From Blautia sp. (GTDB taxonomy: Bacteria > Bacillota > Clostridia > Lachnospirales > Lachnospiraceae): 62,117 bases of DNA. The stretch lies in contig JAMPHB010000007.1 of NCBI GenBank assembly GCA_023663685.1, forward strand, positions 1-62,117, written 5' to 3'. Below, one piece after another: positions 1-62,117 of this stretch (positions within the stretch are counted from its first letter, which is position 1; each line of letters starts with the position of its first letter). Position numbers and translations under genes: made by a program. A model generated the notes under the pieces. The model was not told the DNA's origin and did not search any database. It saw only the letters and a list, made by a program, of their open reading frames with translations.

Positions 1-1191
1 ATAAGCCAGGTGTTTATCAATATTCTGAGCAACGCCGTAAAATATACGCAAAACGGAGGTAAAATCATACTCGACCTTTATGAGGAACCCATAGACGGGC
101 AGACGGTACGCCTTACCTATATCGTAAAAGACAACGGTATCGGCATGAGCCATGAATATATGGAGCATATGTATGATACATTTACCCGTGCGGACGACAG
201 CCGCACAAATAAAGTACAGGGTACGGGGCTTGGCCTTGCAATCGTCCGGCAGATGGTCACGCTTATGAATGGCACAATAGACTGCGACAGCGAATCGGAT
301 AAGGGAACTACGTTCACGGTAAAACTTGAGCTTCCCATAGGAGAGAACCTGGACCGGGTTTATACGCTTCCCCCGATCGATATACTGTTTGTGGACGATG
401 ACGAGGTGTTCCTTGCCATAACGGAGGATATGGTAGAGGAAATGGGCGCGAATGCGGAAACGGCACGCAGCGGAGGGGAAGCGCTTGAACTTGTAAAAAA
501 ACGGCACGAAACGAACAACGATTATGACATTGCGGTAGTCGATTGGAAAATGCAGGGGATGAGCGGCGCCCAGACCGTGCAGGCTATACGCAGCGTCACC
601 GGGACGGATACATCGATCATCCTCGTAAGCGCCTACGACTGGTCCGATATAGAGGACGATGCAAAAAACAGCGGTGCCGACGGATTTATCAGCAAGCCGT
701 TGTTTAAATCCTACTTATCCGAAAAGATCGGGATTGCTGCCAATGATGAGGACAGGAAAAGCGATGCGGATGAAACCGGGAACAGCGATCTCAGAGGGCT
801 GAACGTGCTGGTAACCGAAGACAACGACCTTAACTGGGAGGTTATAAGCGAACTGCTGGGTATGTACGGAATCACTTCCGACCATGCGGAAAATGGGAAA
901 GAAGCTGTATCAATGATGCAAAGCGCAGATGATGGCAAATATGACCTTATATTAATGGACGTTCAAATGCCCGTTATGAATGGTAAGGAAGCGACGATGG
1001 AAATACGAAAATCATCCCGGAATTATGTTAAGAATATTCCAATTATAGCTATGACGGCAGACGCTTTTGCAGAGGATATTGAGGCCTGCCTCGCCGCCGG
1101 AATGGACGGCCACGCCGCAAAACCTGTGGATATGGATAAACTGTGTCAGGAGATAAGGCGCGTAATAAACAGCAGGAAATTGCTTCAATAG
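1..1191 (+). CDS. Hybrid sensor histidine kinase, C-terminal part (5' end outside window)
   Basis: The open frame runs in from the left edge, so only the C-terminal 396 residues are present. The first ~105 residues are a HATPase_c domain with N box (NILSNAVKYT), G1 (DNGIGM) and G2 (GTGLGLAIV) boxes. Two receiver domains follow. The first (~125-240) has its acceptor Asp in VVDWKM; the second (~265-390) has it in LMDVQMP, with the conserved Lys in AKPVD. By family this is a membrane signalling kinase with internal phosphorelay. The kinase core and last receiver closely resemble the hybrid kinase at 46540-49161, so the two are probably paralogues. The input domain and signal cannot be known from this window. 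Confidence 0.9.
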   Translation: MSQVFINILSNAVKYTQNGGKIILDLYEEPIDGQTVRLTYIVKDNGIGMSHEYMEHMYDTFTRADDSRTNKVQGTGLGLAIVRQMVTLMNGTIDCDSESDKGTTFTVKLELPIGENLDRVYTLPPIDILFVDDDEVFLAITEDMVEEMGANAETARSGGEALELVKKRHETNNDYDIAVVDWKMQGMSGAQTVQAIRSVTGTDTSIILVSAYDWSDIEDDAKNSGADGFISKPLFKSYLSEKIGIAANDEDRKSDADETGNSDLRGLNVLVTEDNDLNWEVISELLGMYGITSDHAENGKEAVSMMQSADDGKYDLILMDVQMPVMNGKEATMEIRKSSRNYVKNIPIIAMTADAFAEDIEACLAAGMDGHAAKPVDMDKLCQEIRRVINSRKLLQ

Positions 1192-1409
1192 TTTACAAAA
1201 AACTGCCATGCGTGTTTCAGATTATTGACCGCCACAATTTGCGTTTGGCGACAAAGATATTTTTCTCTCTTGTCATGGGAAATTTGATTCCAAAGTATCC
1301 ACCTTCTTTATTCCATGTTTTCATCTCCCATGATTTATCTTATTACACAAAAATACACGGTGCAATGATTTATAAACTCAATGAAGCACGCCTTTTGTAT
1401 AACGAAAAA

Positions 1410-1428
1410 CTGCGGCATTTAACCGCAG
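1410..1428. terminator. Bidirectional terminator between kinase and spoVAE
   Basis: A perfect 6-bp GC stem (CTGCGG/CCGCAG, 7-base loop) is flanked by AAAAA on the left and CTTTT on the right. It can therefore stop transcripts from both sides. It sits 10 bases beyond the spoVAE stop and 219 bases after the kinase stop. Confidence 0.6.
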
Positions 1429-1437
1429 CTTTTCACA

Positions 1438-1794
1438 CTATTTCTTCATTTTCGGCTGACAGATCAAAGAAGCGATATAGGAGAACACCAGAGCCGCCGA
1501 AAGTCCCGCGGCACAGTTTTTAAAGCCACCCAGAAAAATCCCGATAAAGCCCTTCTCGTCTATCATCTCCTTTACACCCTTCCAGAGGTTGTTGCCAAAT
1601 CCCATCAGCGGCACGTTTGCCCCCGCGCCCGCCCACTCGGAAAAGGGGCCGTAGAGCTGCAGCGCGCCAAGCACCGCACCAAGGCAGACCAGAAGCACCA
1701 TGATCCGCCCCGGCATCATCTTGGTCTTTTCCATAAGAATCTGGGACATGGCGCAGATAATGCCGCCCACAATAAACGCGATCACATAATCCAT
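1438..1794 (-). CDS. spoVAE: Stage V sporulation protein AE (SpoVAEb type)
   Basis: A 118-residue integral membrane protein with about four hydrophobic segments and the family motif LQLYGPFSEWAGAGANVPL followed by GFGNNL. By family it is part of the SpoVA channel in the spore inner membrane, which loads and releases Ca-dipicolinate. It starts at ATG behind AAGGAGG and lies 13 bases after the spoVAD stop, so the two are co-transcribed. It is related to SpoVAC (13360-13863), which shares the YGPFSEWAGAGANVP-like segment (YAPLANWGGAGALVP). The promoter at 2885-2914 probably drives both genes in the forespore. Confidence 0.93.
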   Translation of the reverse strand: MDYVIAFIVGGIICAMSQILMEKTKMMPGRIMVLLVCLGAVLGALQLYGPFSEWAGAGANVPLMGFGNNLWKGVKEMIDEKGFIGIFLGGFKNCAAGLSAALVFSYIASLICQPKMKK

Positions 1795-1807
1795 TCTCTC
1801 TCCCTCC

Positions 1808-2857
1808 TTACTTCCCAGTGCAGGCCTCTATAACAATGCCGTGCGCAATGCCCGGAATCGTCTCGCCCTCATTGAAGCTGACAGTGGACATGAGCGCCCC
1901 CGTCGGCACAAACAGAATTCGTTTCCACTCTCCCTTAAAAAGCTTGGGGAGATAGTGGGCTGAGAGGGTTGCCGCGGCACAGCCGCAGCCGCTTCCCCCC
2001 GAACCGGTGCCCTGCGTCTGATTGTCAAAAATCTTAATTCCGCAATCCTCGTGCACCTCGCCCAGCTCAATATCCTTTTTGCGCAGCAGGTCGATCAGGA
2101 TCTCCTGCCCCACCAGCCCCAGATCTCCGGTCACAACCGCATCGTAATCTGCCGGCTCACGCTTGAAATCGTCCAGATGCTGGGCAATCAGCTCGCAGGC
2201 CGCCGGAGCCATGGCCGCCCCCATATTCATGGAATCCTTCACTCCGAAATCCACAATCTTTCCCGTGGTAATTCCCGCAATTTTTGCAAGCGGACGCGTC
2301 TGTTTTCTGCCTTTTGCAAGAGAGGCTTCACTCCCCAGCACATATGCGCCGCTTCCCGTCACTGTCCATGTCGCCGCCACCGGCCGCTGGTTCGCATACT
2401 CCAGCGGAAAGCGAAACTGCTTCTCCGCGCTGGCAAAGTGGCTGGAGGTCACAAGCGCCACCGCATCCGCATATCCCGCCGCCACAGTCATTGCGCTTAA
2501 CGCCAGTCCCTCCCCGCAGGTGGAGCAGGCGCCGTACAGCCCGAACATCGGAATCTGAAAGCTCTTTAAACCGAAGGAGGAGGCAATGAGCTGTCCTAAG
2601 AGGTCTCCCGCAAAGAGATAGCGTATCTCCTCCGGCTGCATGTCGGCCTTGCCCAGCGCAAGCGTCAGCGCCTCCTGCTGCAGCGTGCTCTCCGCCGCCT
2701 CCCAGGTGTCCTGGCCAAACTTGTCGTCCTCTCCGATACAGTCAAACTCCTCCGCCAGAGGGCCTTCGCCCTCCTTCGTCCCCACCACCGAGGCCGAGGA
2801 CAAAATAAAAGGAGCCTCCGCGAAACAGAGACTCCCACTTCCCACTTGCTGGTTCAT
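1808..2857 (-). CDS. spoVAD: Stage V sporulation protein AD
   Basis: A 349-residue soluble protein of the thiolase-like fold used by SpoVAD, the dipicolinate-binding part of the SpoVA complex. Visible family features are the N-terminal GSGSLCFAEAPFILSSASVVG region, a GACSTCGEG turn where thiolases carry the active Cys, and the glycine-rich GTGSGGSGCGCAA segment near residue 290. Length is normal for the family (about 340). It starts at ATG behind AAAGGGAGAG. It is followed at once by spoVAE. spoVAC, normally its upstream neighbour, is 10.5 kb away (13360-13863). Confidence 0.95.
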   Translation of the reverse strand: MNQQVGSGSLCFAEAPFILSSASVVGTKEGEGPLAEEFDCIGEDDKFGQDTWEAAESTLQQEALTLALGKADMQPEEIRYLFAGDLLGQLIASSFGLKSFQIPMFGLYGACSTCGEGLALSAMTVAAGYADAVALVTSSHFASAEKQFRFPLEYANQRPVAATWTVTGSGAYVLGSEASLAKGRKQTRPLAKIAGITTGKIVDFGVKDSMNMGAAMAPAACELIAQHLDDFKREPADYDAVVTGDLGLVGQEILIDLLRKKDIELGEVHEDCGIKIFDNQTQGTGSGGSGCGCAAATLSAHYLPKLFKGEWKRILFVPTGALMSTVSFNEGETIPGIAHGIVIEACTGK

Positions 2858-2884
2858 ACTCTCTCTCCCTTTCGTTTTTAGAAA

Positions 2885-2914
2885 AAGTATGTACAGCTTT
2901 TATTAAAATTATGC
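2885..2914 (-). promoter_or_regulatory. Sigma-G-like promoter for spoVAD-spoVAE
   Basis: On the minus strand, GCATAA (2909-2914) and CATACTT (2885-2891) are separated by exactly 17 bases. This matches the forespore sigma-G pattern (gHATRW, N17, CATHMTA) at all but the last base. It sits in the 67-base gap between apt and spoVAD, 27 bases before the spoVAD ATG, and would uncouple spoVAD-E from the metabolic genes upstream. Confidence 0.7.
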
Positions 2915-2924
2915 AAAAAGAGCT

Positions 2925-3449
2925 TTATTCTCCCTCAAACTGCACGATGGAATCCACCTTGTAGCCCTCTAATACATTCCTGCCGCCCAGATCCACCAGC
3001 TCCATCAGGAAAAGAAACTCCACGACTTCTCCGCCCAGCTCCTCCACAAGCTCTGCGGCCGCCTTCATCGTACCGCCGGTGGCAATCAGATCGTCAAAGA
3101 GTACGACCTTCATTCCCGGGGTAATGGCGTCCTTATGTATCTCGATCGTGCCCATGCCATATTCCAGCTCGTAGGACTTTGACACCGTCTCGCAGGGGAG
3201 CTTCCCTGCCTTGCGGATCGGCACAAAGGGCTTGTTCATCAAATACGCGATCGGCATACCAAACAGAAATCCCCGGCTCTCCGCCCCGGCAATCACATCA
3301 AACTCCACATTCTGCAAACGCTTCACCAGCTCGTCGATGGAAAGCTTAAGCCCCTCCGCGCTCTGCAGGATACTGGTCACATCCCGAAAGATAATGCCCT
3401 CCTTTGGGAAATCCGGAATACTTCTGATATAATCCTCTAACTTTTTCAT
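2925..3449 (-). CDS. apt: Adenine phosphoribosyltransferase
   Basis: A 174-residue type I phosphoribosyltransferase that converts adenine and PRPP to AMP (purine salvage, cytoplasm). The PRPP-binding loop VVLFDDLIATGGTMKAA is complete near residues 115-131. Other family marks are PDFPKEGIIFRDVT at the N terminus and GAESRGFLFG near residue 56. Length fits the family (170-180). Its ATG overlaps the end of trmO by 4 bases, which indicates translational coupling. Confidence 0.97.
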   Translation of the reverse strand: MKKLEDYIRSIPDFPKEGIIFRDVTSILQSAEGLKLSIDELVKRLQNVEFDVIAGAESRGFLFGMPIAYLMNKPFVPIRKAGKLPCETVSKSYELEYGMGTIEIHKDAITPGMKVVLFDDLIATGGTMKAAAELVEELGGEVVEFLFLMELVDLGGRNVLEGYKVDSIVQFEGE

Positions 3450-4174
3450 TCGCCTGTCTCACCTGTCCTTCCTTTAATTTTGCAAAAAGTGCCGTCGCTC
3501 CGCCTGCTCACAGAGCGGACAAAAAGCGCCCCGTCCACGACAAAGCGGATATCATAGTCCCCAAACGCCATGCCGTACATATAATCCGGGCGCTTATTGT
3601 AGGCCGCACGCGGATCCTGCGCGAGCGCATCGCACGCAGGCTTATGCAGCTCCTCGGGAAGCTGCATAAGCAGCTCTTTGGGAAAATCCACGGCAATCCC
3701 GTCCCCGCTGTGCATCTGGCCGAAGCCTCCCGCCGCCTCCGGGTGGCTGTCTGTGTACGGCAGGTAGGGCTTTATATCATAGATGGGCGTACCGTCCAGC
3801 AGATCAGCCCCCTCCACGAGAAGCACCGGCCCCCGCTTCTTCTCCAGCCGCACCTCTTTCAGCGCCACCGAGGAAAGACCGATGGAATTCGGGCGAAAAG
3901 GCGAGCGGGTGGCAAATACCCCCCGCTTTTCCTTTCCTCCCAGCCTCGGCGGTGAAACCAGCGGCACAAAGCCCTCCTGCCCCGCCCCGGTAAACTCCCA
4001 CAAAAGCCACAGATGCGAGAACTCCTCAATTCCCCGGACTGCGTCAGGACTGCGGTACGCCGGGGTGAATACGATCTCCCCCGGCGCCGCCACCAGACCA
4101 CTCTGTCTGGGAATCCCGAATTTCTCAGGATAGGGCGTATGAATATGTGCAACCGCCTCCAGCTTTTTCTCCAA
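3446..4174 (-). CDS. trmO: tRNA (t6A37)-N6-methyltransferase TrmO (TsaA/YaeB family)
   Basis: A 242-residue TsaA/TrmO family protein. TrmO methylates N6-threonylcarbamoyladenosine at position 37 of tRNA with SAM. Family features seen are the N-terminal HIHTPYPEKFGIPRQSGL, the SHLWLLWEF strand, ATRSPFRPNSIGLS and DLLDGTPIYDIKPYLPYTDS. The C-terminal third is the variable accessory domain. Translation most likely starts at TTG (4174) behind AAGAGG; no ATG fits. It lies 12 bases downstream of the pullulanase gene and overlaps apt. Confidence 0.88.
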   Translation of the reverse strand: MEKKLEAVAHIHTPYPEKFGIPRQSGLVAAPGEIVFTPAYRSPDAVRGIEEFSHLWLLWEFTGAGQEGFVPLVSPPRLGGKEKRGVFATRSPFRPNSIGLSSVALKEVRLEKKRGPVLLVEGADLLDGTPIYDIKPYLPYTDSHPEAAGGFGQMHSGDGIAVDFPKELLMQLPEELHKPACDALAQDPRAAYNKRPDYMYGMAFGDYDIRFVVDGALFVRSVSRRSDGTFCKIKGRTGETGE

Positions 4175-4186
4175 AGCTCTTACCTC

Positions 4187-6898
4187 TTAACTATGCTTTT
4201 TTGCATTTTTCCTAATGACAAATGCCACAACAACAATTGCTGCCAGTGCCAGCAGAACAATCCCCGCAATTACCGCTGTCGAAAGACCGCCGCCTGCTGC
4301 ACCGCTGCCCTCGCGGACAAGCACCATGGCAGAGATTGGCGCAACCGCCGCGCTGCCCTCCACGGTGTCAAGCACCTCCGTGCCGGCCTTCTCTCCGTTT
4401 ACATACACATTCCACTTGCCCTCCGGCAGGCTTACCGTCGTGTCATCTGCATTGGCGTTGAAGATTACAAACAGCTCCTTCGCTGTCTCGCCGTTTATAC
4501 CGCCCTGAATATCAAAGGCCACAACGTTGGCGTCCAGCCCCTCTACCGGAGCCACATTCGCCGCCACGTCCTCTGCACTGCTTAATCGCAGCGCGCCGTG
4601 CGCCTTGCGGAATGCGATCAGTCCCTTGTAGTACTCATACACGGCCGCATACTGGCCGTCCTCCAGATCGGACCAGCGGATCGCGTTGATTTCGTCCCCG
4701 GAAGCGTAGCTGTTGGAATTAAACGTGCCGTCCCCGTTGGGCTTGGAGCGCAGCAGCTCCTCCCCTGCCATGATGAAGGGCACGCCCTCCGCCGTCATAT
4801 ACACCGCCGCCGCCAGATTGTTCATCTTAATCAGATCCTCGGTACATGCGTCCGGTCTGGATACCTGCAGCCGGTCAAACAGCGTCAGATTGTCGTGACA
4901 TGCCGCATAATTGACCGTCTGGGAGGGACTGCTGCACCATGTCACATCCCCCATAAAGCAGCTTTCCATGAGGTTCTCCTGGTTCGTAGCGCCCGACACA
5001 TAGCCGACCTCGCCCTCGTTGAATACATTTCCCTTGAGGCCGTCGCGGATCGTATCATTGAAAAATGCAAAGCCCGGCGTGTTCTCGGAGTTCTGCTGGG
5101 TGGCCATCTTGTAGCCCTCCTTTGTCACTGCCGTCTCCATCGTCCAGCCCTCGCCATAGAAGATGACATTGGGGTGATCCTTGTGAACCTCCTCCACAAT
5201 TGCATTTACCGTCTCCGTGTCAAGAAGTCCCACCAGATCAAAGCGGAAACCGTCAATATGGTACTCGTCCGCCCAGTAGCACACCGAGTCCACAATATAC
5301 TTTTTCACCATGGAGCGCTCTGAGGCCGTATCATTGCCGCAGCCGCTGCCGCTGGAGTAGCTTCCGTCCTCCTTAATGCGGGAAAAATATCCCGGCACCA
5401 GTTTGTTAAAGCAGAAATCCCCCGCAGAATATACATGGTTGTAAACCACATCCATCACCACGCTGATGTCGTTGTCGTGCAACGACTTCACCATCTGCTT
5501 CATCTCCGCCACTCTGACCTCGCCGTTATAAGGGTCAGTGGAGTAGCTTCCCTCCGGCACATTGTAATTCACCGGATCGTATCCCCAGTTGTAGAGATTC
5601 TCAAAGGTATAAGTCTCATCTACAGAGCCAAAATCGTAGATGGGCAGTAGATGAAGGTGGGTGATGCCCAGATCCTTCAGGTGATCCACGCCGGTGGGAA
5701 CTCCGCCCGCTGTGGTGGTTCCCGTCTCCGTGAAGCTCAAAAATTTACCGACATTCGTGATACCTGAGCTCTCGTCCGTGGCAAAATCCCGCACCTGCAG
5801 CTCATAGATAATGGCGTCGTTGATCCCGGCTCCTGCATGGGGATCCTCGTCCTTGTCCCAGCCCTCCGGGTCGGTGGAATCCAGATCAATCACCATGGCT
5901 CTCTTTCCATTCACGCCGGTGGTTCTGGCGTAGGGATCGCAGGCCTCCTGCCTGAGTCCGTCCAATACCGCGGTGTAGGTGTAATAGGTTCCGTTCAGGT
6001 CGCCGTCCTTCGTCACCGTCCATGTGCCATTGGCATCCGCCGTCATGGGAAGCTGCTCAATCAGATCGTCCTTCCCGGCAGAACCGCTCTCGTAGAGATT
6101 CAGATACATCTCCTCCGCCGTCGGAGCCCACACCCGGAAGCTCGTGGAATCCTTTGACCACACAGCTCCCAGATCCTCACCCTCGTAGGTGTATGCCTCC
6201 TCGAATTCCGGTGTGGAGTAGATGATGGGCATATTTACACTGTACTCCGTGCCGTCGTAAGTGATCCAGTAGCTCTTCGCGTTGTCAAGCTCCTCCGCCA
6301 GCGTCACCGTGTACACAAAATCCGCGCCCTCGCTGACCGAAGAGACCGACACTTCGCTCTCCTTTCCTCTCATGGAAAAGGCGGCGGATGCATCTCCTTC
6401 GATGCTTCCCGTCATCGTCACGCTGACAGTGCCGTCTCCATTGTAGACCGCCGCCTTTAGCTTCGTTCCCGTCACGGCGTCATCTCCATACTCTTTGGTA
6501 TAGCCCTCCACGCCGGATTCCACATAGATATGTACCGTGCCGGATACCATCTCCGAGATGTCAATAAACTGGTCTGCATCCACATCTTTCGCCCAGTCCT
6601 GCGTGCGCACGATAAAGCCCACAGAGGTCGTCCCGGGCTCTACCGCAAAGGACGCCACCATCTCCCCGTTCTCGTCGGCAAGAGCGTAATCCGCGCCCTC
6701 TCCTCCCTCGGGCCACATCCACACGCTCCAGCCGTCGTAGGCGCCGTCCGGCCGGTTGTAGTGGAGCTTGAGCGTCAGCTCCCCCTCCGCCTTCACCGGC
6801 GTAATGTCCTGCAGCACAAACGCCATCAGCAGAAGCGCCGCCATCACGAACGCCTGCACTCTCCGGGCCACATTCCCTGTTCTTCCTGTCCTTCTCAT
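4187..6898 (-). CDS. pulA: Type I pullulanase, secreted and membrane-anchored (GH13_14)
   Basis: A 903-residue extracellular debranching enzyme for alpha-1,6 bonds in pullulan and starch. The ATG at 6898 follows AAAGGGAGG; the longer frame upstream has no site. Domains in order: signal peptide (hydrophobic core MAALLLMAFVLQ), CBM41-like module (LKLHYNRPDGAYDGWSVWMW), CBM48-type module (FRVWAPTAEEMYLNLY), GH13 barrel with nucleophile D554 (GFRFDLVG), acid/base E583 (FYGEGW) and a late Asp in ACHDNLTLFD, a C-terminal beta domain, then one membrane helix and a basic tail (RKNAKKHS). No LPXTG motif is seen, so anchoring is by the helix. Confidence 0.95.
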   Translation of the reverse strand: MRRTGRTGNVARRVQAFVMAALLLMAFVLQDITPVKAEGELTLKLHYNRPDGAYDGWSVWMWPEGGEGADYALADENGEMVASFAVEPGTTSVGFIVRTQDWAKDVDADQFIDISEMVSGTVHIYVESGVEGYTKEYGDDAVTGTKLKAAVYNGDGTVSVTMTGSIEGDASAAFSMRGKESEVSVSSVSEGADFVYTVTLAEELDNAKSYWITYDGTEYSVNMPIIYSTPEFEEAYTYEGEDLGAVWSKDSTSFRVWAPTAEEMYLNLYESGSAGKDDLIEQLPMTADANGTWTVTKDGDLNGTYYTYTAVLDGLRQEACDPYARTTGVNGKRAMVIDLDSTDPEGWDKDEDPHAGAGINDAIIYELQVRDFATDESSGITNVGKFLSFTETGTTTAGGVPTGVDHLKDLGITHLHLLPIYDFGSVDETYTFENLYNWGYDPVNYNVPEGSYSTDPYNGEVRVAEMKQMVKSLHDNDISVVMDVVYNHVYSAGDFCFNKLVPGYFSRIKEDGSYSSGSGCGNDTASERSMVKKYIVDSVCYWADEYHIDGFRFDLVGLLDTETVNAIVEEVHKDHPNVIFYGEGWTMETAVTKEGYKMATQQNSENTPGFAFFNDTIRDGLKGNVFNEGEVGYVSGATNQENLMESCFMGDVTWCSSPSQTVNYAACHDNLTLFDRLQVSRPDACTEDLIKMNNLAAAVYMTAEGVPFIMAGEELLRSKPNGDGTFNSNSYASGDEINAIRWSDLEDGQYAAVYEYYKGLIAFRKAHGALRLSSAEDVAANVAPVEGLDANVVAFDIQGGINGETAKELFVIFNANADDTTVSLPEGKWNVYVNGEKAGTEVLDTVEGSAAVAPISAMVLVREGSGAAGGGLSTAVIAGIVLLALAAIVVVAFVIRKNAKKHS

Positions 6899-7047
6899 CC
6901 TTTTCCTCCCTTTCTTCCTATCTTTCGAAAAAAAACGAAAACTTATTGATATCCCTATCTTACCACAGAGACAGGGTTTTGGAAATATGACACATTGCAA
7001 AGATTTTTCACACAATATCTATGAATTTTTCACAAAACAAAAAGCAG

Positions 7048-9288
7048 CTACATCTGGTAAAAGCTCAGATTCACCTTGAGGTCGGGCGTCAGCGTCCCTC
7101 CCGCCGCCTGATATTTGTCGTAGAGAGCGGTCAGGCGCTGCACCTTCTTTTTATTTTCAGCCTCCAGCTTCATAAATGCCGCCGCGTACACCGGATTCGA
7201 AATCAGACCCTGGCGCACCTCCCTGGGGAAGGGACAGTAGCGCAGAAAGATTGCCCGCGCCACCTTGTTCAGACGAAAGCTTCCCTGCGACTCGTATTTC
7301 ATCCAGTTCTGGTAATCCTTGACAAACACCTCTCTGTAATTGTTCCGCGCCCGCGACAGTGCCAGCTTTAGCTTCTCCTTCGCATCCGCCGACAGCTCCC
7401 CGTTCTTGCGGTAGAACTGTACATAATCGTAGTACTCCGAGGTCAGAGACGCCTCCCTGATATCGTTCCAGTACACGCCCTGTATCCTGCGGCAGATCTC
7501 CCAGCGGTAACGCCCCAGCACCTCCACCATCTGTTCGTCCACGTCCATGGATGTGAGGATGGGGAAAAAGAACCGGGCGGGCGTATCGCTCTTTGCCCCG
7601 GAAGTCTCCTGCCACATCAGCGCCTTGCTCCCGGCGTTCGGCATAAGGATTACATCGGGAAGCACCTCCTTCATCACCCACTCCTGATTGATGCCCCTCT
7701 TCGGGTCTGAGAAGAGCACCTCTCTGTAAAGAATCGAATAGTCGAGCTGCCGCACCTTATTGATGGCGTTCTCAACGCGCTCCGCAGTCAGCGCCATCTT
7801 CTCCACCGCCGTAAAGATATCCGGCTCCGAAATCACCGGGCAGAACGTGCTCACGCGCCCGTAGGTCACACGGTTTCCGGTCTGGAAGACGTTTTGGATT
7901 TCAAAAATCACCTTGCGCGTACAGTCGTCCCTGTACTCCGCCATCTGCGCCTCCGTAATCTCTCCCAGCCGCTTCTGCTCCGTGAGATATCCGAGGTAAT
8001 CCTGATCGAACTCGTTGCGGCTCGGCTCCTTCTTCCCGAGATAAATGCATTTCAGCCACTCATAGATGGTAAAAATGTGGTCGGAATTGAAAAAGTTCAG
8101 GGAATCCGACAGATTGTAGAGGGCGTTGGTATGCTCCTCCCCGAGAAGCTGCGCATCCATAAAACCGAAATTGAAAAACATTGCAAGAATCGGCTCCGGC
8201 CTGCCCTCCTCGCTCACCGAGCGAAGGAAAGCCTTCTCGTACACATCGTAAAAGACCACGGCAATCTCCCTGCGGAGCCTCCTCGCCGCATCCTCCGTGG
8301 ACTGGGGATCCGGAAGCTCCCTGAATGCCTCCAGTGTGCTCTTGAATTTGCGCACAGCCTCCTTCTCGTAGCCCGCATAGTTTAGTATGTAGCTGACACA
8401 GTCCTCGCGCGCAATATCGACGCGCTCCTTGGAGGAGTCGTCGAAATTGTAATTCTCGCAGACGCTCCTGCACTCCTTCAGCTGATCCTGCGTGTAGGTT
8501 CCCAGCTCTTCCATCACCTCTAATATTTTGTACATCTTCCCCTGCGCCACAGAGATATCCTGATTTTTTCTGGAGAGCTGTCCCGCCATGTCAAAATACA
8601 GATGGAAAATATCGTCCCCGGAATCGGCGTAGAGAATATCCCGGTCAGCCAGAAGATAGTGCACCATCTCCCCGATGCCAAGGGTCACACGCCGCATCTG
8701 GGCGGACGCCTCCATGATCGCGCCGACACAGAGCCCGTCGTCCTTTACCATAAGCTGCATAAAATCCGTCAGATAGCTCTTAACGAGGCTGTTGCTGTTG
8801 GCAATCTCCCACGCCTCCGCCTTATGCATCATGTGCAGAGCCTTAAAGTTCTCTATGCGGGGAAAGGGCTGCACCGTCAGCAAAGATTCCCCGCACTGTG
8901 CCTTGTAATCGTTGTACAGGGATTCCGCCACAGAATGCAGCGTTTTAGTCTTTCGCTGCAGAGCCGCATACAGACACAAAAGCTGATGCCTCTGCTCCAC
9001 CGCTGTCCGCAGAAAAATCGGACGAAAGTTCTCGTGCTGGCGCAGAATATTCTGCAGATCCGCCGCATTTTTGCAGGGAATCACAATGAGAGAGCTGTCC
9101 TCCCTCGCCACATAATCGCAGGAAAACCACTCGCTCTCCATAATCCCAATGATTGAGTTGCGGGACATGACGGATTCGGCAAATTCAAACTGCCTCACCA
9201 CCGATCCCTCCTGGATCAGATACCAGCCCATCACCTTATCCTGACGCTTTGCGACCGTCTCGCCAGCCTTTACTTTAATGACATTCAT
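7048..9288 (-). CDS. Large protein with N-terminal cyclic-nucleotide-binding-like domain
   Basis: A 746-residue soluble protein. Residues ~1-110 have the CRP-like beta-barrel pattern (VKAGETVAKRQDKVMGWYLIQEGSVVRQ, then GIMESEWFSCDYVAREDSSLIVIP). The canonical phosphate-binding cassette is not obvious, so ligand binding is doubtful. The remaining ~630 residues are mostly helical, without a recognised catalytic motif or DNA-binding helix. It starts at ATG behind AGGAGG and lies alone between an AEC transporter and pullulanase. I do not recognise the full-length family. A signalling or regulatory role is inference from the N-terminal domain only. Confidence 0.7.
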   Translation of the reverse strand: MNVIKVKAGETVAKRQDKVMGWYLIQEGSVVRQFEFAESVMSRNSIIGIMESEWFSCDYVAREDSSLIVIPCKNAADLQNILRQHENFRPIFLRTAVEQRHQLLCLYAALQRKTKTLHSVAESLYNDYKAQCGESLLTVQPFPRIENFKALHMMHKAEAWEIANSNSLVKSYLTDFMQLMVKDDGLCVGAIMEASAQMRRVTLGIGEMVHYLLADRDILYADSGDDIFHLYFDMAGQLSRKNQDISVAQGKMYKILEVMEELGTYTQDQLKECRSVCENYNFDDSSKERVDIAREDCVSYILNYAGYEKEAVRKFKSTLEAFRELPDPQSTEDAARRLRREIAVVFYDVYEKAFLRSVSEEGRPEPILAMFFNFGFMDAQLLGEEHTNALYNLSDSLNFFNSDHIFTIYEWLKCIYLGKKEPSRNEFDQDYLGYLTEQKRLGEITEAQMAEYRDDCTRKVIFEIQNVFQTGNRVTYGRVSTFCPVISEPDIFTAVEKMALTAERVENAINKVRQLDYSILYREVLFSDPKRGINQEWVMKEVLPDVILMPNAGSKALMWQETSGAKSDTPARFFFPILTSMDVDEQMVEVLGRYRWEICRRIQGVYWNDIREASLTSEYYDYVQFYRKNGELSADAKEKLKLALSRARNNYREVFVKDYQNWMKYESQGSFRLNKVARAIFLRYCPFPREVRQGLISNPVYAAAFMKLEAENKKKVQRLTALYDKYQAAGGTLTPDLKVNLSFYQM

Positions 9289-9376
9289 GCTTCTTTATCC
9301 TCCTCCCTGGCAGCATGCGCTCAATAAATCTATGTCATACTATACTATATTCCAATTCTTTTTTCAATCTGCCCGC

Positions 9377-10282
9377 TTATGCTAAAATATGGCTCCATAC
9401 CGGTATCGTAATCATGGACAGCATGGTGGACGCCACTACCAGCCTTGTGGCAAACAGCTCGTCGGCCCGGTATTTGGAGGCGAGAATGCTGGTGGTCGCC
9501 CCCGCGGGCATCGCGGTCAGAAGCGTACACACCCCGGTCGCCAGCGCAGGGACGCGGCACAGCCTGCACAGAGCGTACAGCACTGCGGGCATCCCGACCA
9601 GCCGCAGAAAGCTGTAGGCTAAAATCTCCCTGTCAAAAAGCGTCCTTACGTCCGCCTCCGCCAGAATCATGCCGATCACCATCATGGACAGCGCCGTGTT
9701 ACAGCTCCCGATCGTGCTTAAGGGCTTTAGAATCACCTCCGGCGGCCGCCACCTGCCCACCATGAGAAGAAGCCCCAGCCCGCAGGCGAGGATGCAGGGG
9801 TGTGTCACGACCTTTTTCAAAGTCTTTTTGACGTCCGTGCTGTGGGTGTAGATGGCGATACCCGAGGACCACATCATCACCCGCATGGGAATCAGGTAGA
9901 CGCTCGCCATGGCAAGTCCTATTGCACCAAAAACACCCTCCGCCACCGGGTTGCCCAAAAAGCCTGCATTGGAGCAGATCACACCGTACTGCAGGCTCAT
10001 TCTGTGCCCCTGTTCCTTTCGCCCGTACAAAAGCCGTCCGAGGAGCACTGCTGCCGCCTGCACCGCGACGGAGATGACAAATACCAGCCCAAACTGCCGG
10101 AAAATATCCCCGTCGCACTCGATTAAAAAGGAACATACAATATTGCAGGGCAGCACCAGATAGATGACCAGATCGTTGATATTTTTCTGCCCCTCAGGAC
10201 TTACTATCTTAAGCTTCTTTATGACCGCTCCCACGAGGATTAAGAGGAGCATGGTTATCTGTAAAACCAGTATATCACTCAT
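9377..10282 (-). CDS. AEC family transporter (auxin efflux carrier type)
   Basis: A 301-residue membrane protein with about ten hydrophobic helices. It has the family pattern of an N-terminal LVGAVIKKLKIVSPEGQKNINDLVIYLVLPC and a C-terminal PAGATTSILASKYRADELFATRLVVASTMLS. Family members export or exchange small organic acids; the substrate here is unknown. The ATG lies 2 bases after the GH3 stop, so the two are co-translated. Linkage to a glycosidase hints at a role in carbohydrate or fermentation-acid traffic, but that is inference. Confidence 0.88.
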   Translation of the reverse strand: MSDILVLQITMLLLILVGAVIKKLKIVSPEGQKNINDLVIYLVLPCNIVCSFLIECDGDIFRQFGLVFVISVAVQAAAVLLGRLLYGRKEQGHRMSLQYGVICSNAGFLGNPVAEGVFGAIGLAMASVYLIPMRVMMWSSGIAIYTHSTDVKKTLKKVVTHPCILACGLGLLLMVGRWRPPEVILKPLSTIGSCNTALSMMVIGMILAEADVRTLFDREILAYSFLRLVGMPAVLYALCRLCRVPALATGVCTLLTAMPAGATTSILASKYRADELFATRLVVASTMLSMITIPVWSHILA

Positions 10283-10284
10283 CG

Positions 10285-13068
10285 CTATTCATCAGTCTCC
10301 GCAATGAACACCGGCTTTTCCAGACGTTCCCTGAGCTTTAGCGCAAAGCGCTCCACGGTAAGACCCGTGGCTCCAAAATACAGCTTGATGTAATGGTTGG
10401 GGCCGATGAGTCCGCCAAAGTTCCGCTTCTCGGTGACGGATTTGCCCTCCGAACCCCTGAAGGAGAACGTCTCCTTGATAATGCCGTCGCAGAACACCGA
10501 CACCGGAAGCTGCGCGAGCTCTCCCAGCCCGGAGCGGACGGTGATCTCCAGGTCGTAGGCTGCCATCTGCGCAACGATGATGCCAAATACCGCCGAGGAG
10601 CCCGCCTTTGTATCCCAGCCCTCGCCCGACACTTCGATCTGCTCATTTTCATCCAGCGTATAGTAGGTAATGTTGTCGTAATCAATCTCATCGTCGCCCG
10701 CCTGTTTCCTCTCGGCAAGCTCCTCCTCCGTGATGCGCCCCATCTCATAGAGCATGGCCGGGGACTTAAGAATAAAGCCCAGAATGTGCGCGGCATTGCG
10801 CTGCAGCTGCGCAACTGTCACACGCCCCGCCAGAAGCGCTTCCATCACATCGTCCTGCTCCTGATCCGCCGCATCCGGGGAAACCATGTAGAGATCATTT
10901 CCCGCTATGACCATCGGCGCATGGGTGCGCATACCGGAGTCCTCATTCTCATAGTTTGCCTCCGCCCACCAGTCCGTCATAACGATTCCGTCAAAGCCCC
11001 ACTCATCGCGCAGAATCATGGTATTTAACTCATAGCTGCCTGCCGTCCAGAGGCCGTTCAGCGGCCCATAGGTAGTCATCACCGCGCGCGCTTTTCCCTC
11101 CTTTACGGTAATCTCATAGCCTTTCAGGTAGATTTCCCTGAGAGCTCTCTGGGAGACCACCGCATCCACCTTCCGGCGGTTTTTCTCCTGATTGTTCGTC
11201 GCATAGTGCTTAATCGTCCCGGTGCAGCCCACCACGTTTAAGCCCCGGATCTGCGCGGCGCCCATGCGTCCCGTCAGAAGCGGATCCTCGGAGATATACT
11301 CAAAATTCCGTCCGTTCAGGGGATTCCTGTGGATATTGAGTCCCGGCCCGAGCAGAGCGTCCACCCGGTTCCTGCGAAGCTCCTTTCCCGTGAACCGGTA
11401 CAGCTCCTCCACCAGCGCATCGTTAAAGGTACAGCCGAGGCATGTCCCGTTCGGCAGGGAAAATGCCTTCGTCCCCACATCCAGCCGCAGGCCGGAAGGG
11501 CCGTCGGTACAGCAGCCCGCCGGAATCCCAAAACCGCGCAGGGACTCTGTCAGTCCGCCGAACGCGCTTGCCGTTCCCGGGGTCACCTTCGGAGAACACA
11601 TGCCCTCGCCCCGGAACAGACACACCAGATCCTCCTTTGAGAGCTGTGCGATAAAGTCTGACATCGACACCTTTCCGTCGTAAACGTCCGAGAGCCTATA
11701 ACCCCTGTCCCCGGTATAGGGAATCTCCTCCGGCTCCTCCATGCGCTCATAGGGCGCAAACTCCCGCACCGGCACAGCCTCATAGGCAAGGCCGTCCGCC
11801 GAGGGGCGCATACGGGTAAATTCCTCCGCCGGGGCACAAGCCTCGTGAAGTTCCTCCACCACGGCCGCCTCCAGCTCAAACTCTGCGGTTTTTCCTGCGC
11901 TCCTCACATCGGTTCCGATATAAAGGCCGTAGGCTCCCGCCTCCAGCACAAAACAGTTCTTATGTCCGGCTGCGCCGCTGTCGTCGTAGGATGCAAAACG
12001 GCTGACCGGGATTTCCCTGCTTACGCTCACACTCTCACCGGGAGCAAGCACCGGAGTCTTGCAATAGTCCGCCAGCACACGGGCAGGCTTACCGAAAGCT
12101 CCCTGCGGCGCCTCTATGTATATCTGAACGACCTCGCTTCCCGCCACTTCCCCGGTATTTTTAACTCCGATGCGAAGCTCCAGCGTCTTTTTGTCCGCCC
12201 CCGGCGAAAAGCTCTCCTGCTCCACCAAAAAGTCCGTGTAGGACAGTCCAAAACCGAAGGGGTAGAGCACACGCTCTTTCGCAAATGTCTCAAAGTAGCG
12301 GTAGCCCACATAGATATCCTCTTTGTAGTAATTCTTTTTACTGTCCCCGAAATATGCCGTGGAAGGGTAATCTGCAATATCCTCTGCAATGGTGTCCGTC
12401 AGCTTTCCACAGGGATTCACCCTCCCGGTCAGTACATCGCAGACGCCGTTTCCGCCCTCCTGGCCGCCCTGCCACACATAGAGCACACCGGGGACATTAA
12501 GCTCACCGACCCATTTCATGTCGATGATATTTCCCACGTTTAAAAGCACCGCCGTGCGGGGGAAGGCGGCGCTCACCTTTGCAATCAGCTCCTTCTCCGT
12601 GTCCGTCAGAAGGTACTGGCCCGGAAGCGCGGCATTGTCCTGATCCTCCCCGGCAGTGCGGCCGATCACGACAAGCGCCACGTCATTTTCTGCCGCCTGC
12701 GCGATCAGTGCATCGCTCACAGGCATCTCCTCCTGGCTCCACGGCACCCGGCCCCAGCCCGCGCCCTCATCGTAGGGATGCCCTGCGATCCAGTCCTCGT
12801 ACACCTTAAGCACAGACTCGTCCACCGTAATCCCGGACTCCTCCCGGAGTGCGTCCAGAATTCCCACCACATACCGGGCGTTCACCAGACCGCCGGAACC
12901 CAGACCGCTCTTATAATAGTGAAAGGCCATCCGCCCAAACACCGCAACCTTATCCCCCTGACGAAGGGGAAGCGTCTGATTCTCATTCTTAATGAGTACA
13001 CAGCCCTCCGCAGCAGCCCTGCGGGCACATGACTGGTATTCTTCCATAGAAAATGCAAATTCACTCAT
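10285..13068 (-). CDS. Domain-permuted glycoside hydrolase family 3 (beta-glucosidase-like)
   Basis: A 927-residue cytoplasmic enzyme (no signal peptide). The usual GH3 order is reversed. The C-type alpha/beta sandwich (AAAEGCVLIKNENQTLPL, VALVVIGRTAGEDQD, KLTDTI) and a fibronectin-III-like part come first. The catalytic barrel comes last: GCCTDGPSGLRLD, the KHYATNNQE Lys-His pair, and nucleophile D699 in GIVMTDWW. This permuted order is known in some Clostridia and rumen beta-glucosidases. It starts at ATG behind GGAGG. It probably cleaves beta-glucosides or other beta-linked oligosaccharides taken up by the cell; exact specificity cannot be read. Confidence 0.93.
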   Translation of the reverse strand: MSEFAFSMEEYQSCARRAAAEGCVLIKNENQTLPLRQGDKVAVFGRMAFHYYKSGLGSGGLVNARYVVGILDALREESGITVDESVLKVYEDWIAGHPYDEGAGWGRVPWSQEEMPVSDALIAQAAENDVALVVIGRTAGEDQDNAALPGQYLLTDTEKELIAKVSAAFPRTAVLLNVGNIIDMKWVGELNVPGVLYVWQGGQEGGNGVCDVLTGRVNPCGKLTDTIAEDIADYPSTAYFGDSKKNYYKEDIYVGYRYFETFAKERVLYPFGFGLSYTDFLVEQESFSPGADKKTLELRIGVKNTGEVAGSEVVQIYIEAPQGAFGKPARVLADYCKTPVLAPGESVSVSREIPVSRFASYDDSGAAGHKNCFVLEAGAYGLYIGTDVRSAGKTAEFELEAAVVEELHEACAPAEEFTRMRPSADGLAYEAVPVREFAPYERMEEPEEIPYTGDRGYRLSDVYDGKVSMSDFIAQLSKEDLVCLFRGEGMCSPKVTPGTASAFGGLTESLRGFGIPAGCCTDGPSGLRLDVGTKAFSLPNGTCLGCTFNDALVEELYRFTGKELRRNRVDALLGPGLNIHRNPLNGRNFEYISEDPLLTGRMGAAQIRGLNVVGCTGTIKHYATNNQEKNRRKVDAVVSQRALREIYLKGYEITVKEGKARAVMTTYGPLNGLWTAGSYELNTMILRDEWGFDGIVMTDWWAEANYENEDSGMRTHAPMVIAGNDLYMVSPDAADQEQDDVMEALLAGRVTVAQLQRNAAHILGFILKSPAMLYEMGRITEEELAERKQAGDDEIDYDNITYYTLDENEQIEVSGEGWDTKAGSSAVFGIIVAQMAAYDLEITVRSGLGELAQLPVSVFCDGIIKETFSFRGSEGKSVTEKRNFGGLIGPNHYIKLYFGATGLTVERFALKLRERLEKPVFIAETDE

Positions 13069-13153
13069 AGCTCATACCTCCTGCTTGCCTTTTCTACCAG
13101 TTTAATCCATCAGACCGGACCGCGCAACTGATTTTATAGAAATTTTTGTGTTT

Positions 13154-13345
13154 TTACTGTGCCCTGCCAATCTCTGCAATGCTGTCCACGAAGGAGTGCA
13201 TCTCCTCCCTGGAGCGGATTCCCCGCGCGGCCTCGATCACCTGCTTTCTCTCCCCCTCCGTCAGCGAGGCAAAGCCCAGCATGGCCGCCTTGTTCATGCC
13301 CAGCTCAAAGCCCAGGCCAATTGGAATATCATCATCTACTGTCAT
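13154..13345 (-). CDS. Small conserved-looking protein downstream of spoVAC
   Basis: A 63-residue acidic soluble protein starting MTVDDDIPIGLGFELGMNKA, with a helical C terminus (SLTEGERKQVIEAARGIRSR). The ATG at 13345 follows AAGGAGG. The in-frame longer start lies inside spoVAC and has no ribosome binding site. It begins 14 bases after the spoVAC stop, so it belongs to that transcript. I do not recognise a characterised family. Expression in the forespore with SpoVAC is inferred from position. Confidence 0.65.
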   Translation of the reverse strand: MTVDDDIPIGLGFELGMNKAAMLGFASLTEGERKQVIEAARGIRSREEMHSFVDSIAEIGRAQ

Positions 13346-13359
13346 ATTGTTTTCCTCCT

Positions 13360-13863
13360 TTAAAACCATCCAAAGCATTTCCCGATCCAGTACAGGAGCC
13401 CAAGAACCCAGCTGGAAAAAATGCCGTACAGAATCACCGGCCCCGCAATCCGAAAGATCTGGCAGCCGATGCCAAAGACCTGCCCTTCCTTCTGAAACTC
13501 AATGGCCGAGCTCGCCACGCCGTTCGCAAAGCCTGTGATCGGCACCAGCGCTCCGGCGCCGCCCCAGTTCGCCAGCGGTGCGTACACGTTGCAGGCGGTC
13601 AGAATCACTGACAATAGTACCAGTATCAGGCTGCACCACAGCGCGGCATCCTCCTTCTCAAGGCCGAAGGAACTGGCCGCAAAGTTCGTGATGCACTGTC
13701 CCAGCACACAGATTGCGCCCCCCAGCAGAAATGCCTTGCCCGTATTTGCCCAGATATTGTGTACCGGCGTCACCTGCTCCACATAATCGTTGTACTCCGC
13801 GTTTCTCTCCTGCTCCTGCTCCATCGTCATCTTGTGTTTTGTTTCCTGCCTTTTCCCACTCAT
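13360..13863 (-). CDS. spoVAC: Stage V sporulation protein AC
   Basis: A 167-residue membrane protein of the SpoVAC/SpoVAE family with about four transmembrane segments after a charged cytosolic N terminus. Family marks are YVEQVTPVHNIWANTGKAFLLGGAICVLGQ and YAPLANWGGAGALVPITGFANGV. SpoVAC acts as a mechanosensitive Ca-dipicolinate channel in the spore inner membrane. It is the first gene of its unit; the usual partners spoVAD and spoVAE lie 10.5 kb further along the same strand, and spoVAA-AB lie 17 kb upstream. A sigma-G-like promoter is at 13904-13933. Confidence 0.95.
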   Translation of the reverse strand: MSGKRQETKHKMTMEQEQERNAEYNDYVEQVTPVHNIWANTGKAFLLGGAICVLGQCITNFAASSFGLEKEDAALWCSLILVLLSVILTACNVYAPLANWGGAGALVPITGFANGVASSAIEFQKEGQVFGIGCQIFRIAGPVILYGIFSSWVLGLLYWIGKCFGWF

Positions 13864-13903
13864 ACCAACCTCTCCATTCGTCCCTAACGACTATTTACCC
13901 TAA

Positions 13904-13933
13904 CAGTATTCCGTCAAATTCCATACTCTATAC
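13904..13933 (-). promoter_or_regulatory. Sigma-G-like promoter for spoVAC
   Basis: On the minus strand, GTATAG (13928-13933), 17 bases, then AATACTG (13904-13910). The fit to gHATRW-N17-CATHMTA is weaker than at the other two spoVA units, but the spacing is identical and it lies 41 bases before the spoVAC ATG. Confidence 0.45.
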
Positions 13934-14077
13934 ATCAATTTTTGTGGATTGACAGGATTGTATATGAAGCTGGTTTATGATAAAATAAGCTTGGTGACAT
14001 AGTACAATGTTCCTAAATCGCGTATTATATTTCGTGCAGGAGAGGCACGAACAGTATTCAGAAGGAGGGACAGCCGG

Positions 14078-15763
14078 ATGAATGAAATAGATTTCTGGAA
14101 AAAGGACGCGGCCAGCGTGGCTGCGATGATGGATTCCATTGACCACCTGACGAAGGACTCCTATCTGTGGGTCATGGATCTGCAGACGAATATAACCTGG
14201 TGCTCGCGGGAGACAAAGGAGTACTTTGCCCTCGACAGCCAGATTTCCCCGGAATTTACCCAGTCTCTCGTAGAGCTCGTGCATCCCTACGACCGGAATG
14301 AGTATCTCGAGGGGATAGAGGCGAGAGTCCGGGGAGAGCATGTGGGAGAGGAGCTGTGCATCCGCATACGCGGTACGGGCGGCAGCTTTTACATGTTCAG
14401 CTTCCACACGGACATGATAAAGGACGAAAATGGCGTCTGTACGCATCTTGTCGTGGTTATGAAAAATGAAAACATACTCCCCGAGATCGATGCGCTGACG
14501 GATCTGTATTCTTTTGCGCGCTATTCGAAGGATCTGGAACTCAATATTGCCGGGGGCGGGAAACTCGCCATTTTAAAGATCGGCGTGGCAGGCTTCAACA
14601 ACTTCGGCATGATCTACGGCGCGAATTTTGCCAATGAGATTTTACAGCAGATGGCGCTGGAATTTATCTATATGATGGACGCGGACAAGGCAGTCTACCG
14701 TCTCGACGGGGAACAGTTTGTGTTCATCATGCGGCAGGCCGGGCGAAGGGAGCTCATTGCCTTTGAGCAGCAGCTCCGCGGCGCGCTGGACGCGGGCATC
14801 GTGGTGACGGGCAAGCTCGTCTCTATTAAGATCAGTGCCGGGGCTATCCTGCTGGATAACTATGAGGGGGACGTGAGCGCGATCCACAGCAAGGTATCCT
14901 ACGCGCTTACCCACTCCGCAGACAAGCATCAGGGACAGCTCATCATCTTTAACGACGAGGTGCAGACCTCCCACGGCGTGAATCTGGAGCTTATGAAAAT
15001 TATCCACCAGTCTGTCCGGGAGGGCTGTAAGGGCTTCTATGTGGAGTACCAGCCCGTGGTGAATTCGACCACCGGATCCGTGGTGGGGGCGGAGGCTCTG
15101 GTGCGCTGGAAGCAGGAGCCCTACGGGAGAGTTCCCCCGGGTATGTTTATCGAGTGGATGGAGACGGATCCGAGCATGTACGATCTCGGCAATTATGTGT
15201 TAAAGACCGCGCTCACGGAGGCGAAGAGGATTTTATCTCTCCTGCCGGATTTCTTCCTCAATGTAAACGTCTCTGCCAGACAGCTGGAACGCCCGGAGTT
15301 CCATCAGGCAGTGCTGGATATTTTAAAGGAAACCGGCTTCCCGTCAGACCATCTGTGCATGGAGCTGACGGAACGCTGCAAGGATTTCCCCTTAGATGTG
15401 CTCAGAGAGGAAGTCGCCTTTTTCCAGAGCTACGGCATCCGCGTCGCCATGGACGATTACGGCACCGGAAGCGCCTCCTCCAGCATCGTGATGAACATTC
15501 CGATGGACGAGATTAAAATCGACATGAGCTTTATCCGCGGCATCGTGGACAATCCCAAGAATCAGGCGATGGTGCGGGCGATTCTGGATTTTGCCAACAA
15601 GGCCGGCATGACTACCTGTTTAGAGGGCGTGGAGAACGAGGAGCTGGAGAACTATCTGCGCAGCTACAACGCGACATGGTTTCAGGGTTATCTCTATGCG
15701 AAGCCCCTGCCCATCGAGCAGCTGGAGGATATGCTGACGGAGAATGCTTCTATTCAAATATAG
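14078..15763 (+). CDS. EAL-domain cyclic-di-GMP phosphodiesterase with degenerate GGDEF
   Basis: A 561-residue soluble protein. Residues ~20-135 are PAS-like (LWVMDLQTNITWCSRETKEYF). Residues ~145-275 are a GGDEF domain whose signature reads RLDGEQF, so it should not make c-di-GMP. Residues ~300-555 are an EAL domain with the key motifs intact: E339 in GAEALVRW, NVSARQLE, ELTE, DDYGTGSASSSI, KIDMSFIRG and EGVE. It is therefore probably an active phosphodiesterase, with the GGDEF part perhaps a GTP sensor. The ATG follows GGAGGGACAG. It is divergent from spoVAC. Confidence 0.9.
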   Translation: MNEIDFWKKDAASVAAMMDSIDHLTKDSYLWVMDLQTNITWCSRETKEYFALDSQISPEFTQSLVELVHPYDRNEYLEGIEARVRGEHVGEELCIRIRGTGGSFYMFSFHTDMIKDENGVCTHLVVVMKNENILPEIDALTDLYSFARYSKDLELNIAGGGKLAILKIGVAGFNNFGMIYGANFANEILQQMALEFIYMMDADKAVYRLDGEQFVFIMRQAGRRELIAFEQQLRGALDAGIVVTGKLVSIKISAGAILLDNYEGDVSAIHSKVSYALTHSADKHQGQLIIFNDEVQTSHGVNLELMKIIHQSVREGCKGFYVEYQPVVNSTTGSVVGAEALVRWKQEPYGRVPPGMFIEWMETDPSMYDLGNYVLKTALTEAKRILSLLPDFFLNVNVSARQLERPEFHQAVLDILKETGFPSDHLCMELTERCKDFPLDVLREEVAFFQSYGIRVAMDDYGTGSASSSIVMNIPMDEIKIDMSFIRGIVDNPKNQAMVRAILDFANKAGMTTCLEGVENEELENYLRSYNATWFQGYLYAKPLPIEQLEDMLTENASIQI

Positions 15764-15822
15764 TCACTAATATCATCATACTGTGTGCAGTCATAACGCT
15801 TGTTAGAGATAATAAGCGCAAA

Positions 15823-15864
15823 AAATAACCGTCCACTCTCCGCTTAAAGACTGGACGGTTATTT
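15823..15864. terminator. Bidirectional terminator hairpin, copy 1
   Basis: A perfect 13-bp stem (AAATAACCGTCCA / TGGACGGTTATTT) with a 16-base loop sits 60 bases after the EAL gene stop and 137 bases beyond the MNT stop on the other strand. The minus-strand reading ends GGTTATTTTTT, the better terminator. It is nearly identical to the hairpin at 16523-16566, including bases outside the stem. Confidence 0.75.
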
Positions 15865-15881
15865 CGTGTCAAATGCTGCTT

Positions 15882-15977
15882 TCATTTTGTTTCCTGCTGA
15901 TCCTGTCTGCTTAATAGTTCTTCTACTCCATGATAAAGATCTGATATATCTGATATAGACGTATTCCATACAATAAT
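15882..15977 (-). pseudogene. Remnant of a HepT/DUF86-like HEPN toxin C terminus
   Basis: The frame downstream of the MNT gene reads 31 codons from IIVWNTSISDISDLYHGVEELL to a TGA, and two stops (TGA, TAA) block it upstream. The pattern [IV]VW[ND]T...D[IL]..L....EELL resembles the conserved tail of DUF86/HepT toxins (family knowledge). There is no room for the catalytic R-X4-6-H part. I read this as the leftover end of a deleted toxin gene; a chance match remains possible. Confidence 0.45.
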
Positions 15978-16000
15978 TCATTATTTTTATCAGTACCCTC

Positions 16001-16297
16001 CTATCTCTTTGCTTCATAAACGACAACCTCATCTTTCTTTATCTCTTCAAGGAAAGCAGTATCATTCGATGTATCTGTAATCACATCTACGTTCTTTCCA
16101 AACGCCATTTCAAGTTCGTCAATAAAGGATGCTAACTGAAACAATGACTGTATTTTTCCCCTTGAAATAACAAAATCATAATCACTCGTCTCTATGGCTG
16201 TATTTTTTGCCCTTGAGCCAAACAATGCCACCCTGTCTGCACCATATTTTTGTGCAATAGGTGTTATCAATTTAGATATTTTTTTAAAATCTGTCAT
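16001..16297 (-). CDS. Minimal nucleotidyltransferase (MntA-type antitoxin), apparently orphan
   Basis: A 98-residue MNT-fold protein with the complete motif GS-X10-DXD in VALFGSRAKNTAIETSDYDF. This motif marks MntA enzymes that AMPylate and silence HepT toxins. The ATG at 16297 follows GGAGG; the longer frame upstream has no site. No intact HEPN partner is adjacent, only a possible remnant at 15882-15977. The gene is AT-richer than its flanks and lies between two related terminator hairpins, which suggests acquisition followed by decay. Confidence 0.8.
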   Translation of the reverse strand: MTDFKKISKLITPIAQKYGADRVALFGSRAKNTAIETSDYDFVISRGKIQSLFQLASFIDELEMAFGKNVDVITDTSNDTAFLEEIKKDEVVVYEAKR

Positions 16298-16522
16298 TCT
16301 GTGCCTCCACACCTGAAATGTATTCTCTAATAGCATAGCACAATTCCTCTCATATTGCTATCGCATTTCCATTTTATTTCTTCCTCCCCGCTTATGATCT
16401 GATAAAAGATCCCTGAACAACGTTGATAAATCTTTTGCAGACTGATTCAGAAGTTTTTTGCATAGATTATTCCATATGGCATTTCGTACTCCCACTCCAT
16501 AGGCCGGAAAAGATGGCAGAAA

Positions 16523-16566
16523 AAATAACCATCCACTCCCATGTTTGAAAGACTGGACGGTTATTT
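16523..16566. terminator. Terminator hairpin, copy 2 (end of mannanase gene)
   Basis: A 13-bp stem (AAATAACCATCCA / TGGACGGTTATTT) with an 18-base loop sits 29 bases past the GH26 stop. The single mismatch on the plus strand becomes a G-U pair in a minus-strand transcript, which also ends in GGTTATTTTTT. The functional direction is therefore that of the mannanase mRNA. The gap 16298-16594 holds no convincing gene besides this. Confidence 0.8.
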
Positions 16567-16594
16567 CGTAAGTCAAAGATACTGCTTTTTGCTG

Positions 16595-19500
16595 TTATTT
16601 TACCTTTACCTTCATACTGACGGTCTTCGTGGTTCCATCTTTTAATGTCACCTTCGCCTTTACGGTTACAGTCCCGGATTTTTTCGCAGTAATCTTTCCG
16701 GACTTACTGACGGTCGCCACCGATTTTTTGCTGGTACTGTAGGTTATGGACGCTACATTGTCCATATTCAGTTCCCCGCTCAGTTTCATCGTGGTCTTCT
16801 TCCCTTTGGCAACAGTCTTTGTTTTGTTCGCAGGCTTCACCGTCTGCAAAATCTCTTTGACAATTGCCTTTTTCTCTGCCGGGGTCACCAGCTCATAACT
16901 TCCGTTTTCCTTAAGCGCCAGTGTGACGCTTCCTTTGTCAGAAACGATATAGGACTTCTTGTTGACAAGCACATACTCCCCGCGTTCGCTGTCGTATTTT
17001 ACAAGCTTCAGACCTGCCGCCTCCGACAGCTTGCCCGCATTGACGGACACCGTGTAGGCCGTCTTTCCATTGTCCTTAACTACCGTCTGGGTGATCACCA
17101 CATCTCTGGTGCCGGCCGCCTCTGTAATCTGTGCCACAATCCCACCGGAAATGGTAGTCTTTGTCCCATAGTCCACCGCCGTACCGGTCTTTTTCACATT
17201 CGCACTTGCCAAAGCTTTGCCTGCGCCATCCGTCTCCACTGTCACCTGCACCGTCGTGTTTTTCGCCGCATTCTGGATAAGCATCTCTTCTGTGATACCT
17301 GTAACCGCGCCAAAAGCATCCTTATTGGTGGTTCTTGTTACTTCCACGGTCTTTCCCGCTGAATTTCTCTCCTGCCCGCTCACCACGATCGTCACCGTGT
17401 TGTCCGGCCTTGTGGTCGTCACCGTCCGGACTTCGGTTCCATCTGCCTTTGTGGCTGTCTCTGTCCTCTGGACGCTGCCATCCGGCAGAATCACTGTATT
17501 TCCGCTGCCGGGAGTGCCCGCGGCGGCAGAGCTGCCGGAAGCCGTGGCTGCTCCGCTTCCTGCAGAAATACTCTCATCCGTAATAATCAGTCCGCTGGCA
17601 TCCTTTTTTGCCGCCTGCGCTTCGGTGATGTTTACTGCCTGAATCTCATCAAAATACAGGGCGGAGGTCAGGTCTGTATTATCCTCCGTGGAATTGCACC
17701 AGACAGCGAATTTCGTGATATTTCCGGTATTTAAGGTTCCACCGGCTTTTCCGGTAAATGAGTCAAAGGGTATGGTCACATATTTCGCCGTAGTACCTGC
17801 CTTCGCGAAATCTGTGAGATATACCTCAAACTCCTCCCCGGAGCTGTCCGTAAGCTGAACGACCACCTTCTTATTTGTGCCGTCCGGCTTCACCCACATC
17901 TGCAGCGCATTGTAGGCGGAGAAATCTGTATTGGCAAGAGCCTTGATCCTTCCTGTCCAAACCTCGGAATTTGTATTTTTCAAGGTAAATTCCAGCTTTC
18001 CGCCGTAGCTTCCGGCCGCCTTGTTTGTCTCGTCCAGCCGAAAAGCTGAAGAGCAGCCCGCCGCAGAATTTTCTGTGAAATACCCGTCCAGAAACGCGTC
18101 GTCCCCGTAGTAGAGCTCAAAATCCTCAAGCTTGTTTGCCGCAAGCGTCTCCTTATCCTTGCCGAAGCTGATAAAATTCAAGGATACAAGGGTTTCTTCG
18201 GTATCTCCCTTTACCGCCACAAGTTCAACGACGCCGATATCCGTTTTCCCCAGAGCCGTCAGAAGCTGGGCTGTCACCTCCGCTGTGTAGCTGCCGGCCT
18301 CTTTCTTTACCGCCTCGAGTATCTGCATGTTTTCCCCGTTTTTCAGGATAAATTTCACACTGTCCGCATTTTTTACATTTGCCTGCAGAGTAAGCGGCAC
18401 CTTGATTACATCTCTGGAAATCAGGTTTGTGATATAGCCGCTCACCGCATTCCCGGCGTTTGTATTACTTACATTTGTATTTTCCGCCTCACCATAGAAC
18501 TTCGTCCCATTCGCAAAAACAGAAGATTCCTCATTATAAAAGGCAATAAATTCGTTGATCAGCTCCTGCCCCTTTCCCTCGTTATACTTGTAGGGGATAT
18601 AGAAATTCGTGTCGGAGAAATTCGCCCACAGAAGAAAATAGGACATTCCCGTCTCCCTCGCCACATCATTCACGCGCTTGTACCAGTTCTGCCCCCTGAT
18701 GGGATTATCCTTTACCAGAATCCCCTCCATGTCGGAGCCGTCCGTCTTCATAATCCGCACGCCTGCCTCCGCGATGGCGGCTGCCTTGCCCTCTTCCTCC
18801 GCGAGTGCTTTTATATTCGTGCAGGAGGTTCTCAGATTCGCAAAATACTCGTCTGAAAACGCCGCCGTCACGCTACTGTAATCGTCATAGTAGTCAAAGG
18901 CCAGCACATCGACATAATCATCTCCCGGATAACGCTTCAGATATTTCTCCGTATCCATCACCGGCCCGTTCGGGGAATAGATATAGATAAAGTTATGTAC
19001 GCCCTCGCCGGTCAGGTAGTCCACGGTATACCTGTACAGTGCCTTGTAAGTCTCATCATCTGTGGACGCGCTTCCCCACCAGAACCAGCCGCCGTCACAC
19101 TCGTGGAACGGGCGGAACATCACCGGGATATCGCCAAGCCCCTTTGCATACGCCGCGATCACATCCAGATAATCCTTAAACTGCTCATTGTACCTGCCTC
19201 CCGGAAGAACCTCTTTCGCGCAATTGTTGCTCAGATCCTTCGACTCATTGAAATCGCAGGCGGCAAAGTTGTAGGAGCCGTCCGCGTTCTGTGTGATTTT
19301 CGCATTGCTCATGTTCGGCATATGCGTGGATAGTGAGAGAATTGCTCCCTCGCCTGCCGCAGCCTTTCCGATTTCCACCGCCCGCGCAACCGCCGTATCG
19401 GTGTCATCCAGTCCCAGCTCCGCACCCGTGAGAGCCAGGGAGTCGATTCCGGTCACAGCGCTGATGCTTCCAGTCATATCCTTCGTGTCGGAGCCGGAGC

Positions 19501-20794
19501 CCGCCGCATTGACCTGCTTGTGCGTGTCATTCTGGTGTCCGAACAGCACCTGATCCTTTGCGTCCATATTCAAAAGATAAGAGTATAGCGCTAAAGTGGA
19601 AGCCGTCGCCTCCTTGTCGGCGAGAAAGACGGAAGCGGGCATACCCGTGATATCCGCCTGCGTCCCTGCGCCGGGCGTCTCTGTAATATCTACAAAGTCA
19701 GCGCCTGCATTGTACTGGGAAAATGTCACATTATCCAGATAAACGTCCCCTGTAAAGTCTGTATTTACACCAATCATGCCAATCGTCAGAGAGGTGATTT
19801 TCTCCTCACCCGGGCTGAATTTAATTGTAACCGTCGCCGTACACATGCCACTTTCCCTTGTCTCCGCCGAAAATGCCGTGTCTTTATTTATGATTTCTAT
19901 ATTGGAGGTATCATTCTTTGCAAAAACCTTTGCCTTAAACTTTCCCTCCAGCGCTTCCGGATAGGTAAGCGTGTAGGTGATCCGGTTGTAGGCGGATACG
20001 TCGATTCCCTCCCCGTTGTAATACTTCACCTTCGCCTCGCTCCAGCTCTCCCCACTGTCCAGCGAATAGTCCAGCGAAACTTTTAACGCCTGCCTTGCGG
20101 AATCCCATGCAATGACAGTCTCTGCTGTTCCAGCCCCTTCGGAATTTCCGCCGTGGTAGGCATAGCCTGCCTCCGGCATCCAGCCGTCGGCATTCGCCGC
20201 AAAATCAGCCACGACCGTCGGCGCTTTTTCCGGCAGCACGGCTTCCTCCTCCGCTACGCTGTAGAGCTTCACATCGCTGACGGTAATTGTCCCATTATAC
20301 ACGTCCGAAACACTATACTGGAACAGGATTTCCTTCAAATCCCCGGCTTCGGCCTCATAACAGAAGGTGACTTCCGCCTCTCCATTTGTAAGGTTTTCCG
20401 CCTTCAAAAATGGATAATCTTCTGATTTAGAATATATCCAGCTGTCTCCTGTCTTAATTGCGCTCGCCAGCTGGATGGCATTGTTGGCAGTTCCGTTTTC
20501 CTCCCCGTCCAGAGCCGAATAATCTCCGTCAGCCGTTATCTTCGCCGTAAGCTTCACATTCGCCCCCACTGTGGCGTTTGAAATATCCGTTGCAAACACA
20601 GCATCCGTCCATGTCGCATCCGTTCCGGCCGTGAACACAAGCGTATCGCTTCCGCCTGACCAGACCAGCATCTCCTCTGCCTCCGCCGCATACACAGATT
20701 CACCAGCCCCCGGGAGATACCCCCCCGGCCAAAATGAGGTGGCAAGTGCCGCTGTCAGCGTGAGCGCAACCATTCGTTTTCCTAAGCTTCTCAT
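16595..20794 (-). CDS. Secreted multidomain GH26 beta-mannanase
   Basis: A 1399-residue extracellular endo-beta-1,4-mannanase. Parts in order: signal peptide (MVALTLTAALATSF); two N-terminal carbohydrate-binding-like beta modules (~40-185 and ~190-365); GH26 barrel (~380-770) with FGHQNDTHK, acid/base E565 in FRPFHECDGGWFWWG and nucleophile E676 in AAIAEAGV; a beta domain (~780-910); another CBM-like module (~915-1080, DFELYYGDDAFLDGYF); a Thr/Val-rich region; and a C-terminal Big2-type Ig domain (VASITYSTSKKSVATVSKSG). No sortase motif is visible. The ATG follows AAGGAAGG. It is monocistronic, with its own promoter (20861-20889) and terminator (16523-16566). Confidence 0.93.
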   Translation of the reverse strand: MRSLGKRMVALTLTAALATSFWPGGYLPGAGESVYAAEAEEMLVWSGGSDTLVFTAGTDATWTDAVFATDISNATVGANVKLTAKITADGDYSALDGEENGTANNAIQLASAIKTGDSWIYSKSEDYPFLKAENLTNGEAEVTFCYEAEAGDLKEILFQYSVSDVYNGTITVSDVKLYSVAEEEAVLPEKAPTVVADFAANADGWMPEAGYAYHGGNSEGAGTAETVIAWDSARQALKVSLDYSLDSGESWSEAKVKYYNGEGIDVSAYNRITYTLTYPEALEGKFKAKVFAKNDTSNIEIINKDTAFSAETRESGMCTATVTIKFSPGEEKITSLTIGMIGVNTDFTGDVYLDNVTFSQYNAGADFVDITETPGAGTQADITGMPASVFLADKEATASTLALYSYLLNMDAKDQVLFGHQNDTHKQVNAAGSGSDTKDMTGSISAVTGIDSLALTGAELGLDDTDTAVARAVEIGKAAAGEGAILSLSTHMPNMSNAKITQNADGSYNFAACDFNESKDLSNNCAKEVLPGGRYNEQFKDYLDVIAAYAKGLGDIPVMFRPFHECDGGWFWWGSASTDDETYKALYRYTVDYLTGEGVHNFIYIYSPNGPVMDTEKYLKRYPGDDYVDVLAFDYYDDYSSVTAAFSDEYFANLRTSCTNIKALAEEEGKAAAIAEAGVRIMKTDGSDMEGILVKDNPIRGQNWYKRVNDVARETGMSYFLLWANFSDTNFYIPYKYNEGKGQELINEFIAFYNEESSVFANGTKFYGEAENTNVSNTNAGNAVSGYITNLISRDVIKVPLTLQANVKNADSVKFILKNGENMQILEAVKKEAGSYTAEVTAQLLTALGKTDIGVVELVAVKGDTEETLVSLNFISFGKDKETLAANKLEDFELYYGDDAFLDGYFTENSAAGCSSAFRLDETNKAAGSYGGKLEFTLKNTNSEVWTGRIKALANTDFSAYNALQMWVKPDGTNKKVVVQLTDSSGEEFEVYLTDFAKAGTTAKYVTIPFDSFTGKAGGTLNTGNITKFAVWCNSTEDNTDLTSALYFDEIQAVNITEAQAAKKDASGLIITDESISAGSGAATASGSSAAAGTPGSGNTVILPDGSVQRTETATKADGTEVRTVTTTRPDNTVTIVVSGQERNSAGKTVEVTRTTNKDAFGAVTGITEEMLIQNAAKNTTVQVTVETDGAGKALASANVKKTGTAVDYGTKTTISGGIVAQITEAAGTRDVVITQTVVKDNGKTAYTVSVNAGKLSEAAGLKLVKYDSERGEYVLVNKKSYIVSDKGSVTLALKENGSYELVTPAEKKAIVKEILQTVKPANKTKTVAKGKKTTMKLSGELNMDNVASITYSTSKKSVATVSKSGKITAKKSGTVTVKAKVTLKDGTTKTVSMKVKVK

Positions 20795-20826
20795 CTCATT
20801 TACCTTCCTTTCTACCCGCTATATAC

Positions 20827-20843
20827 GCCCGTTTCCCACGGGC
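20827..20843 (-). other. Hairpin in mannanase 5' leader
   Basis: GCCCG and CGGGC flank a 7-base loop between the predicted start site (~20854) and the ribosome binding site. It could tune translation or mRNA stability; function unknown. The rest of the 314-base gap 20795-21108 holds the promoter at 20861-20889, an AT-rich dyad around it, and the terminator at 21026-21050. Confidence 0.5.
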
Positions 20844-20860
20844 CGCTTTAAGTAAATATT

Positions 20861-20889
20861 AGTATAAGCATCAAGTTAATTTAAGTCAA
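20861..20889 (-). promoter_or_regulatory. Sigma-A promoter of the mannanase gene
   Basis: On the minus strand, TTGACT (20884-20889), a 17-base spacer, then TATACT (20861-20866). Each box differs from consensus by one base. An imperfect dyad (TTAG..AGCAT / ATGCT..CTAA, about 20858-20900) covers the promoter and could be a regulator site. Confidence 0.75.
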
Positions 20890-21025
20890 TGCTAAACTAA
20901 TTTACTATTGCATTTTCGTCGTTTTTACTTAAATATTTGTTTTTTAAGTAGATATGGAAACTAAATTCTGGTTAAATCTTCCATGGCATTCAACAAGCAC
21001 TTTCTTATTTAGATTATAAAAATAA

Positions 21026-21050
21026 CCTCCCCTGCGGCTGGCAGGGGAGG
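21026..21050 (-). terminator. Terminator of the 24.0-21.1 kb operon
   Basis: A perfect 10-bp stem CCTCCCCTGC/GCAGGGGAGG with a 5-base loop. The minus-strand transcript then runs into TTATTTTTAT. It lies 58 bases past the stop of the AraC gene that ends the operon. Confidence 0.85.
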
Positions 21051-21108
21051 CTTATCACTGATGTCTGTCACTATTTTGTCTGGAAAGGAAAGATGTTGTA
21101 ACGCATCA

Positions 21109-22014
21109 TCAATTTTTTATTCTGCGAACGGGGCGCAAAACCTCATAGCCTATGATCTCCGGGAAATGCCGCTGATAATCCTGGCAGGCTTCCTCGTTCC
21201 ACTCATACCCCTTCGTTTGGGGATTAAAATTCCATGCCAGATTTTCGACCTTTCCCATGACTTCACCACAGTCTTTCAGATAATCAAAGGGCGGGTGAAA
21301 GAAAACAAGATAATCACTTGCAGGCAGCATCCTGACCTCAAAACCTTCAGGAACCGGCCCCTGATAATCCTCCGGTACGCCAAATCCATAAAAATATCCC
21401 TTGCTGCCTCCCTCATAAAACCATCCCGCCGTATGGCCGGTAACAATCGGATGCGAAACATGGCTCATGCTGTCTATGGTTCCGCAAATACTGTCACAGT
21501 CATGTCTGCCCCAAAAGCTCATATAATCGGTAGCCGCTATGTCCCAGATTCCTACATATTTGTGGGCTGGAATATGCTCTACGCGAACATGTGCATCTGT
21601 CAACAACGTCTGACTCATCGTAGGTCCTCCTTTATCCATATAATGTTCAGGGAAAAATACGACCTTTAAATTGGAAAGAGCAATAGGAACGGGATTTTTC
21701 CGGTATGCGGCCGGTGTACATCCGAACGCACTCATAAACGCTCTCGTCAGAGCCTCCTGGGAAGAATATCCGTATTTAACCGCAATGTCGAGGATACGGG
21801 CATTGGTATCCCGGATCTCCAGGGCAGCCGCGGCCAGCCGTCTGCCTGCAACATAGCTCTTAAATGTCATTCCTGCGATTTCATGGAAACGGCTGGAACA
21901 GTAATACGGCGAATATCCAATCTGATTTGACATTTCCAAAAGAGAAGGTGTCTCTGTCAGATGTGCCTCTATCCAGTCTATCATTTTTTGTACCGTCTCA
22001 TTCCATTCATACAA
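21109..22014 (-). CDS. AraC family regulator with GyrI-like effector domain
   Basis: 301 residues. An AraC-type double helix-turn-helix is at the N terminus (IDWIEAHLTETPSLLEMSNQIGYSPYYCSSRFHE, then ILDIAVKYGYSSQEALTRAF), followed by a C-terminal GyrI/AraC effector-binding domain (VRVEHIPAHKYVGIWD). This is the layout of Rob/BltR-like multidrug-sensing activators. I chose TTG at 22014 because AAGGAGG precedes it by 7 bases; the longer frame starts in a Cys-rich stretch without a site. It is last in an operon with a second, free-standing GyrI-like protein, which suggests a shared ligand class. Confidence 0.85.
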   Translation of the reverse strand: MYEWNETVQKMIDWIEAHLTETPSLLEMSNQIGYSPYYCSSRFHEIAGMTFKSYVAGRRLAAAALEIRDTNARILDIAVKYGYSSQEALTRAFMSAFGCTPAAYRKNPVPIALSNLKVVFFPEHYMDKGGPTMSQTLLTDAHVRVEHIPAHKYVGIWDIAATDYMSFWGRHDCDSICGTIDSMSHVSHPIVTGHTAGWFYEGGSKGYFYGFGVPEDYQGPVPEGFEVRMLPASDYLVFFHPPFDYLKDCGEVMGKVENLAWNFNPQTKGYEWNEEACQDYQRHFPEIIGYEVLRPVRRIKN

Positions 22015-22117
22015 AGTCGCTTCCTCCTTGCCAAAAACAGAATAGCACACAAGCGGGCAAAAAGTTTTGATATAAGTTGTACAAAACGTTTTATCCGTGC
22101 ACGGGCAGGATTCCATG

Positions 22118-22951
22118 TCATGCGCCAGCCATACACCACATCATAACAGCCTGCTGAACCACTAATAAGCCCTTTTTAAATTCATAGCCCGCAAAATACT
22201 TTGATTGTATGACATCATCAGAGACCTCCTCGCCGCGATAAAATGGCGGGCAGGGGTTTAATATGGCATTTTCGTTGGCCATATCCATGATTTCTTTTGT
22301 CACCTGACAATTTTTAAAAGCGTCCAGATCCGCCGCAGAAAGGGAATCCGTACAAATAATATCTTTGCCCCTGACTGCGGCTCTAATATCATGGTATGCC
22401 TTCACATCCTCCATTTCATAGCCGACGCCGCAGCACTGCGAAAGCTCAAATCCCATAACACAGGCCGCCTCTTTCCATGTCAGGCCAATATTCCCGGATT
22501 TTCCACAGAACAAATACTTGTCACCGGTAAAATTATCCCGGACTTTGGACAGCGCATACAGATCTGCCAGAATCTCACAGGGATGGCTGGTATCCGTCAT
22601 GGCGTTAATCACCGGAGCCTCTGCACAACGCGCAAATTCTTTCACTAACCCGATATCTCTGTGCCGGATAATAACAAGATCCGCCCAATTATCCAGATAA
22701 CCGCAGACGTCTCTTAAATCTTCTTTTTTATCCAGTGTTTCATTGGGAAATAGTATGGGCTGGCCTCCCAGCAAATAAATTCCCTTTTCAAAGCTTACTC
22801 GCGTCCGGATACTGGACGCAGGAAAAAACAGAATCACTGCTTTTCCATTAAGAAAACCGTTATATTTTCCGGCCGCGATGTCGTCTGCAATGTCAAAAAT
22901 CTCATACACGCCGCCTGCTTGTAAATCCGTTAATCCGGTGAAATCTCTCAT
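22118..22951 (-). CDS. Atypical aspartate/ornithine carbamoyltransferase family protein
   Basis: A 277-residue member of the ATCase/OTCase superfamily. The carbamoyl-phosphate loop is recognisable as SSIRTRVSFEKG, and the HPCQ motif appears as HPCE (TDTSHPCEILADL). The ornithine-binding DxWxSMG and the HCLP loop are absent or replaced by NPCPP. It may therefore use a different acceptor from ornithine. The ATG at 22951 follows AGGAAGAGG; an in-frame ATG at 22996, overlapping the upstream gene, is the alternative. No arginine biosynthesis genes are nearby. Its neighbours are regulators and drug-sensor-like proteins. Confidence 0.75.
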   Translation of the reverse strand: MRDFTGLTDLQAGGVYEIFDIADDIAAGKYNGFLNGKAVILFFPASSIRTRVSFEKGIYLLGGQPILFPNETLDKKEDLRDVCGYLDNWADLVIIRHRDIGLVKEFARCAEAPVINAMTDTSHPCEILADLYALSKVRDNFTGDKYLFCGKSGNIGLTWKEAACVMGFELSQCCGVGYEMEDVKAYHDIRAAVRGKDIICTDSLSAADLDAFKNCQVTKEIMDMANENAILNPCPPFYRGEEVSDDVIQSKYFAGYEFKKGLLVVQQAVMMWCMAGA

Positions 22952-22988
22952 CTGACCTCTTCCTTTATCTTCTTTTATCAAAAAATCC

Positions 22989-23636
22989 TTAATCATTCTC
23001 TCTGCTGCTTTTCTTCACCGGATGCCGGATGACCGTCTTCAACTTTTCCGGTGCTGCGCGTCTGGCATCACTCAGGTAAATCTCATGGTGAAGCCTTTTG
23101 TCTGTAAAATCGGGCGCATACCCCAAAGCGTCCATAAAATCATGCATTCTTTCCACAGTGGCCGGTTCATCATCGTAAGCGCCAATATGCATACACTGCA
23201 CGCATAAGCCCTCGTTATAAGTAAAAAACTCTGCGTTTGAAAAATTTTCCTTCTTTTTCTTCGCCGCTTCCCCAACTGCCCAGTCAAAATCTTCTTTTGT
23301 TACAAAGTCCGGCAGCCTGATCATTGATATAAAGTGAAAATCTTCTTTCCGGCTGTAGTCAATTTCCCTTGTACCCTCCTGCCACCATAAGCCCTCGAGC
23401 GGCGGCACGACATAATCAAAATAGCCGTCGATTCTATGATTTCCTTTTTTGCTCATTTTAATCGTAAAAGCAATGCCATAGAGCAAACCAATGGATTGTT
23501 TATACTCGCTGATTTCTTCATTAGGATTTCCCTTCCCGCGAACCGCAATATAGTTCATGGGAGGCACTTCCACTATGCCCGGTTTATTTTTCGGCATATA
23601 AAATTCTTTATACTCTTTTTTATAATCAAATGGCAC
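22989..23636 (-). CDS. GyrI-like small-molecule-binding domain protein
   Basis: A 215-residue free-standing GyrI-like protein (YKEFYMPKNKPGIVEVPPMNYIAVRGKGNPNEE). Family proteins bind or hydrolyse small hydrophobic ligands, or act as ligand sensors. The C terminus ends in a basic tail (VIRHPVKKSSREND). It starts at GTG behind AGAGGTG. It is second in the operon MmcQ - GyrI-like - carbamoyltransferase-like - AraC/GyrI. Confidence 0.82.
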   Translation of the reverse strand: MPFDYKKEYKEFYMPKNKPGIVEVPPMNYIAVRGKGNPNEEISEYKQSIGLLYGIAFTIKMSKKGNHRIDGYFDYVVPPLEGLWWQEGTREIDYSRKEDFHFISMIRLPDFVTKEDFDWAVGEAAKKKKENFSNAEFFTYNEGLCVQCMHIGAYDDEPATVERMHDFMDALGYAPDFTDKRLHHEIYLSDARRAAPEKLKTVIRHPVKKSSREND

Positions 23637-23649
23637 CGTTTTTCACCTC

Positions 23650-24015
23650 TTATTTACTCTCCAGAATTTCCCGCTGCTTCTTTTTACTAAATCCACCAAG
23701 CACAAGCTGATAGGATTTATCTAAGAGATCTTTTAACAAATCATCCGGTACTTCCCCATCCGGCCTGACGGAATTCCAATGCATTTTATTCATATAATAT
23801 CCGGGAATGATATCCTCATACTGCTGCCGCAGGAAATCCCCCTCAGACGGCTCAAGCTTGAGCGTAATATAATATGGCTCATCGTCCTCACCCAGACAGA
23901 CCGCCGCAAACATCTTTCCACCGATCTGATAGCGAATCCAGTTCCAGTCCTTCTGAAGGTCTTTTTCCACGCCCGCTTTGTCAAGTAAATATTCGTCAAT
24001 CCAGGTATACTTCAT
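23650..24015 (-). CDS. MmcQ/YjbR family protein
   Basis: A 121-residue MmcQ/YjbR-like protein, a small family with a double-wing fold resembling a DNA-binding fold and no settled biochemical role. Family marks are MKYTWIDEYLLDKAGVEKDLQKDWNWIRYQIGGKMFAAV and NKMHWNSVRPDGEVPDDLLKDLLDKSY. I chose the third codon of the open frame (ATG at 24015), which gives 8 bases after GGAG; the first ATG is too close. It is first in its operon. Confidence 0.85.
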   Translation of the reverse strand: MKYTWIDEYLLDKAGVEKDLQKDWNWIRYQIGGKMFAAVCLGEDDEPYYITLKLEPSEGDFLRQQYEDIIPGYYMNKMHWNSVRPDGEVPDDLLKDLLDKSYQLVLGGFSKKKQREILESK

Positions 24016-24060
24016 GCCCATATCTCCTTTGCTATGTATTTTTTATAAATCTCTCGCCTA

Positions 24061-24990
24061 CTATTCTCCTGTTTTTGTAATACTCTCCCGGTATATTCTT
24101 TGGATGCCCTTTGCGATATCTGTCATTTCCTGCCTCAGCTCTTTTGGCTCTAATAAATTCACCTGATCCCGGAAAGACAAAATCCATGTGATTAAATTTT
24201 CCTTATCCGTGTAATCCGCCTGAAATAAAAGCTTTCCATCTTTCTGCTCTATAAAGCTTCCGCTTCCAAATTCCTCGACCAGCCGCCATTTGCATTCCGG
24301 CTCAAACAGAGCCTTCACCCGGATTCCACCCGGAAAGATCCTCTCATTGCTCAAATCCGGCATCGGCACCTGCCTTCGCACAAATACTTTCTCTGATATT
24401 TGCAGCCGCTCCATACGGTTTAGCTTGAACAATCTAAAATCCTCCCGCTTTTTACACCAGCCCCATATATACCAGCTTGCCCACTGAAAAATCAGATAAT
24501 AGGGCTCTATGCTGCGGACGGATTCTCCCCTGGGCGAATAATACACAAATTCCAGTTCCCTGCACTTATCAATCGACGTGCGTACCCGCTCGATTTTGGG
24601 AGCAAGCGCCTCTTTATACCACGAGGATAAGTCAATCAGCACCGACTGGTTTCCAACCATAAAATCCGATGAACCCGCGGAGAGCTTTTCCATCAGTTTT
24701 CCATAGCGGTTGCTTCCATTTACACTGTCCAGACTCCGGAGTCCTGCAAGGATATCCTGCATCTCCCCCTGCGTAAACAGCGTTTTGTCCAGTTTGTAGT
24801 CCTCCATAATGGAGATCCCGCCATTTGCCCCCTGCTTTGTCACAATAGGAATTCCGGCTTTACATAAGTCCTCAATATCGCGGTTTATGGTTCGTCTTGA
24901 AACTTCAAACTGTTTCGCGAGGTAAGGCGCAGTAACCGTATCCATTTGCAGCAGTATGGATAAAATCCCAATATGTCTGTCTATTTTCAT
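24061..24990 (-). CDS. YafY-type transcriptional regulator (HTH_11 + WYL)
   Basis: 309 residues. The N-terminal winged helix (LSILLQMDTVTAPYLAKQFEVSRRTINRDIEDLC) is followed by a WYL ligand-sensing domain (FVYYSPRGESVRSIEPYYLIFQWASWYIWGWC) and a C-terminal WCX-like segment (WILSFRDQVNLLEP). These proteins sense nucleic-acid-like or other small ligands and control neighbouring genes. It is divergent from the alpha/beta hydrolase at 25165 and lies upstream of the MmcQ operon with the same direction. ATG behind AAGGAAAAG. Confidence 0.88.
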   Translation of the reverse strand: MKIDRHIGILSILLQMDTVTAPYLAKQFEVSRRTINRDIEDLCKAGIPIVTKQGANGGISIMEDYKLDKTLFTQGEMQDILAGLRSLDSVNGSNRYGKLMEKLSAGSSDFMVGNQSVLIDLSSWYKEALAPKIERVRTSIDKCRELEFVYYSPRGESVRSIEPYYLIFQWASWYIWGWCKKREDFRLFKLNRMERLQISEKVFVRRQVPMPDLSNERIFPGGIRVKALFEPECKWRLVEEFGSGSFIEQKDGKLLFQADYTDKENLITWILSFRDQVNLLEPKELRQEMTDIAKGIQRIYRESITKTGE

Positions 24991-25164
24991 ATCTTTTCCT
25001 TCATAAATATAATTCTACCACATCAAACACGACAACTGTATGTCATGTTCTATTATACTGGATAAAAGCATGGCTATCAAACAAAAATATTGAATATCGC
25101 CCATGCCGGTGATATACTTGAAACGTAATACATAGATTATCCGGTTTTATGGAGGTGGCGGGCG

Positions 25165-26028
25165 ATGCCAAAGCGTTTTGTGAACGATACAGATATTATG
25201 TATGAAGCCTATGGCCGCGGGGAAACGATTGTGTATCTGCAGTCCGTATTAGGCGGAATCAACCCGGGCGCGTACTATTTTGCGGGCAGAATGTCAAAAA
25301 ATTTTCGGGTGATTATCTGGGACGGACCGAATTGCGGACAGTCGGGAGTATCCATTAAACATACTGACAGCGAATATCACCTTGCCTGTGAATACCTGGC
25401 AGGGCTTTTGGATGTACTTGGCGAAAAATCCATACACATTGCAGGCTGTTCCGGCGGCGGAGAAATGGGGCTGCTATTTACCCATTTGTATCCCGACAGA
25501 GTGAAAAGTCTGGCTATGTACCGCCCCACAGATACCTCATGCACCATTGAGCGGGAGGTTATCAGAGCCCGGTATTTCGACATTGCCCAACGGGCAGAAA
25601 AGTCCATGCGCGAAGCAATTTCCTATTCTGAGAATCCACCGGCTGAAGGGTTCGGAAACTGTTCGCGGTGGCTTGCGGATCTGTACCGGAAAGAGGGAAA
25701 TAAAATACTCGAAATGGACAACCGCGTATTTGCAGAAATCATGCAAACCTGGGGGAAATGGATGGAAAATCCACTGTTCTACAGGGCCAATTTATGCGAC
25801 CGCGATTTGTCCAGAATTAACATTCCGGTATTGATATGCCCCTGTTCGGACGATTATCACCCGGAAAGCTTGGCCGAAGATTTGCATGGCAGGCTGTCCA
25901 ATTCGACTTACATTCCTTCCCAAAAGCACCGCTCACAAAATGAGATCTATGATGAAACACATGATGAAAATGCATTCGGCGGTTTTGTGGATTATGTTAA
26001 TGAATATGATAAATTTATGTCAGGCTGA
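25165..26028 (+). CDS. Alpha/beta hydrolase
   Basis: A 287-residue alpha/beta hydrolase. The nucleophile elbow reads AGCSGGGEMG, so Ser is the nucleophile. The oxyanion region is SVLGGINPGAYYF/WDGPNCGQSG. The C-terminal His is probably in PSQKHRSQNE; an Asp is in CPCSDDYHPE. No signal peptide. GGAGG precedes the ATG. The substrate is unknown. Its 3' end overlaps the convergent AraC gene by 14 bases. Confidence 0.85.
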   Translation: MPKRFVNDTDIMYEAYGRGETIVYLQSVLGGINPGAYYFAGRMSKNFRVIIWDGPNCGQSGVSIKHTDSEYHLACEYLAGLLDVLGEKSIHIAGCSGGGEMGLLFTHLYPDRVKSLAMYRPTDTSCTIEREVIRARYFDIAQRAEKSMREAISYSENPPAEGFGNCSRWLADLYRKEGNKILEMDNRVFAEIMQTWGKWMENPLFYRANLCDRDLSRINIPVLICPCSDDYHPESLAEDLHGRLSNSTYIPSQKHRSQNEIYDETHDENAFGGFVDYVNEYDKFMSG

Positions 26029-26908
26029 TCTTTTTATATTTTAACGGAGATATTCCATAATATTTCCGAAAAACCTCACAATAATAGCTTGCCCCGCCAA
26101 AGCCATACGCATAGGCGATCTCTGTCATGCTGGAATCTGTCTCTAATAATGCGGTAAGGCTTCTTCTCAAACGGAGCTTCGTAATATAGGATACCGGTGT
26201 ATCACGAAGATATTTCCTGAACAAGAGAAAGCAGCGGCTCTTGCAGCAGGCGCCGGAAAACGCGACGTCGTCAAGTGTAATATGCTCCGTGAAATGCTCT
26301 TCGATATAAGCAATCATATTTTTGAGCGATGCAATTTCAGAAGACGTATTTTCCGATGCCTGCCGGGGAACCGGAAGTTTTTTATACAATATTTCCATCA
26401 TAGAGGAAAAAAGCTCTATTACCTTAAAACAGCTCTCCTCTCCATGTTCCCCCAGCTGATACAGCAGCTCGGTCTTTTTTAAGAGATCTGCCTGCCAGCC
26501 ATGTGAGGACAGATACAGATACGGACATGAAGAGTGATTCGTAATGTATTCCACATAGTTCTGGTAAAACCACTGGTTTCCCTGCAGCAATTCCGGCGAC
26601 AATAAAATACATATAAATTCACATTCCTGATGCTCCGCAGAAAAACCATGGTGAATCTGCCTGCTGTTTACCATAATCCCGTTATTTTCAGACAGCTCTA
26701 TCAATTTTCCATTTACATTGTAGGTCATACACCCCTTTTTGATAAAAATGAATTCCAGATCATTATGCCAGTGGCTGATTGCCGAATAATTCGGATACTG
26801 CGATAAAAATCCATACTGGGCATAAAAAGGAAACAGGGGATTGTTATAGGCAACGGTCTCGGAAGAGTCCTGATTAAATGCAGAACAGTAGCCTGTATGC
26901 GCTTTCAT
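26015..26908 (-). CDS. AraC family regulator with N-terminal cupin
   Basis: 297 residues. A cupin-like sensor (~40-130: AISHWHNDLEFIFIKKGCMTYNVNG) is followed by a C-terminal AraC double helix-turn-helix (HITLDDVAFSGACCKSRCFLLFRKYL, then MTEIAYAYGFGGASYYCEVFRKYYGISP). This layout is typical of sugar-responsive regulators. ATG behind GGGAGG. It is convergent with the hydrolase and divergent from the O-acetyltransferase pair at 27035-28308, which it may control. Confidence 0.9.
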   Translation of the reverse strand: MKAHTGYCSAFNQDSSETVAYNNPLFPFYAQYGFLSQYPNYSAISHWHNDLEFIFIKKGCMTYNVNGKLIELSENNGIMVNSRQIHHGFSAEHQECEFICILLSPELLQGNQWFYQNYVEYITNHSSCPYLYLSSHGWQADLLKKTELLYQLGEHGEESCFKVIELFSSMMEILYKKLPVPRQASENTSSEIASLKNMIAYIEEHFTEHITLDDVAFSGACCKSRCFLLFRKYLRDTPVSYITKLRLRRSLTALLETDSSMTEIAYAYGFGGASYYCEVFRKYYGISPLKYKKISLT

Positions 26909-27034
26909 ATTTCACCTCCCATAAAGAATATTGTTATAAAATTATATATGATTCCGAAAGAAATGAAAAGGGGAATATGTTATTGTTATAGAAAAAGATT
27001 CCCGCTTTAAGAATGGAAAATGGAGGGCCGGACA

Positions 27035-27655
27035 ATGACGATGAGAGAAAGGATTGCGAACGGAAAGCTGTTTACCGACTACTGTGAGGGGCTTCCCGAG
27101 GACAGGGTGAATGGCAAAAAGCATATGCCTGCATTCAATAATACCCCGCCGGACGATACCGGGGGGCGCATGGCCGCGATGCAGGAGTTATTTGGAAAAA
27201 AGACCACGGCGTGGATAGAGCCGCCCTTTTACTGTTGTTATGGGTATAATATTTCGATAGGGGAAGGGTCTTATTTGAATTTTAACTGTAACTTCGTGGA
27301 CGATGGGAAGATAATCATCGGAAAAAAAGTGATGTTTGGCCCTGCGGTTACGATTGCAACGGTCGGCCATCCGATTCACCCGGATATGAGGGAATATATG
27401 TATTCCCTGCCCGTGACGATTGGCGATAATTGCTGGATTGCGGCCGGAGTGACCATCTGTCCGGGCGTAACGATTGGGGAAAATTCTGTGATTGGCGCCG
27501 GAAGCGTGGTGATCCATGACATTCCGGCGAACTGTGTTGCGGTGGGCAATCCATGCAGGGTAATCCGGGAAATCGGCGAACACGATAAAATGTATTACTA
27601 CAAAGACTGGAAAATTACCGCAGAGGATTTAGAGGAAGAACGCAGACTCAGATAA
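27035..27655 (+). CDS. Maltose/galactoside O-acetyltransferase family protein, copy 1
   Basis: A 206-residue left-handed beta-helix (hexapeptide repeat) acetyltransferase of the LacA/Maa/NodL group. Features: N-terminal MTMRERIANGKLFTDYCEGLPEDR, catalytic His region TVGHPIHPDMRE, and hexapeptide rungs GDNCWIAAGVTICPGVTIGENSVIGAGS. By family it transfers acetyl from acetyl-CoA to a sugar hydroxyl. The start at 27035 lies 8 bases after GGAGG. It is followed 23 bases later by a homologue. Confidence 0.9.
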   Translation: MTMRERIANGKLFTDYCEGLPEDRVNGKKHMPAFNNTPPDDTGGRMAAMQELFGKKTTAWIEPPFYCCYGYNISIGEGSYLNFNCNFVDDGKIIIGKKVMFGPAVTIATVGHPIHPDMREYMYSLPVTIGDNCWIAAGVTICPGVTIGENSVIGAGSVVIHDIPANCVAVGNPCRVIREIGEHDKMYYYKDWKITAEDLEEERRLR

Positions 27656-27678
27656 TGTAAAAAATGGGAGGAGGCAAA

Positions 27679-28308
27679 ATGAAACACAGCGAGCGCAGAG
27701 ACGCAGGCATGGCTTACATTGCGGACGACGCCGTTTTTGAGGAGATGCTTGTATGCAGAAGAATTCTGCAAAAATTAAACTTTATGGATCGATCGGATAC
27801 TGCCGGAATCAAAGAAACGGTAAAAGAGCTTTTTGGAAAATCCGAAGATGCTTTTGTAAATCCGCCGTTTTACTGTGACTATGGAAAGCACATTGAAGTT
27901 GGCAAAAATTTTTTTGCAAACTATAACTGTACGCTTTTAGATGTGGCAAAAATTATAATTGGCGATAACTGCCAGATGGCTCCCAATGTCGCAATTTATA
28001 CGGCAGGACATCCCATTCATCCCGTCAGCCGCAATTCCGCCTACGAGTATGGCAAAGAAGTGACGATAGGGGATAATGTATGGCTTGGCGGCAACGCTGT
28101 GGTCTGTCCCGGCGTGCATATCGGCAATAATGTCGTTATCGGCGCCGGGAGCGTCGTTACAAAAGATATCCCCGACTGGTGCATCGCGACGGGCAATCCA
28201 TGTAAGGTTATCCGCAGGATCACAGAGGACGACAAGCGGAAGCTGTTCCACGAAGAAGAGATTGATGACGAGGCATGGCAGGATATTCTGGGACGGATGG
28301 AATTTTAA
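27679..28308 (+). CDS. Maltose/galactoside O-acetyltransferase family protein, copy 2
   Basis: A 209-residue homologue of the preceding gene, with the same hexapeptide beta-helix (GDNVWLGGNAVVCPGVHIGNNVVIGAGS) and catalytic His in YTAGHPIHPVSRN. The N terminus differs (MKHSERRDAGMAYIADDAVFEEM), so the pair is an older tandem duplication or two acquired variants with different acceptors. The ATG at 27679 follows GGGAGGAGG. It is co-transcribed with copy 1. Confidence 0.9.
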   Translation: MKHSERRDAGMAYIADDAVFEEMLVCRRILQKLNFMDRSDTAGIKETVKELFGKSEDAFVNPPFYCDYGKHIEVGKNFFANYNCTLLDVAKIIIGDNCQMAPNVAIYTAGHPIHPVSRNSAYEYGKEVTIGDNVWLGGNAVVCPGVHIGNNVVIGAGSVVTKDIPDWCIATGNPCKVIRRITEDDKRKLFHEEEIDDEAWQDILGRMEF

Positions 28309-28343
28309 AACTTCTTTCTCCTGACAGGCCTGACACAAAAAAA

Positions 28344-28364
28344 GCGGCCGGATAACCCGGCCGC
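28344..28364. terminator. Bidirectional terminator
   Basis: An 8-bp GC stem GCGGCCGG/CCGGCCGC with a 5-base loop, preceded by a run of A and followed by CCAACTTTTCT. It separates the acetyltransferase pair (plus) from the coiled-coil gene (minus). Confidence 0.85.
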
Positions 28365-28379
28365 CCAACTTTTCTGCCC

Positions 28380-28841
28380 CTACGCAATTTTGGTTTTTAA
28401 TTCTTTTACCTCTTTTTTCAGCTCCTCCACCTCTTCTAAGAGATAATTCACCTTCACCTCGTAGGCAAGGTTTTTATCTGCCGCCGGAATCGCCTGATTG
28501 AGCTTTTTCGTCAGCTCAATAAAATTCTCGGCAATCAGCTGGATATTCTTGTCCGTAGCGTTCTCAATATGTACCCCTATCGCTGTCACTTTCTGCTCAA
28601 CAGTTGTCACCTTCTGCTCAACATCTGTCACCTTCTGCTCAACATCTGTCACCTTCTGCTCAACAGTTGTCAGCCTCTGCTTCACCCCCGCCATATCGGA
28701 CTTCATTTCCGCCATATCAGACTTCATTTCCGCCATATCAGACTTCATTTCCGCCATATCAGACTTCATTTCCGCCATATCAGACTTCATTGGCTGCAGC
28801 AGCTCCTCAATTGCCTGCAAATCTTCCTTCGTCAGTGCCAT
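28380..28841 (-). CDS. Coiled-coil protein built of exact heptad repeats
   Basis: A 153-residue soluble protein. After MALTKEDLQAIEELLQP come five nearly identical heptads (MKSDMAE type) and four heptads (VTDVEQK type), then a segment VEELKKEVKELKTKIA. The whole chain should form one long parallel coiled coil. The heptads are encoded by 21-base tandem repeats (see repeats). The ATG at 28841 follows GGAAAGGGG. No known function is recognised; similar proteins are usually listed as hypothetical. Confidence 0.8.
   Translation of the reverse strand: MALTKEDLQAIEELLQPMKSDMAEMKSDMAEMKSDMAEMKSDMAEMKSDMAGVKQRLTTVEQKVTDVEQKVTDVEQKVTTVEQKVTAIGVHIENATDKNIQLIAENFIELTKKLNQAIPAADKNLAYEVKVNYLLEEVEELKKEVKELKTKIA
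28591..28674 (-). repeat. Four 21-bp tandem repeats coding heptads (VEQK type)
   Basis: Four direct 21-base units starting at 28591, 28612, 28633 and 28654. Units 2 and 3 are identical and the outer two differ at a few bases. They stay in frame, so unit loss or gain changes coiled-coil length by 7 residues. Confidence 0.9.
28690..28794 (-). repeat. Five 21-bp tandem repeats coding heptads (MKSDMAE type)
   Basis: Five direct 21-base units starting at 28690, 28711, 28732, 28753 and 28774. Units 2 to 4 are identical; unit 1 differs at one base and unit 5 at its end. The near identity indicates recent slippage expansion. Confidence 0.92.
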
Positions 28842-28913
28842 ATTCTTTCCCCTTTCCTGTCTCCTGTCAAATCCGTAGCGCCAGTATAACACATTTCCAA
28901 AAGAAAGTCTACA

Positions 28914-30413
28914 TCAGGAATCCCGCTTGTCATTCACAACAAGATTCACGCCGTCCAGCCCGCTGACATTCACATTGCGGTTTACCTTCGCATCGTAGGT
29001 GTCCGCCCTGACGATCTCTGCCAGATCTATGCCCGTCGCTTCCTTCATGCTCTCAAAAAGCTTCGCCATAACCGTCGGCACATTGCCAGCCACCTGATCG
29101 ACGCCGTTGCCCGCACCCTCGCTGCCACCGATAATCGTAATCTTATCAATCTGTCCCAGAGGCTCCGCAATTTTTTCAGCTACCTCCGGCAGCACCTTGA
29201 TCATCATCTCCGCCACAGCCGCCTTATTGTACTTCGCATAAGCCTCCGCTTTCTTCTCCATGGCCTCCGCCTCCGCAAGACCCCTGGCCTGAATCGCGGA
29301 TGCCTCCGCCTCGCCGACCGCCCGGATTCCGGCAGCCTCCTGCTCCTTGGAAAAGCGGTCTGCCTCCGCATGAGCCTTTCTCGCCTCCGCCTCGCGCTGA
29401 GCCTCAAACTGCTTTGCCTCCGCATCCTTCTGACGCTGGTAGAGCTGTGCGTCCGCCCGCTGCTGAGCCGCATACTTGTCAGCCTCTGCCTGCTTCTTGA
29501 TTTCCGCATCCAGAGCCTGCTCCTTAACGGCAACCTCCTTCTGCTTCAGCTCAATCTCCCTCTCCTGCTTGGCAATATCCGCGTTGGCCGTGGTGATCTC
29601 GATGGTCTTTCTCTGCTCCTCCTTCTGAATCTCGTAAGCCGCATCCGCCATCGCCTTCTTTGTGTCCGCCTCCATCTGCAGCTCGGACTTCTTGATGGCC
29701 AGCTCATTCTGCTTCTTCGCAATCTCTGTCTGCGCCGCAACCGCCGCATCGTTGGATTCCTTGTCCGCGGAAGCCTGCGCTACCTTGATATCCCTCTCAC
29801 TCTCAGCTCTGGCAATCGCCGCCGCCTTTTTGATCTTTACAATATTGTCAATACCGAGGTTCTCAATCACCTCGTTGCCGTCCACAAAATTCTGTACGTT
29901 AAAACTGATAATGTCAAGTCCCATGGCTGCCAGATCCGGCTCCGCATTCTCCTTCACCAGATTGGCAAATTTCTGCCGGTCGCTCACCATCTCTTCAAGC
30001 TTCATCTTTCCCACGATCTCGCGGACATTGCCCTCTAAGACCTCCCGCGCCACGCTCGCTATGTACTCCGTGTTCCGGTTCAGGAAATTTTCCGCCGCAA
30101 GCCTTAACTTATCCGGCTCGTTGCTGATCTTCACATTGACCGTCGCGTCCACATTGATATTGATGTAATCCGCTGTGGGCACCGCGTTGCTCGTCTTTAC
30201 GTCGATGGGGATCAGTCTTAAATTCAGCTTATCCAGCCGCTCGAAAAACGGAATGCGTATCGTCGCCTTTCCGATGACAATCTTCGCTTTTTTCTTGATA
30301 CCGGAAATGATGTAGGCCATATCCGGCGGTGCTTTCACATAGCCGATGCACAGCAAAACAATAAGCAAAATTACCACTGCCGCCACAATCCCAAGCTTTA
30401 CTAATTGATCCAT
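28914..30413 (-). CDS. Flotillin-like SPFH domain protein
   Basis: A 499-residue flotillin of the YuaG/FloT type. One N-terminal membrane helix (LVKLGIVAAVVILLIVLLCIG) is followed by the SPFH/band 7 domain (~30-200, YINVDATVNVKISNEPDKLRLAAENFL). A long Ala/Glu/Lys-rich coiled coil comes next (~200-400) with the EA-repeat (AEADRFSKEQEAAGIRAVGEAEASAIQ pattern), then a C-terminal oligomerisation segment (ITIIGGSEGAGNG). Flotillins organise membrane microdomains and scaffold secretion and signalling complexes. ATG behind AAGGAGGAG. No NfeD partner gene is adjacent. Confidence 0.93.
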   Translation of the reverse strand: MDQLVKLGIVAAVVILLIVLLCIGYVKAPPDMAYIISGIKKKAKIVIGKATIRIPFFERLDKLNLRLIPIDVKTSNAVPTADYININVDATVNVKISNEPDKLRLAAENFLNRNTEYIASVAREVLEGNVREIVGKMKLEEMVSDRQKFANLVKENAEPDLAAMGLDIISFNVQNFVDGNEVIENLGIDNIVKIKKAAAIARAESERDIKVAQASADKESNDAAVAAQTEIAKKQNELAIKKSELQMEADTKKAMADAAYEIQKEEQRKTIEITTANADIAKQEREIELKQKEVAVKEQALDAEIKKQAEADKYAAQQRADAQLYQRQKDAEAKQFEAQREAEARKAHAEADRFSKEQEAAGIRAVGEAEASAIQARGLAEAEAMEKKAEAYAKYNKAAVAEMMIKVLPEVAEKIAEPLGQIDKITIIGGSEGAGNGVDQVAGNVPTVMAKLFESMKEATGIDLAEIVRADTYDAKVNRNVNVSGLDGVNLVVNDKRDS

Positions 30414-30502
30414 AATCTACTCCTCCTTCATATGTATTGGTTATCTCCATTATAACGCATCCCTGACAAAAATATACGGTAAAATACCATAAATAGCACT
30501 CC

Positions 30503-30838
30503 CTATTTTGTCCGTGTGGTCTGTATCTGCCACAAATCCTGCTCACTCTCCCCCCATTCAAACAGCTCCCGCATGGCTTCATCGCATTCCGGCGTGGGCT
30601 CGTAATCCCTCACCATACTAAGCAGCCGCTCCTCTTTTTCATTTCCCGCCGTAAGCCCCGGAAGCGCCTCGTCGATGCAGGCCTTGAGTTCCCCGGGGGA
30701 CATGCCGGCTCCCGCCTCAAGCGCAAACAGCTTCTTCATCAGTCCCCCAAGATAATAAAACTCATAATTGCCCAAAAGTACAGACTTTTCTAAATTGCAT
30801 TTGATAATCACACTCTGCCTGGCGATGGATGGTGTCAT
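30503..30838 (-). CDS. Unknown 111-residue protein in the spoVAA-spoVAB unit
   Basis: The ATG at 30838 is preceded by a perfect AAGGAGG with a 6-base spacer and lies 22 bases after the spoVAB stop, so this is a real co-transcribed gene. The product is soluble and acidic, with a hydrophobic N-terminal third (VIIKCNLEKSVLLGNYEFYYLGGLMKKLFALEAGAG) and a helical rest (CDEAMRELFEWGESEQDLWQ). I recognise no family. Expression with the SpoVA proteins in the forespore is inferred from the operon. Confidence 0.75.
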   Translation of the reverse strand: MTPSIARQSVIIKCNLEKSVLLGNYEFYYLGGLMKKLFALEAGAGMSPGELKACIDEALPGLTAGNEKEERLLSMVRDYEPTPECDEAMRELFEWGESEQDLWQIQTTRTK

Positions 30839-30860
30839 ACGGATTCCTCCTTATAGCGGG

Positions 30861-31313
30861 CTACCAGTATTTGGGGAGCCCGTAGCCTGCCAAAAAATAG
30901 TAAAGGGAACCGGCCAGCTTTCCCATAGCCATGGAAAATATTGCCCAGCTTAATCCCCTGCTGATATAGAACCGCCGGAACATAATGGGAAAGGTATTCA
31001 GGATTTCCGCCAGTGCCACAGAAATACAGCCCACAAAAATGCCCGCCGACATGCCGTACACAACGAAAATCACATGGGAGATCCATACCACGGGGAAAGC
31101 TGCCTCCCACTCGAATACCGAGAACACCGCCCCGGTGAGCACGCCTAAAATGACCAGATTTTCCGCGAGAAAGACCCTCTTCGCCTCCTTCGACTTTCCA
31201 AGAATCCGGGGAATCACCCCGATGACCAGAAGAAAGGCAAAGGTTCCCGCAGACACCGCCGCACCGCAGGCAAAGGCGAGAAACGCCTGCAGCGTATGCT
31301 TAGCCCACATCAT
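30861..31313 (-). CDS. spoVAB: Stage V sporulation protein AB
   Basis: A 150-residue membrane protein with four to five helices. Family signature: the N-terminal AFACGAAVSAGTFAFLLVIGVIPRI and YGMSAGIFVGCISVALAEILNTFPI. SpoVAB is a membrane component of the dipicolinate channel complex. The start is one of two adjacent ATGs at 31313/31310 behind GGAAAGGA; the longer frame starts inside spoVAA. It overlaps the spoVAA stop by 14 bases. Confidence 0.9.
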   Translation of the reverse strand: MMWAKHTLQAFLAFACGAAVSAGTFAFLLVIGVIPRILGKSKEAKRVFLAENLVILGVLTGAVFSVFEWEAAFPVVWISHVIFVVYGMSAGIFVGCISVALAEILNTFPIMFRRFYISRGLSWAIFSMAMGKLAGSLYYFLAGYGLPKYW

Positions 31314-31947
31314 GCTCGTGTCCTTTCCGCCCCGCATTCTCAATAAAGGTAGTGTCTACGTCCTGCTCGTACTTGCGCATCTCCACCTGAATCGGCGTCG
31401 GGTCCGGCGTTATTTTCTTCTTGCCGATATGATTGAAGAACACTAAGATTCCCACTGCAAGACCGATGCAATAAAAAATCTCAATCTCCGTCACTGCCGG
31501 CTTTTCTGTCCCCATGAACTGACCGTAAAAGCGGTCGAACACCTCCCCCACCGACACGTCGTTGTTAAAAGCCATCACCGTAAATGCCGAGCCCAGGAAT
31601 ATAATTATGCATAACAAAATGACTTTGCATACTTCCCGCCATTTTGGCGCGACCACAGAAGGGACATACTCCACCACAAAATCCTGCTCCCCGTAGCTGA
31701 CCACCTCTACATTTGGAAATTCCCGCAAAATCAGATCAATCACATTTAAAATCGAAAATACCTCAATGCGCTTTTTCTTCCCGTTCTCTTTTTTCGCGAA
31801 GGAGTACAGCGTCTTATTCTTGATGCCCGCGCAGATGGCCGGATCCTTGCACTCCACGGACATCACATCCGAAATTTTCACCTGCGGTTCATAGCACACG
31901 CTGTTGCGGTCGGCCTTCACATACACAATCTCATGCTTTTCCTTCAT
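31300..31947 (-). CDS. spoVAA: Stage V sporulation protein AA
   Basis: A 215-residue protein. A soluble N-terminal domain (~1-105, EIVYVKADRNSVCYEPQVKISDV... FSILNVIDLILREFPNVEVV) is followed by two membrane helices (~110-130 and ~160-180) separated by FNNDVSVGEVFDRFYGQFMG, a typical SpoVAA segment. By family it is part of the SpoVA complex of the spore inner membrane. The ATG overlaps the small upstream gene (31931-32113) by 17 bases and spoVAB follows with overlap, so the three are translationally linked. Confidence 0.9.
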   Translation of the reverse strand: MKEKHEIVYVKADRNSVCYEPQVKISDVMSVECKDPAICAGIKNKTLYSFAKKENGKKKRIEVFSILNVIDLILREFPNVEVVSYGEQDFVVEYVPSVVAPKWREVCKVILLCIIIFLGSAFTVMAFNNDVSVGEVFDRFYGQFMGTEKPAVTEIEIFYCIGLAVGILVFFNHIGKKKITPDPTPIQVEMRKYEQDVDTTFIENAGRKGHEHDVG

Positions 31948-32113
31948 AAGTCATGCGACGCACCAGCGTCCCCTCCTTCGGAGTATTTGCTCTCTCGCAG
32001 AAGCTGTAGTAAAAGCCCCCCACAAGCAGCAACACGGTCAGGAGAAGCAGGCACAGAAAAAAGCGGTACTGCTTCACCCAGCCTGCCGTCTGTCTGTTTT
32101 TGTTTACCCTCAT
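31931..32113 (-). CDS. 60-residue single-pass membrane protein leading the spoVAA unit
   Basis: ATG at 32113 behind AGGAGG with 8-base spacing; the frame ends inside the spoVAA start region (17-base overlap). The product has a basic N terminus (MRVNKNRQTAGWVKQYR), one hydrophobic helix (FFLCLLLLTVLLLVGGFYYSF) and a short polar tail. It is the first gene after the sigma-G-like promoter at 32146-32175. No family is recognised. It could be a small accessory subunit of the SpoVA complex or a leader that couples translation. Confidence 0.7.
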   Translation of the reverse strand: MRVNKNRQTAGWVKQYRFFLCLLLLTVLLLVGGFYYSFCERANTPKEGTLVRRMTYEGKA

Positions 32114-32145
32114 ACATACTGCCTCCTTTTTACATTCTTTGGTGG

Positions 32146-32175
32146 TAGTATGTTTCAAATCGCGCCCAACTATGC
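32146..32175 (-). promoter_or_regulatory. Sigma-G-like promoter for the spoVAA-spoVAB unit
   Basis: On the minus strand, GCATAG (32170-32175), exactly 17 bases, then CATACTA (32146-32152). The -10 is a perfect forespore sigma-G/F match and the -35 core GCATA is perfect. It lies 32 bases before the small-protein ATG. Confidence 0.78.
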
Positions 32176-32226
32176 AAAAGTCAAACGCTGCAGAAATCCA
32201 TTTTTGTAATTGATGCAGAAATCCGA

Positions 32227-32688
32227 TTACTCCCTTGTAAGATGCCTCTCCAGCCAGTTCCCCAGCCTGTGAAACAGCGCCTGCGGAATCGCAAAGCCAA
32301 AAATAATCCCGAAGGTGATGGCAAAGGCGATTTCCAGCGTCTCGATTCCTTTCGCGGAAAACTGGGCGTTGTCCCCGGTAATCAGCCCGTAGGCCGTATA
32401 GTAGATGCCGGCTCCCGGCACCAGCGGGAAAATTCCCGTCAGCAGATAGACGGTGGCAGGATTTTTGCGGATTACCGCCATCGCACGGGAGAAAACTGTC
32501 AGGATAAAAGTTGCCAGAAGACACGCAAAAACGGGGCCGAAATCCGCCCCGGTACACACATAATAAAAAATCCAGCCCAGCGCCCCGGAGATTCCGCATA
32601 AAAGCAGGTCATTCCTCGGCACGGAAAATAATACCGCAAAAGCCACCGTAGCAGCCATGGCAACGAGAAACTCAATCACAAGGCTCAC
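32227..32688 (-). CDS. Threonine/serine exporter, ThrE C-terminal-type subunit
   Basis: A 153-residue membrane protein (about five helices) of the ThrE_2/YjjB type: AVLFSVPRNDLLLCGISGALGWIFYYVC, then GIFPLVPGAGIYYTAYGLI. It pairs with the longer subunit encoded upstream. I place the start at GTG (32688), which overlaps the stop of the partner gene (GTGA), behind a G-rich site; the longer frame is a shadow of the upstream gene. By family the pair exports threonine/serine or small acids. Confidence 0.87.
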   Translation of the reverse strand: MSLVIEFLVAMAATVAFAVLFSVPRNDLLLCGISGALGWIFYYVCTGADFGPVFACLLATFILTVFSRAMAVIRKNPATVYLLTGIFPLVPGAGIYYTAYGLITGDNAQFSAKGIETLEIAFAITFGIIFGFAIPQALFHRLGNWLERHLTRE

Positions 32689-33461
32689 AGCGCAATCCCC
32701 CCTTCCAGATAACGCAGAACAACGATCGGAATACAGACGCCCACAGCGATGCACGCCGCCGTCAGAAGCGCGTCAATCAGATGTATCGTGCCGGAGAGAT
32801 AATCCCCGTTGTAAAAATCCCGAATAGAGGTCGTAAACACGATTCCCGGCACCAGCGGCATAATTCCGCCAATAATCACCTTGTCATAGTGCACCGGAAA
32901 CCGCACTGCGATGCAGGCGACTGCCAGCATCGCCACCAGCATACTGGCAAACACATTCTTTAAAAAGCGTGACAGCTTCCGGCGGGCGCTAAATGCGAGA
33001 AACAGCTGCTCTGCGGCTCCCACCACAAGAGCCGCCCCACAGTCTGGGAGCGTGCCTCCAAAAAGATAGCAGAAGCAGGCGCAGCCGACGCCGCAGGCAA
33101 GAAGCTTTACGCCTCCCCGGTAGCCCTGACGCTTACTGCACGCCTCCAGCCGCTCCCACGCATCGATCAGGGAGCAGCTGTGGGTGCAGATGTCCCGGGT
33201 GAGCTGGTTCAGCATGATCACCCGGCCAAGATCCGTCGCCCCCAGAGGGACATGGCGCACCATGCTGCAGGCATCCTCCCGGTTCTCGTTGGCACTGGCA
33301 AAAATGCCGTTGGAGAGCACATACACGTCAAAATTCTCCACGTCGTACGCCTCCAGAATATGGATTACCGAATCCTCCACTCTGTAGATTTCAGCCCCGC
33401 ACCGAAGCATTGCATCGCCGACCTCCACCGCCAGCGTCAGTATTTCCTTGGTGTAAGCCAT
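32685..33461 (-). CDS. Threonine/serine exporter, ThrE N-terminal-type subunit
   Basis: A 258-residue protein of the YjjP/ThrE type. A cytosolic N-terminal domain (VGDAMLRCGAEIYRVEDSVIHILEAYD, DVYVLSNGIFAS) is followed by about five membrane helices (GTLPDCGAALVVGAAEQLF, GGIMPLVPGIVFTTSIRDFYNGDYLSG). The split into two overlapping genes is common in Firmicutes. It lies 14 bases downstream of the alarmone synthetase gene. Confidence 0.9.
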   Translation of the reverse strand: MAYTKEILTLAVEVGDAMLRCGAEIYRVEDSVIHILEAYDVENFDVYVLSNGIFASANENREDACSMVRHVPLGATDLGRVIMLNQLTRDICTHSCSLIDAWERLEACSKRQGYRGGVKLLACGVGCACFCYLFGGTLPDCGAALVVGAAEQLFLAFSARRKLSRFLKNVFASMLVAMLAVACIAVRFPVHYDKVIIGGIMPLVPGIVFTTSIRDFYNGDYLSGTIHLIDALLTAACIAVGVCIPIVVLRYLEGGIAL

Positions 33462-33475
33462 GCGCTTCTCTCCTC

Positions 33476-34129
33476 TTATCCTCTTACCCTCTGCTCTGCC
33501 TTCGCCTCCAAAACCGCCTCATTGAGCTGCAGCATCTTCGCATCCAGATTGGCCACGATCTCCGCGCAGGCCTGCAGGTCACGGCTGATATAGTCCGGCG
33601 CATTCCCCTCGAACTTGTAGTAGATCTTGTGCTCAAGGCTCGCCCAGAAATCCATGGCGATCGTCCGAATCTGTATCTCCACCTTTGTGTCCACCACTCT
33701 GTCCGAGAGAAAAATCGGCACCGTCACAATCATGTGAAAACTTTTGTAGCCGCTGGACTTCGGATGCCTGATGTAATCCTTGACAGAGAGCACCGTCAGG
33801 TCGTTCTGCTTACCGATCATCTCCGCAATCTGGTAAATGTCCGAGGTAAAGGAACAGACGATGCGTATTCCCGCGATATCCTTCACATGCCCCACCATAT
33901 TCTCGATGGTGCTCTCGTAACCGTTCCTTTTCAGCTTTTTCACAATACTCTCCGGCGACTTGATTCTGGATTTGATGTACTCGATCGGATTATATCTGTG
34001 AATATGAACAAACTCGTCGTTCAAAATCTCCAGCTTCGTGCCCACCTCCTTGAGCGCTGAATTGTACAAAAACATGACTGTCTCCCAACTGTCGATGTCC
34101 TCATTAAAAACCGCCTGCGAAGCATCCAT
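33476..34129 (-). CDS. Small alarmone synthetase (RelA_SpoT domain, RelQ/YjbM-like)
   Basis: A 217-residue single-domain (p)ppGpp synthetase, without hydrolase or TGS-ACT parts. Motifs: PIEYIKSRIKSPESIVKKLKRNGYE, DIAGIRIVCSFTSDIYQIAEMI, YIRHPKSSGYKSFHMIVTVP, and VEIQIRTIAMDFWASLEHKIYYK with the synthetase Glu. It makes stringent-response nucleotides from ATP and GDP/GTP. The ATG at 34129 follows GGGGGAT; an in-frame GTG at 34141 is less likely. Confidence 0.92.
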   Translation of the reverse strand: MDASQAVFNEDIDSWETVMFLYNSALKEVGTKLEILNDEFVHIHRYNPIEYIKSRIKSPESIVKKLKRNGYESTIENMVGHVKDIAGIRIVCSFTSDIYQIAEMIGKQNDLTVLSVKDYIRHPKSSGYKSFHMIVTVPIFLSDRVVDTKVEIQIRTIAMDFWASLEHKIYYKFEGNAPDYISRDLQACAEIVANLDAKMLQLNEAVLEAKAEQRVRG

Positions 34130-34159
34130 GTTATCCCCCACTTTCCCAAAAAATATTCC

Positions 34160-34423
34160 TTAATCTTCTTCGATCACCGAAACCTCCAGGTAATCAAAAT
34201 TGATTTCCTCCATAAAATGATCCTTCCCAAACCTTGTCATTGCGTAACGCTTAAACTCCTCAATATTGCTGTCCAGCCAGATGGGTCTGCCCAGATCCAT
34301 GCGGCGGCACACCTCCTCTATGGCCGCAAAAATCTTGTGGGTCCTTGTCTCCCCGCTGAAATCCTCGATGGTCTCCGATCTGACCAGATGTGTATCCTCC
34401 CACATTTTAAACCATATTCTCAT
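34160..34423 (-). CDS. Unknown 87-residue protein
   Basis: A small acidic soluble protein (MRIWFKMWEDTHLVRSETIED, with a helix IEEVCRRMDLGRPIWLDSNIEEFKRYAMTRF and an acidic tail). The ATG at 34423 overlaps the TrmH-family gene by 17 bases, behind GGAG, which supports a coupled real gene. No family with a known role is recognised. It lies between an RNA methyltransferase and an alarmone synthetase in a housekeeping operon. Confidence 0.72.
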   Translation of the reverse strand: MRIWFKMWEDTHLVRSETIEDFSGETRTHKIFAAIEEVCRRMDLGRPIWLDSNIEEFKRYAMTRFGKDHFMEEINFDYLEVSVIEED

Positions 34424-35207
34424 ACGCACTGCTCCGATTCCGCCGCTGACGGCTGCACTCATACATCAAAAGTGTCGCCGCAATGGCCGCATTAAGCGAT
34501 TCCACCCGTCCCTCCATGGGAATCTTTATTTTTTCCGCGAGCGCCGCTGTCTCCTCCGTGAGTCCGTTCCCCTCATTGCCAACCAAAAAACCGCAGGAGC
34601 CGGTGTAATCCGGCATATCATAGCTGACCGCTCCACCGAGATGCGCCGCGTAAAGGTGCACGCCCTCTCTCCGCAGCGCGGCAAGCTCTGCGGGCAGATC
34701 CTCTACAATCCGGTAGGGCAGACGGTAGATGCTCCCCATCGTAGCCCTCACCACCTTGGGGTTGAACAGATCCACCGTCGATGGATTCATAATCACACCG
34801 GTAATCCCCGCGCCCTCCCCGGTGCGGAACATCGTCCCCAGATTCCCCGGATCCTGAATACTCTCCAAAATCAACAGATGCGTGCGCTCCCCGCAAAGCA
34901 GCTCCTTTTCCCCATACTCCGGCATCCGCACCACCGCAAGGATCCCCTGCGGCGTCTGCGTATCCGACACCGAGGCGAACACCCCGTCCGACACGACCTC
35001 ATACCTGCGGCCGTCAAGGGCTGTTTCATGTCCCGGCACAGCCAGATAGCTCTCCGACACAAACATCTGCATAAGCAGCTCCTTTGGCGCCTCCAGGCAC
35101 AGCCTCTCCCCCTCCGCGACAAAGGCTCTCTGCGCCCTGCGCTCCCTGGGCTTTTTCATAAGCGCCGCCAGATTTTTTATCTGTGGATTCCCAGTACTTG
35201 TAATCAC
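34407..35207 (-). CDS. TrmH family RNA 2'-O-methyltransferase (SpoU)
   Basis: 266 residues. The N-terminal substrate-binding domain (STGNPQIKNLAALMKKPRERRAQRAFVAEGERL) is followed by a SPOUT knot with the motifs ILESIQDPGNLGTMFRTGEGAG, the GSIYRLPY segment, GSCGFLVGNEGNGLTEE and PMEGRVESLNAAIAATLLMYE. By family it methylates a ribose in rRNA or tRNA with SAM; the target is not predictable. It starts at GTG behind GGGGAAAG. Confidence 0.92.
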   Translation of the reverse strand: MITSTGNPQIKNLAALMKKPRERRAQRAFVAEGERLCLEAPKELLMQMFVSESYLAVPGHETALDGRRYEVVSDGVFASVSDTQTPQGILAVVRMPEYGEKELLCGERTHLLILESIQDPGNLGTMFRTGEGAGITGVIMNPSTVDLFNPKVVRATMGSIYRLPYRIVEDLPAELAALRREGVHLYAAHLGGAVSYDMPDYTGSCGFLVGNEGNGLTEETAALAEKIKIPMEGRVESLNAAIAATLLMYECSRQRRNRSSAYENMV

Positions 35208-35266
35208 AATCTTTCCCCAAAAAATGAGGGCCGTCCAATGACAGCCCCCTTGTACTTTAAGCTCTG

Positions 35267-36238
35267 CTATACCAGCGATTTGGAAATCTGGTACATGTAC
35301 TCATCGACGCCCTTCTGCATCGCCAAGGCTTCATCGATATCAAAGTCAATAAACTTACCGGCGTTGTGCGCCACTACGCGATTGCTCTTGCCCTCACAGA
35401 GCAGATCCACTGCCATCGCTCCCATAGTGGTCGCATACACACGATCCTTACAAGTCGGACTGCCGCCACGCTGCATATGTCCTAAAATGGTCGCCCGGGT
35501 CTCTACCCCGGTGGCCTCCTCAATTCGTTTTGCCATGCTCTGGGAATGTCCGATTCCCTCCGCATTGATGATGATATAATGCTGCTTCCCCATCTGGCGG
35601 GCATTCAGCACCTGATCAATCAGACGCTGCTCGTCGTAGTCATACTTCTCTGGAAGCAGAACCTCCTCCGCTCCGTTCGCAAGACCGCACCACAGTGCGA
35701 TATGTCCGGCGCCCCTGCCCATCACCTCGATGATTGAGCATCTCTCATGGGAGGTAGAGGTATCCCTCACCTTGTCAATGGCCTCCATCGCCGTGTTCAC
35801 AGCGGTGTCAAAGCCGACCGTGTAGTCCGTGCAGGCAATGTCCAGATCAATCGTTCCCGGAACTCCGATCGTGTTGATTCCAAGGCCTGCCAGCTTCTGC
35901 GCCCCCTTGAAGGAACCGTCTCCGCCTATTACAACCATTGCATCGATGCCATACTTCCGGCAGATTTCCGCCCCCTTCATCTGTCCCTCTGCTGTCTCGA
36001 ACTCCTTGCACCGGGCGGTCTGTAAAATCGTGCCTCCCCGGGAGATGGTATCAGAGACACTCTTTGCATCCATGTCAATAATCTCTTCGTTCAGAAGTCC
36101 GGCATAACCCCTCTTGATTCCCTTGACCAGCTTGCCCTTGGAAAGTGACTGCCGAACCACTGCGCGTATCGCCGCATTCATTCCGGGTGCATCTCCGCCG
36201 CTGGTGAGAACACCTATCGTATTAATCTCTTTTGCCAT
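35267..36238 (-). CDS. pfkA: 6-phosphofructokinase (ATP-dependent type), unusual TIDLD motif
   Basis: A 323-residue phosphofructokinase, the committed step of glycolysis. ATP site: LTSGGDAPGMNAAIRAVVR and GGDGSFKGA, where Gly rather than Asp indicates ATP use. The active-site loop, normally PGTIDND, reads PGTIDLD: both Asp residues are kept but Asn is replaced by Leu. Other motifs (GFDTAVNTAMEAIDKVRDTS, EVMGRGAGHIAL, LGHMQRGGSPTCKDR) are intact. The ATG at 36238 lies 8 bases after GGAGG. It follows dnaE, a common Firmicute arrangement. Confidence 0.95.
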   Translation of the reverse strand: MAKEINTIGVLTSGGDAPGMNAAIRAVVRQSLSKGKLVKGIKRGYAGLLNEEIIDMDAKSVSDTISRGGTILQTARCKEFETAEGQMKGAEICRKYGIDAMVVIGGDGSFKGAQKLAGLGINTIGVPGTIDLDIACTDYTVGFDTAVNTAMEAIDKVRDTSTSHERCSIIEVMGRGAGHIALWCGLANGAEEVLLPEKYDYDEQRLIDQVLNARQMGKQHYIIINAEGIGHSQSMAKRIEEATGVETRATILGHMQRGGSPTCKDRVYATTMGAMAVDLLCEGKSNRVVAHNAGKFIDFDIDEALAMQKGVDEYMYQISKSLV

Positions 36239-36296
36239 CGCTATGTCCTCCATATGTTAAAAATTCTCTTATTTTCCAATTGCTTATATTTTATAC

Positions 36297-39200
36297 TTAT
36301 TGCGGGAAATTTTCAATATTCTTTTCTATAAGTTTAAGATTATTTTCACCCACAAAGGCCGCCAGCGCATCCAAAAGCTCTCCCCTGGCAGAAATCGCAC
36401 GGTTTTCGCCAAGCCTCTTCACTGCCCGCGGCTTTTCCACATAGATTACTACCTCGTCCCTGCCCTCCGACCGGGCAAGCAGGCCGTCCAGCTGCTGCTC
36501 CCGCTCCAGAAACGCCTCCTTGGTGGGAAATTTCAGCCAGACCTCCCGGCTGGTGTCGTCAAAGGGAACAATCCTCTCGCAGATCAGCCTGCCGTCCTGC
36601 TCCTCCTCCACCGTGACCCTGCCCACGACGAACACCTTGCCGTCCTGCGTGAGCAGATGCTGGTAACGCTCATAATCCTTCGGAAAAACAATGACCTCCA
36701 CATTCCCCGTCAGATCCTCAATACTGACATAGGCCATCGCCTGATTCGTGCGCGTAAATTTGACGCTCTTTGACGCAATCACGCCGCCGATCACCACATG
36801 CGCGTTGTCCTTCACCGAAAGCGTCCCCGTCTCGTCCTCCCGCACAAAATCCGCCGCGTTCGCCGTGACATTCTTCTTCATCTTGTCCAGATACTCCTCC
36901 AGCGGGTGTCCGCTCAGGTAAATGCCCAGCACTTCCTTCTCAAAGCCCAAAAGCATCTCCTTTTCGTATTCGCCCACCTCCGGGTAGCGGATGGTGTAGG
37001 CCTTTTTCTCCTCCTCGCCCACAAGGTCAAAAAGGCTCATCTGCCCCGACATGGAGGCCTTTTTCTCCCTCGTGGCATTGTCCACAAGGGCGGAGTGTAC
37101 CATGACCATCTGCCGCCTCGTGCCGTCTAAGCTGTCGCAGGCACCCGCCTTGATCAGATTCTCGATGGCCTTCTTGTTGACCTCCCGCTCCACGACGCGC
37201 TCAATAAAATCCTGCAGCGTCCGGTAGGAGCCGCCAAGCTCCCTCTCCGCGATAATCCGGTCAATGACCGTCCGCCCCAGGGCCTTGATGGCGTAAAGGC
37301 CGTAGCGCACATTCTCCCCCTCCGCAGTGAATGTTCCCTGCCCCACATTGATATCGGGCGGAAGCACCCCTATGCCCATCTCCTTACAATGCAGCAGATA
37401 CTCCGCCAGCTTACCGGCATTGTCAATCACCGAGGTCATCAGCGCCGCCATAAACTCCACCGGATAATAGCATTTGAGCCACGCCGTCTGTAAGCTGATC
37501 ACCGCGTAGGCCGCCGCGTGGGACTTGTTAAAGGCGTACTTGGCAAAATCAATCATTGAATCATAGATGCGGTTGGCCGCCTCCTCGGCGATGCCGTTTT
37601 TGACACAGCCTGCAATTCCCCGCTCCCCGTCGCCGTAGACAAAGCTCTTTCTCTCCTCGTCAATGACGTACTGTTTTTTCTTGCTCATGGCTCTGCGGAT
37701 ATTGTCCGCCTGCCCCATGGTGTAGCCCGCCAGACTCTGCACGATCTGCATGACCTGCTCCTGATAGACGATGCACCCGTAGGTGGACTCTAAAATCGGC
37801 TTTAACTCCGGCGTCACATAGGTGACCGCGCCCGGGTCATTCTTGCCACGAATGTAATTGGGAATAAATTCCATAGGCCCCGGCCGGTAGAGGGAGATTC
37901 CCGCGACAATGTCCTCAAAGTTCTGCGGCTTTAACTCTTTCATAAAGTTCTGCATTCCCCCGGACTCCAGCTGGAACACCCCTTCGGTGCGCCCGGTTCC
38001 GATAAAATCCAGCGCGCCTTTGTCATTCAAATCAATCTTGTCAATGTCGATTTCCTCTCCCCTGGACAAGCGAATATTTTTGACCGCATCCTTTAACACC
38101 GTCAGCGTCCGAAGCCCGAGAAAGTCCATCTTTAAAAGCCCCAGCTCCTCCAGCTGCACCATATTGTACTCGGCGGTGGGGCTGCCGTCGTTCGCCCTGC
38201 CCAGCGGCACATAGTCGCTGGCCACGCCGGGATAGATTACCACTCCCGCCGCGTGGACAGAAGTGTGGTTCGGCAGCCCCTCCAGCCGCTTCGCCATGTC
38301 GATGAGCTCGTGCATCTTCGGATCGCCCTCATAGAGGCTGCGAAACTCCTGATTGATCTGCAGCGCCCGGTCAATGGTGATGTTGAGCTCCGAGGGCACC
38401 AGCTTTGACACCCGGTTCATCTCCGCATAGGGAAAATCCAGCGCTTTCCCCACCGCCTTGATCACACCGCGCGCCGCCATCGTTCCGAATGTAACGATCT
38501 GGGTCACGGATTCCTGCCCGTATTTTTCCGCCACATACTCGATCACCCGGTAGCGCTCCGCGTACTCAAAATCCACGTCGATATCGGGCATGGACACCCT
38601 CTCCGGGTTCAAAAAACGCTCAAAGAGCAGATTGTATTTTACCGGATCAATATTCGTAATCCCGGTACAGTAGCACACCCGGCTGCCTGCGCCGGAGCCT
38701 CTTCCGGGTCCCACCCAGCAGTCGTGGTTCTTCGCCCAGTTGATGTAATCCCACACAATCAGAATATATTCGACAAACCCCATTTTTTGAATGACGTCCA
38801 GCTCGTATTTCATATCCTGATAGATGTTCTTACAGTCTTCCCCGGAATATTCGCTGTTATCCGTGTATTTCTCTTTAAAACCCTGCTCGCACAGCGCGTT
38901 CAAAAAATCCCACGCGCTCCCATAACCCCCGGGAACCTCGTATTTGGGAATCTTATAATTGCCAAACTCCAGCGTCACATGGCAGCGGTCGGCAATCTTC
39001 TGCGTGTTCTCCACCGCTTCCTGCGCATAGGGAAACAGCGCGCGCATCTGCTCCTCGCTCTTGACATAGAACTGGCCGCCCTCATAGCGCATCCGGTTCT
39101 CGTCCGTAATCTTTTTTCCGGTCTGGATGCACAAAAGCACGTCGTGCGCCTCCACGTCGTCCTCGTAGGTATAGTGCACGTCATTGGTGCACACCAGCCC

Positions 39201-39797
39201 GATGCCCAGCTCCTTACTCATCCGCAAAAGCTGCTGGTTCACCAGCTTTTGATCGGCAAGCCCGTGATCCTGCAGCTCCAGAAAAAAATTGTCCTTTCCA
39301 AAGCACTGTGCATATTTTTCGGCGACCGCTTTCGCCTCCTCGTAAAAGCCCCGGACAATATAGCGGGGGATCTCCCCGGCAAGGCAGGCGGAGAGGCAGA
39401 TCAGACCCTCGTGATAGTTTTCCAGCGTCTCAAAATCCACCCGCGGCCTGTAATAGTACCCTTCCGTGAAGCCAATCGAAACAATCTTCATCAGGTTCCG
39501 GTAGCCGACGTTATTTTCCGCCAGCAGAATGAGATGGTAGTAGCGGTCCTCGCCGTGCCCCAGCTCTCTGTCAAAGCGGGAGCCCGGCGACACATAGATT
39601 TCACAGCCGATGACCGGGTTGATCCCCGCATTTTTCGCGGTCTTGTAGAACTCCACCACACCATACATCACGCCGTGGTCTGTGATCGCCGCGCTGTCCA
39701 TTCCCAGCGCCTTCACCCGCTCCACATACTCTTTAATCTTATTGGAGCCATCCAGCAGGGAATATTCCGTGTGGGTGTGTAAATGCGTAAAAGCCAT
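36297..39797 (-). CDS. dnaE: DNA polymerase III alpha subunit DnaE
   Basis: A 1166-residue DnaE-type polymerase. The N-terminal PHP domain has HLHTHTEYSLLDG and ITDHGVMYG. The polymerase core carries the Asp triad in MPDIDVDFEY and later motifs (GPGRGSGAGSRVCYC, VHAAGVVIYP). A helix-hairpin-helix region and an OB-fold (VVIGGVIASKSVKFTRTNQAMAYVSIEDLTG) lie near the C terminus. In low-GC Gram-positives DnaE handles initiation of strand synthesis beside PolC. Length is normal. It lies 58 bases upstream of the pfkA start. Confidence 0.97.
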   Translation of the reverse strand: MAFTHLHTHTEYSLLDGSNKIKEYVERVKALGMDSAAITDHGVMYGVVEFYKTAKNAGINPVIGCEIYVSPGSRFDRELGHGEDRYYHLILLAENNVGYRNLMKIVSIGFTEGYYYRPRVDFETLENYHEGLICLSACLAGEIPRYIVRGFYEEAKAVAEKYAQCFGKDNFFLELQDHGLADQKLVNQQLLRMSKELGIGLVCTNDVHYTYEDDVEAHDVLLCIQTGKKITDENRMRYEGGQFYVKSEEQMRALFPYAQEAVENTQKIADRCHVTLEFGNYKIPKYEVPGGYGSAWDFLNALCEQGFKEKYTDNSEYSGEDCKNIYQDMKYELDVIQKMGFVEYILIVWDYINWAKNHDCWVGPGRGSGAGSRVCYCTGITNIDPVKYNLLFERFLNPERVSMPDIDVDFEYAERYRVIEYVAEKYGQESVTQIVTFGTMAARGVIKAVGKALDFPYAEMNRVSKLVPSELNITIDRALQINQEFRSLYEGDPKMHELIDMAKRLEGLPNHTSVHAAGVVIYPGVASDYVPLGRANDGSPTAEYNMVQLEELGLLKMDFLGLRTLTVLKDAVKNIRLSRGEEIDIDKIDLNDKGALDFIGTGRTEGVFQLESGGMQNFMKELKPQNFEDIVAGISLYRPGPMEFIPNYIRGKNDPGAVTYVTPELKPILESTYGCIVYQEQVMQIVQSLAGYTMGQADNIRRAMSKKKQYVIDEERKSFVYGDGERGIAGCVKNGIAEEAANRIYDSMIDFAKYAFNKSHAAAYAVISLQTAWLKCYYPVEFMAALMTSVIDNAGKLAEYLLHCKEMGIGVLPPDINVGQGTFTAEGENVRYGLYAIKALGRTVIDRIIAERELGGSYRTLQDFIERVVEREVNKKAIENLIKAGACDSLDGTRRQMVMVHSALVDNATREKKASMSGQMSLFDLVGEEEKKAYTIRYPEVGEYEKEMLLGFEKEVLGIYLSGHPLEEYLDKMKKNVTANAADFVREDETGTLSVKDNAHVVIGGVIASKSVKFTRTNQAMAYVSIEDLTGNVEVIVFPKDYERYQHLLTQDGKVFVVGRVTVEEEQDGRLICERIVPFDDTSREVWLKFPTKEAFLEREQQLDGLLARSEGRDEVVIYVEKPRAVKRLGENRAISARGELLDALAAFVGENNLKLIEKNIENFPQ

Positions 39798-39809
39798 AGT
39801 CTTTTCTCC

Positions 39810-40625
39810 CTATATCCCAAGCCCCAGCGCATAACAGAGCAGCGACAAAAGCAGCAGATGCACCGGGTAAAAGGCGTAAAAGAAATACTTCATCTGCAGT
39901 CCCCGCTTTCCGTTGTAAAAATAGAGCGGAAGCAGCATAAGAAGCGCGACAATCTCAAGGCCGTCGGACAAGAACGCCAGCACCAGCACCGCCAGCGCAA
40001 AGCCCGTCATACGGTGCTCTTTAAACACATAGATCACAAAAATCGCCAGCACGCCGCAGGCGCCGTAATCCGTGCGCAGCGCAAACTCCGCAATCCCGCA
40101 GCCCGCCAGAAGGACAATTGCCACAAGGACGCTCCTTAACGCTCCGGCCGCCCGGCCGCCCTCCGGCCTGCCTGACGGAAACTTCTCCCGTATCCACTCC
40201 GCCCCCGTCAGCACCAGAAGCCCTGTTAAGAGCGTAAAAAACACATTGCCGCTTGCCATGCTGAAAAAGGAGCGGTGAAATGCCATATCGAAGGGAATCT
40301 CCGACACCAGCGCGAAAATAAACAGCCGCAGCGCATATTTCGCCCTGCTCTTCGTGTAGCAAAAGCCCTCCACAAGAAGAAAACAGTAGATGGGAAATGC
40401 CATGCGCCCGATGCCGCGAAGCAGCGTATACAGACTATAGAACGAATCCATATTTGCGCTCGTGATGGGCGCCCATCTCGGCCTGCGCTCCAGCATTCTA
40501 AGCAGAAGCGTCGCCGCCGTGTGGTCAATAAGCATCGTCACTACCGCAATCAGCTTGAGCGTGCTCCCGGAAATACCGCGCGCCCCGCCCGCCTTTTCCA
40601 TACCCATTCTATTTCCCTGATCCAT
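39810..40625 (-). CDS. TraX family membrane protein
   Basis: A 271-residue protein with about eight membrane helices and the TraX signature GSTLKLIAVVTMLIDHTAA, then RGIGRMAFPIYCFLLVEGFCYTKSRAKYALRLFIFALVSEIPFD. TraX acetylates F-pilin in the F plasmid; chromosomal homologues are acyltransferase-like proteins of unknown target. The ATG at 40625 lies just after GGGGAGGAGG. Its stop is 12 bases before dnaE. Confidence 0.88.
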   Translation of the reverse strand: MDQGNRMGMEKAGGARGISGSTLKLIAVVTMLIDHTAATLLLRMLERRPRWAPITSANMDSFYSLYTLLRGIGRMAFPIYCFLLVEGFCYTKSRAKYALRLFIFALVSEIPFDMAFHRSFFSMASGNVFFTLLTGLLVLTGAEWIREKFPSGRPEGGRAAGALRSVLVAIVLLAGCGIAEFALRTDYGACGVLAIFVIYVFKEHRMTGFALAVLVLAFLSDGLEIVALLMLLPLYFYNGKRGLQMKYFFYAFYPVHLLLLSLLCYALGLGI

Positions 40626-40690
40626 TCCAGCCTCCTCCCCGGCCACAGACTATATCCTGTCGTAGTTTGCCGTTCCCTCTATAGTACAAG

Positions 40691-40714
40691 AAGGCGCAGA
40701 ACATACCGCGCCTT
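40691..40714 (-). terminator. Terminator of glgP
   Basis: A 7-bp stem AAGGCGC/GCGCCTT with a 10-base loop, 25 bases past the glgP stop on the minus strand. The stem is followed by CTTGTAC rather than a strong T-run, so efficiency may be moderate. Confidence 0.5.
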
Positions 40715-40738
40715 CCTACTCTATGCTTCCCGTCCTGA

Positions 40739-43207
40739 TTAAATTCCGGATAAATTCACCCGAATCTTATCCAGCTTCCAAATCTCGTCCACATACTCCT
40801 GAATCGTGCGGTCGGAGGAGAATTTCCCTACATGGGCAATATTTAAAATTGCACTTTTCGCCCAGGCCGTCTTGTTCTGGTAATATGCGTTGACCTTCTC
40901 CTGCGCCCTCGTGTAAGCCCTGAAATCCGCCAGAATGAAATAGCGGTCGGCCACCTGCCCCTGCTGGGGATTTAAGAGCGAATTGTACAGCTCCCTGAAC
41001 AGCTCTCTGTCATTGTGGGCGTATGTGCCGTCCACCAGCTGGTTCAGCACCTGCCTGAGTCCCTCGTCATTGTTGTAGACGTCGATGGGGTTGTAATCCT
41101 TGCGGTTCTCATGGGCAATGACCTCCTCCGCGCTCATGCCGAAGATAAAGATATTGTCCGCCCCCACTTCCTCGTACATCTCTACATTGGCGCCGTCCAT
41201 CGTACCCACCGTAATTGCGCCGTTTAGCATAAACTTCATGTTGCCGGTGCCGGAGGCCTCCTTGCTGGCCGTGGAAATCTGCTCGCTGACGTCCGCCGCC
41301 GCAAAGATCATCTCCGCCACGGATACCCGGTAATCCTCGATAAATACCACCTTGATCCTGCCGCGGATCGACGGATCGTTGTTGACCACATCCGCCACCG
41401 TATTGATGAGCTTGATGGTATTTTTCGCAGTGCGGTAGCCTGCCGCCGCCTTCGCTCCAAAGATAAAGGTCGTCGGGTAGAAATCCATGTCCGGATTCTG
41501 CCTCAGCTGGTTGTAGAGATCCATCACATGCAGAATGTTCATAAACTGGCGCTTATACTCATGCAGACGCTTCACCTGCACGTCAAAAATGGAGTTCGGA
41601 TCCACATCGACGCCGTTATGCTCCTTGATGTATTTTGCAAGGCGCACCTTGTTCTGGTACTTAATCTTGCGGAATTCCGCCTGCGCCTTCGTATCGTTCG
41701 CAATCCTCGTCAGCCGCTCCACTTTGGAAAGGTCTGTCTCCCAGCCGGCTCCCGCGTACCTTGTCACAAAGTCCGCAAGCAGCGGATTGCCGTGCGCCAG
41801 AAAACGTCTCTGCGTGATGCCGTTGGTCTTATTGTTGAACTTCCACGGGAACATCTCATAGAAATCCCGCAGCTCCTGATTTTTCAAAATATCCGTGTGC
41901 AGCCTTGCCACGCCGTTGACAGAAAAGCCCGCAACAATCGCGAGATGCGCCATGCGCACCTGGCCGTCGTAGAGGATCGCCATCTTCTTGATCTTCTCCT
42001 GGTTGCCGGGATAACGCTCCTCAATCTGCAGCTTAAAGCGGCGGTTGATCTCCTCCACAATCTGGTACACTCTGGGCAAAAGCCTCTGGAAAATCTCGAT
42101 CGGCCACTTCTCCAGCGCCTCCGCCATGATCGTATGGTTCGTATATGCCACGGAGTGGGTCGTGATATCCCACGCCTCCTCCCACGGCAGCTTCTCCTCG
42201 TCCACAAGAATGCGCATAAGCTCCGCCACTGCCACCGTCGGGTGGGTATCGTTCATCTGGAACACCACCTTATTCGGCAGCTCCTTAAGATCGCTGTGAT
42301 GTTTCTTAAAGCGGTCAAGCGCGCGCTGAATGCTGGCAGAGACAAAGAAATACTGCTGCTTTAGGCGCAGCTCCTTCCCCTTGACATGGTTGTCATTGGG
42401 ATAGAGCACCTCCACCAGATTTCTCGCAAGATTCTCCTGCTCCACCGCCTTCTCATAATCTCCCTTGTCAAAGGAATCCAGCCGGAACTCCTCCTTGGGC
42501 TGCGCGTCCCATATCATCAGGGAATCCACCACATGGTTGCCGTAGCCCACAATCGGCATATCGTAGGGAACCGCAAGGACAGACTGGTAGTCCGCCTGAC
42601 GGAAACAAACTTCGCCGCTCTCATCGTTGTAGGCCTCCACCCGGCCGCCGAACTTGACCTCGTAGCAATACTCCGGCCGGCGGAGTTCGAAGGGATAACC
42701 GTCCTTTAACCAGTTGTCCGGCACCTCCACCTGAAAACCGTCCACGATCTGCTGCTTAAACATGCCGTAACGGTAACGGATGCCGCAGCCGTATGCGGAG
42801 TACCCGAGAGTCGCAAGCGAATCCATAAAGCAGGCTGCCAGGCGTCCCAGGCCGCCGTTGCCGAGAGCCGGATCCGGCTCCTGATCCTCAATCACGGAAA
42901 GATCTAAGCCCAGCTCCTCCAAAGCCGCCCTGACCTCCCCGTATGCGCCGAGACTGATCAGGTTATTGCCCAAAGCCCTTCCCATCAGAAACTCCATGGA
43001 CATATAGTAGACGGTCTTCGGATCCTCCCTCTCGATGACCTGCTGCGTCGCCATCCACTCGTCCATGACCACATCCTTGACTGCCAGGGACACAGCCTGA
43101 TAAATCTCCTGCTGGCTTGCCTCCTTCAAAGTCTTCCGGTACATCCCCTTCACATTCTCGGTGACATTCCGAACAAACTCTCTCCTGCTGAATACTTTGT
43201 CTCTCAC
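40739..43207 (-). CDS. glgP: Glycogen/starch/maltodextrin phosphorylase
   Basis: An 822-residue GT35 phosphorylase that releases glucose 1-phosphate from alpha-1,4-glucans. PLP site: EASGTGNMKFMLNGAITVGTMDGANVEM, with the Schiff-base Lys in GNMKF. Other motifs are GNGGLGRLAACFMDS, FQMNDTHPTVAVAELMRIL and the HEYKRQFMN helix. No signal peptide. It starts at GTG behind GAGGAGG. Together with pullulanase and GH3 it supports internal storage-polysaccharide turnover. Confidence 0.97.
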   Translation of the reverse strand: MRDKVFSRREFVRNVTENVKGMYRKTLKEASQQEIYQAVSLAVKDVVMDEWMATQQVIEREDPKTVYYMSMEFLMGRALGNNLISLGAYGEVRAALEELGLDLSVIEDQEPDPALGNGGLGRLAACFMDSLATLGYSAYGCGIRYRYGMFKQQIVDGFQVEVPDNWLKDGYPFELRRPEYCYEVKFGGRVEAYNDESGEVCFRQADYQSVLAVPYDMPIVGYGNHVVDSLMIWDAQPKEEFRLDSFDKGDYEKAVEQENLARNLVEVLYPNDNHVKGKELRLKQQYFFVSASIQRALDRFKKHHSDLKELPNKVVFQMNDTHPTVAVAELMRILVDEEKLPWEEAWDITTHSVAYTNHTIMAEALEKWPIEIFQRLLPRVYQIVEEINRRFKLQIEERYPGNQEKIKKMAILYDGQVRMAHLAIVAGFSVNGVARLHTDILKNQELRDFYEMFPWKFNNKTNGITQRRFLAHGNPLLADFVTRYAGAGWETDLSKVERLTRIANDTKAQAEFRKIKYQNKVRLAKYIKEHNGVDVDPNSIFDVQVKRLHEYKRQFMNILHVMDLYNQLRQNPDMDFYPTTFIFGAKAAAGYRTAKNTIKLINTVADVVNNDPSIRGRIKVVFIEDYRVSVAEMIFAAADVSEQISTASKEASGTGNMKFMLNGAITVGTMDGANVEMYEEVGADNIFIFGMSAEEVIAHENRKDYNPIDVYNNDEGLRQVLNQLVDGTYAHNDRELFRELYNSLLNPQQGQVADRYFILADFRAYTRAQEKVNAYYQNKTAWAKSAILNIAHVGKFSSDRTIQEYVDEIWKLDKIRVNLSGI

Positions 43208-43268
43208 AATTACGCCTCCTCAAATTGTCAATATCTGATTCCCCCGGGCACATCATGCCCCATAACTG

Positions 43269-46200
43269 TTAAAGCTTCTCCACCGTAAGCGTTACCTTCT
43301 CGCCGTTGATATTCCACTCCTTCTGATACCCTGCGGCTGTCCCTGCCTCCAGCTTATCCGCCAGCACCTCTCCCATGATTTTTTCACCGTTGGCGGCAAA
43401 GATGCCCGCCACCTTCTCTCCGGCCGCGTATCCCACCGCAATGTGATCCATCACTTCAAAGCCAGCTTCCTTGCGCATCGTCTGGAGCTTGCTGACCAGC
43501 TCCCTGACAAAGCCCTCCTCAATGAGCGCGGGCGTCAGCGCCGTATCCATCACAACAGTGACCGTATTGTCTCCCTCGGTCACAAAGCCCTCGGCCTGCG
43601 TCATGGTAATCAGCAGATCCTCCTCCAATAATACAACTTCTTCACTGACACTGTCAAGCGTAAGGGAGCCGCTCTGACGCAGCTGTTCCATGGCCTTATT
43701 GCCGTCCAGCCCTGCAAGGGCTGTCTGAATCTGCTTTAAGTATTTCCCGTACTTTGGCCCCACCGTGCGAAGCTGCGGCTTGAACTGGTAATCTGTGTAA
43801 GCGGACACGTCCTCCGTAAATGTCACCTGCTTGACATTCAGCTCATCTGCAATGATATCCACATAAAATCCGTCCAGCGCCCGCTCCGCCTTTACATACA
43901 TCCGGCCGATGGGCTGGCGGTTCTTGATGCCCGCATTGTTTCTGGCCGCCCTTCCCATCACGACGATCTTAAGCACCTCGTCCATGGCCTGCTCTAAGTC
44001 CTTGTCGATGGCGGCTGCATCCACCACCGGATAATCGCACAGATGCACGGACTCCGGCGCGCTCTTGTCAACAGAGCAGACCAGATTGCGGTAAATGTCC
44101 TCGGTCATAAAAGGAATCATCGGGGTCGCCGCCTTGCTGATGGTGACAAGCGCCGTATATAAGGTCATGTAAGCGTTGATTTTATCCTGCTCCATGCCCT
44201 TCGCCCAGAAGCGCTCCCTTGAGCGGCGCACATACCAGTTGCTCATCTCATCCACAAACTCTTCCAGAAAACGCGCCGCCTCCGGTATGCGGTAATTTGA
44301 CAAATTATCATCGACCCCTGCCACGGCAGAATTCAGCTTTGACAAAAGCCACTTATCCATGACAGACAGCCCGCTGTAATCCAGCGTGTATTTCGTCGCA
44401 TCAAAATCGTCGATATTCGCGTACAGTACAAAGAATGCATAGGTGTTCCAGAGAGTCCCCATAAACTTCCGCTGTCCCTCCTGCACCAGCTTGCCGGAAA
44501 AACGCTTCGGAAGCCACGGTGCGCTGGCGGTGTAGAAATACCAGCGGATTGCGTCCGCCCCGTATGTCTCAAGCGCATCGAAGGGGTCAATGGCATTGCC
44601 TTTGGTTTTGCTCATCTTCTGGCCGTTCTCATCCTGGACATGCCCCAGCACGATCACGTTCTCATAGGGCGCCTTGTCGAATAAGAGCGTGGACTCCGCC
44701 ATCAGGGAATGGAACCACCCGCGCGTCTGATCCACCGCCTCGGAGATAAACTTCGCCGGGAATTGCTGCTCAAACAGCTCCTTGTTCTCAAAGGGATAGT
44801 GGTGCTGTGCAAAGGGCATCGCGCCGGAGTCAAACCAGCAGTCGATCACCTCCGGCACACGGCTCATCCGGCCGCCGCACTCAGGGCAGACCAGACGCAC
44901 CCCGTCGATGTAGGGGCGGTGCAGCTCCACCTTCGCCGCCGCCTCATCCTGCGCCTTTTCGGCCAGCTCCGCGCGGCTTCCGATGCATTCCCTGTGGCCG
45001 CAGGAACACTCCCAGATATTTAACGGCGTGCCCCAGTAACGGTTCCTTGATATCGCCCAGTCCTGAATGTTTTCCAGCCAGTTGCCGAAGCGGCCGCTTC
45101 CGATGGACTCGGGAATCCAGTTGACAGTATTGTTGTTCTTAATGAGAGCGTCCCGGATCTCCGTCTCCCTGATGTACCATGACTCTCTCGCATAGTAAAT
45201 CAGAGGCGTGTCACAGCGCCAGCAATGGGGATATTCATGCTCGAACTTCGGCGCTGAAAACAGCTGTCCCCTCGCGTCCAGATTTTTAATCACCTCCGGG
45301 TCCGCCTTTTTGACAAAGAGTCCCGCAAAGGGAGTCTCCTCCGTCATCTCACCCCTGCCGTCCACAAACTGGACAAAGGGCAGATCATAATTCCTGCCCA
45401 CATTCGCATCATCCTCGCCAAAGGCCGGGGCAATGTGTACGATTCCGGTACCGTCTGTCATGGTGACATAGCTGTCGCAGGTAACGTAAAAGCCCTTTTT
45501 CTGCTGGGCATCTGATGCGAGCTTTGCGCACTCGAACAAAGGCTCATACTCCCTGTGCTCCAGCTCTTTTCCGGTAAAGGTCTCCAGAACCTCGTAGGCC
45601 GCTGCCCCCTCCTCAGTATCTGCAAGGCTTCCCAGCACGGTATCCGCCAGCGCCTGCGCCAGATAATAGGTATAGCCGTCCGCCGCCTTCACTTTGACGT
45701 AGGTGTCCTCCGGGTTCACACAGAGGGCTACGTTGCTCGGCAGCGTCCAGGGCGTGGTCGTCCACACGAGAAAATATGCGTCCTCGCCCGCCGCCTTAAA
45801 GCGGGCAATGGCGGAGCGCTCCTTCACAGTCTTATAGCCCTGCGCCACCTCCTGCGCGGACAGCGGCGTACCACAGCGGGGACAGTAGGGCACGATCTTA
45901 AAGCCCTTGTACAAAAGTCCCTTGTTCCAGATTTCCTTTAACGCCCACCATTCGGACTCGATAAAATTGTCGTCATAGGTGACATAGGGATCGTCCATAT
46001 CCGCCCAGAAGCCCACGGTGCCGGAGAAATCCTCCCACATGCCCTTGTATTTCCACACAGATTCCTTGCACTGCTTAATAAAGGGTTCAAGGCCGTATGC
46101 CTCAATCTGATCCTTGCCGTCCAAGCCCAAAAGCTTCTCCACCTCAATCTCCACCGGAAGCCCGTGGGTGTCCCAGCCTGCCTTTCTCGGCACATACTTT

Positions 46201-46427
46201 CCCTTCATGGTCTGGAAGCGGGGGATCATATCCTTGATGGTTCTCGTCTCCACATGGCCGATGTGGGGCTTGCCGTTGGCCGTGGGCGGACCGTCGTAAA
46301 AGGTGTAGGTCTCGCCCTCTCTGCGGTTCTCCATAGATTTTTTAAAAATATCATTCTCACGCCAGAACTGCTCCACCGCCTTCTCGCGCTCGACAAAGTT
46401 CATATTGGTATCTACCTTCTTGTACAT
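43269..46427 (-). CDS. ileS: Isoleucyl-tRNA synthetase, type 2
   Basis: A 1052-residue class Ia synthetase. HIGH motif in NGKPHIGHVETR and KMSKS variant KMSKTKGN, with an editing domain between them. The sequence WDTHGLPVEIEVEK (Thr where type 1 enzymes have Cys: WDCHGLPIE) and the long C-terminal extension place it with IleRS2, the eukaryote-like clade. That clade is known to be insensitive to mupirocin. ATG behind AGGAGG. The 112-base upstream gap contains no T-box leader. Confidence 0.95.
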   Translation of the reverse strand: MYKKVDTNMNFVEREKAVEQFWRENDIFKKSMENRREGETYTFYDGPPTANGKPHIGHVETRTIKDMIPRFQTMKGKYVPRKAGWDTHGLPVEIEVEKLLGLDGKDQIEAYGLEPFIKQCKESVWKYKGMWEDFSGTVGFWADMDDPYVTYDDNFIESEWWALKEIWNKGLLYKGFKIVPYCPRCGTPLSAQEVAQGYKTVKERSAIARFKAAGEDAYFLVWTTTPWTLPSNVALCVNPEDTYVKVKAADGYTYYLAQALADTVLGSLADTEEGAAAYEVLETFTGKELEHREYEPLFECAKLASDAQQKKGFYVTCDSYVTMTDGTGIVHIAPAFGEDDANVGRNYDLPFVQFVDGRGEMTEETPFAGLFVKKADPEVIKNLDARGQLFSAPKFEHEYPHCWRCDTPLIYYARESWYIRETEIRDALIKNNNTVNWIPESIGSGRFGNWLENIQDWAISRNRYWGTPLNIWECSCGHRECIGSRAELAEKAQDEAAAKVELHRPYIDGVRLVCPECGGRMSRVPEVIDCWFDSGAMPFAQHHYPFENKELFEQQFPAKFISEAVDQTRGWFHSLMAESTLLFDKAPYENVIVLGHVQDENGQKMSKTKGNAIDPFDALETYGADAIRWYFYTASAPWLPKRFSGKLVQEGQRKFMGTLWNTYAFFVLYANIDDFDATKYTLDYSGLSVMDKWLLSKLNSAVAGVDDNLSNYRIPEAARFLEEFVDEMSNWYVRRSRERFWAKGMEQDKINAYMTLYTALVTISKAATPMIPFMTEDIYRNLVCSVDKSAPESVHLCDYPVVDAAAIDKDLEQAMDEVLKIVVMGRAARNNAGIKNRQPIGRMYVKAERALDGFYVDIIADELNVKQVTFTEDVSAYTDYQFKPQLRTVGPKYGKYLKQIQTALAGLDGNKAMEQLRQSGSLTLDSVSEEVVLLEEDLLITMTQAEGFVTEGDNTVTVVMDTALTPALIEEGFVRELVSKLQTMRKEAGFEVMDHIAVGYAAGEKVAGIFAANGEKIMGEVLADKLEAGTAAGYQKEWNINGEKVTLTVEKL

Positions 46428-46539
46428 AACTTCCTCCTGGTTTCCTCCTGATAGAGACTATAGTATAGTAAATTTGGCCCATACTGTCAAGGCTTTTTCC
46501 TTATTCCACCAGCTGTTTCACAGCCATTTTGCGGTCATT

Positions 46540-49161
46540 TTACGGCTTTACCGCCAGCGCCTTTAACATCTCCTGACAAAGTATATTCATATCCACCGGC
46601 TTGGATACATGGCCGTTCATACCGCAGGCCAGGCTCTCCGCGATATCCTCCGCAAAAGCGTCTGCGGTCATGGCAATGATCGGGATATTTCTGATATACT
46701 CCCGGCTGTCCTCGCGGATTGCCTTTGTCGCCTCCCGCCCGTTCATCACCGGCATCTGCACGTCCATAAGGATCAGGTCATAGGTTCCCGGAGGCGCGGC
46801 AGTCAGCATATCCACACAGAGCTGTCCGTTCGGCGCCCAGTCTGCGGCGATGTCCTGCATGGTCAAAAGCTCCGAGATAATCTCCCAGTTCAGGTCGTTG
46901 TCCTCGGCGATCAGCAGATGCCGCCCCGCCAGGTCATCCCTGTCCATCTCCGTGCTGACTGTCTCCCGGTCTTTCGGCTGCTTCTCATATCCGCCGATGG
47001 GAAGCTCGAGAGTGACCGTAAATTTCGTGCCCTTATTTTCCTCGCTCTGACAGTCGATGGTTCCGCCCAGCAGATCCACCATCTGTCTGACGATGGCAAG
47101 ACCAAGTCCTGTTCCCTGAATCTCGTTGATCCGGCTGTCCTTCGCTCTTGCAAAAGTCTCGTACATCGTCTCCATGAACTCTTTCGACATGCCGATGCCG
47201 CTGTCCTCGACCGTGTAGATCAGCCGCACCGTCCTGCCGTCAGGCAGCGCCTCCTCCTTAAGCCCCAGCTCCACCCTGCCGCCCTCCGGCGTGTATTTCA
47301 CCGCGTTCGTCAGTATGTTGATGAAGATCTGGTTTACCCGCACCTCGTCGGCCAGCACCGTCTCGTAATCTATGTCCCCGACACGGACGTCAAACTGCAG
47401 GTCTTTCGCCGCAATCTGGGGGCGCACGATATTTACCAGTGTCTCCACCATATCCTGCAGGGAAAAGACCACCGGATTTAAGGTCAGCCTGCCGCTCTCA
47501 ATCTTCGAGATATCCAGCACATCGTTGATCAGCGTCAGCAGATGATTGCTGGAAACGCTGATTTTTTCCAGACAGTCCCTAAGCTTCTCCCTGTCGCCAA
47601 GATTCTTCATGGCAATGGTCGTCATGCCAATGATCGCGTTCATGGGCGTGCGGATATCGTGGCTCATGCTGGAAAGAAATGTGGTCTTTGCCTCGCTGGC
47701 GACCTCCGCCGCATCCAGCGCCTCCTCCAGAGCCCTGCGGCTCTTCTCCTGCTCCTCGTTAAAGATCCTTGTTCTGCGCCGGTAAGCGATGAACACCCAA
47801 AGCAGAATTGCAAAGAAAATGCACAGTATTGTTATGACCGTCACGGAATACCGGCGGAGAAAATCCATGAATGTGTAGCTTTTTTCCACACTGGAATAAT
47901 GCATCATGGCTCCGTTGATCCTCGCACTGTCGGTCTGCAGGATTGCCTTGTTGAGTATGCCCGCCAGAATCCCGTTCTCCTGCGTCACCTCCAGACAGAA
48001 TTCCTTCGAGATATCCAGGTACGCGACATTCATATCCCGGTACTCCTCGTGCTCGTTCATAAACCGCTGGAGAATGCTGGCGCTTCCGACAATACAGCGC
48101 TCCTCCCCCCGCTCGATCGCGTCAAAGACAGCCTCCCTGGAATCGTAAAAGACCACCTCCGTCTCCGGGTAGTAGGATTCCAGATAGTAGCGCTGCCCCA
48201 GCTCCGCCTGCGTCAGAACCACCCGGTCCATCAGATCGCTGGTATAGCTTCCGCTGTAGACCACCATCACCCGGTCGCTGACAAGGGGGTCGGTCTGCCT
48301 GAAGCCCCTGCTCTCTGTGAGCCAGAGATCGGAGTACACGGGGAAGGCCATGTCGATCTCTCCTGCCGAAAGCCCCTCCTCCATCAGCGCCACATTTTCA
48401 TAACAGACCGTTTCCATATCCACCCGCAGATAATCCGCCAGGATCTCTGTCAGTTCCAAAATGACGCCCGTGGGCTCTCCGTTCTCATCCTGATCACAGA
48501 GCGGAAGATCATTCCTGACATAGCCAATCTTAAGCTTCCCCCTTTCGGCCAGCCACGCACTCTCATTTTCTGTCAAAATCTGCAGCCGGGCGGCCTGCCC
48601 ATAATATTTCTGCCACAGCGACACCTGAAATTCCGGCGTGGAATGTAAAAGCTCCTCCATGGCATAATCCAGCTCCTGCAAGAGCTCTCCCTGCCCCGGG
48701 CTGACGACAAAATACCGTGCTTCCCCCTCCAGTCCCATATCCAGCTTTGAAAAGAGCATCTGCTCTTTTCTCTCGTCCGTTTTGTAGACACCCGCGACAA
48801 TATCCACTTCCCCGGCCAGAAGCTTCTCCATAATCTCTGTCCGCGTGCCGTAAACATACTCGTAGCGCCATCCGGTCAGGGTGCTCAGCTCCTGATAGTA
48901 TTCGTAGGCATAGCCGGATTTTCTCGCGCTCTCCTCAAAGCCGTTCTGAAATGCAATATCTCCGGTATAGTAACCCACCCGGACCTTTCTGCCCCCGCCC
49001 TCTCCCTGCAGCTCCGGCAGATTATAGGTATCCACATTCTCCTCTGTGACTTTTACCGTTCCGGTATCATGGCTGTCCATAGTGTCATGGATCTCCCTGC
49101 CGCTGCATCCCGTCAATAAAAGCAGAAACGCTATCAAAAGTAAAACTGTCTTCCCCCTCAT
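46540..49161 (-). CDS. Hybrid histidine kinase with solute-binding-like sensor domains
   Basis: An 873-residue BvgS/EvgS-like kinase. The N terminus carries a lipoprotein-like signal (LLLIAFLLLLTGCSG). Two SBP_bac_3-type sensor modules follow (~58-195 and ~200-425; LKIGYVRNDLPLCDQDENGEPTGV). The first is short and seems to lack its middle lobe. A membrane helix (VTVITILCIFFAILLWVFIAY) leads to HisKA with H501 (SHDIRTPMNAIIGM), HATPase_c (NILTNAVKYT, DSGIGM, GTGLGLAIV) and a receiver with D800 (LMDVQMP). It likely senses amino acids or similar ligands outside the cell. Its promoter region faces the recombinase cassette. Confidence 0.93.
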   Translation of the reverse strand: MRGKTVLLLIAFLLLLTGCSGREIHDTMDSHDTGTVKVTEENVDTYNLPELQGEGGGRKVRVGYYTGDIAFQNGFEESARKSGYAYEYYQELSTLTGWRYEYVYGTRTEIMEKLLAGEVDIVAGVYKTDERKEQMLFSKLDMGLEGEARYFVVSPGQGELLQELDYAMEELLHSTPEFQVSLWQKYYGQAARLQILTENESAWLAERGKLKIGYVRNDLPLCDQDENGEPTGVILELTEILADYLRVDMETVCYENVALMEEGLSAGEIDMAFPVYSDLWLTESRGFRQTDPLVSDRVMVVYSGSYTSDLMDRVVLTQAELGQRYYLESYYPETEVVFYDSREAVFDAIERGEERCIVGSASILQRFMNEHEEYRDMNVAYLDISKEFCLEVTQENGILAGILNKAILQTDSARINGAMMHYSSVEKSYTFMDFLRRYSVTVITILCIFFAILLWVFIAYRRRTRIFNEEQEKSRRALEEALDAAEVASEAKTTFLSSMSHDIRTPMNAIIGMTTIAMKNLGDREKLRDCLEKISVSSNHLLTLINDVLDISKIESGRLTLNPVVFSLQDMVETLVNIVRPQIAAKDLQFDVRVGDIDYETVLADEVRVNQIFINILTNAVKYTPEGGRVELGLKEEALPDGRTVRLIYTVEDSGIGMSKEFMETMYETFARAKDSRINEIQGTGLGLAIVRQMVDLLGGTIDCQSEENKGTKFTVTLELPIGGYEKQPKDRETVSTEMDRDDLAGRHLLIAEDNDLNWEIISELLTMQDIAADWAPNGQLCVDMLTAAPPGTYDLILMDVQMPVMNGREATKAIREDSREYIRNIPIIAMTADAFAEDIAESLACGMNGHVSKPVDMNILCQEMLKALAVKP

Positions 49162-49266
49162 TGTAAAAACGTCCCCTCTCTTATTCTTTCCGCTTCACAA
49201 ACACTATGTTTACGATACCATAAAATCCGCGGGAAAGCAATTGACGTTTGTTTTGCACGCCAAAAA

Positions 49267-49303
49267 GGAGATGTAACTCAATGTATGATTGTGTTACATC
49301 TCC
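49267..49303. repeat. Left inverted site of the recombinase cassette
   Basis: A 37-bp palindrome: 11-bp perfect outer arms (GGAGATGTAAC / GTTACATCTCC) and an inner CAAT/ATTG pair around GTATG. Bases 49279-49299 are an exact inverted copy of 49969-49989 (21 of 21). Two near-perfect half sites around a short asymmetric core (TGTATGA) is the usual layout of a tyrosine-recombinase crossover site. Confidence 0.85.
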
Positions 49304-49989
49304 CTATGTCACTTATATCGGCAGCAGAGAGAAATACTTAACCCCTTTTTTCAAATTTTTTTATTTTTTATGTCAGGAGGTATCTATGAACCGAGCAGAA
49401 CCAATCAAAAACCCCGAGCAGCTGCAGCTTTTTAAGGACTTTTACCGCACCGTGGAGCCGGACAGCAGGAATTATCTGCTGATTACCGTCGCCCTCAACA
49501 CCGCCCTGCGCATCTCCGACATTCTTGCCCTGCGCTGGGGCGATATCTATGATTTTTCCAAATCCTCCTGCCCCGGGCATCTGGTGGTGACGGAGAAAAA
49601 GACCGGAAAGGAGACACAGATTTTTATCAATGACAGCATCCGTCAGGCTCTCAGGGACTACCGGGACAGCCTTAAGGAAAGTGAGCCGTGTGCAGATACT
49701 TTCCTTTTTCCCGGTTCCCGCACTCCCAGCCTGAACCGGGTGCAGGCCTGGCGAATCATTCGGGAGGCTGCAGAAAAATGCGGAATCTCCGGCGTTATCA
49801 GCCCGCATTCCCTGCGGAAGACCTTCGGCTACCATGCATGGAAGCAGGGCACGCCCCCCGCCATGCTCATGGATATTTACCAGCATTCCTCCTATGAGAT
49901 TACCAAACGCTATCTCGGCATCAGTCAGGACGAGCGGGACGAGATTTTTCGCAATATCGCAATCTGAAATGTAACACAATCATACATTG
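49279..49989. mobile_element. Predicted invertible DNA cassette carrying its own recombinase
   Basis: A 711-bp segment bounded by inverted copies of one palindromic site and containing only a complete tyrosine recombinase gene. Inverted orientation of the cores predicts inversion, not excision. In the present orientation the recombinase reads toward csrA and flagellin. Flipping would change the sequence upstream of csrA (starts 60 bases right) and of the hybrid kinase (starts 118 bases left). The layout is seen directly; inversion is inference. A minimal integrating element with terminal inverted repeats is the alternative. Confidence 0.6.
49386..49967 (+). CDS. Minimal tyrosine recombinase (FimB/FimE-sized)
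   Basis: A 193-residue catalytic-domain-only tyrosine recombinase with all active residues: R42 (TALRISDIL), Lys in the TEKKTGKE beta-hairpin, H141 and R144 (PHSLRKTFG), H167 (YQHSS) and Y176 (TKRYLG). There is no N-terminal core-binding domain. Its size matches FimB/FimE, which invert the fimbrial switch. The ATG at 49386 follows TCAGGAGG; the longer frame would run through the left palindrome. The stop codon ends one base before the right 21-bp site, so gene and site form one compact unit. Confidence 0.92.
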   Translation: MNRAEPIKNPEQLQLFKDFYRTVEPDSRNYLLITVALNTALRISDILALRWGDIYDFSKSSCPGHLVVTEKKTGKETQIFINDSIRQALRDYRDSLKESEPCADTFLFPGSRTPSLNRVQAWRIIREAAEKCGISGVISPHSLRKTFGYHAWKQGTPPAMLMDIYQHSSYEITKRYLGISQDERDEIFRNIAI

Positions 49990-49995
49990 TGTCAC
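49969..49995. repeat. Right inverted site of the recombinase cassette
   Basis: Contains a dyad GTAACACAAT / ATTGTGTCAC around CATAC with one mismatch. Bases 49969-49989 are the exact reverse complement of 49279-49299; beyond them similarity continues with two mismatches over the next six bases. It begins one base after the recombinase stop. Confidence 0.85.
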
Positions 49996-50049
49996 AAACT
50001 TATTCTTCCCCCAAATGACCAAAATTATAAAAATGCGGAGGTCGAAAAT

Positions 50050-50301
50050 ATGTTAAAGCTTTCTTTACATCCGGGTGAGTACATCAATATCGGAGACGAC
50101 ATTCGGGTCGTTTTAGCCGGAGGCATAGGAAACAATATCCAGCTTCTGGTGGACGCGCCTAAGGAGATTCCGATTGCCAGAAGCAGCATGGGCGACGGCC
50201 GCAAAAAGCCTACCGGCTACTATAGGGACGCCGCCCTCTCCGAGGAGGCACAGCAGCAGATTGTAGAAATCATCATGCGTGAAAAGCGCAGAGGGAAGTA
50301 G
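50050..50301 (+). CDS. csrA: Divergent CsrA-family RNA-binding regulator
   Basis: 83 residues; residues 1-50 align without gaps to CsrA (MLKLSLHPGEYINIGDDIRV ... APKEIPIARSSM). L4, G9, E10, G15-D16, A36-P37-K38-E39 and the RNA-contacting R44 are kept, but R6 is Leu and R7 is His. A 30-residue C-terminal tail (SEEAQQQIVEIIMREKRRGK) is longer than usual. CsrA dimers bind GGA-containing hairpins and, in Bacillus, repress flagellin translation under FliW control. GGAGG precedes the ATG at 50050. It lies between the recombinase cassette and flagellin; no fliW is in the window. Confidence 0.85.
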   Translation: MLKLSLHPGEYINIGDDIRVVLAGGIGNNIQLLVDAPKEIPIARSSMGDGRKKPTGYYRDAALSEEAQQQIVEIIMREKRRGK

Positions 50302-50324
50302 GTGTATTATAAGGAGCAAATTCC

Positions 50325-50357
50325 ATGAACAAACGCTTTGCGTTTGGATTTGCGTAA
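50325..50357 (+). CDS. Possible 10-residue leader peptide before flagellin
   Basis: ATG at 50325 with AAGGAG 8 bases upstream, reading MNKRFAFGFA then TAA. The stop codon ends at the foot of a tandem pair of GC-rich hairpins (50357-50409). Three Phe and two Ala in ten codons. The arrangement resembles a translated leader that controls the downstream structure; it may also be a chance frame. Confidence 0.4.
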   Translation: MNKRFAFGFA

Positions 50358-50409
50358 GCAATGCTCCTTCGGAGCGTTACAACAAGCAATACTCCTTCGG
50401 AGCATTACA
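50331..50409 (+). ncRNA. Three consecutive short triloop hairpins in the csrA-flagellin gap
   Basis: Hairpin 1 (50331-50345) is AAACGC-TTT-GCGTTT. Hairpins 2 and 3 are 25-base direct repeats (50357-50381 and 50385-50409, 23 of 25 identical), each with core CTCC-TTC-GGAG. Each repeat carries a GGA in its 3' arm. A structured leader or small RNA that binds CsrA is possible. Confidence 0.5.
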
Positions 50410-50474
50410 GCAGATAATTAGCGGAGCTAACCTAGGGGTTCCGTCAATTATAAAGTCACTTATCAACCATGCAC

Positions 50475-50539
50475 CCCCATAAACGGATTTTAGGGGAAGT
50501 AATTTTTTCACATGAAAACATTACAACTTACAAGGAGGT
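50475..50539 (+). promoter_or_regulatory. Two predicted CsrA-binding sites in the flagellin leader
   Basis: Site 1: hairpin 50475-50496 (CCCC/GGGG outer stem, AAA/TTT inner stem) presents GGA (50485-50487) in its 4-base loop. Site 2: 50528-50539 reads TTACAAGGAGGT, matching the CsrA consensus RUACARGGAUGU at 10 of 12 bases and covering the flagellin Shine-Dalgarno. The two GGAs are 49 bases apart, as in CsrA-bridged leaders. Confidence 0.6.
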
Positions 50540-50545
50540 AAACTT

Positions 50546-52096
50546 ATGGTAGTACAACACAACATGCAGGCAATGAATGCCAACAGAATGCTCAATGTCA
50601 CAACAGGCGCGCAGTCCAAGTCCTCAGAGAAGCTTTCCAGCGGTTACAAGATTAACCGGGCGGCCGACGATGCAGCAGGTCTTTCCATTTCCGAGAAGAT
50701 GCGCAAGCAGATTCGTGGTCTTGACCGCGCATCAACGAACGCGCAGGACGGTATCTCTGCAGTGCAGACAGCGGAAGGTGCCCTGACAGAAGTGCATTCT
50801 ATGTTACAGCGTATGAATGAGCTGGCAGTTCAGGCAGCCAACGGCACGAACAGCGAGTCTGATCGTACCTCTATTCAGAACGAGATTGATCAGCTCACCA
50901 CTGAGATCGACCGCGTTGCCGAGACTACGAAGTTCAACGAGACCTATCTGCTGAAGGGCAACGGCAAGACCTCTGAGGTTAAGATCAATGCCAAAGACGC
51001 GGGTATTGATGGTACACTCAAGGGTGTGGGCACCGGCAAGGTTACATTTACCATGACAGCCCTCAAGAATGGTGACACCATTACCATCGGTTCCAAGGGC
51101 TACACCATTGGTAACACAATTGAGAATGTAAGAACCGCAATTGAGAAGCTTGATGAGACACAATACAAGACGGTCACCATTGACGGGACAGAGTACAAGA
51201 TTGCCGGCGAGGGCGAAAAAGAGGACACGACCGAGAATAAGCTTTCAAAAGAGAATCTGAAAGCACTTGTCCGCGATGGCTCTACTGTTATCGCGGGAAC
51301 CCAGACTTATGTCGCTATGACGGAAGATGTCGTCAAAAAACTTGACGAAAACGGCGATCCCGTCACGGAAGAAGTTAAGATAACGAACGATGACGGAACC
51401 GTGACCACACAGACAAACTTTGTATACGAGAAGCAGGCTGACGGTATCGGGGACAACGATGCATCCGTTATTTCTGCCAAAAAGGCTTACGAGCTGATTC
51501 AGGATGAGCTTCGCAAAGCAAGCAATATCGGCACAGATCCGGGACAGGAAGCAAAGGTAGGCGTTGCCAAAGTAGGCAGCAAAGGCGAGACTGATCTCTC
51601 TATTACAGAGAGTGATGCAAGCTATTATACCTCAGACGCAACACAAGTATCCTTCTATATCGAAGAGGGGCATCGTACTGTTACGCAGGGCTTACAATTT
51701 ACACTTCATGTAGGCGCAGACGCGGACGAGACGAACAAGATTGCTACTACAATCGACACGATGGATTCCGCAGGACTCGGCGTAAAGGGCTTAAACCTCG
51801 TGGACAACACGGGCGCAAAGGCGACCTACGCGATTGATTCCATCTCAGATGCAATTGCAAAGGTTTCTGCCCAGAGATCTGCTCTCGGTGCGGTCCAGAA
51901 CCGTCTTGAGCACACAATTGCCAACCTAGATAATGTCGTGGAAAATACCACAAGTGCAGAGTCCCAGATTCGCGATACCGATATGGCTGAGGAGATGGTG
52001 AACTACAGCAAGAACAACATTCTTGCACAGGCGGGCCAGTCAATGCTCGCGCAGGCAAACCAGTCGAATCAGGGTGTACTTTCCTTACTCGGATAA
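50546..52096 (+). CDS. hag: Flagellin
   Basis: A 516-residue flagellin, the filament subunit secreted by the flagellar export apparatus. The N-terminal D0/D1 (MVVQHNMQAMNANRMLNVTT ... SSEKLSSGYKINRAADDAAGLSISEKMR) and the C-terminal D1/D0 (SAQRSALGAVQNRLEHTIANLDNVVENTT ... ILAQAGQSMLAQANQ) are canonical. The central region (~150-420) is variable and exposed. No signal peptide, as expected. AAGGAGG precedes the ATG and overlaps a CsrA-like site. No clear sigma-28 promoter was found in the 244-base gap upstream. Confidence 0.97.
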   Translation: MVVQHNMQAMNANRMLNVTTGAQSKSSEKLSSGYKINRAADDAAGLSISEKMRKQIRGLDRASTNAQDGISAVQTAEGALTEVHSMLQRMNELAVQAANGTNSESDRTSIQNEIDQLTTEIDRVAETTKFNETYLLKGNGKTSEVKINAKDAGIDGTLKGVGTGKVTFTMTALKNGDTITIGSKGYTIGNTIENVRTAIEKLDETQYKTVTIDGTEYKIAGEGEKEDTTENKLSKENLKALVRDGSTVIAGTQTYVAMTEDVVKKLDENGDPVTEEVKITNDDGTVTTQTNFVYEKQADGIGDNDASVISAKKAYELIQDELRKASNIGTDPGQEAKVGVAKVGSKGETDLSITESDASYYTSDATQVSFYIEEGHRTVTQGLQFTLHVGADADETNKIATTIDTMDSAGLGVKGLNLVDNTGAKATYAIDSISDAIAKVSAQRSALGAVQNRLEHTIANLDNVVENTTSAESQIRDTDMAEEMVNYSKNNILAQAGQSMLAQANQSNQGVLSLLG

Positions 52097-52123
52097 TATC
52101 GTCCGGGCTTCAAAAGCAAATTT

Positions 52124-52198
52124 CATATTGCTGTATTACTATTACTACTACTACCAGAAAAAGAGGTCGCTCCGGCGGCTTCTTTTTCTTGCAATATG
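52124..52198 (+). terminator. Flagellin terminator inside a longer stem
   Basis: Core hairpin 52156-52189 pairs AGAAAAAGA-GGTCGC with GGCGGC-TTCTTTTTCT. Outer arms CATATTGC (52124-52131) and GCAATATG (52191-52198) pair around it. It starts 28 bases after the stop codon. Confidence 0.82.
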
Positions 52199-52244
52199 AT
52201 AAACATATCCTTCCTGGTAATCCATAGTGTTCTCTCCGTAAAAA

Positions 52245-52289
52245 CAGCCTTATCACGCAAGCGACAATACTGCCTGTGCGATAAGGCTG
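52245..52289. repeat. Strong inverted repeat, 10-bp arms
   Basis: CAGCCTTATC and GATAAGGCTG are perfect complements around 25 bases that can extend the stem. It stands directly before the 46-bp tandem repeats. Along with 52292-52397 and 52510-52674 it fills most of the 717-base gap between flagellin and the Rpn gene, where no intact gene is seen. Confidence 0.7.
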
Positions 52290-52291
52290 TA

Positions 52292-52397
52292 ATTTTCAAG
52301 CCGGACATTTATTAGACGCTTCCGGTAAGCGAGCAATATTTTCAAACCGTACATTTATTAGTCGCAAACGGTGTGCGAACAATATTTTCGATGACGG
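52292..52397. repeat. 46-bp tandem repeat with internal hairpins, 2.3 units
   Basis: Unit 1 is 52292-52337, unit 2 is 52338-52383, and the first 14 bases of unit 3 follow. Units 1 and 2 match at 37 of 46 bases. Each holds a small hairpin: CGCTT/AAGCG in unit 1 and TCGCA/TGCGA in unit 2. One base pair is swapped (T-A to A-T) and one gained, so part of the divergence keeps pairing. Function unknown. Confidence 0.7.
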
Positions 52398-52509
52398 ATC
52401 ACTCCATCTCTAATAGTATTATATGAAACTGTGTGGAGTATGTCAAATAAATTTAAAATTTTTTCTTTATTTGATAAGAATATATAATTATCCAGCTCCG
52501 CACCACTGC

Positions 52510-52674
52510 CATTCACCCGCCAATCTGCATCCTGCACCAGAGCCGTCTGCCGGACACGACGCAGACGACAGCAAGCACGAGGTATACCAGCGGCGCAAGC
52601 TGGTATCCGGTAAGCCCCCATAGAGCGACCTCCCTGCCATATCTCGCACACAGAAAGAGCTGGTCTGTCTTTTT
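52510..52674 (-). pseudogene. Truncated, internally deleted copy of the ABC permease gene
   Basis: 52513-52625 repeats the last ~113 bases of the permease at 53657-54820, including its stop, with two substitutions and one lost C. It is joined directly to a copy of an internal stretch of the same gene (52621-52674 against 54171-54223). The roughly 400 bases between are missing. The junction sits at CCATAGAGC, a 9-base direct repeat present at both ends of the missing part in the intact gene. Translated it reads KKTDQLFLCARYGRE fused to GLTGYQLAPLVYLVLA. Confidence 0.9.
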
Positions 52675-52813
52675 AATCCGCAAAAAATACTTTTCAACCG
52701 CCACATTTCAATGTATACTATTTACATATCCCCAGCGTCAGAAAATTGATACCGTCACAGGTTACAAGAATGCAAACTCTCTAAAAGATAAAAACTGAAA
52801 GGAATCTAAAAAA

Positions 52814-53602
52814 TTGCAGACAAGCACAGAACAGCAGGCACTCATCAGACATCTGAATGTAATAGATGATATGTTTTTCCATAAAATTGCAGAGGACAAC
52901 GCTGTTTGCGAGGAAATCCTGCGGATTATCCTCCAAAAACCAAAATTGAAAGTTATAGATGCACAGCCACAACGTTTCCTGCGCAATATTGGGGCACATT
53001 CCGTAATCCTTGATTTACTATGCGAGGACGAAAATGGTTCAAGAATCAATGTCGAATTGCAAAAAACCGATGATGATGACCATGTAAAACGTGTACGTTT
53101 CAACAGTGCCAACATCGACACAACTTTTACAGAAAAAGGATTAGACTATAAAAATCTTCCTGACATTTATGTGATTTTTATTTCTAAATTTGATATATTT
53201 CAGGAAGGTAAAACCATTTACCATTTGAAGACTATCATTAAGGAAACCGGAACCTCCATAGATGATGGCATCCATCGGATATTCGCAAATTGTGCTGTAA
53301 ATGATGGATCCGATATTGCGGAGTTAATGCAATACTTTAAAAACAGCACTGGCAAAAACAACAAATTTCCAAAATTATCAAATCGGGTATGTTATTTTAA
53401 AGAATCAAAGGAAGGAGCTGACGCTATGACACAAGTTGTTGAAGAATATGCAAATAAAAAAGTTCTTGAGAGAGACAAGGAAACAGCCAGATTATTTTTA
53501 CAGAATGGTGCATCTATTGAACTGGTAAAAAAATCCATCCCGACCCTTTCCGTAGAATTTATCGAAAAACTAAGCCTACAACTTACATCTGTGGATCAAT
53601 AA
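52814..53602 (+). CDS. Rpn family PD-(D/E)XK nuclease / transposase-like protein
   Basis: A 262-residue protein of the PDDEXK_2 group (Rpn, recombination-promoting nuclease). The catalytic region is recognisable as SVILDLLCEDENGSRINVELQK (Asp, then ExQ-type end) with DDDDHVKRVRFNSANID after it. The C terminus has the helical LERDKETARLFLQNGASIELVKKS segment. Family members cut DNA and promote RecA-independent recombination. It starts at TTG behind AAAGGA. It is AT-rich compared with its surroundings and lies between two copies of the permease 3' end. Confidence 0.88.
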   Translation: MQTSTEQQALIRHLNVIDDMFFHKIAEDNAVCEEILRIILQKPKLKVIDAQPQRFLRNIGAHSVILDLLCEDENGSRINVELQKTDDDDHVKRVRFNSANIDTTFTEKGLDYKNLPDIYVIFISKFDIFQEGKTIYHLKTIIKETGTSIDDGIHRIFANCAVNDGSDIAELMQYFKNSTGKNNKFPKLSNRVCYFKESKEGADAMTQVVEEYANKKVLERDKETARLFLQNGASIELVKKSIPTLSVEFIEKLSLQLTSVDQ

Positions 53603-53606
53603 TAAA

Positions 53607-53640
53607 GCATGGGCATGTCCGATGCCACACATGCCCATGC
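53607..53640. terminator. Hairpin between convergent Rpn and permease genes
   Basis: Perfect 12-bp arms GCATGGGCATGT / ACATGCCCATGC with a 10-base loop, 4 bases after the Rpn stop and 16 bases from the permease stop. No strong T-run follows on either side. Confidence 0.6.
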
Positions 53641-53656
53641 CCCGCCCCAATTTCAC

Positions 53657-54820
53657 TCACCCGCCAATCTGCATCCTGCACCAGAGCCGTCTGCCGGACA
53701 CGACGCAGACGACGGCAAGCACGAGGTATACCAGCGGTGCAAGCTGGTATCCGGTAAGCCCCCCATAGAGCCGGAGTTCCAGAAATCCCTGATCCACTTT
53801 CAGCATATTGATGGGAATTAAATTCCACAGCATGGAAAGCACGCGCCAGTCCTGCGGAACCGGAATCAGCCGCGCCGCAAACACAGCCCCGATGAGAATT
53901 GCCATCGCCCCCAGACTATGATGCAAAAGCTGTGCCAGAAGCATGGCGATCAGGCCAATCAACAGCGAGGACAAAAACAGGATGCCGACCATAATCAGGC
54001 AGGTCTCGCCGATGGAAAGCGCGTGGGGAAAGATAAAGGCAAGCCCCATCTGAATGCTCTCATCAAAGCCCGATGCGCCATAATAAAGAAAATGCCCCAG
54101 CAGATACACGCCCTCTATCAGCGCGGAGGCGGCAAGCACCACTATGCTTCCCGCAATGAGCTTCGCACCATAGAGCGGCTCCCTGCCGTATCTCGCGCAC
54201 AGAAGGAGCTGGTCTGTCTTTTTCGCACTCTCCTCGGTGAACACTCCCACCATGCAGACTGCAATAAAAAAAGTGATCAGCATACTGGTCATATAAACGC
54301 CGTTCATGCTCGACAGGGCTTCCCAGGTTCCGGCATATTCATAGATAAAAGGCTTTTCAACATCTGCCTCCTGCTTTTCCCAGTGTGCCTTCTCGCTGTC
54401 CGTGAGGCCATAGCTGTCAAACATTGCAGACTGCAGATTTTCACGGAGCCGGTAAATATCCCCTGTGGCATCTGCCCCCACCCCGCCATACAAAAGCTTT
54501 GCCCGCAGATCCATGTAGGGCAGAATCTGTGTCTTATACACATCTGACTGCCAGTAATCGTCACTCCAGTAATCCTCCCCGAGCTCCGCAATCTCCGCTT
54601 CCACTTCGGCGACCTCCGCAACCAGTGATTCGTCCAGTGTGCGCCCCACGATTTTTTCCGCGGCAGCCTGCTCAAGCCCCGGCGTATCGCCATACATAAA
54701 ATCCCCTATGTAACCCGAAAAGCCGATAAACGCCTGCACGCCAAGCATTGCAATAAAAGCCGCCCATGTACTCGTCCTCTTTAACAGCTTTTTTATCTCA
54801 TAGCCAATCAAATGCCTCAT
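53657..54820 (-). CDS. ABC transporter permease (ABC-2 type)
   Basis: A 387-residue permease. The N-terminal cytosolic KKLLKRTSTWAAF runs into helix 1, a large extracytoplasmic loop (~40-170) follows, then five further helices in the second half (SMLITFFIAVCMVGVF, LIAGSIVVLAASALIEGVYLL, GETCLIMVGILFLSSLLIGLIAMLLAQLL, ending LVYLVLAVVCVVSGRRL). The layout is typical of antimicrobial-peptide or bacteriocin exporters/immunity pumps. The ATG overlaps the ATPase stop by 4 bases. Its last ~113 bases are duplicated downstream (52510-52674). Confidence 0.9.
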   Translation of the reverse strand: MRHLIGYEIKKLLKRTSTWAAFIAMLGVQAFIGFSGYIGDFMYGDTPGLEQAAAEKIVGRTLDESLVAEVAEVEAEIAELGEDYWSDDYWQSDVYKTQILPYMDLRAKLLYGGVGADATGDIYRLRENLQSAMFDSYGLTDSEKAHWEKQEADVEKPFIYEYAGTWEALSSMNGVYMTSMLITFFIAVCMVGVFTEESAKKTDQLLLCARYGREPLYGAKLIAGSIVVLAASALIEGVYLLGHFLYYGASGFDESIQMGLAFIFPHALSIGETCLIMVGILFLSSLLIGLIAMLLAQLLHHSLGAMAILIGAVFAARLIPVPQDWRVLSMLWNLIPINMLKVDQGFLELRLYGGLTGYQLAPLVYLVLAVVCVVSGRRLWCRMQIGG

Positions 54821-55521
54821 ATCTGCTCTCCCTCCTCAAACTCCCTGAGATAGAAATCTTCCAGATCCCCCGTAATCTCCTCTCTCGTGCCGTCAAATAC
54901 AAGCTGCCCCTCCTTCATCATAAGAATCCGATCGGCAATCTTATCCACGTCCGATACAATGTGGGTGGACAACAGCACGATCGAACCCTTTCCCAGCTCC
55001 GCAATCAGATTGCGGAAGCGCACCCTCTCCTTCGGATCCAGCCCCGCCGTCGGCTCGTCGAGAATCAGCAGATCCGGCTCGTTTAAAAGCGCCTGCGCAA
55101 TACCGATGCGCTGCTTCATGCCACCGGAATAAGTCTTCATCTTTTTATCAGCGGCGTCCTCCATGGCCACCAGCGTAAGCAGACTTTCCACACGCTCCTT
55201 CGCCGCTTTTTTTCCGATTCCTTTTAATGCCGCCATGTACATGAGAAAATCCCGCCCGGTAAAATTCGGATAATAGCCGAAATCCTGAGGCAGATAGCCC
55301 AGCCTGTCCCGGTACGCCTCGCTTACCACGTCAGTTTTATCCAGCGTGATTGTCCCTCCCGTGGGCGTTAAAATGCCACAGATCATCCGCATGAGTGTCG
55401 TCTTGCCCGCGCCGTTTGCTCCGAGCAGCCCATAGATGCCCGGCCCAAAGGAATAGCTCAGCCGGTCTACCGCAATCTTATTCTTGTATTGTTTTGTCAG
55501 TCGGTCAATTTTCAGCTCCAT
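54817..55521 (-). CDS. ABC transporter ATP-binding protein
   Basis: A 234-residue ATPase. Walker A GANGAGKTTLMRMI, Q-loop GYLPQDFGYYPNFT, signature YSGGMKQRIGIAQALL, Walker B LLILDEPTAGLDP, H-loop LLSTHIVSDV. It belongs to the group that pairs with ABC-2 permeases such as the next gene. ATG behind GGAGGGAG. Confidence 0.95.
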   Translation of the reverse strand: MELKIDRLTKQYKNKIAVDRLSYSFGPGIYGLLGANGAGKTTLMRMICGILTPTGGTITLDKTDVVSEAYRDRLGYLPQDFGYYPNFTGRDFLMYMAALKGIGKKAAKERVESLLTLVAMEDAADKKMKTYSGGMKQRIGIAQALLNEPDLLILDEPTAGLDPKERVRFRNLIAELGKGSIVLLSTHIVSDVDKIADRILMMKEGQLVFDGTREEITGDLEDFYLREFEEGEQI

Positions 55522-55533
55522 AATACTCCCTCC

Positions 55534-56226
55534 CTACACGAATCCCGGTTCGCGCAAAAGCCCTATGCTCTCCCGGACGGTAAATACTGCCGCCGCAAAC
55601 GCCGCAAACATCCACAAAAGCAGATATTTTTCCTCATATATAACGCTGCAGCAGGAATGCACGGCAGGCACTGCCGCCGCCACGAAAACCGCCGCACAAA
55701 AGCAGAGCCAGTTCCCTTCTGTCCCCCGAAATCTTCTCACCGCCGCAAGCCCCAGCGACGCGGTCAGAAGATAGGGCACCAGCAGATACATGAGCTGGGC
55801 AAGCGGAGCGGCTCCCGTCGCAAAGGAGATTACGAGCAGCATCAGCAGATTCCCGGCTCCGAGGATGAGCATCCGCATCAGCACAATGCTCTGGAGGTTA
55901 AAAAGCGCCCCCTGCTCCAGCTCCTGCATACCGTAACGGCACGATTTACAGCTCTCTGTGACGGAGAGCATCACAAGAAAAGGCACCATGCCATAAATCC
56001 AGTTGACGCCCCGCGTGTATTCCTCCACTCCCGACAGAACACACGCCGCCGCGAAAAACAGCAGGGAAAACGCCCATACTGCCTTTGAGATGTAGCGCAG
56101 CTGTGTAAACAGCATGTGAAAAAGAGAAATGTGTCTCGGCGCATAGCGCCGCAGAAACCACTGCCTGCCTTCCGGCGCCGGTGCATCGTAATACTCACGC
56201 AAAAACTCTTTAGTCCTTTTGTCCAT
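55534..56226 (-). CDS. Membrane protein, possible anti-sigma factor
   Basis: 230 residues. A short cytosolic N terminus (KEFLREYYDAPAPEGRQWFLRRYAPRHISLFHMLFTQLRYI) is followed by six hydrophobic segments. It starts 17 bases inside the ECF sigma gene, and such overlap usually couples a sigma factor to its anti-sigma partner. No zinc-binding HxxxCxxC is present. It may also be a third transporter subunit; the family is not recognised. Confidence 0.72.
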   Translation of the reverse strand: MDKRTKEFLREYYDAPAPEGRQWFLRRYAPRHISLFHMLFTQLRYISKAVWAFSLLFFAAACVLSGVEEYTRGVNWIYGMVPFLVMLSVTESCKSCRYGMQELEQGALFNLQSIVLMRMLILGAGNLLMLLVISFATGAAPLAQLMYLLVPYLLTASLGLAAVRRFRGTEGNWLCFCAAVFVAAAVPAVHSCCSVIYEEKYLLLWMFAAFAAAVFTVRESIGLLREPGFV

Positions 56227-56665
56227 CCGTGATCCTCCTCTCCAGCCTTTCGGTCAGTTTTTTGAGCTCACGCCGCAGGGCAAAACGCGATCTCCCGTAA
56301 AGAGCCTCCAGCGTCTGCATAGGCACTTCGTTGACATAGCGCATCAGTAAAAGTTCGCGCTCCTCCTCCGAAAGCTCCTCCATGGCCGCCCACAGAGCCA
56401 GCCTTTCCAGAGTCTCCTGCTCAAAGCCGACAGACACAGTCTCCATCTCCTCACTGGAAAAATGCTTTTCCCTGCGAAACTCATCCATGCAGAGATTGCG
56501 CGCAATCGTATACAGATAAGCGAGCGGCCGTCCCCTGTCCCGGTAGCCTTTGCTCTCAAAAAAACGCAAGAAGGTCTCCTGCACGATATCCTCTGCCACC
56601 GCCATGTTTTTCACTTTAAAAAAACAATAGCGGTACAGCTTGTCGTACTGTTCCTCGATATCCAT
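56210..56665 (-). CDS. ECF-type RNA polymerase sigma factor
   Basis: A 151-residue group IV sigma factor. Region 2: YDKLYRYCFFKVKNMAVAEDIVQETFLRFFES and PLAYLYTIARNLCMDEFRR. Region 4: LSEEERELLLMRYVNEVPMQTLEALYGRSRFALRRELKKL. The ATG at 56665 follows AGGAGG; the upstream open frame is non-coding. It is the first gene of an operon with a membrane protein and an ABC pair, so it probably controls its own transporter in response to envelope stress or peptide antibiotics (inference). Confidence 0.9.
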   Translation of the reverse strand: MDIEEQYDKLYRYCFFKVKNMAVAEDIVQETFLRFFESKGYRDRGRPLAYLYTIARNLCMDEFRREKHFSSEEMETVSVGFEQETLERLALWAAMEELSEEERELLLMRYVNEVPMQTLEALYGRSRFALRRELKKLTERLERRITDGQKD

Positions 56666-56794
56666 CCGGCCAAGCTCCTCCTTCCTGCATCTGTATAACG
56701 GATTTCCCCGCCGCGATGTGCGCAATGTCCTTACATTTTTTATTCTGCCCATTTCTCGTTTTCTGAAATGGGAAGCATAAAAATGTCTATAGAA

Positions 56795-56831
56795 AACAGC
56801 GGGATTCCACTGTACCAGTGTTCCCGCTGTT
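56795..56831. terminator. Terminator after the GNAT gene
   Basis: A long interrupted stem: AACAGCGGGA pairs with CCCGCTGTT, and inner CACTG with CAGTG. It is followed by TATTTTTG on the plus side and preceded by AGAAAA (TTTTCT for minus transcripts). It lies 19 bases beyond the GNAT stop. Confidence 0.75.
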
Positions 56832-56849
56832 ATTTTTGTCATGCATCCA

Positions 56850-57365
56850 TCATTCGCACGCAATCCAGTATCTCTTATAGGTTATGCCCGCATCCTCGTC
56901 GTAATAGTCATTTTCGTATTTGCCGCAGGATTCTATCACCTTTACCGAAGCGGTATTATCATTTCTGCAAGTCACCAGAACCTTTTCCAGCCCTATCGCT
57001 CCCGCCTTTTCCAATGCAAGCATCAGCAATATCTTTCCATATCCCTTTTTTCTTTCCCCCGGCCTCACAAGATAACCGATATTTCCACTGTGATTGATCA
57101 GTGCACCTTTTAACACATGTCTTAAAACAAAACCGCCTACCAGCCTGCCCTCATCAAATACGCCAAAAATTGTCTGCGGCGAATAATCCGCAGGAATCCG
57201 CTCCTGATGCTTCCATTGTTCCAGCTTATCCAGAAACAGACTGTAGTCTTCGATTCTCTCTATGTCGTTCAGTCCCTCGAAATTTGCGTCACACGTCTCT
57301 ATTTCAGCGACCATGGCAAGCAGCGACTCCCTGTCCTGTTCCGTAAATTCTCTCGCGATTACCAT
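56850..57365 (-). CDS. GNAT family N-acetyltransferase
   Basis: A 171-residue GNAT protein. N-terminal REFTEQDRESLLAMVAEI; acetyl-CoA site NIGYLVRPGERKKGYGKILLMLALEKAG with the Q/RxxGxG/A-type loop RKKGYG; strand LEKVLVTCRNDNTASVKVIESCGKYEN. The target is unknown. The ATG at 57365 has only a weak site (AAGGGA, 13 bases away), so the start is uncertain. It lies 28 bases downstream of the isomerase gene. Confidence 0.87.
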   Translation of the reverse strand: MVIAREFTEQDRESLLAMVAEIETCDANFEGLNDIERIEDYSLFLDKLEQWKHQERIPADYSPQTIFGVFDEGRLVGGFVLRHVLKGALINHSGNIGYLVRPGERKKGYGKILLMLALEKAGAIGLEKVLVTCRNDNTASVKVIESCGKYENDYYDEDAGITYKRYWIACE

Positions 57366-57393
57366 AGAAACACCAGTCCCTTCTTTTCCATCT

Positions 57394-58875
57394 TTAAAAA
57401 GGATTCTCCGTCGGATACGGCAGGCTCTGCGGCTGGTTATAGTTAATGTCCTCCATCGGCACGCCGATGTATTTGAACACCTCAAACAGCTCCCTTCCGT
57501 AATGCCCGAAAGCCACCGCGCCGTGGTGCGGATAGTTTTTCTCAATCAGCACATGCCGGTAAAAACGCCCCATCTCTTTAATGGCAAACACACCGATTCC
57601 CCCGAAGGAGCGGGTGGCAACCGGCAGCACCTCCCCCTGCGCCACATAAGCCCGCAGCTTTCCGTCTGCTGTGGACTGCAGGCGGTAGAAGGTGATATTG
57701 CCGGGCACAATATCCCCCTCTAAGGTGCCGTTCGTCACCTCCACCGGGAGGCTTCTCGCCATAATCATCTGATTTTTCATCTCACAGCTGCTCAGCTTGC
57801 CCGAGCAGGTATTGCCGCAATGAAAGCCCATAAAGGTGTCCGTATGCTTATAGTCAAATCTGCCTCCAATGGACTCCTTGTACATATCCTTCGGCACAGA
57901 ATTGTTGATATCCAGAAGCGTCACCGCGTCCCGGCTCACACAGGTTCCGATAAACTCACTCAGCACACCATAAATATCCACCTCGCAGGACACCGGAATT
58001 CCCCGCCCCGTGAGACGGCTGTTCACATAGCAGGGCACAAAACCAAACTGTGTCTGGAACGCAGGCCAGCATTTTCCGGCAATCGCCACATATTTGCGGT
58101 AACCCCTGTGCTCTTCTATCCAGTCCAAAAGCGTGAGCTCATACTGCGCCAGACTCGTGAGAATCTCCGGCTTCTTGTTTCCCGCGCCAAGCTCCGCCTC
58201 CATGTCGCGCACGACCTCGGGAATCCTCTCGTCTCCGGCATGCTTATGAAATGCCTCAAACAGATCGAGCTCAGAGTTCTCCTCAATCTCTACACCCAGA
58301 TTATAGAGCTGCTGGATCGGCGCATTGCAGGCCAGAAAGTTCATGGGCCGGGGGCCGAAGGAAATAATCTTTAGCTCCGAGAGCCCTGCCACAGCCCGCG
58401 CAACCGGCAAAAAATCGTGGATCATGTCGGCGCACTCCCCGGCGTCTCCCACCGGATATTCCGGAATGTACGCGCCCACATTGCGGAGCTTTAAATTATA
58501 GCTGGCGTTTAGCATACCGCAATAGGCATCGCCCCTTCCCTGCACGAGATCGTTCTGGCTCTCCTCCGCCGCCGCCACAAACATCTTCGGGCCGTCAAAA
58601 TGCTTCGCCAAAAGCGTCTCGGAAATCTCCGGGCCAAAGTTGCCAAGATAGACGCACAGCGCGTTGCAGCCCGCTTTTTTTATGTCCTTTAACGCCTGCA
58701 CCATGTGAAGCTCGCTCTCCACAATGCAGACCGGACACTCATAAATATCCGCGCTGTCATATTTTGCCGTGTAGGCTTCCACCAGCGCCCTCCTGCGGTT
58801 CACAGAGAGGGACTCCGGAAAACAGTCACGGCTTACCGCCACAATACCGATTTTCACCTCTGGAATATTGTTCAT
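57394..58875 (-). CDS. L-fucose isomerase-like protein
   Basis: A 493-residue protein of the L-fucose/L-arabinose isomerase superfamily, shorter than FucI (~590). Features: N-terminal VKIGIVAVSRDCFPESLSVNRRRAL, core ISFGPRPMNFLACNAPIQQLYNLG, metal-site candidates CEVDIYG (Glu) and FDYKHTDTFMGFHCGN, and GTLEGDIVPGNITFYRL. By family it interconverts an aldose and ketose with a divalent metal. Substrate (fucose, arabinose or another sugar) is not settled by the sequence. The ATG at 58875 follows AGGAGGAGG. It is divergent from a LacI regulator that probably represses it. Confidence 0.85.
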   Translation of the reverse strand: MNNIPEVKIGIVAVSRDCFPESLSVNRRRALVEAYTAKYDSADIYECPVCIVESELHMVQALKDIKKAGCNALCVYLGNFGPEISETLLAKHFDGPKMFVAAAEESQNDLVQGRGDAYCGMLNASYNLKLRNVGAYIPEYPVGDAGECADMIHDFLPVARAVAGLSELKIISFGPRPMNFLACNAPIQQLYNLGVEIEENSELDLFEAFHKHAGDERIPEVVRDMEAELGAGNKKPEILTSLAQYELTLLDWIEEHRGYRKYVAIAGKCWPAFQTQFGFVPCYVNSRLTGRGIPVSCEVDIYGVLSEFIGTCVSRDAVTLLDINNSVPKDMYKESIGGRFDYKHTDTFMGFHCGNTCSGKLSSCEMKNQMIMARSLPVEVTNGTLEGDIVPGNITFYRLQSTADGKLRAYVAQGEVLPVATRSFGGIGVFAIKEMGRFYRHVLIEKNYPHHGAVAFGHYGRELFEVFKYIGVPMEDINYNQPQSLPYPTENPF

Positions 58876-58891
58876 AGTTTTCCTCCTCCTT

Positions 58892-58943
58892 TGTGCTCGC
58901 GCACATATAGGAATAGTATACCGTCTGGGCTGGAAAAGTTCAA
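58892..58943 (-). promoter_or_regulatory. Promoter and operator of the isomerase gene
   Basis: Minus-strand sigma-A promoter TTGAAC (58938-58943), 17 bases, TATACT (58915-58920). Operator 58892-58905 (TGTGCTCGCGCACA) lies 9 bases downstream of the -10, over the predicted start site, a position suited to repression. A second copy of the operator is at 59017-59030. Confidence 0.75.
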
Positions 58944-59016
58944 CCAGTTTTTCCATAAAAAGAATATTTTAGGAATATCCCCCAAATTGTCATCAGATAT
59001 TTTGTGCAACATTTCA

Positions 59017-59072
59017 TGTGCTCGAACACAATGTGATTATCGGTTGACTTTTCCCTCTTCTAATGCTACCAT
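59017..59072 (+). promoter_or_regulatory. Second operator and promoter of the LacI regulator gene
   Basis: Operator 59017-59030 (TGTGCTCGAACACA) matches the first at 12 of 14 bases and has the central CG typical of LacI-family sites. The plus-strand promoter is TTGACT (59044-59049), 17 bases, then a weak TACCAT (59067-59072). Two sites 125 bases apart suit DNA looping or autoregulation. Confidence 0.65.
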
Positions 59073-59120
59073 GGATATATTGCAGACAGTAAAACAGGCT
59101 CCGAGGGAAAGGGGAAAGTT

Positions 59121-60137
59121 ATGCCTACCATAAAAGAAATCGCTGAACTGGCCGGAGTCTCCCGGGGCACGGTAGACCGTGTGCTGAATAACCGGGGCTC
59201 GGTCAATCCCGCGACCGCCCAGCGGGTCAGGGAAATTGCCGAACGGCTGCATTACCAGCCAAACAAGGCGGGACTCATGCTGGCCGCCCAGAAAAAGAAT
59301 ATCAAAATCGGCGTTGTCCTCTTTTCAGATTCCAATCCATTATTTAAAGAGCTTCTGGAGGGAATCTCCGCAAAACAGCAGGAGCTTGCAGGCTATAACT
59401 GCTCGCTGCTCATACGGCAGACCGATTTCGATGAAATGGCCCAGTTTTCCGCCATGGAGGAGCTTTTAAAGGACGGAATCCACGGGCTGGTGATCACGCC
59501 CTGCAGCTCCCCCTACATCGCGGCGGAGATTGACCGCTTTAAGGATCTGGGAATTCCCGTAATCACAGTGAATACTGATATCGCCTCAAAGCGCATGGCC
59601 TATGTGGGGAGCGATTCCCTGCGCAGCGGACAGACTGCCGCCGGACTCATGGGCCGGATGACCTTCGGGGAGATCCACACGGGAATCGTCACGGGCTCCT
59701 CCCGCATCCAGTGCCACACGGAACGCCTTACCGGCTTTACCCGGACTCTGGAACAGAGCTATCCCCGCATCCATGTCACAGAGACGATTGAGAACCACGA
59801 CGATGATGTGGAGAGCTTTGAAAAGGTCAAAGCCATGCTGGAGACCCACCCCGAGATCAATGCCCTGTATTTTGCTGCCGGGGGCATATACGGCGGCTGT
59901 CAGGCTGTCCAGTCCCTGCAGCGCACCGACCATATGCAGATCATCACCCATGACTGTGTTCCCGCCACCGCAGAGCTTCTTCGCTCCGGCATCATTACTG
60001 CGACCATCTGCCAGCAGCCCTACAGGCAGGGCTATCTGCCCGTGGAGCTTTTGTCCCGCTATCTGCTGGAGGGTATCGCCCCGGAGCAGGAACTGAATTA
60101 TATGGACATCGACATACGAATAAAGGAGAACCTTTAA
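59121..60137 (+). CDS. LacI family transcriptional regulator
   Basis: 338 residues. N-terminal LacI helix-turn-helix and hinge (MPTIKEIAELAGVSRGTVDR ... NPATAQRVREIAERLHYQPNKAG), then a periplasmic-binding-protein-like sugar sensor with KIGVVLFSDSNPLFKELLEGI and TVNTDIASKRMAYVGSDSLRSGQTAA, closer to ribose/xylose-type substrate-binding proteins. ATG behind AAAGGGGAAAG. It is divergent from the isomerase; paired operators between them indicate local control. Confidence 0.93.
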   Translation: MPTIKEIAELAGVSRGTVDRVLNNRGSVNPATAQRVREIAERLHYQPNKAGLMLAAQKKNIKIGVVLFSDSNPLFKELLEGISAKQQELAGYNCSLLIRQTDFDEMAQFSAMEELLKDGIHGLVITPCSSPYIAAEIDRFKDLGIPVITVNTDIASKRMAYVGSDSLRSGQTAAGLMGRMTFGEIHTGIVTGSSRIQCHTERLTGFTRTLEQSYPRIHVTETIENHDDDVESFEKVKAMLETHPEINALYFAAGGIYGGCQAVQSLQRTDHMQIITHDCVPATAELLRSGIITATICQQPYRQGYLPVELLSRYLLEGIAPEQELNYMDIDIRIKENL

Positions 60138-60150
60138 AAGGTTCTCCTTT
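60122..60150 (+). terminator. Terminator overlapping the LacI-family stop codon
   Basis: 14-base arms (60122-60135 and 60137-60150; AAAGGAGAACC... / ...GGTTCTCCTTT), ending in a T-run. The left arm encodes the last residues KENL and the stop lies in the loop, so the hairpin can form only once ribosomes have left the end of the gene. Confidence 0.88.
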
Positions 60151-60179
60151 TTACAACTTACCCAGACAATTCTCATAAT

Positions 60180-60983
60180 CTATAACTCATCCAGATAGTC
60201 CTCAAAATAGTTGTTGTAGGGACCGTCCTCCTGATAGAACTGATAAGGGTTCGTATTGTAGTAGTCCTCGTAGTAGTCCTCCAGGTTTATGTCGTCCATC
60301 TTAGATGCCACGGCAACCCAGAAAACCGTTCCCAGAATAATTGAAATCCCGGCTGTCACAATTCCGGCAATTGCCACTCCCTTCTGCCGGTTCTTCACCA
60401 TCTGCACAATTCCAAATATGATTGCAAGCACCGCCATAATATAGTTCACACAGCACCCGAACAAAAATACCGACGCCACGCCAAGCACTAAAGAAGCGAT
60501 GCCAAAACCGACGCCGTCTCCCTTCGGACTCATGCCATATCCCTGCTGCATCGGCTGACCATAGGCCTGCTGCCCCATGCCATATCCCTGCTGCATCGGC
60601 TGACTGTATGGCTGTCCTGCCTGACCGTATGACTGTCCCACCGGTTGACTGTACGGCGGCTGTCCTGCCTGACTGTATGGCTGGCCTGCCTGACCGTACG
60701 GCTGTCCCGCTCCCTGACTGTACGGCGGCTGTCCTGCCTGACCGTATGACTGTCCCGCCTGACTGTACGGTGGCTGTCCTGCCTGACTGTATGGCTGTCC
60801 CGCTCCCTGACCCGGCTGGCTGTATGGCTGTGGCGGCACATCTTCGTGTGCCTGCTCCACAGACTGACTCTCCTGCTCTATCGGCTGATTCTCCTGCTCT
60901 ATCGGCTGGTTTTCCTGCTCCCCTGACTGAGTCTCCTGCCCATTTAACAAATCGGATGTATTCTCAAATAATTCCTCGTCCAT
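60180..60983 (-). CDS. Repeat-rich DUF4190-like membrane protein
   Basis: 267 residues. An acidic Gln/Glu-rich N terminus ([10 protein letters not shown] repeats) comes first. About 100 residues of Gly/Gln/Pro/Tyr/Ser repeats of the form QAGQPYS / QAGQPPYS / MQQGYGM follow (~50-150). Two membrane helices (~155-230: [52 protein letters not shown]) and a short acidic tail complete it. This resembles Firmicute DUF4190 proteins with disordered cytosolic tails; role unknown. The ATG at 60983 follows GAGG. Confidence 0.8.
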
Positions 60984-61055
60984 GTATGAAATCCTCACTT
61001 TTCCGTAATATGAAAAGTATAGCATTACTTATCTGCGCTTGTCAATCAACTGTGC

Positions 61056-61210
61056 GCACCACGGAAACCAATCTTTGCCATTCCGGACGGTCGCGTCAGG
61101 GGATACCGCATTCTCAGAACATTTAGAAAATCCATTTGACGGAACAGATAGCGTAGAGCCTTCTTAGCGCATTTCATCACCCGGAATGGCAAAATTGATT
61201 TCCGTGGTGC
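61056..61210. repeat. MITE-like 155-bp inverted-repeat element
   Basis: Left arm 61056-61086 (31 bases, begins GCACCACGGAAA) and right arm 61181-61210 (30 bases) are complementary except one substitution and one extra base. The 94-base interior has no gene. No target-site duplication is obvious. It could be a non-autonomous mobile element or a long-stem RNA; it lies between the HepT gene and the DUF4190-like gene. Confidence 0.7.
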
Positions 61211-61229
61211 ATGGACACTGAAAGATCTG

Positions 61230-61619
61230 TCACAACCACTTTTCCTCCAGTTCTGCTTTCAATTCCTCAAACATCTCAATATAATCTGCCCTGACAGTCC
61301 GCATCAGCCCCAGCGCAATTTCCTCGTTGTAGGAATGGGACACTTCATTCCGCGATGCCAGCATCGCCAGCCATTTCTCCTCGTCCTGCACCATTCCGGC
61401 ACTGTACGCCAGCTTGAGGATTTGTTTGGGCGAACCGGTCTGCGCCGCACTGTATCCCTGGTCAGCCAAAATTTCCTTCATAGCCTTCCACGCCTGCTCA
61501 AAGCAGATGTCAAACAACGCCACACCGCCGGTCATAGTCAGAATATCATAAGGCTCCTCAGCCTCCCGAATAATCTGCAAATTATGCAGCGCTTTGCAAA
61601 AATTCTCAAACTTCTTCAT
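61230..61619 (-). CDS. HepT-like HEPN toxin (HI0074 / NTase-substrate-binding family)
   Basis: A 129-residue four-helix HEPN protein (FENFCKALHNLQIIREAEEPYDILTMTGGVALFDICFEQAWKAMKEIL). It has the exact R-X4-H-X-Y motif R90 NEVS H95 S Y97. In the MntA/HepT (type VII) system R and H form the RNase site and the Tyr is AMPylated by the antitoxin. It starts 14 bases inside the MNT gene, so the two are translationally coupled. Confidence 0.9.
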   Translation of the reverse strand: MKKFENFCKALHNLQIIREAEEPYDILTMTGGVALFDICFEQAWKAMKEILADQGYSAAQTGSPKQILKLAYSAGMVQDEEKWLAMLASRNEVSHSYNEEIALGLMRTVRADYIEMFEELKAELEEKWL

Positions 61620-61896
61620 AAAGTATCACTCCGTCCCGCCTGATTTCTGCCAATAATTCTCTCTGCACAGGCTTTTCCAAATCTACAATGTCAAACATCA
61701 ACAATGTGTATATTTCATCATCGGCACTTGCGATAAACTCCGCCGTGTTTCCTCCTCTGACTGCCAGATCAATGTCGCTGCGCTCCCGATTATCGCCTCT
61801 TGCCCTTGAGCCAAAAAGGATTACCTGCTTTAATCCACATCTGCGCGCAAGGGCGGCAATATCCTCTTCGACACGCTTTGTAAGATTATAACCCAT
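61606..61896 (-). CDS. MntA-type nucleotidyltransferase antitoxin
   Basis: A 96-residue MNT-fold protein with exact GS-X10-DXD (VILFGSRARGDNRERSDIDL). By family it AMPylates the Tyr of the paired HEPN toxin and neutralises it. The ATG at 61896 is preceded only by a G-rich stretch (GGGGGCGAT); the longer frame upstream looks non-coding. It overlaps the toxin gene by 14 bases in the normal antitoxin-first order. Confidence 0.9.
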   Translation of the reverse strand: MGYNLTKRVEEDIAALARRCGLKQVILFGSRARGDNRERSDIDLAVRGGNTAEFIASADDEIYTLLMFDIVDLEKPVQRELLAEIRRDGVILYEEV

Positions 61897-62117
61897 ACCC
61901 AATCGCCCCCAACCGCTTCCTGAATTCCGTGTGATCATCGTTCCCATTTTTGCAGGCACCGATGAACAGCATCCTGCCCTACTGTTTTCTATTGTACCGC
62001 AATTCATCTATGAAATCAAACACCGCCGCCAGTCCATCTTCTTTTTAAAGAAGATTACTTTTAAAATTTGACTTTCCCCATTTTTTCTGAGAACTGATTA
62101 TGCTGCTCCGCCATTCT
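61897..62117. other. Right edge, no intact gene
   Basis: 221 bases. A minus-strand frame ending at 62061 (…QHNQFSEKMGKVKF, stop) enters from the edge and could be the C terminus of a gene outside the window. A short inverted repeat (CTTCTTT/AAAGAAG, about 62038-62055) follows it and may be its terminator. Confidence 0.35.

Follow-up and report, generated by a model that had tools for sequence, protein, structure and literature searches.

The window, by which we mean the whole stretch of 62,117 nucleotides analysed here, contains a self-contained cassette in which a tyrosine recombinase gene (49386..49967, plus strand) lies between two inverted sites of approximately 27 bp, adjoining a csrA-like gene and a flagellin gene. 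The left recombination site (49272..49302, plus strand) is on the side of a gene for a hybrid sensor histidine kinase (46540..49161, minus strand), the distal neighbour of the cassette, and the right site (49966..49996, minus strand), an inverted copy of the left one, is on the csrA side. There, the gene for a CsrA-like paralogue of 83 amino acids with a C-terminal tail (50050..50301, plus strand) is followed by the flagellin gene (50546..52096, plus strand; PF00669 and PF00700), and the two are the first and second genes of the operon that is presumably switched. A sigma-28-type promoter, predicted by consensus match (TTAAGTAT-N11-GCCGATAT, 49315..49341, minus strand), is located inside the cassette between the left site and the recombinase gene. 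It points left, out of the cassette and away from csrA-flagellin, and its −10 box ends 12 nt from the left site. The preliminary description of this DNA had recognised the inversion cassette, a reading that our analysis largely upholds, but had missed this outward promoter inside the left end. Further along in the window (52488-53830), an ORF of 262 amino acids (52814-53602) lies between two stretches carrying the same ABC permease gene end (ORF 52513-52704 and the end of ORF 53657-54820), which looks like the trace of an element that entered with a partial duplication.

Direct reading of the sequence at 49279-49299 gives CAATGTATGATTGTGTTACAT, which is identical in 21 of 21 positions to the reverse complement of 49969-49989; the inverted repeat extends to 31 nt with 90% identity (49272-49302 against 49966-49996). 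Each site contains a dyad, TGTAACTCAAT-GTATG-ATTGTGTTACA, whose short core is asymmetric; relative to each other, the sites are inverted. The coordinates and identities in the preliminary description are thus exact, as are its two half sites around an asymmetric core and its placing of the recombinase stop (49967) one base before the right site (49969). Throughout the genome of the window (2.3 Mb, 81.78% complete) the 27-bp site was found at two places, both in the window, with up to three mismatches allowed.

The recombinase comprises 193 amino acids from ATG to stop and is the presumed invertase. It matches PF00589 over the catalytic domain (94.5 bits, cut-off 27.1, E 8.5e-27), which is its only Pfam match, and no NCBIfam model scored above its cut-off. 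The residues R42, K75, H141, R144, H167 and Y176 are invariant in all 42 aligned relatives; we take them to be the active-site set of tyrosine recombinases (Arg, Lys, His-x-x-Arg, His, Tyr). A structure model built from the alignment of these 42 relatives (pLDDT 86.9) has the catalytic-domain fold, and the nearest PDB folds are Xer recombinases (XerA 5hxy, E 3.9e-7; 4a8e, TM 0.72 by query length); a phage integrase and the integrase of Tn1549 rank closely after them. The best-ranked full-length recombinases have 266-353 residues. The shorter length of the window enzyme agrees with its earlier description as catalytic-only.

Relatives of the locus were gathered by recombinase similarity alone, from three sources: 60 related genomes, from which the 20 best places outside the window were taken with long flanks; assembled genome contigs, of whose 139 places the best 80 were used; and the genus, represented by 62 genomes including the window's own, 28 of which have a relative at E ≤ 1e-25, with some second copies left out. 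The window and 117 further loci, minus seven duplicates, gave 111 distinct loci, and 110 of the 111 recombinases passed a filter on length and an open frame. A csrA-like or flagellin gene adjoins the recombinase in 93 of the 111 loci. Inverted sites enclose the recombinase in 80 of these 93 linked loci when 600 nt upstream and 800 nt downstream are searched, so that homologous recombinases with flanking sites, which the preliminary description had proposed to look for, do exist; a lack of sites around close homologues, which it had named as refuting the switch, is not what we found. For the control the search was confined to 300 nt on either side of the recombinase and an enclosing inverted repeat had to score at least 14; of the 99 real loci 69 have such a repeat, compared to 1 of 492 shifted windows and 2 of 297 shuffles. 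On the same scale, the repeat of the window scores 23.5.

In the wider search (600 nt upstream, 800 nt downstream) and at its threshold, enclosing sites were not found in 13 of the 93 linked loci. Four of them (L039, L100, L102 and L048) are built differently: the recombinase, upstream of csrA, lies outside a smaller inverted-repeat segment that holds a sigma-28-like promoter (scores 18.5-22.5). Two have weak sites (L040, where they were seen by eye in its duplicate L120, and L070), and in L072 the partner site is 1.2 kb downstream, beyond the span searched. No sites were found at the remaining six (L044, L061, L091, L112, L119 and L129). Among the 18 loci away from csrA and flagellin, three have enclosing repeats and one has a promoter match. 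The recombinases of L046 and L051, away from csrA and flagellin, lie inside inverted repeats (scores 31 and 23.5). L045, L047 and L049 have an inverted-repeat pair on the upstream side of the recombinase with neither csrA nor flagellin nearby, and are perhaps ordinary invertible promoters of other genes.

The nearest relative of the window, L053, has a recombinase with 94% identity, the same flagellin and kinase-side neighbours, and the same orientation. It is labelled as a Muribaculaceae MAG, a label at odds with its gene content and probably wrong.

An outward sigma-28-type promoter just inside one site is present in 77 of the 80 linked loci with enclosing sites, at a score of at least 19; the consensus, the score weights and the thresholds are our own and were set after a first look at the data. 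In all 77 the promoter is inside the cassette, and in 75 of them the −10 box ends 8-23 nt from the site. At the same score, matches occur in 23 of 492 windows shifted by 2.5-4.5 kb and in 9 of 111 cases when the same flanks are read inward. The three loci with sites and without a promoter of score 19 are L121, L122 and L132, two of which have a motif of score 18. As consensus matches, the promoters thus lie inside the segment and point outward, as in an invertible-promoter switch. In the window, the −10 octamer GCCGATAT is located on the minus strand at 49315-49322; the octamer alone occurs five times in the window, compared to a shuffle mean of 2.4. A sigma-28 pattern with an exact −35 box has no match in the window because the −35 box there departs at two places. 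A loose pattern has 20 matches in the whole genome and its reversed control has 8. A general promoter and terminator scan of 49150-50560 returned five promoter-like matches (shuffle mean 1.8) and one terminator-like site (shuffle mean 1.3). A promoter for the recombinase gene itself could not be placed by a search for sigma-A-type motifs: the best scores (at least 9 of 12 in 44 of the 77 loci) were barely above those of shuffles and their positions were scattered, and these candidates were rejected.

Two builds can be distinguished among the 77 loci, and a single change on the recombinase tree (110 rows) accounts for the difference. The promoter is at the 5′ end of the recombinase gene and divergent from it in 17, the window included, and at the 3′ end in 60. 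It points away from csrA in 15 of the 17 and in 56 of the 60. Since the promoter is in this predicted OFF state in most genomes of both builds, the state of the promoter and not the direction of the recombinase gene is what they have in common. In the four loci with the recombinase outside the segment, the promoter in the OFF state also points away from csrA and there towards the recombinase gene.

The orientation of the window corresponds to the predicted OFF state, and a flip would aim the promoter at csrA-flagellin. Among the 77 loci, 71 are OFF and six are ON (L057, L062, L080, L084, L098 and L111), a ratio of twelve to one across species with one genome per species; L108 is counted as OFF although its promoter faces a second flagellin gene. 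On the recombinase tree, six changes are required to account for the six ON rows, and well-supported branches force at least five of these changes. Left out of the tree, yet counted among the 71 OFF loci, is L052 (G010:C2:222580-223054), whose recombinase is split into two open fragments although its sites and promoter are still present; its switch may be locked. A single orientation everywhere was named in the preliminary description as evidence against a switch. Both orientations relative to csrA were found, across species and not within one species, with the junctions at the sites.

These junctions were followed in seven related pairs. Six pairs have opposite states (L055/L057, L081/L111, L086/L111, L084/L118, L041/L098 and L062/L055); in each of them the csrA-side flanks match on the plus strand and the cassettes on the minus strand. 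In the pair of the same state (L080/L084), the match of the cassettes is on the plus strand. The csrA-side flanks of the opposite-state pairs align over 212 to 327 nt next to the site; the distal flanks align over only 30-49 nt, or 35-49 nt in the pairs of opposite state, which is mostly the site itself. L055 and L057 have recombinase genes with 83% identity and opposite states. Both have the outer half-site GTAACAGATT on the csrA side, although the cassette between is turned, and both have GTAACACAAT as the distal outer half-site. The half-sites thus stay with their flanks while the cassette is turned, as expected from an exchange at the core.

Tyrosine recombinases need an identical crossover region. 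We compared the cores after locating the sites by their arms only, blind to the core, which yielded both sites in 45 of the 93 linked loci. In 44 of these 45 loci the two sites have the same 7-bp core; 32 distinct cores occur, and 1.8% are identical between loci; in the window the inverted sites share 21 identical bp. In idle sites, mutation would erode the identity of the cores. The sites, the catalytic residues, the promoter motif and its place, the orientations across species and the junctions at the sites, all compared at the level of sequence, point to a cassette that flips itself, and it is very probably a self-inverting flagellin phase switch.

The excess of OFF loci could also mean that flipping is rare or that states are fixed. 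The cassette might accordingly be a relic that once inverted and is now fixed in most lineages, its orientation recording old events. The ratio of 71 to 6, the orientation common to the window and L053, the linked loci in which enclosing sites are weak or absent and the broken recombinase of L052 would agree with this. A relic is nevertheless unlikely, as the cores are identical within loci yet different between them, the catalytic residues are invariant, nearly all recombinases retain an open frame of proper length, and the ON state appears at six positions on the tree, in one case within a pair as close as L055/L057.

If the cassette is a self-inverting switch, its effect could be on the recombinase itself, inversion mainly cutting the gene off from a promoter outside the cassette, with csrA-flagellin as a bystander or served by read-through. 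Some recombinase genes start approximately 20-50 nt from the site, so that their promoter may overlap the site or lie outside, and the OFF promoter of the four loci with the recombinase outside the segment is directed towards the recombinase gene. We consider autoregulation as the main function quite improbable, because a consistent sigma-A-type promoter was not found and because it leaves both the outward sigma-28-type promoter beside one site and the csrA/flagellin neighbourhood in 93 of 111 loci unexplained. A flip acts most likely via the outward sigma-28-type promoter and not via the recombinase gene.

The flagellin genes beside cassettes differ in their own promoters from other flagellin genes. 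The window flagellin has no sigma-28-like promoter within 450 nt upstream at a score of at least 17. We compared flagellin genes in the genome of the window and nine others, locating starts by similarity; 34 loci entered (4 of a first set of 5, and 30 of 51 matches), and five without a start were dropped. An own sigma-28 promoter (score 19, within 400 nt) precedes none of the 14 csrA- or recombinase-linked flagellin genes versus 11 of the 15 stand-alone genes, one of these 11 matches (L201) being weak and far upstream. This comparison replaced an earlier one that used a start-codon pattern, found few starts and returned a promoter in 0 of 16 flagellin genes beside cassettes and in 0 of 10 others. 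In 4 of the 77 loci, the 450 nt beyond the csrA-side site contain a promoter that faces csrA. At L108 (5600-6950) the cassette lies between two divergent flagellin genes with products that are 79% identical and leaders that are closely similar; csrA was not found at this cassette locus. Judged from this arrangement, a flip at L108 would swap one flagellin for the other.

The promoter could conversely be meant for the sensor kinase, with csrA-flagellin as the off side. In the window it faces the kinase gene approximately 150 nt from its start, and a related gene is kept there in L053. The distal gene, judged by its position and first residues only, is shared by some near relatives but differs in kind and direction between lineages, whereas the csrA/flagellin neighbour is constant in 93 of 111 loci. 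Four csrA-flagellin operons that lack a recombinase in their vicinity were also inspected: a sigma-28-like motif precedes csrA in L207 and L208, L209 has a motif with a poor −10 box and L210 has none. The kinase as the true target, which we regard as highly improbable, was rejected because of the variable distal and constant csrA/flagellin neighbours. The preliminary description had the cassette flip between the promoter region of the kinase and the csrA-flagellin unit; csrA-flagellin stands as the target and the kinase side does not. It had also suggested phase variation of motility. This would hold for one flagellin operon and not for motility as a whole, because the other flagellins of the genome have their own sigma-28-like promoters.

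It is scarcely credible that the cassette is a small mobile element inserting beside flagellin operons, the two orientations being separate insertions: its gene is compact with inverted ends, and 18 of 111 related recombinases (three with enclosing repeats) lie away from csrA and flagellin, but the window's genome has a single pair of the sites, and a transposon-like element was rejected on the csrA-side half-site, which does not leave the csrA flank in turned cassettes (L055/L057), and on that flank, which aligns up to the site in oppositely oriented relatives, the alignments of the distal flank being too brief to add much.

The self-inverting flagellin switch, as we propose it, would work as follows. 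The tyrosine recombinase would bind the two inverted sites and exchange strands within the 7-bp core. A segment of approximately 700 bp between the core centres would turn over within a strain, carrying with it the recombinase gene and the promoter, which we infer to be active with the sigma factor that its motif suggests. In the ON state, transcription from the promoter would cross the csrA-side site and enter the genes of the csrA paralogue and the flagellin; by arithmetic, a flip in the window would bring the −10 box to approximately 97 nt before the csrA start. In the OFF state, that of the window, it would point away from csrA-flagellin. Because the recombinase gene in the build of the window reads towards csrA when OFF, this state could leak some csrA-flagellin transcript by read-through. 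As the cell's other flagellins are served by promoters of their own, the switch would add or remove one flagellin, together with a CsrA-like regulator.

This presumed regulator is not the canonical CsrA of the genome. The window paralogue scores 55.1 bits against PF02599, versus 91.7 bits for the other copy in the genome. Each of ten genomes encodes a single canonical CsrA (90.6-94.4 bits) beside at least one paralogue (51.5-62.6 bits), and 15 of the 18 paralogues in the nine other genomes are within 1 kb of a flagellin match. For the alignment of paralogues, 8 of 19 loci could not be parsed and were dropped. The 11 parsed paralogues have a distinct sequence (MLKLSLKPGEYIDIG and similar) and a C-terminal extension that is absent from the 10 canonical copies. 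The tail pattern was found in 7 of the 11 and in 0 of the 10 canonical copies; the remaining four have K for R, as judged by eye. Of three flagellin leaders that were folded, that of the window and one other show a GGA in a hairpin loop and the third does not, which is too little to claim control by CsrA. The sections of PMC3720852 on this subject state that CsrA inhibits flagellin expression in Bacillus subtilis. The CsrA-like paralogue might act on the other flagellins.

This leads to a bolder reading, which we consider possible while leaning somewhat against it: a flagellar antigen switch similar to Hin/fljBA might have evolved independently in the Roseburia group, in which the ON transcript would encode both an alternative flagellin and its own CsrA-like protein. 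By reducing translation of the standing flagellins, this dedicated protein would cause the filament to be exchanged and not just supplemented. In some species (L108) the promoter would alternate between two divergent flagellins, and the bias towards OFF would reflect gut selection against the switched flagellin.

In Salmonella, the gene for the Hin invertase lies inside the invertible segment. The layout found here is, by sequence, similar, with the invertase gene in the segment and a promoter able to face a flagellin gene and a regulator-like gene. In both cases the operon also encodes a regulator of another flagellin, FljA (produced along with FljB) in Salmonella and here the CsrA-like protein with its presumed action; these are different proteins. 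According to the parts of PMC9368917 that treat Hin/hix/fljBA, the invertible segment, termed Hin-composed there, lies between two repeat sites and its promoter reaches the flagellin operon in one orientation, as the cassette would allow here. Hin is a serine recombinase that works with an enhancer and Fis (PMC9368917 and PMC11868660, in their passages on Hin), unlike the enzyme of the window, which is a tyrosine recombinase with another fold and has PF00589 as its sole Pfam match. A further difference is the sigma-28-type promoter beside the site. The resemblance is convergent, not homologous, and the cassette does not belong to the Hin family.

The passages of PMC5386303 on the Cdi4 switch of C. 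difficile describe a promoterless segment of 154 bp that is flipped by RecV, an enzyme shared with the cwpV switch, and that affects the early flgB operon at a stage after transcription has started. As far as that source goes, the systems share a tyrosine recombinase, flagellar genes and a host from the Clostridia. Unlike Cdi4, which because of its 154 bp is too short to hold the RecV gene, the cassette contains a promoter and its own recombinase gene and lies before one csrA-flagellin operon.

The E. coli genes fimB and fimE lie outside the invertible fimS. FimB and FimE resemble the window recombinase as tyrosine recombinases of approximately 200 amino acids, and the window recombinase matches the FimB/FimE-type model NF007371 with 47.7 bits and NF007370 with 37.9 bits, but these scores are far below the family cut-offs (222 and 221 bits). 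PMC11868660 states, in the parts concerned, that FimB and FimE invert a promoter. The invertons of PhaseFinder, as these parts present them, likewise have a promoter between inverted repeats that is flipped by a recombinase, and are intergenic, unlike the segment here, which contains a whole gene. A screen for intergenic invertons may have passed over the cassette for this reason.

For Roseburia, Eubacterium and other Lachnospiraceae, a description of an inversion switch of flagellin was not found in the open-licence literature (titles and beginnings of abstracts among the matches listed, subscription papers and preprints aside). In the portions of PMC3720852, PMC11913394, PMC5903667 and PMC11868660 covered by a term search, such a switch is not mentioned.

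From their sequences, many gut bacteria of the Roseburia group appear to carry a cassette that flips itself and thereby connects or disconnects the promoter of a flagellin operon. Clostridiales and Lachnospiraceae, Roseburia included, are reported as the targets of most anti-flagellin antibodies in patients with Crohn's disease or chronic fatigue syndrome (PMC11285207, in the sections on these responses). Flagellin abundance reportedly varied in cultures of R. inulinivorans, for which weak promoters are suggested as the cause in the corresponding part of PMC3720852; a flip switch before the flagellin operon would be another possible cause. If true, this would be a clear case of convergence, in which the Salmonella layout of a recombinase in the segment, an outward promoter, a flagellin and a regulator was rebuilt from a different recombinase family. 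As the predicted ON and OFF states can be read from assembled genomes, it can be asked when and where gut bacteria show which flagellin.
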